A program made the position numbers and the translations under genes. Below are positions 1 to 16,728 of a DNA stretch of 16,728 nucleotides, piece after piece. The DNA is taken from the NCBI GenBank assembly GCA_016203375.1, contig JACQMX010000021.1, positions 1-16,728 of the forward strand. The letters are read 5' to 3'. The DNA is from Candidatus Woesearchaeota archaeon (GTDB lineage Archaea > Nanobdellota > Nanobdellia > Woesearchaeales > UBA12501). Each line of letters opens with the position of its first letter. Within the stretch, counting starts at the first letter, position 1. Below the pieces are notes generated by a model. That model did no database searches. It saw nothing but the letters and a program-made list of their open reading frames with translations, and was not told the DNA's origin.

Positions 1-36
1 ATATTTTATTACTTATTGGTGATAAAAAAGGAAAAA

Positions 37-44
37 TTTATATA
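37..44 (+). promoter_or_regulatory. TATA box for the L,D-transpeptidase gene
   Basis: TTTATATA preceded by an A-rich stretch that could serve as a BRE. Archaeal transcription normally begins about 25-30 bases downstream, here near base 67. That places the transcript start just ahead of the AGGTG ribosome-binding site and rules out the in-frame ATG at 48, which would not be transcribed. Confidence 0.7.
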
Positions 45-68
45 CTAATGAAAAAAATGTATTACATC

Positions 69-73
69 AGGTG
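69..73 (+). promoter_or_regulatory. Ribosome-binding site selecting the ATG at 81
   Basis: AGGTG is complementary to the conserved CACCT near the 3' end of 16S rRNA. It ends seven bases before the ATG at 81. Together with the TATA box at 37-44 it decides the start in favour of 81 over 48. Confidence 0.7.
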
Positions 74-80
74 GATTATC

Positions 81-965
81 ATGGATCGAAGGGACTTTTT
101 AAGATCAATCGGGCTTGTCGCAGCAGCCTATGGGCTTGACCACATACTTCGATCACCAAGAAGTTTTGCTGATGAGCCTGCATCTGTCAGCCAGGATCTA
201 GCTCAATTAGTAGAAGCTAATGCTAAACAGCTTTTTTCAGAAGATCCATTTGAAATGCTCAACCAGCAGTTTTGCATTGGGGACGGTCCAGCTGCTAAAA
301 CGAAGATTCCAGACAATAATCCTCTTGATCTCGATAAACGTTATCAGTATTCTTCCGATGATCTTTCGCGCTATGGTGGGTGGGTTCGGCAGACAGTTGA
401 AGAATCAAAAAGAAATAAAAATATTGCTTTTCTTATTGATAAAGCAGCATATACACTTTATGTAATAAAGAATGGATTTGTACATGCTTCACATACTATT
501 GAACTTGGTAATAATCCTTTTGATGATAAACAGATCGCAAAGGATAAAACCACTCCAGAAGGTCTCTATAAAATTGTAAAAAAAATCCCACATTCAACCT
601 TCTATAAGATGCTTCTCATCGATTATCCGAATGATCACGATCTTCTCGAATTTGAGAATTTTAGAAAGGAAGTAAGAGAAAATACGATGTTGCAAGAGGA
701 ATTACGAGCGAAGATACGGGCGAAGAAATTCAATCCTGATAAAATCTCTATAGGCGGCGATATTGGGATCCATGGCTATGGTTCCGGCAAGGCAGGCAAT
801 GGAGAAGGCTGTAATTGGACGGCCGGTTGCATCGCTCTCACGGATACAGACATGGATACAATTTATGACTATGCGAAGGTCGGCACAAGAGTGACTATTG
901 TGAAATATGGAGCCGACATCGCTCTTAAGGATTCATCGCGATTGGCTGGCTCACTCCAGAAGTAA
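81..965 (+). CDS. Tat-exported L,D-transpeptidase (YkuD family)
   Basis: 294 residues from the ATG at 81. YkuD enzymes are cysteine transpeptidases that in bacteria cross-link peptidoglycan or attach proteins to it, outside the cytoplasm. The N-terminus MDRRDFLRSIG carries a twin-arginine motif, a modest hydrophobic stretch and a plausible cleavage site near SFA-DE around residue 30, so export folded through Tat is likely. The YkuD domain spans roughly residues 113-277. It shows the TPEG-Y segment, the IHG histidine (H231) and the nucleophile in NWTAGCIAL (C250). The family's usual arginine after GC-I is alanine here, as I recall for YafK-like members. The 3' end overlaps the convergent gene by 41 bp. 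The family call is firm. The substrate is open, because archaea are not expected to make murein. Confidence 0.88.
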   Translation: MDRRDFLRSIGLVAAAYGLDHILRSPRSFADEPASVSQDLAQLVEANAKQLFSEDPFEMLNQQFCIGDGPAAKTKIPDNNPLDLDKRYQYSSDDLSRYGGWVRQTVEESKRNKNIAFLIDKAAYTLYVIKNGFVHASHTIELGNNPFDDKQIAKDKTTPEGLYKIVKKIPHSTFYKMLLIDYPNDHDLLEFENFRKEVRENTMLQEELRAKIRAKKFNPDKISIGGDIGIHGYGSGKAGNGEGCNWTAGCIALTDTDMDTIYDYAKVGTRVTIVKYGADIALKDSSRLAGSLQK

Positions 966-3129
966 CCGCTATCCCATTAGGGTATTGATTAGTATAGAAT
1001 TTCCAAGTCCCATCTGATTGCTTTACATAAATCCCCATTCTCTTTCCTTCGATGGCTGATTCTTGATCATACGTCCAAGAGCCTTGAGCATTTCTATCGC
1101 TTCTTGCACCAGCAAGTTGTTTTTCTGATGAAGCAAGAACCTCACGGGCATACGTATCATAATTTTCAGCTGTTGAGAGGGCTCTCATACTATTTGTCCA
1201 AATAGTTTCATCATGTAATGGCGCTCGCGTATCATATCCAATAATCACTTCTGCATTTGGATATAAGCCTTCCATGGTTTGTAAAAATTCCTCAGCCTTT
1301 GCTTCCTCATATTCTGGGTTCATAACAGTATGGCATGCACTAAACATTATTGCCTCTATGTTGGTAGATGGAGGGAGCTGATCGAAAACGACTTCTCCAT
1401 TCTCTCCCCAAATCTTATCATCTCCTGTATAATGATGTCCGGTCAAGACTAATACATCTGTATCCTCAAGCGAAATAAAAGGGATATCCTGAGCAGTATA
1501 CCCGGCGCACGCTATGGAACTTGTATCAGCAGCTCCTCTGCATGTAGCTGTTTGGCCTGATGTCGCATCAGCGGCAATGTGCGTTACGTGCTGTCTTGGA
1601 TTCTCGACATCGTTATTAATCCTAGCTACCTCCGCGCATGCGGCTCCACTTGGGCAAACGCCTACAACGCTTTTTCCTTCCTGATACCGGACATATTGGT
1701 TGAACAGTTTGCCATCTTTCTCAAATTGATAATTAATCTCCGCAGAGCCTAATGCGATATTCCCCTCGACAGTAAATGGATTGAGTTGATCGTTGGAGAA
1801 ATGATACGCTACTCTTCCACCATCGCTGAACGTGACTTTGCTCATATCGGTAATTCTTTCAACATCAACAAAATTCAGTGAATAATCATGAAGCGTAACA
1901 TCAATATTATTGTTGCCCATTGCTTTCATTGCCAGCCAGCCCTTATACGCACCTTCCTCTGTTTTATGTTTCATGATGATGCAGCTTCGCGTGCACGCCT
2001 CGATCGGCGGAGCATCTTCAATAAATGTATTTCCGCTTAAAGCATAATGCACATCATATACATCAGTATCTTCAGAAACGGTAATAGTTAAGGACTTTCC
2101 ATCTCTATTCAGATCGTCAGGCGTTTTTGTCCTAGGAGATGGGAGGGGTTTCTGCTCTACATTGCCATACGTTGTGTACGTGCTTCCTGCTTTCAATATG
2201 CGATGGCTTCCGGTAACGCCGGCGATTGTCATTTCTCCATTAAGGAAAAATGCTTTTCTGCTCTCAAAGATTTGTTCTTCAGGAAGTTGCATGATGCTCC
2301 TTGATTCGCGAAAGGCATATATTTCACCTTTAAGGTTTATCTCGTTCTGTCCAATGGTCATGTCGAGATTTCCCTCAGGTGAACCATAGACGAAGCCCTT
2401 GTATTGCAGAATCCCATTTTGCATATGGATATTTTGAAATGTTTCTATGCCAGTGAAGCTTGCCTTGCCGCCTTGAATGTCCAGGTTGAAACCACCTTCA
2501 CCACTCGCCATGACGCTTGTTGCGCCGGCTATCGTTACGCTTCCAGTGACTCTTTCTCTCAATCGCTCACCGGCGATATCAAGAACCAATGCGCCTGTAG
2601 GGAGTACCTTTGCTTGGCTTCCTTCGGGAAGGTAGAGCGCGACGGCAATGTCAAAGGTTGTTCCTTGGCTTCCGAGTGTTGTCGCTTGCCGTCCATCGAA
2701 GCTTGCAAGATCTGCCCCTGTGTCAGTGATATCGTATGTTGCGAACCATTGCTGCTTGATCCCTGGATTGCCATTAAGGATGCCAATATTGCTCTGCGCC
2801 CTCCGCTCGAGATCAGCCCGTACTTGCTGGTTCGATCTGATGAGTTCTGGCTCTGTGTTTAAGGCTCTGGTAAAATCTTGGTCGCCAATGGTCGCGATGA
2901 TATCTGGGTGCGCCGTCATGGCGTCCAGGAGAACCTCCGGACTTGCGTGCTGAACCATTGATGGATCTATTCTTCCTTGTGCTATCGCCGCCGCAAGATC
3001 ATCTGCGTTCATACTGTTAATTTCCTCAGGATTGGTGATCTGTTCTTGCTGTTGCTGCTCTTCCTGCGCGATAATGGTTGCAGTGAGCAGCAGAAGCATA
3101 ACAATAATAATGGTAGTACGCATTTTCAT
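925..3129 (-). CDS. Secreted multidomain protein with C-terminal CHAT/caspase-like domain
   Basis: 734 residues. A Sec signal peptide (MKMRTT, then a run of I/V/M/L, then QEEQQQQ) covers about residues 1-22. Residues 40-110 are predicted helical. Residues 125-320 are a Gly-rich series of short beta strands, possibly a solenoid. Residues 345-480 are also beta-rich. Residues 557-660 resemble a clan CD peptidase: a hydrophobic strand ending in TGHH (H565/H566), then a hydrophobic strand ending in FSACHT (C599), then a strand IIGYDTRAPLHDE, which resembles the CHAT strand that follows the catalytic cysteine. Six other cysteines fall in close pairs (379/383, 492/498, 530/541), which suits an extracellular disulfide protein. 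The start is set by GAGGT five bases upstream. It is the second gene of an operon, three bases after the GQITIF gene. The CHAT call is motif-based; the rest of the protein is unrecognised. Confidence 0.75.
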   Translation of the reverse strand: MKMRTTIIIVMLLLLTATIIAQEEQQQQEQITNPEEINSMNADDLAAAIAQGRIDPSMVQHASPEVLLDAMTAHPDIIATIGDQDFTRALNTEPELIRSNQQVRADLERRAQSNIGILNGNPGIKQQWFATYDITDTGADLASFDGRQATTLGSQGTTFDIAVALYLPEGSQAKVLPTGALVLDIAGERLRERVTGSVTIAGATSVMASGEGGFNLDIQGGKASFTGIETFQNIHMQNGILQYKGFVYGSPEGNLDMTIGQNEINLKGEIYAFRESRSIMQLPEEQIFESRKAFFLNGEMTIAGVTGSHRILKAGSTYTTYGNVEQKPLPSPRTKTPDDLNRDGKSLTITVSEDTDVYDVHYALSGNTFIEDAPPIEACTRSCIIMKHKTEEGAYKGWLAMKAMGNNNIDVTLHDYSLNFVDVERITDMSKVTFSDGGRVAYHFSNDQLNPFTVEGNIALGSAEINYQFEKDGKLFNQYVRYQEGKSVVGVCPSGAACAEVARINNDVENPRQHVTHIAADATSGQTATCRGAADTSSIACAGYTAQDIPFISLEDTDVLVLTGHHYTGDDKIWGENGEVVFDQLPPSTNIEAIMFSACHTVMNPEYEEAKAEEFLQTMEGLYPNAEVIIGYDTRAPLHDETIWTNSMRALSTAENYDTYAREVLASSEKQLAGARSDRNAQGSWTYDQESAIEGKRMGIYVKQSDGTWKFYTNQYPNGIAVTSGVSQPIAMNP

Positions 3130-3132
3130 GAT

Positions 3133-4173
3133 TTACCTCTCGATGATCATGCGCATGAGCGCAATGTCGCTATTTCCTCTATCATCTTCTACTTTGATAA
3201 AAATGTTCTCTTCCCCGCTTGGCAATGATGAGGTATCAAATTCAATCATGCCAGTCTCCGGATGGATGGTAAATAAATTTGTGTACACGGTAAATCGGAG
3301 GTTTTCCCCAGTGGCTTTGACTTGGTAACGCAAGACTTGAGGTTGGGTAATCCTGAATATTGGAATGGGTTCTATTCTTACTGGAGACTCGCCTCCAGGG
3401 ATGCCTTCCCAGCGATAACGAATAGCGAATGCGTAGATGAATGGCTCGTTTGGCGTTTCATTAAAATTGAAAAAGAAGAGCGCCGTGCCGTCACCGAACT
3501 GGAGCAGGTTGTATGTAAAATTCTTCTCATAGGCAACACCCGCCAAATAGCCAAGCAGGATGACGTTTGGGTTTTGTTCTTGTTGGTTTATGAAATTATG
3601 TATGATGTCATATTTACTTTTGAAGTCGAAATCAATCGTCTTTCGAAATATATCCAGCTTTATGGTTGAATCGCCGATAGTAAACGTTACTGGATACCTT
3701 ACCGTAATAGATAATGAATTTTCGGCGATAATCATATTTGTGGAGATTTCGCCAAGTTCAAAAGTATAGCCTTGCTCTCGAAAAGAGGCAAAATTATCAA
3801 TGCAGCGTGGCAATTCTGCTTGAAGGTATTTTACCAATTCCGATTCGATAATGGGAATACTCGGAACTTGAAATACTCCCTCATCAATATAATAAGGAAT
3901 TCTTACTTCATCTCGCTCTCGAAACGGCGCAGGAGTCTGGTTATATCCCCCTTGTCGCCCAAGAAAATAGATCCCTCGGCGCCCTACTCTATCGATGCAC
4001 GATTCCACAAATGTCTGGATGGATTGCCCTTCTAGTGTCACTGCTTGTTGTGCTTCTGGTTCTACTTTTTCTGTTATCCAGGAACGTATTGTTAAAGTAA
4101 GAAAAACACCAACAAGAAGGAGGATTCCAATGACAAGAAATATAGTGATCTGCCCTTTTTTTCTTTTTAACAT
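3133..4173 (-). CDS. Membrane-anchored GQITIF-type surface protein with C-terminal Ig/cadherin-like domain
   Basis: 346 residues. The N-terminus MLKRKKGQITIF is followed by one hydrophobic helix (about 10-30), so the rest should lie outside the membrane. The basic-Gly-Gln start resembles archaeal class III (type IV pilin-like) signal peptides, though Phe stands where pilins have Glu at +5. The body aligns by eye with the 8798-11221 product: a cysteine before a GGY element (C59), an IPYY segment, and a second cysteine before F--FR-QGY (C124). The last 75 residues contain FTIHPETGMIEF and end in a VEDDRGN strand, typical of cadherin/He_PIG-like Ig folds. The start is the ATG about 33 bases after a TATA box, so the gene is nearly leaderless. 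It leads an operon with the CHAT-like gene. Function is unknown; I recall similar proteins in DPANN genomes. Confidence 0.8.
   Translation of the reverse strand: MLKRKKGQITIFLVIGILLLVGVFLTLTIRSWITEKVEPEAQQAVTLEGQSIQTFVESCIDRVGRRGIYFLGRQGGYNQTPAPFRERDEVRIPYYIDEGVFQVPSIPIIESELVKYLQAELPRCIDNFASFREQGYTFELGEISTNMIIAENSLSITVRYPVTFTIGDSTIKLDIFRKTIDFDFKSKYDIIHNFINQQEQNPNVILLGYLAGVAYEKNFTYNLLQFGDGTALFFFNFNETPNEPFIYAFAIRYRWEGIPGGESPVRIEPIPIFRITQPQVLRYQVKATGENLRFTVYTNLFTIHPETGMIEFDTSSLPSGEENIFIKVEDDRGNSDIALMRMIIER
3135..3139 (-). promoter_or_regulatory. Ribosome-binding site overlapping the upstream stop codon
   Basis: On the minus strand GAGGT lies five bases ahead of the ATG at 3129 and its last base is the first base of the TAA stop of the upstream gene. 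This supports translational coupling of the two genes and the ATG at 3129 over the in-frame ATG at 3123. Confidence 0.65.
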
Positions 4174-4198
4174 TATTGTCTATTTGTACGCTGGTTGG

Positions 4199-4206
4199 TA
4201 TATAAA
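4199..4206 (-). promoter_or_regulatory. TATA box for the minus-strand operon
   Basis: On the minus strand the sequence reads AAAACCTTTATATACC, a strong TTTATATA box with an A-rich BRE-like flank. Its first T is 33 bases ahead of the ATG at 4173, so the transcript should begin at or within a few bases of the start codon. Confidence 0.7.
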
Positions 4207-4245
4207 GGTTTTGCCACGAGGTTGTGGTCTCTTTGAACCATAAAC

Positions 4246-4253
4246 CTTAAAAA
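4246..4253 (+). promoter_or_regulatory. TATA-like box for the lipoprotein operon
   Basis: CTTAAAAA, 31 bases ahead of the ATG at 4277. The match to the TATA consensus is weaker than the others in this window. The spacing predicts a leaderless transcript beginning at the ATG, and excludes the in-frame GTG at 4256, which lies between the box and the expected start of transcription. Confidence 0.5.
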
Positions 4254-4254
4254 T

Positions 4255-4268
4255 AGTGGCTTGCCACT
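4255..4268. promoter_or_regulatory. Inverted repeat between TATA box and start, possible operator
   Basis: AGTGGC-TT-GCCACT is a perfect inverted repeat with six-base arms and a two-base spacer. It sits just downstream of the TATA-like box and upstream of the predicted transcription start at about 4277, where archaeal repressors commonly bind. A related, less perfect CCAC-N6-GTGG arrangement lies at 4214-4227 near the minus-strand promoter, and the GCCAC element recurs exactly 50 bases apart (4213 and 4263). Regulatory function is inferred. Confidence 0.4.
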
Positions 4269-4276
4269 TCACTTGT

Positions 4277-5041
4277 ATGCGTTCCTCCATTGTTATGGTG
4301 TATCTCATTTTTCTACTTTCCATAGCTATGCTGCTCTCCGCCTGTCTTCAACTGCTTCAACCGCGTGAAGCACAAACAGGCTCTTCTCCAGAAACAACGG
4401 CACCAGAACTTGTTTTTGGCAAAGTCAATACGTTTCGTGATGGTTTCATGGAGATGAAAAAGATCGATGAAAAATACAATACAGATTTCCATAAAGAACG
4501 CCTGGGAAAACTTGTTGTGGATAGTCGTGATATGCCTGCCATGGAAGAAGATATCTATAAGCTCCTTGAGCACATCACTGGCACCCGTAATATCGATTTT
4601 GAAAAGGTATCACATAAGAGAAATAAAACAGAGACCGATTTAGTGCTTCTTTTTATCGCGACACGTCTTAAAATGCTTGAATCTGAACTGTATTTTCAAC
4701 TTGGTTATAAATATGGCAATGCTGGTCTCGTTGGAGATGGTTTCTTTTGCAGCGAACAGCCATATATCTTTGAATCGCTTGATGCTTTCAATGCTTCGGT
4801 GAGGAAAGGTCTTGATGCAAGTTATTATATGGATGTTATGTTAACACAAACAAATGAAATAACACATGCTCTCGTTGGTATTGATGAAGGTAAACCTGAA
4901 TTTTATAAAATACCTTTCCAGACTATGGGCGCACAACTTCGCAAAAATCATAATCTTGTCACGAAATATTGCGCGAATCAGACTGGAAAAGATACTTATG
5001 TGATGGTAGAAAATACAGATATTGACGATAAAAGGGAATGA
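4277..5041 (+). CDS. Predicted lipoprotein of unknown function
   Basis: 254 residues from the ATG at 4277. The N-terminus is MRSS, a hydrophobic stretch and then the lipobox LSAC with Cys23, so the mature protein is probably lipid-anchored outside the membrane. The mature part is mostly predicted helix. It includes a FIATRLKMLESE-YFQLGYKYG segment and two further cysteines (C158, C232). I recall lipoproteins with this RLKMLESE-YFQLG pattern in Woesearchaeota, but no function is known to me. The start at 4277 is preferred to the GTG at 4256 because it lies 31 bases after the TATA-like box and gives a normal signal peptide. The TGA stop overlaps the next gene's start (ATGA), indicating an operon with the zinc-ribbon gene. 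Confidence 0.8.
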   Translation: MRSSIVMVYLIFLLSIAMLLSACLQLLQPREAQTGSSPETTAPELVFGKVNTFRDGFMEMKKIDEKYNTDFHKERLGKLVVDSRDMPAMEEDIYKLLEHITGTRNIDFEKVSHKRNKTETDLVLLFIATRLKMLESELYFQLGYKYGNAGLVGDGFFCSEQPYIFESLDAFNASVRKGLDASYYMDVMLTQTNEITHALVGIDEGKPEFYKIPFQTMGAQLRKNHNLVTKYCANQTGKDTYVMVENTDIDDKRE

Positions 5042-5478
5042 TGATGGCGCTCAAACAACCAGAATCAATGGATGAATGTATTTATTTTACTCGGCGTACA
5101 TTGATGGGTACAGGAAAGGTAATGGCATGGGTTTTCAAGCAGCCTTGTCCGAAATGTAAAAAAGCAATGATGGGTAAACCAGTTGATGAGAAAGGCCATG
5201 TCAAGATCCGCGCGAAAGAGTATGTTTGTCCTGCCTGCAAGTACACCGTAGAAAAAAGTGAGTACGAAGATACACTTACCTGTGACATTATTTATACTTG
5301 CCCGAAATGCAAGCACCAAGGGGAAACGAGCGTACCCTTCAAGCGCAAAGCATGGCAAGGCGTTAAGGCGATTGTTTTCGAATGCGGCAAGTGCAAGGAA
5401 AAGCTTGGCGTCACGAAAAAGATGAAGGAAGGAAAGAAGAAAAGTACAGAAGAGATTGATGATGAGGATGATTTCTGA
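5038..5478 (+). CDS. Double zinc-ribbon protein, conserved hypothetical
   Basis: Up to 146 residues. Two C4 zinc ribbons are plain: CPKC (37/40) with CPAC (64/67), and CPKC (88/91) with CGKC (116/119). The tail is Lys-rich and then acidic (KKMKEGKKK, ending DDEDDF). There is no signal peptide or membrane segment, so it is cytoplasmic and could bind nucleic acid or act as a transcription/translation accessory factor. Zinc binding is well supported, the role is not. Three ATGs in a row (5038, 5041, 5044) leave the start uncertain, with a fourth candidate at 5068 just before DECIYFTRR. No strong ribosome-binding site is seen, so coupling to the overlapping lipoprotein stop is likely. A T-rich terminator follows. 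Confidence 0.8.
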   Translation: MMMALKQPESMDECIYFTRRTLMGTGKVMAWVFKQPCPKCKKAMMGKPVDEKGHVKIRAKEYVCPACKYTVEKSEYEDTLTCDIIYTCPKCKHQGETSVPFKRKAWQGVKAIVFECGKCKEKLGVTKKMKEGKKKSTEEIDDEDDF

Positions 5479-5479
5479 G

Positions 5480-5496
5480 TTTTTTGAAGATTTTTT
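5480..5496 (+). terminator. T-rich terminator after the zinc-ribbon gene
   Basis: Two runs of six T (5480-5485 and 5491-5496) begin two bases after the stop codon. Oligo-T runs without a hairpin are the usual intrinsic terminator in archaea. The next gene has its own TATA box at 5541, consistent with a transcription unit ending here. Confidence 0.55.
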
Positions 5497-5540
5497 ATTT
5501 AGATATTCAATATTCTTTCTTACCTATCTTTGTAACAATA

Positions 5541-5548
5541 TTTATAAA
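5541..5548 (+). promoter_or_regulatory. TATA box for metG
   Basis: TTTATAAA in an A/T-rich flank. Its first T lies 30 bases ahead of the ATG at 5571, which predicts a leaderless metG transcript and excludes the longer reading frame from a TTG at 5484. Confidence 0.7.
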
Positions 5549-5570
5549 CCTACACCAGCACAGCGCACTC

Positions 5571-7832
5571 ATGGCTAAAAAAGCAGTGCCAAAGGCATCA
5601 ACCAAGAAACCAGCGAAGAAAAGCTCAATTATTATTACAAAACAGATTAAACAGATTAGTAAGAAGAATCCACATGCTGCTTCACTTATTCCCCAATGCA
5701 AACCAACTCTTGTCAAACCAGCAAAACTGTCTGGTAAGATTGTCGTCACCGCGGCCTTGCCCTACGCCAATGGCCCAATTCATCTTGGCCATATGGTGGA
5801 GTACATTCAAGCGGATATCTATTCACGTTTTCTCAAGCTTGCTGGAAAAGAGGTAATCTATTGCTGTGCCGATGACACGCATGGGACGCCGATTGAGATC
5901 AACGCCATGAAGGAAGGCATCGCGCCTGAACAATTGATAGACAGGTATCACCGCGAGCATCAGCAGGACTTTAGTGATTTTCTTGTCGCCTTTGACAATT
6001 TTTACTCTACCAATAGTCCAGAAAATAAAAAATATGCTGAATATTTTTTCAAGAAGCTTCAAGAAGCAGGATTACTCTATCAAAAAGATGTTGAGCTCAC
6101 CTATTGCGAAAAATGCTCTCGCTTTTTGCCTGATCGCTACGTGAAAGGTCGCTGCCCGAAATGCAAGACAGATGATCAGTATGGTGATGTGTGTGAGAAG
6201 TGCAATGCGACGTATACAACGACGGATCTTGTTGATCCCTATTGTACCATTTGCGGCACAACGCCGGTGAGAAAATTATCTCGACATTATTTCTTCAAGC
6301 TTAGCGCGTGCAGTGACGCATTAAAAAATTGGATTAGCAATCATCCAAAACTGCAAAAGGAGGTTAAGCACTATGTCCTCAATTGGGTCAATGAAGGCTT
6401 GAAGGATTGGTGCATTTCTCGGGATGGTCCATACTTCGGCTTTCGCATTCCTGGAGAAGATGATAAGTATTTCTATGTCTGGCTTGACGCCCCTATTGGT
6501 TATATAGCTTCCACGACGAATTATACTGCGCGGCATAAGCAGGATATTGATGATTACTGGAAACGTGGCAGCGTTATTCACTTCATTGGCAAAGACATTA
6601 TCTACTTCCATCTCCTCTTCTGGCCTGCAGAATTGATGGTAACCGGCTTTACCCTGCCTGAAAATATTATCGTCCATGGTCATCTGACGGTCAATGGTGA
6701 AAAAATGTCCAAATCCAGGGGAACCTTTATCACCGCGCGTGAATATCTTAAATTACTTCCTCCAGAATACTTGCGTTTCTATTACGCGGCAAATCTTTCC
6801 CATACCATGTCTGATATTGATCTTAATTTTGATGACTTCCGCAACAAGGTGAATAACGAGCTTGTCGCGGATCTCGCCAATTTTACCTACCGCACCCTCA
6901 GTTTCGTGAACAAGAATTTTGACTCGCGTGTCACCAGTTTCTCCCCGAAATTTGCGGAGAAACTTGGTCAAGGCCTCCCGCGTCTTTTCCAGGCCATTCG
7001 TGCGGCCTATGAAGACGTCAATTTTAGAGAAGCTGTAAAGCTTATCCTTGAGGCAAGCTCCTTGGGAAATAAGGTATTTCAGGAGAACGAGCCGTGGAAA
7101 CTGGTGAAGACAGACAAGGCAAAAGCGCAAGAGGTAGTTTCCTTCTGCGCGAGTTTGATTAAGGATCTTTCCATCGCGGTTGCGCCAATCTTGCCAAATT
7201 TCTCTACGCAGGTGCAACAACAGATAACGGTTCGTGATCTGTCTTGGAAAGATGTTGGCGTTCCATTGAAAGATCACACTATCGGTGAGGCGAAAATCGT
7301 CTTGCGCAAGCTTGAAGGCGAGATTGATCGTCTAAAGCCAGGGCCTTCTGGCGAGGCTGACCCTTTTGCGAAAGTGGATTTGCGCGTTGGCAAGATTCTC
7401 GAGGTTAAGAAGCATCCGGACGCGGAAAAACTTTTTGTTGAAGTGGTGGATCTTGGAAAATTGGGAAAGAGAATTATCGTTTCTGGCCTCGCTCAATATT
7501 ATCATCCTGATGAGTTGGTTGGCAAGCATGTTGTTATTGTCGCAAATCTCCAACCAGCAAAGCTTCGTGGTGTGGAACGCCAGGGCATGCTGCTTGCTGG
7601 TGAAGATGCAGCAGGCAATGTTGGTGTGCTTGAGGCGCCGCAATCCGATTCGGGAAGTCAGGTGTATGTTGAAGGTATTCTGTCAAAACCATTGCCCCAG
7701 ATCATAATTAAGGAATTTGAGCAAGTACACATCAACATTGAGAGCAATGTTGCCGTGTATAAAGGCAAGTCGTTGAAGACGGAGTTTGAGGAAATTGTTT
7801 GTGACCGCATTGAACGAGGGAATGTCCATTAA
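5571..7832 (+). CDS. metG: Methionyl-tRNA synthetase
   Basis: 753 residues. The cytoplasmic enzyme charges tRNA-Met with methionine using ATP, for both initiation and elongation. Class I signatures are clear: HLGH (residues 71-74) after ALPYANGPI, and KMSKS (378-382). Four CxxC knuckles within the connective domain (C179/182, C195/198, C208/211, C225/228) give the two-zinc form. NEPWKL marks the helical anticodon-binding domain. From about residue 597 there is a C-terminal tRNA-binding OB fold (DLRVGKI, HPDAEKL, QPAKLRG), then about 55 further residues. The catalytic core, which usually starts within a few residues of the protein's end, begins here only at about residue 55, after a Lys/Ser-rich tail (MAKKAVPKASTKKPAKK). 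The start is the ATG 30 bases after the TATA box. It appears to be a monocistronic gene. Confidence 0.97.
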   Translation: MAKKAVPKASTKKPAKKSSIIITKQIKQISKKNPHAASLIPQCKPTLVKPAKLSGKIVVTAALPYANGPIHLGHMVEYIQADIYSRFLKLAGKEVIYCCADDTHGTPIEINAMKEGIAPEQLIDRYHREHQQDFSDFLVAFDNFYSTNSPENKKYAEYFFKKLQEAGLLYQKDVELTYCEKCSRFLPDRYVKGRCPKCKTDDQYGDVCEKCNATYTTTDLVDPYCTICGTTPVRKLSRHYFFKLSACSDALKNWISNHPKLQKEVKHYVLNWVNEGLKDWCISRDGPYFGFRIPGEDDKYFYVWLDAPIGYIASTTNYTARHKQDIDDYWKRGSVIHFIGKDIIYFHLLFWPAELMVTGFTLPENIIVHGHLTVNGEKMSKSRGTFITAREYLKLLPPEYLRFYYAANLSHTMSDIDLNFDDFRNKVNNELVADLANFTYRTLSFVNKNFDSRVTSFSPKFAEKLGQGLPRLFQAIRAAYEDVNFREAVKLILEASSLGNKVFQENEPWKLVKTDKAKAQEVVSFCASLIKDLSIAVAPILPNFSTQVQQQITVRDLSWKDVGVPLKDHTIGEAKIVLRKLEGEIDRLKPGPSGEADPFAKVDLRVGKILEVKKHPDAEKLFVEVVDLGKLGKRIIVSGLAQYYHPDELVGKHVVIVANLQPAKLRGVERQGMLLAGEDAAGNVGVLEAPQSDSGSQVYVEGILSKPLPQIIIKEFEQVHINIESNVAVYKGKSLKTEFEEIVCDRIERGNVH

Positions 7833-7861
7833 TTTTCCATTCTGGAGTAGTCCTAACGAAA

Positions 7862-7873
7862 CCTATTTATAGG
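7862..7873 (+). promoter_or_regulatory. Palindromic TATA region for the five-helix membrane protein
   Basis: CCTATTTATAGG is a perfect 12-base inverted repeat (CCTAT-TT-ATAGG) containing the TATA element TATTTATA. The ATG at 7895 lies about 29-31 bases downstream of the box, so the transcript is probably leaderless. A direct repeat GCACTTT (7873-7879 and 7888-7894) occupies the space between box and start. Confidence 0.6.
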
Positions 7874-7894
7874 CACTTTCTCTCAACGCACTTT

Positions 7895-8743
7895 ATGGGA
7901 AAAAAGAGGGCCATGACGACTAAAGGTTCTTCAAAAGTCATTTCGCGAAAGCGTAGCCTTACCTTACCACCACCAGCTGAACACAAGCGGCAAGCTGAAT
8001 TTCCACTTCATGTGCAGATGCCGCATCTTGGCTTGAAGCTCTTGTATTGGTACACAATGGTGCTTGGTGTTTTGTATGTTTTTTACTTCTTCGCCGGCTT
8101 GTACAATCCAAGCTTGTTTTTACTGAAAAGCTATGCTTCATTGATAATCGATGTCGTGCTGATTGTGCTTCTCTTTTATATCTTCTATGGTTTCAAGAAT
8201 AGGCGTTACTGGGCGTGGAAACTGAGCATGCTTTGGTATACTTTCGCTGTTATCTATTCCATACTTCTTGTTTATGTGCTTCGCCAAGGCCTCTATACCA
8301 TTTCTCGGGAATTATTTATGATATCCTCATTTTTCCTCATTGTCATCAATGGTCTCATCGTTTGGTACATTTATCAGAAGCGTGATTACTTTTTGGATAA
8401 GATGCATCGAGAAGTCTTCGGCATTAAAGACAAGTTCTTTGTCTACAGCATTGTCTGCTTTTGGGCGATGCTTCTCACTATTGGCATTACCGTTGGAATT
8501 AAGTTTTATCAGGACACAACGCAACTCGCTGATTCCTTGATTAATGAGTTAAGCGATATCGCCATGAAAGGAGATTGGCAGGAAGGCAATCTTCGCTGTG
8601 CCGCGAAAAGTGGTGCGGGCAAGGACGTTTGCTATGTGGTATTGGCCACTATTTCTCATGGCAAGGCAGATTATTGTGGAAACATAGAATCGCATGTATA
8701 TCGCTTTAGCTGCCGTCATGCAGTATTGTCAGAAAGGGCTTAA
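7895..8743 (+). CDS. Five-helix membrane protein with cysteine-bearing tail, function unknown
   Basis: 282 residues. A basic, probably cytoplasmic N-terminus (1-45, rich in Lys/Arg) precedes five hydrophobic segments at about 47-68, 80-100, 106-130, 139-160 and 181-203. A soluble tail of about 80 residues follows. The tail has four cysteines (C235, C246, C261, C273) in the pattern C-x10-C-x14-C-x11-C, including CYVVLA and YCGNI. It resembles a short Cys/Ala repeat (C-x-x-x-A, then D-x-x-x-C-x-x-I) that I recall in other DPANN membrane proteins. With a cytoplasmic N-terminus and five helices the tail would lie outside, where disulfides can form. The start is the ATG at 7895, leaderless from the TATA box. 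An ATG at 7913 is possible but too far from the box. No family name can be given. Confidence 0.75.
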   Translation: MGKKRAMTTKGSSKVISRKRSLTLPPPAEHKRQAEFPLHVQMPHLGLKLLYWYTMVLGVLYVFYFFAGLYNPSLFLLKSYASLIIDVVLIVLLFYIFYGFKNRRYWAWKLSMLWYTFAVIYSILLVYVLRQGLYTISRELFMISSFFLIVINGLIVWYIYQKRDYFLDKMHREVFGIKDKFFVYSIVCFWAMLLTIGITVGIKFYQDTTQLADSLINELSDIAMKGDWQEGNLRCAAKSGAGKDVCYVVLATISHGKADYCGNIESHVYRFSCRHAVLSERA

Positions 8744-8755
8744 TAGAACGAAATA

Positions 8756-8763
8756 TTTAAATA
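8756..8763 (+). promoter_or_regulatory. TATA box for the 807-residue GQITIF gene
   Basis: TTTAAATA, predicting a transcript start near 8785, just ahead of the GAGG ribosome-binding site. A second A/T-rich element, TTTAAAAA at 8773-8780, would place initiation inside the gene and is less likely. Confidence 0.55.
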
Positions 8764-8787
8764 ACAGACGGATTTAAAAATAGAAAA

Positions 8788-8791
8788 GAGG
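8788..8791 (+). promoter_or_regulatory. Ribosome-binding site GAGG
   Basis: GAGG ends six bases ahead of the ATG at 8798, with the predicted transcript start only a few bases upstream. The gene therefore has a short leader with a Shine-Dalgarno sequence, unlike the neighbouring leaderless genes. Confidence 0.55.
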
Positions 8792-8797
8792 CGTATA

Positions 8798-11221
8798 ATG
8801 GGTCAAAAAAGAGGCCAGATAACAATATTTATCATTGTAGGTGTTATTCTCCTATTCTCCGTAGCCCTTATCATCTATATCCGTTCCCGCGCTGTTGAGG
8901 AAATCCCCTCCGCACAAGTGCCTGTGGCTATTGCAGAAGTGCCAGCAGAGCTACAGCCTATCAATAATTATGTTCTTGGCTGCTTGCGACAGACATCCAC
9001 TGACGCGCTTACTGCAATAGGAGCGCATGGTGGGTATTTGGGAGTTACGACTGATGATTCAATAGAATATGGATTACCTACATTTTCCTTTACTTCTGCT
9101 GCGGCTGGCATGACGCCCACTGGAGATGATGGTATTTCTGTCTCTCCTGATTGGCAAGTGCCCTATTGGTTTTACATGAAGAGCCAGAATACTTGTCAAG
9201 CTGGCTGTGAGTTTGGCAATCTTGCTCCTTCATTAGAGGGGGATGAAAGTTCTTCTATTAAAAATCAAGTACAACAATATGTCAACAAGAATGTTGTTAC
9301 ATGCCTGAACAATTTCCCACAGTTTAGGCGGCAAGGATACACGATTACTCCAACTGCTGACCCAATTTCTGCTGCCGTGTTTGCAGAAAAGGATGTTGCG
9401 GTTTACCTTGAATATCCACTGCGTATTGTGAAGGAAGGTGCTGAATCAGATCTGAAGCAGTTCTTGGTGCGATTGGATGTGCCGTTTAAGAGAATTTACG
9501 AGCTGGCGAGTGATGTTGCTCAAGTTGAAGCAGAACAACGTTTCCTCGATGTCCATGCGCTTACACTTATTGCTATTTATGGCGGAATGGATAAAGAGCG
9601 ATTACCTCCTATGGCTGGGACTGACTTAAGTTATGTGCCTATCTTCTGGTTTAAATCTGAAGTTCAGGAAAAGCTTCAGAACATTCTCACTGCACAAACA
9701 TCTAGTCTGCGGGTAGCAAATACTCGCAACTTTGTCGAATTCCGTGATTTTGGTGATGACTTATTAAAAACGACACTTTATCGAAAAAAAGCAGTGCCAT
9801 TTGCAAAAACGTATCCTGATCTCGATGTCGAGTTTAATTATCTTGGTTGGCCTATCTATTTATACATAATGCCGGGTGAGCTTATACGAGCGCGCGAATC
9901 TTTCTTAGGGAAGGTATTCATAGCCCTCATTCCTTTACAGCGGTACGATCTTCCATATGATGTATCCTATCCTTCGCTTGTCCAGGTTCATGATGATTAT
10001 GCATTTGCGGGTAAAGGTTATGATTTCTTCTTTGGATTAGAGGCAAATGTCCGTAACAATGTGGTGCTTGATGAAACTTCAGCAGGAGTTGCTAGCCAAT
10101 TGGCTGGTGGCGCAGATTCTGGACAGCTTTGCGATCCACGACAACGAAATAGCGGCGATTATACGGTCCGCGTGCAAGACCATCAAGGCAGGCCAGTTGA
10201 TGGTGCAGTCGTGTCTTTCGCTTCTTCTGTTCAGTTCTGCCCAATTGGAAGGAGTGAACTCAATGCACAGGGCACCATTGCAACCTTTGCTGGCAAATTC
10301 CCAACTGGCGCCATTGGTGCATTGCTTGTCGAGAAAGCCGGTTATACTACACATGTCAAGAATTATTTTAACCCAAAAACAGAAAATACAGAACTTGATC
10401 CTATTGTTCTCAAGCCTGTTATAAATAAATCAGTTCTGGCAAGAAAAGTCAATGTTGATTTCCTCACTGTTGATTATGTTGATACTCCTGCGGGAAGTAT
10501 ACCAGTAAAAGGTTGGGTTCTGCGACCAAGTGATCAGCCATTGCAAGCTAATGAAAAACTCACTGTTATAATGGAGCGGCAGAAAGAAAATCCATTTGAA
10601 AGTGCTTTCGTTGCATTTGTTGAAGTGAAAGGATCAGATATGACAAAAAAGATAAGTCTGATCCCTGGAACTTATAAGATGACCGTCATCCTTGTGCGTG
10701 AAGGCGAAGATGTTATCATTCCTGAAGATTATCGCTGTGAAGGTGGCGTTTTAGGCTTTGGCGAAGAATGCTTTACCTTGCCTGAAGTTCATCTTGATTC
10801 TGGCGGCGGAATGAGCGATGCTGGTGTTCCAACAACAAGCAGAGAAGAAGCTTTTGGCAATGTTGATGAAGCAATGGCTCAAGGCGAGTCTTTGCCGCCC
10901 GAACTTGAAACTGACTATGCGACTGCACGAGAATTACCACCTCCTCCTGAAGGGATGCCGGATCTAGGTGCTGCGGCAACTCCAGAAAAAGTGTTCCTTG
11001 AAGGTCAGTACGTACTAGAAAACGTAATAATTGGTAATGAGATTTACACGACTAACTCTCCGCTTAAGCTAACAGGCATAAGTTGGAATCTTGTAGCCTT
11101 GCCAGAAGGAGAGAGGAAGCACGAGCATACTGAAACTTTGGGCAAGCTGCAAGAAATGGTTGATGCAAATCAAGCTCTTTTCCTGCCGCGGTATGGAGCA
11201 AGCGGAGGCGCAGTTGGCTAG
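8798..11221 (+). CDS. Large GQITIF-type membrane-anchored surface protein
   Basis: 807 residues. MGQKRGQITIF and one hydrophobic helix (about 8-28) anchor a long external part. The first 260 residues are paralogous to the 3133-4173 product: C62 before GGY, a VPYW segment, C169 before F-QFRRQGY, and a following beta-rich stretch. An extra CQAGC pair (133/137) is inserted. Residues 454-525 (DYTVRVQDHQGRPVDGAVV, then a strand ending VEKAGY) look like a carboxypeptidase-regulatory-like beta sandwich. Residues 550-665 form another beta-rich region. A Pro/Glu-rich linker (about 680-735) leads to a final segment ending GASGGAVG. No catalytic motif is seen, so a structural or adhesive surface role is inferred. 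The longer length compared with its paralogue comes from these C-terminal modules. Confidence 0.8.
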   Translation: MGQKRGQITIFIIVGVILLFSVALIIYIRSRAVEEIPSAQVPVAIAEVPAELQPINNYVLGCLRQTSTDALTAIGAHGGYLGVTTDDSIEYGLPTFSFTSAAAGMTPTGDDGISVSPDWQVPYWFYMKSQNTCQAGCEFGNLAPSLEGDESSSIKNQVQQYVNKNVVTCLNNFPQFRRQGYTITPTADPISAAVFAEKDVAVYLEYPLRIVKEGAESDLKQFLVRLDVPFKRIYELASDVAQVEAEQRFLDVHALTLIAIYGGMDKERLPPMAGTDLSYVPIFWFKSEVQEKLQNILTAQTSSLRVANTRNFVEFRDFGDDLLKTTLYRKKAVPFAKTYPDLDVEFNYLGWPIYLYIMPGELIRARESFLGKVFIALIPLQRYDLPYDVSYPSLVQVHDDYAFAGKGYDFFFGLEANVRNNVVLDETSAGVASQLAGGADSGQLCDPRQRNSGDYTVRVQDHQGRPVDGAVVSFASSVQFCPIGRSELNAQGTIATFAGKFPTGAIGALLVEKAGYTTHVKNYFNPKTENTELDPIVLKPVINKSVLARKVNVDFLTVDYVDTPAGSIPVKGWVLRPSDQPLQANEKLTVIMERQKENPFESAFVAFVEVKGSDMTKKISLIPGTYKMTVILVREGEDVIIPEDYRCEGGVLGFGEECFTLPEVHLDSGGGMSDAGVPTTSREEAFGNVDEAMAQGESLPPELETDYATARELPPPPEGMPDLGAAATPEKVFLEGQYVLENVIIGNEIYTTNSPLKLTGISWNLVALPEGERKHEHTETLGKLQEMVDANQALFLPRYGASGGAVG

Positions 11222-11224
11222 TTG

Positions 11225-11264
11225 TAATCACTAATATTCAATGCTAGCGATAATCACTAATCAC
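11225..11264. repeat. TAATCAC repeats upstream of the Ig-like gene
   Basis: TAATCACTAAT occurs twice as an exact 11-base direct repeat (11225-11235 and 11251-11261), 26 bases apart. A third TAATCAC (11258-11264) overlaps the end of the second copy. The array lies within the 90-base gap after the previous stop codon and about 22 bases ahead of the TATA box. Activator or repressor binding is possible but inferred. Confidence 0.5.
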
Positions 11265-11285
11265 AGACGACAAATCCACAGAAAA

Positions 11286-11294
11286 ACATATAAA
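11286..11294 (+). promoter_or_regulatory. TATA box for the surface operon
   Basis: ACATATAAA. The TATAAA core at 11289 lies 23 bases ahead of the ATG at 11312 and 29 ahead of the in-frame ATG at 11318. By analogy with metG (28 bases) the second ATG fits leaderless initiation better. A GAGG at 11301-11304 suits the first ATG, but only if transcription starts upstream of it. Confidence 0.5.
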
Positions 11295-11311
11295 CTCGAC
11301 GAGGAACATTA

Positions 11312-14300
11312 ATGAAGATGAAAAGAGGACTTAAGGGCATTGCCTCATTCATGATATTTCTCATAGTTACGCTGCCCTTCTATGTTTCAAGCGTTATGGC
11401 TGCTCCTGATACACTGACTGTTGTAAAGACGTCAGGAGAAGATGGTGTTAGTGGTTTCCGTCGTGGTTTTGACGCAACAAAGATCACGGTCGAGGTTTCG
11501 CCTGATCCACCGCGCAGCGTTCAGCCAAGCCAGATCCAGTGGGTGCTGAATTACGGCGGAAATTCGACAAATCCATTTACGTGTTGTACGCAAAAGAGCG
11601 GCTCTGCCGCGTATACTTGTGTCGCAGACGGCATCATGAGCCCACTTACTTTTGGCACGTATAGTTATCTTGCATGTGGTGTTGGATGCACGTGTAATCC
11701 TGGTGAAGGAGTTACTACTTGCCGCAAGGAAACCACGATTACGACTGATGATGCGGCGCCAACCGTTACGTCAAAATCAGTTTCTCCTTCTGTTTCCAAT
11801 GGTGGTGACGCGACGCTTTCCTTGACGCTTGCTGACGGTATTGGTGGCGATGCGGCAATCTGCTCCGGCATTGGTACAGTAGATATCATGTACGGCAGCA
11901 TTTTGGTCGCCAGCGTTCTGGTGAACACAACTGCCTGCACGCATTCTTTTACGCAAACCTTCTCCTCAGCGAGCTTCCCGAATGGCAATGATTCGTTATG
12001 TATTTTCCCATCAGACCGGCTTGGCAATGTGCTTACAGGCATGACAAGCGAAAATTGCTTGTCGTTCGCGAAGGATGATACGCCACCAAGCATAAGCGAT
12101 ATTACATTACTTAGTGCTGAAGCTGACGTACCTATTAATTTTGTCAGCGCTGGTACGCCATCAATGCGTCTGAAGGCATTTGTAACATCATCCCTCTACT
12201 TTGGTGCTCCTACAGTAAGTGCAACAATCAGCAAGGCAGGAACGCAAGCGGCCACAACAACGTTTAGCTGTGTCACTGCAGGTTCACCTGATGCATGGAA
12301 CTGTACATCAAACTCATTTAGTGTTGCTGTCGATGCCACAACAATACTTGATATTACTGTTACCGCAGAAGATGAAGGCGGCAATGAGGCAAGCGCGACC
12401 ACGAGCATTGGTGTTAATGTTGACACGGACCAAGGCCAGGTACTTGAGGTTGGTACAACCGTTATGCGTACGATAAATGGACAGCTCACTGGATTTGTCA
12501 CCTCAAAACGACCTAATCGGCTCTACGCGATTATTGCAGAATCGGGAGCAGGCTTCGCCGGAAATAAAGTATCTTTTAATCTTGCTACCGGCCAACACAT
12601 TCCGGCTACCTGTTCCCAACTAGATGCCTCAACATGGCTTTGTGAAAATACTGATTTTACTGTCTCAAGCACTTGGGGAGATAGCATTACCGGAACCTTC
12701 CAAGGCACTGATGACGCAGGCCAACAAGTAACACCATCCACATTTACATTTTACATCGACAGTGAATATCCGGAGTTTAACCGCATTGTCCTATTCAATG
12801 AAGGGCCAAATAATGCTGGACAAACCTTCTTCCTTTCTGGCGATTCCATGCTCATTAAGGTTTACTTTGATGAGAAACCATCGACTAAGGATAGACAAGC
12901 AGGCATGATGGATGATTTCAACACGATGAATGCTACTCTTGATCTTTCTAAAGTTACTGGCGAAACTGAGGCGCGATTACCAGAAGGATGCGGGTTCGTC
13001 ACAGAACTTACTCCGCTGCCAGAGGGAGAGAGTCCGCCTCCAGAGCTTGAAGGTCAATGGGTATGCTATTGGCATATAACAACACCAGCGCACCTTTTGG
13101 AGTTTAAAGTAAACATTGCTGATGCGCTCGGAAATAAGCCATCTCCTGCGAGCACGTCGTGGATGAAGGATGTTTATGTTGAATATGTTGATGCAGTAAG
13201 CGGCCAATCAAAAGAGATGTACGTTCCTGATGGTGTTACACCTGGCATCAGCGATGATGTTGTAAATCCTAACTGCTGGTTGCTGAAAGAGCCGCTTGAA
13301 GCAAATCCCCCTGTTGTTGATGCTGAAATTGCTTCCATTGCTGGCCACAATGTTTGGTACAAGCTTCATTTAGATCCCGAGTCGTGCGTTGCTGTCAATA
13401 ATAATGATGTGCGTCTTGCTTCGATTAATCTTGATCCTGCTACTTGTACTGGTGACACTGATGTTATCCAAGGTGCAGCCATCGTTACTCCTTCACCGAA
13501 TTCACAGGATTCTTATCTCAAACTGACCGTTGGTCCAGCCGAATTTACAGAGCAAGAGCTACGGCTTGATTGCGCCCTGACATTGATCTCGGATATGCCT
13601 CCGCGTGCTGGTCAAGATGAGCGGCGAATATCCCAGCCGGAGATAGAAAACTTTACTGCGATAGTACGTTTACAAGGGATTCAAGCTGTAGATGATGCTC
13701 TCATTGAAGAAATTAAAAATGTCAAGGAAGGCGTAGACCATGGGTTCATGGTCTTTTTGGATTATCTGAATCGCATTAGCATGTTTATTGATCAATTATG
13801 TAAGATTATCTATCTAATCAATACTATCAATCAGGTTGTTGCTGTTGTGCGTCTTGCAGTTATTCCTTGTCAAGGAATACCTTTCTGTAAACCTGCAGTT
13901 CCTCCAATAGACGGAGCAGCACGTACTACAAGTGGGACATTTAATGCGATAGTTAATGGTTTCTATTATGTTTGTCAATATAATTCCTGCAGGTATGGAT
14001 TCTGGTATTCTGACAAACTTGATGATGTGTACAATAATCTTGCTAATGGTGCCAATAGCGCACTTGCAGGTGGGTTCCAAGGCCCTAGAGGTCGGGTGCA
14101 AGTTCTTGGTCAAGCGCCAGCAACTGGTGAGCCGCCTAACTATCCTCACGAGGCGCTTCTTGGCAATGTTGCGGTATGGGCAAATCCAAAGAATAGCATC
14201 ATCATGAGCCTTCTCATGCTTTGCTTGCCTGGTATTGTTTTCAATCTTATGAAAGCACGACAAGTTGAATGTCAATACCTCCAGTGTCTTGCTTCGGAAG

Positions 14301-14743
14301 TTCCAACTGGCGCGCCAGTGGAAACGTGCGTTGCCATGCGAGCCTTTGGATGGTGTATGTTTGTCTATGGAGAAATATTCCAGCTTATCCCATTTTCTGC
14401 ATTTATTAAAGGTATGCTCGGTGCTATCGTTGGTGCTTTCCAAAGCGTGATGGGGATTGTTGGTTTAGCATTAGGATTAAGCTGTTGGCTTTTTAGCACT
14501 GGAAACCCTGAGGACTGGGTTGACGAGGCGTGTACAGTAATAAAATTACCTAAAATCTTGCAGGAATTTTGGGATACTATTAAAGGATTTCGAGATGCCC
14601 AGGCCTGGGGCTTTGGTGAAAATAGCTGCGATGCAGCAATCGAGAAAGCAGACGAAGTGATCGAAGCGCATGAAGAAGCGGAAGCTGCAGAAGAAGCAAC
14701 GATGCCGCCTGCTCCTCCAGCGCCGCCGACACCTGTCGGGTGA
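11312..14743 (+). CDS. Giant secreted/membrane protein with Ig-like repeats and hydrophobic C-terminal domain
   Basis: 1143 residues (1141 if the ATG at 11318 is used). A Sec signal peptide ends near VMA-APDT around residue 30. Residues 40-490 are beta-rich Ig-like modules, with junctions of the form DD-PP/AP followed by a strand (DDAAPTV, DDTPPSI, DSEYPEF). A central beta region runs to about 800. The C-terminus changes character: hydrophobic segments at about 811-855, 962-980 and 1030-1061, with a Cys-rich stretch between (ECQYLQC, ETCVAM, FGWCMF). I recall similar C-terminal domains in Woesearchaeota/Pacearchaeota. The protein ends with a Glu/Ala-rich helix (EAHEEAEAAEEA) and PPAPPAPPTPVG. 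It leads an operon, with the next gene six bases away. A surface scaffold or adhesin fixed by its own membrane domain is the best guess; the function is not known. Confidence 0.78.
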   Translation: MKMKRGLKGIASFMIFLIVTLPFYVSSVMAAPDTLTVVKTSGEDGVSGFRRGFDATKITVEVSPDPPRSVQPSQIQWVLNYGGNSTNPFTCCTQKSGSAAYTCVADGIMSPLTFGTYSYLACGVGCTCNPGEGVTTCRKETTITTDDAAPTVTSKSVSPSVSNGGDATLSLTLADGIGGDAAICSGIGTVDIMYGSILVASVLVNTTACTHSFTQTFSSASFPNGNDSLCIFPSDRLGNVLTGMTSENCLSFAKDDTPPSISDITLLSAEADVPINFVSAGTPSMRLKAFVTSSLYFGAPTVSATISKAGTQAATTTFSCVTAGSPDAWNCTSNSFSVAVDATTILDITVTAEDEGGNEASATTSIGVNVDTDQGQVLEVGTTVMRTINGQLTGFVTSKRPNRLYAIIAESGAGFAGNKVSFNLATGQHIPATCSQLDASTWLCENTDFTVSSTWGDSITGTFQGTDDAGQQVTPSTFTFYIDSEYPEFNRIVLFNEGPNNAGQTFFLSGDSMLIKVYFDEKPSTKDRQAGMMDDFNTMNATLDLSKVTGETEARLPEGCGFVTELTPLPEGESPPPELEGQWVCYWHITTPAHLLEFKVNIADALGNKPSPASTSWMKDVYVEYVDAVSGQSKEMYVPDGVTPGISDDVVNPNCWLLKEPLEANPPVVDAEIASIAGHNVWYKLHLDPESCVAVNNNDVRLASINLDPATCTGDTDVIQGAAIVTPSPNSQDSYLKLTVGPAEFTEQELRLDCALTLISDMPPRAGQDERRISQPEIENFTAIVRLQGIQAVDDALIEEIKNVKEGVDHGFMVFLDYLNRISMFIDQLCKIIYLINTINQVVAVVRLAVIPCQGIPFCKPAVPPIDGAARTTSGTFNAIVNGFYYVCQYNSCRYGFWYSDKLDDVYNNLANGANSALAGGFQGPRGRVQVLGQAPATGEPPNYPHEALLGNVAVWANPKNSIIMSLLMLCLPGIVFNLMKARQVECQYLQCLASEVPTGAPVETCVAMRAFGWCMFVYGEIFQLIPFSAFIKGMLGAIVGAFQSVMGIVGLALGLSCWLFSTGNPEDWVDEACTVIKLPKILQEFWDTIKGFRDAQAWGFGENSCDAAIEKADEVIEAHEEAEAAEEATMPPAPPAPPTPVG
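14739..14743 (+). promoter_or_regulatory. Ribosome-binding site overlapping the stop codon
   Basis: GGTGA, matching the anti-Shine-Dalgarno region of 16S rRNA, includes the TGA stop of the Ig-like gene and lies six bases ahead of the ATG at 14750. It indicates translational coupling within one operon. Confidence 0.65.
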
Positions 14744-14749
14744 AAAAAT

Positions 14750-16606
14750 ATGAAGAAATGTAGTCTGATGATAACATTATGGATGATGGTATTACTTCTT
14801 ACTCTTACAATGGTAAGCGCTCTTGCCACAAAAATTGTTTATGAAAGGGGCAATTGGCGCATGAAGGATGACGCAGGAACTGAAATTCCCATAAATAATC
14901 CGGCTGCGCAAACCGCGTTTAATCAACAGATGAATAGCATTTCTAGCTCAAGGCATGGCTATGTATTTGTGCTTGATACAGCTAATACCCGTTGGTCAGC
15001 ACAAACACGAAGCGGTAGCGCGGTGCCTCTTTCAGCGTTAGGCGTTGATCAATCTTATCTTGATAATACAGTGAGCGATGCCGTTAGCACAGCTGCACCT
15101 TCTGCTCCAGGAGCATTGCCGCCGACTTTACCAGGGGGGGCTCCTGCAGCTCAATCATCAGTTCCAACAGAAGGCTATCCAGACGCAGATGCATGCCTTA
15201 ATGCTGGTTTTGGTCCTTGCAAGCAATTGGCGAATGGCCGTTACGCCCCTCTTACGCAACCTGCTTTAGGAAGCAGGCCTGGGGAAGATCCAGGAGCGGC
15301 AACCGCATGCACAGGCAATTGCTTTTATTATAATGACCCACAAACAGGAGAAACTTTGGTTACAAGAAATGCAGCTGATTGCGGCTCACAAGGTTGTATC
15401 CAAGAAAACAGTTATGCACAATGGCAAGATGCTGAAGGCAAGCAGCATTTTATTCCAACAATCAATGCTCCTTGTGAGGGGGTTGCGACTGTTGGCGACC
15501 AAAAGTGCTATACTGTTCCAGGAACAACAGATCGCTCGTATATTTGTGGTGGTCCAAATAATCCATCGTGTCCATCTGAAGGCACGCAGGCTCAGTCGGC
15601 GAATGCGCGAACTGTAGCGAGCAAAAGGCAATACTGGACGCCCCCGTCGGCAGATGAGTGTACGAATAAGGGAGGAAGAATGATTGAGGGTACCGGTGTT
15701 TGCGAAGTTATTGGCGACTGTCCTGCCAGCTGGTACCAACCAAGCTGCAGTAAAAACTTAGAGGAAGAAAAAGCATATGCAACTTATATTGTTAGTCTCC
15801 TTAATCAAGCTCGTCTTAGTTCGCTTTTGGAAGCTGGAGCTGCTGGACGCGCGTGGGGTCAGGTGTTTAGCTTTATGACCTTTGGTGCCATACCTGCAGA
15901 CAAACCACTTTGGGAAGAGTTTTGGGAAACTGATGCTGGTATGGTTATCACCGGCAACTGGGAAACATCCATTTGCCGTATTACCCCTGACGTTTCCGAT
16001 ACGATTGGCATAGTTATGAATGCTGAGGGATCAGGGATTGGCATGTGGGTAAAAGGCGAGTTCAGCCAAGTGCGAGGAAGACCAGAAGAAACTGCCCCAG
16101 AACAAACGTACGATCTTTACATATATAAGCTCACCACATCCGTCATGCCCTCAGGATTAACTGCACATTCCGGCGAAGAAGGATGTGCAGATAAGGTTAG
16201 ATTTTATATTCGATTGCAAGGCGGTGGTGCCGAATCTGAAGATGTTGACTTTGGGCAGCAAGGCGATCCAAGCGATAATATTGTTGAACTTCAGTGCAAT
16301 GGTCCTCCAGCGACATATAGCGGAAGCAGTGCTATCATCTGGCCTTCTCGCAACAAGTTTGAGAAGGTATGCCTTGAATTTGAAGGCACTGATTTCCATC
16401 CACAAATTGCAGATGAAGTTGGAAATGAACTATGCGCAGATCTCGTCGAGAGCGGCAGTCCTGAAGATCTTGGCTGTTCAATAGATGTCGGTAGCGTTTT
16501 TAATCCCACATTTGAATGTCCTACAGCAACTGGAGAACGCCCAGCAGGATACGAAACAGCTCCTTCCGCTCCAGAAGGTGAAGGCAGCTTCGGTGCGGTG
16601 GGTTGA
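14750..16606 (+). CDS. Cysteine-rich secreted protein of unknown function
   Basis: 618 residues. A signal peptide (MKKCSLM, then a Leu/Met-rich core) ends near VSALA around residue 26. Three parts follow. A small N-terminal domain (27-95) includes YERGNWRMKDDAG. A low-complexity Ala/Pro linker (about 105-140) comes next. Then a long Cys-rich region contains about twenty cysteines, often in close pairs (ACTGNC, GVC then GDC). Its second half is beta-rich and has WETSICRI, the start of a domain I recall in DPANN secreted proteins encoded beside Ig-like giants. The cysteine content implies disulfides outside the cell. The C-terminus GEGSFGAVG echoes the VG endings of its two neighbours. It is the second gene of the operon, six bases after the previous stop, and is followed three bases later by another gene. 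No enzymatic motif is recognised. Confidence 0.78.
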   Translation: MKKCSLMITLWMMVLLLTLTMVSALATKIVYERGNWRMKDDAGTEIPINNPAAQTAFNQQMNSISSSRHGYVFVLDTANTRWSAQTRSGSAVPLSALGVDQSYLDNTVSDAVSTAAPSAPGALPPTLPGGAPAAQSSVPTEGYPDADACLNAGFGPCKQLANGRYAPLTQPALGSRPGEDPGAATACTGNCFYYNDPQTGETLVTRNAADCGSQGCIQENSYAQWQDAEGKQHFIPTINAPCEGVATVGDQKCYTVPGTTDRSYICGGPNNPSCPSEGTQAQSANARTVASKRQYWTPPSADECTNKGGRMIEGTGVCEVIGDCPASWYQPSCSKNLEEEKAYATYIVSLLNQARLSSLLEAGAAGRAWGQVFSFMTFGAIPADKPLWEEFWETDAGMVITGNWETSICRITPDVSDTIGIVMNAEGSGIGMWVKGEFSQVRGRPEETAPEQTYDLYIYKLTTSVMPSGLTAHSGEEGCADKVRFYIRLQGGGAESEDVDFGQQGDPSDNIVELQCNGPPATYSGSSAIIWPSRNKFEKVCLEFEGTDFHPQIADEVGNELCADLVESGSPEDLGCSIDVGSVFNPTFECPTATGERPAGYETAPSAPEGEGSFGAVG

Positions 16607-16609
16607 GTT

Positions 16610-16728
16610 ATGGCATTGTTATCATTTAAATACGATTGGCAGCAGTATCGTGCTAGTTTTTGTTCTCTTCTATCGAAGAAAGCTCTCTACGTTGCGCTCA
16701 TTGATGCGGCTTTTTATTTTTTTATCAT
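16610..16728 (+). CDS. Start of a membrane-protein gene (cut by the window end)
   Basis: The first 39 codons of an open frame begin three bases after the previous stop and continue past the window edge. A GGTGG element ends eight bases ahead of the ATG. The peptide starts MALLSFKYDW, has a polar stretch and then the hydrophobic run YVALIDAAFYFFI, which looks like a first transmembrane helix. Spacing makes it the third gene of the surface operon. Nothing more can be said about its family. Confidence 0.6.
   Translation, partial: MALLSFKYDWQQYRASFCSLLSKKALYVALIDAAFYFFI

Follow-up and report, generated by a model that had tools for sequence, protein, structure and literature searches.

Genes at the locus

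The window, a stretch of 16,728 nt of Candidatus Woesearchaeota archaeon DNA (GenBank GCA_016203375.1, contig JACQMX010000021.1), carries a gene for an RGQ-type membrane protein, a gene for an exported 734-aa protein with a predicted caspase-fold domain and, facing the latter tail to tail, a YkuD gene (Table 1). A sequence-only reading of this DNA had proposed the 734-aa open frame, its signal peptide and a surface-protein gene in the same unit; all three were borne out, the last as the RGQ-type gene, the N-terminus of which (KKGQITIFLVIG) we take to resemble pilin-type signals.

Table 1 Features of the three-gene unit and of the exported protein encoded by its central gene
Feature	Coordinates (nt)	Strand	Basis
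RGQ-type membrane protein, 346 aa, N-terminus KKGQITIFLVIG	3133..4173	-	upstream, 3-nt gap
Gene of exported protein with predicted caspase fold, 734 aa	925..3129	-	open frame
Signal peptide, residues 1-21 (MKMRTTIIIVMLLLLTATIIA)	3067..3129	-	sequence reading; model helix 3-23
Front, residues 22-475	1705..3066	-	profile searches and AlphaFold model
Predicted caspase-fold (clan CD) domain, residues 508-709	1003..1608	-	AlphaFold models and fold comparison
H565 codon, predicted catalytic His	1435..1437	-	17/17 carriers; invariant G564 before
C599 codon, predicted nucleophile	1333..1335	-	conserved in 17/17 carriers
Tail-to-tail overlap of the 925-3129 and YkuD genes, 41 nt	925..965	.	coordinates
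Exported YkuD protein (L,D-transpeptidase fold), 305 aa, RRDFLR signal, HG...TAGC kept	48..965	+	PF03734, E 6e-18

The exported protein begins with MKMRTTIIIVMLLLLTATIIAQ, read as a plain signal peptide. Its front is helical to about residue 130 and then beta-rich with conserved C379/C383, and besides C599 the protein contains six cysteines (379, 383, 492, 498, 530 and 541), of which two pairs, 379/383 and 492/498, are conserved in all 11 aligned sequences and C541 is present in 9/11. TGHH (starting at 563; H565/H566), FSACH (596; C599) and IIGYDTRAPLHDE (629) follow one another in the order, and at the residues, first proposed.

No Pfam, NCBIfam, PADLOC or PHROGs model matched the 734-aa protein at its cut-off or with a convincing E-value, and PADLOC, PHROGs and a PDB sequence search returned nothing at E up to 1. 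The profile search against CHAT and Peptidase_C14/C25 suggested by the earlier reading came back empty: neither the window protein nor any of 13/13 members scanned matched Pfam CHAT or another clan CD family (E up to 1), the C14, C11 and C25 profiles of Pfam included, and the NCBIfam profiles for C14, C11 and C25 did not match the window protein (E up to 0.1).

The YkuD protein scores 66.3 bits against PF03734 (cut-off 23.4), a match at which sequence cannot separate transpeptidase from hydrolase. All 18 YkuD copies that were aligned, including 16 that belong to the unit, have the catalytic HG and GC. For all three unit copies scanned the nearest NCBIfam model is LdtF/DpaA/YafK (E 1.1e-6 in the window, 1.5e-5 and 1.5e-9), described by NCBIfam as a peptidoglycan meso-diaminopimelic acid protein amidase, with scores far under the model cut-off of 365 bits. 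Export of the window YkuD by Tat, as its RR signal might imply, is not claimed because TatC was not found in 5/5 genomes. The convergent YkuD gene is absent from the sequence-only reading.

Predicted fold and conserved residues

AlphaFold modelling (pTM 0.77, mean pLDDT 72, from a shallow input alignment of 11 sequences) placed H565 directly after a strand at 559-563 and C599 directly after one at 593-596, and the predicted models have the caspase/haemoglobinase fold of clan CD. In comparisons with VIA-align, clan CD chains made up 48/50 rows listed for the domain model (judged by title) and 50/50 rows listed for the full-length model. Foldseek gave a best E of 1.1e-3 for the domain model, with 22/50 of the rows listed assigned to clan CD by our count and others being PLP enzymes and flavodoxins, and no clan CD chain among the 50 rows listed for the full-length model. 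In the comparison with CHAT, gingipain and separase folds suggested by the earlier reading, clan CD chains were matched; neither gingipain (C25) nor separase is among the fold matches listed, a listing that excludes neither. The Foldseek results, the shallow alignment and the modest pLDDT leave some room for a wrong fold assignment, the domain being a different alpha/beta enzyme or a binding module without activity, but this seems very unlikely given the VIA-align matches, the pTM and the position of the invariant His and Cys directly after the expected strands.

Conservation was assessed in an alignment of 11 rows, and the motifs were then checked in all 17 carriers of the domain, the window among them. 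H565, H566, S597, C599, G631, A636 and P637 are invariant in the alignment, more than chance would give. All 17 carriers retain the first His and the Cys, and 16/17 the second His (TGHF in G185), which makes H565 the more probable catalytic residue. A Gly adjacent to the catalytic His is a feature of clan CD peptidases (PMC4357240); here it corresponds to G564, on the N-terminal side of the His, in 17/17 carriers. Loss of the His and Cys in homologues, which the sequence-only reading had named as evidence against itself, did not occur, and its assignment to a CHAT/caspase-like (clan CD) group is supported by the predicted fold together with the conserved residues. On these models the 734-aa protein represents a real exported family of new sequence and putative caspase fold.

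Distribution, gene units and exchange of the C-terminus

A first protein-database search (7,995 candidates scored) returned only the window's own record, a first scan of genome contigs found no relative of the 734-aa protein, and a region search with P0003 matched only P0003 itself. Whole-genome searches (60 genomes) identified shared sequence at three places in two other genomes, one of which, the 680-aa GF345_03980 of a Candidatus Woesearchaeota archaeon, aligns almost from end to end. With a two-row profile of the C-terminal domain, 12/352 genomes of the order Woesearchaeales were found to carry it, and with a 13-row profile covering the C-terminal half, 17/352, the window's included; four of the 13 rows (G183, G185, G217 and G221) had originally been encountered next to YkuD. 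These 17 carriers span families f1, f36, f39 and f61, with f61 contributing 12/17 carriers and 10/12 of the cases in which the domain gene faces YkuD. In G123, G124 and G184 the domain is attached to fronts unrelated to that of the window protein. Bacterial contamination was considered and rejected: by eye, domain genes lie near archaeal-looking uL13/uS9 genes in G224 and G187, and near a uS9-like gene in G185.

The arrangement RGQ gene, front plus caspase-fold domain, and convergent YkuD gene was recovered by a profile survey of fetched loci in 11 genomes (G000, the window's, and G103, G183, G185, G187, G192, G203, G217, G221, G223 and G224), with a 100-aa frame between the domain gene and YkuD in G217. 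In G184 the domain, on its different front and without an RGQ gene, still faces YkuD, and in total 12/17 domain genes do so tail to tail (G217 counted). Of the five that do not (G001, G123, G124, G191 and G206), G206 has YkuD on the same contig about 8 kb from the domain gene, and in G123 (genome 76% complete) YkuD was not found. YkuD is present in 16/17 domain carriers compared with 61/352 Woesearchaeales genomes overall (Fisher p 1.6e-12, relatedness ignored); carriers identified by the two-row profile, which is free of YkuD-adjacent rows, have YkuD in 11/12 and facing in 8/12. An RGQ-type gene lies upstream of 14/14 genes encoding front plus domain, and next to at least five of these loci (L023, L030, L037, L041 and L097) lies a further RGQ gene, together with a large exported protein. 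YkuD neighbourhoods were inspected in 60/61 YkuD genomes (all except G349), at one or more places each, the YkuD of L083 being one that our own profile did not see. Of 50 additional YkuD loci that lie outside the unit, one had an RGQ match within three genes, a fused frame of 829 aa in G007.

A profile of the first 330 residues identified the front at 13 places in 11/136 genomes, each preceded by an RGQ gene (13/13), and showed it, at least to about residue 300, to be common to proteins with other C-termini. Four of the 13 places have the predicted caspase-fold C-terminus (G000, G001, G103 and G192). Others carry, over the Pfam cut-off, Amidase_2 (G001, 1.6e-15; G009, 1.2e-18) or an SLT transglycosylase (G108, 5.3e-15). 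No Pfam match over cut-off was found for the C-termini in G008, G013, G032 and G327, or within residues 1-1,560 and the final 563 residues encoded by a second front gene of G103 (3,023 aa); the front gene of G018 is cut off. By eye, an HEYGH motif is present in the C-terminus of G013 and a Cys/His pattern in that of G327. In the fetched stretches YkuD lies beside 11/14 caspase-fold units and 0/7 units with other C-termini (p 0.001, relatedness ignored), not counting L117, whose front gene runs off the contig, or G103's second front gene, which shares a caspase-fold locus. Together these findings suggest that front and RGQ form a platform, with YkuD accompanying the peptidase version in particular, and this conserved, exchangeable gene unit is of more interest than the single protein.

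In six more units the slot between RGQ and convergent YkuD is filled by X35 or X51, two further proteins that have H...C motifs; five of these units were found via YkuD loci, and G193 is the one unbiased case. X35 (970-1040 aa; G120, G124 and G212) has an His in a VHVSSHS-like and a Cys in a SIRSC-like motif, both invariant (3/3), and two of the three copies were matched weakly, under cut-off, by PG_binding_1 (0.0023 in G212, 0.14 in G124; 2/3 scanned). X51 (1150-1270 aa; G129 and G191) has aligned GH and GxC. G193 was reached through X51 homology alone, and RGQ, X51 (ending RGHS...LLTGSC) and YkuD are all present there, the YkuD falling under the Pfam cut-off (E 0.0032) and matching our own profile. 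In G124 and G191, which also carry the domain, the X-type protein is a second protein, beside a YkuD. Comparison with hhalign revealed no relation between the window domain and the C-termini of X35 (L035/L054) or X51 (L055) (E 0.69 and 0.25), so the likeness is limited to motif and position; X35 and X51 may be clan CD proteins on our reading of the motifs.

Possible roles of the unit

Among 17 searched genomes with the unit or domain, Mur_ligase_M was found in two (G124 and G129, one gene each) and a PBP transpeptidase family in one (G103), and for this reason most of these archaea seem to make no peptidoglycan; the set omits G120, G123, G193 and G206 and includes several incomplete genomes, with that of the window 71% complete. 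In known cases YkuD chemistry concerns peptidoglycan stems, the kind acting on the bacterial cell wall. The reading that we favour, tentatively and at a little under an even chance, is that an exported clan CD cysteine peptidase and a YkuD enzyme, displayed on a common platform, act on the envelopes of neighbouring bacteria. The peptidase, of a new caspase/CHAT-fold family, would use H565 and C599; the RGQ-type membrane protein and the beta-rich front would export it or display it on the archaeal surface; and it would work together with the YkuD enzyme encoded by the convergent gene. The front would serve as a platform with an exchangeable C-terminal enzyme (caspase-fold peptidase, Amidase_2, SLT transglycosylase or others), and the Amidase_2 and SLT versions make the bacterial envelope the best guess at a target. 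Most likely the peptidase would cut envelope or wall-linked proteins and YkuD would cut or re-form bonds at the peptidoglycan stem. A more specific version, in which Woesearchaea direct the platform against bacterial walls with the caspase-fold peptidase as warhead, coupled to the L,D-transpeptidase-fold enzyme so as to strip wall-bound proteins or to graft an archaeal surface protein covalently onto bacterial peptidoglycan, is conceivable and rather doubtful.

The same genes might instead mature the archaeon's own surface, the peptidase and YkuD trimming and covalently fixing surface proteins such as RGQ in a sortase-like manner with no bacterium involved, and clan CD includes transamidases and sortase-like members. 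Such a role would account for the RGQ gene that accompanies every front-plus-domain gene, for the second RGQ gene and large exported protein at some loci, and for peptidoglycan-synthesis families in few of the genomes searched, but we consider it unlikely, since the same front bears Amidase_2 and SLT domains with peptidoglycan as known substrate, X35 proteins in the slot match PG_binding_1 weakly, and YkuD acts on peptidoglycan stems where its chemistry is known. In some large bacterial toxins a cysteine peptidase domain serves in self-processing or release, and the C-terminal position of the caspase-fold domain, the long front and the tight pairing with the YkuD gene would suit a domain that frees the front or activates YkuD outside the cell; its presence on unrelated fronts, and the use of the front with other C-terminal enzymes in its absence, render this improbable. 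A defence or cell-death protease of CHAT type, like those of many cytoplasmic systems, is hardly credible, as the protein has exported partners and a signal peptide, on which ground a cytoplasmic defence role was rejected, and there was no PADLOC match for the 734-aa protein and no defence family in the Pfam/NCBIfam matches of the window's main genes.

Several known systems come close to the unit or its proteins. The CHAT domain of SAVED-CHAT (PDB 8tl0) resembles the predicted fold; the window protein instead is exported and has a Gly before the His, and its family has no Pfam CHAT match (13/13 members scanned) and no defence partner seen. From the secreted C11 peptidases iotapain (PDB 6n9j, 6nag) and clostripain (9cip) the window protein differs in having no PDB sequence match, in being archaeal, in its different front and in its pairing with YkuD. 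The partner YkuD proteins are nearest to the LdtF/DpaA/YafK branch, from which their low scores and hosts mostly without Mur ligase or PBP families found set them apart. Polymorphic toxin systems likewise combine a conserved front with an exchangeable C-terminal enzyme (PMC3482391), and here one front occurs with caspase-fold, Amidase_2, SLT and other C-termini; unlike in those systems, no immunity gene or known delivery system was recognised in passing beside the units, and the assigned C-termini are wall enzymes and the predicted peptidase fold.

Archaea have been described as using peptidoglycan hydrolases to kill bacteria (PMC12352652), and predatory, peptidoglycan-degrading Woesearchaeota with a lytic transglycosylase have been predicted (PMC9723730), so the idea of archaea attacking bacterial walls is common to both papers and the present reading. 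The terms YkuD, transpeptidase and caspase are absent from the main text of the former, as are transpeptidase and protease from that of the latter; no report of the RGQ/peptidase/YkuD unit was found in either or elsewhere in the open-licence literature searched.

The unit bears on the ways in which the smallest archaea hold on to their partners, feed on them or kill them, a field in which many exported proteins await assignment. The present analysis provides a named, testable gene unit, in which a putative exported caspase-fold peptidase is paired with YkuD and attached to a front found elsewhere with peptidoglycan-cutting domains, and which may be one of the tools with which the archaeon attacks or grips bacteria nearby. 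If so, the caspase fold would enter the contact between archaeal and bacterial cells, and YkuD would gain a context in archaea of which most do not seem to synthesise a wall.

YkuD genes inside and outside the caspase-fold unit

Twin-arginine-type signals were identified on YkuD, the exported L,D-transpeptidase-fold protein, of the window (48-965) and of genomes G103 (locus L023) and G129 (L055), despite which TatC was not found in any of the five genomes searched. The tandem YkuD genes of G001 and G009 show no linkage to the caspase-fold unit; these have long fronts, apparently cytoplasmic plus membrane.

Features located in the window and in fetched loci (L) of other genomes (G).
Feature	Locus	Coordinates	Strand	Genome
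Tandem YkuD genes	L046	2122-9066	-	G001
Tandem YkuD genes	L049	4716-8284		G009
Second gene for an RGQ-type membrane protein (product 807 aa)	window	8798-11221	+	
Two large genes downstream	window	11312-14743, 14750-16606		
Second RGQ gene and long exported protein	L030	8774-12532		
Same	L037	7436 onward		
Same	L041	2-3958		
Same	L097	3-3428		
Caspase-fold domain, other front	L024	5965-7539		G124
Same	L025	5793-7373		G123
Same	L022	5381-6730		G184
3023-aa protein with window protein's front	L118	2109-11180	-	G103
Protein with window protein's front	L116	2499-4940	-	G013

Second RGQ genes

No Pfam match over cut-off was obtained for the second RGQ-type gene of the window or the two large genes after it, whose products have signal-like stretches at the N-terminus. 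In four genomes of family f61, the caspase-fold unit is adjoined by a second RGQ gene, then a long exported protein, readable over 1142-1319 aa in three (L030, L041, L097), where it extends past the fetched stretch, and interrupted by masked bases in L037.

Exchange partners of front and domain

The caspase-fold domain is also borne by three proteins with other fronts, that of G184 including a lipoprotein-like stretch (MTTIMIAISAGC) within its reading frame. The window protein's front is found in G013, in a protein with no Pfam match over cut-off and an HEYGH motif in its C-terminal half, which by eye appears metallopeptidase-like, and in the 3023-aa protein of G103, which has its own RGQ gene upstream and the YkuD of the caspase-fold unit as neighbour.
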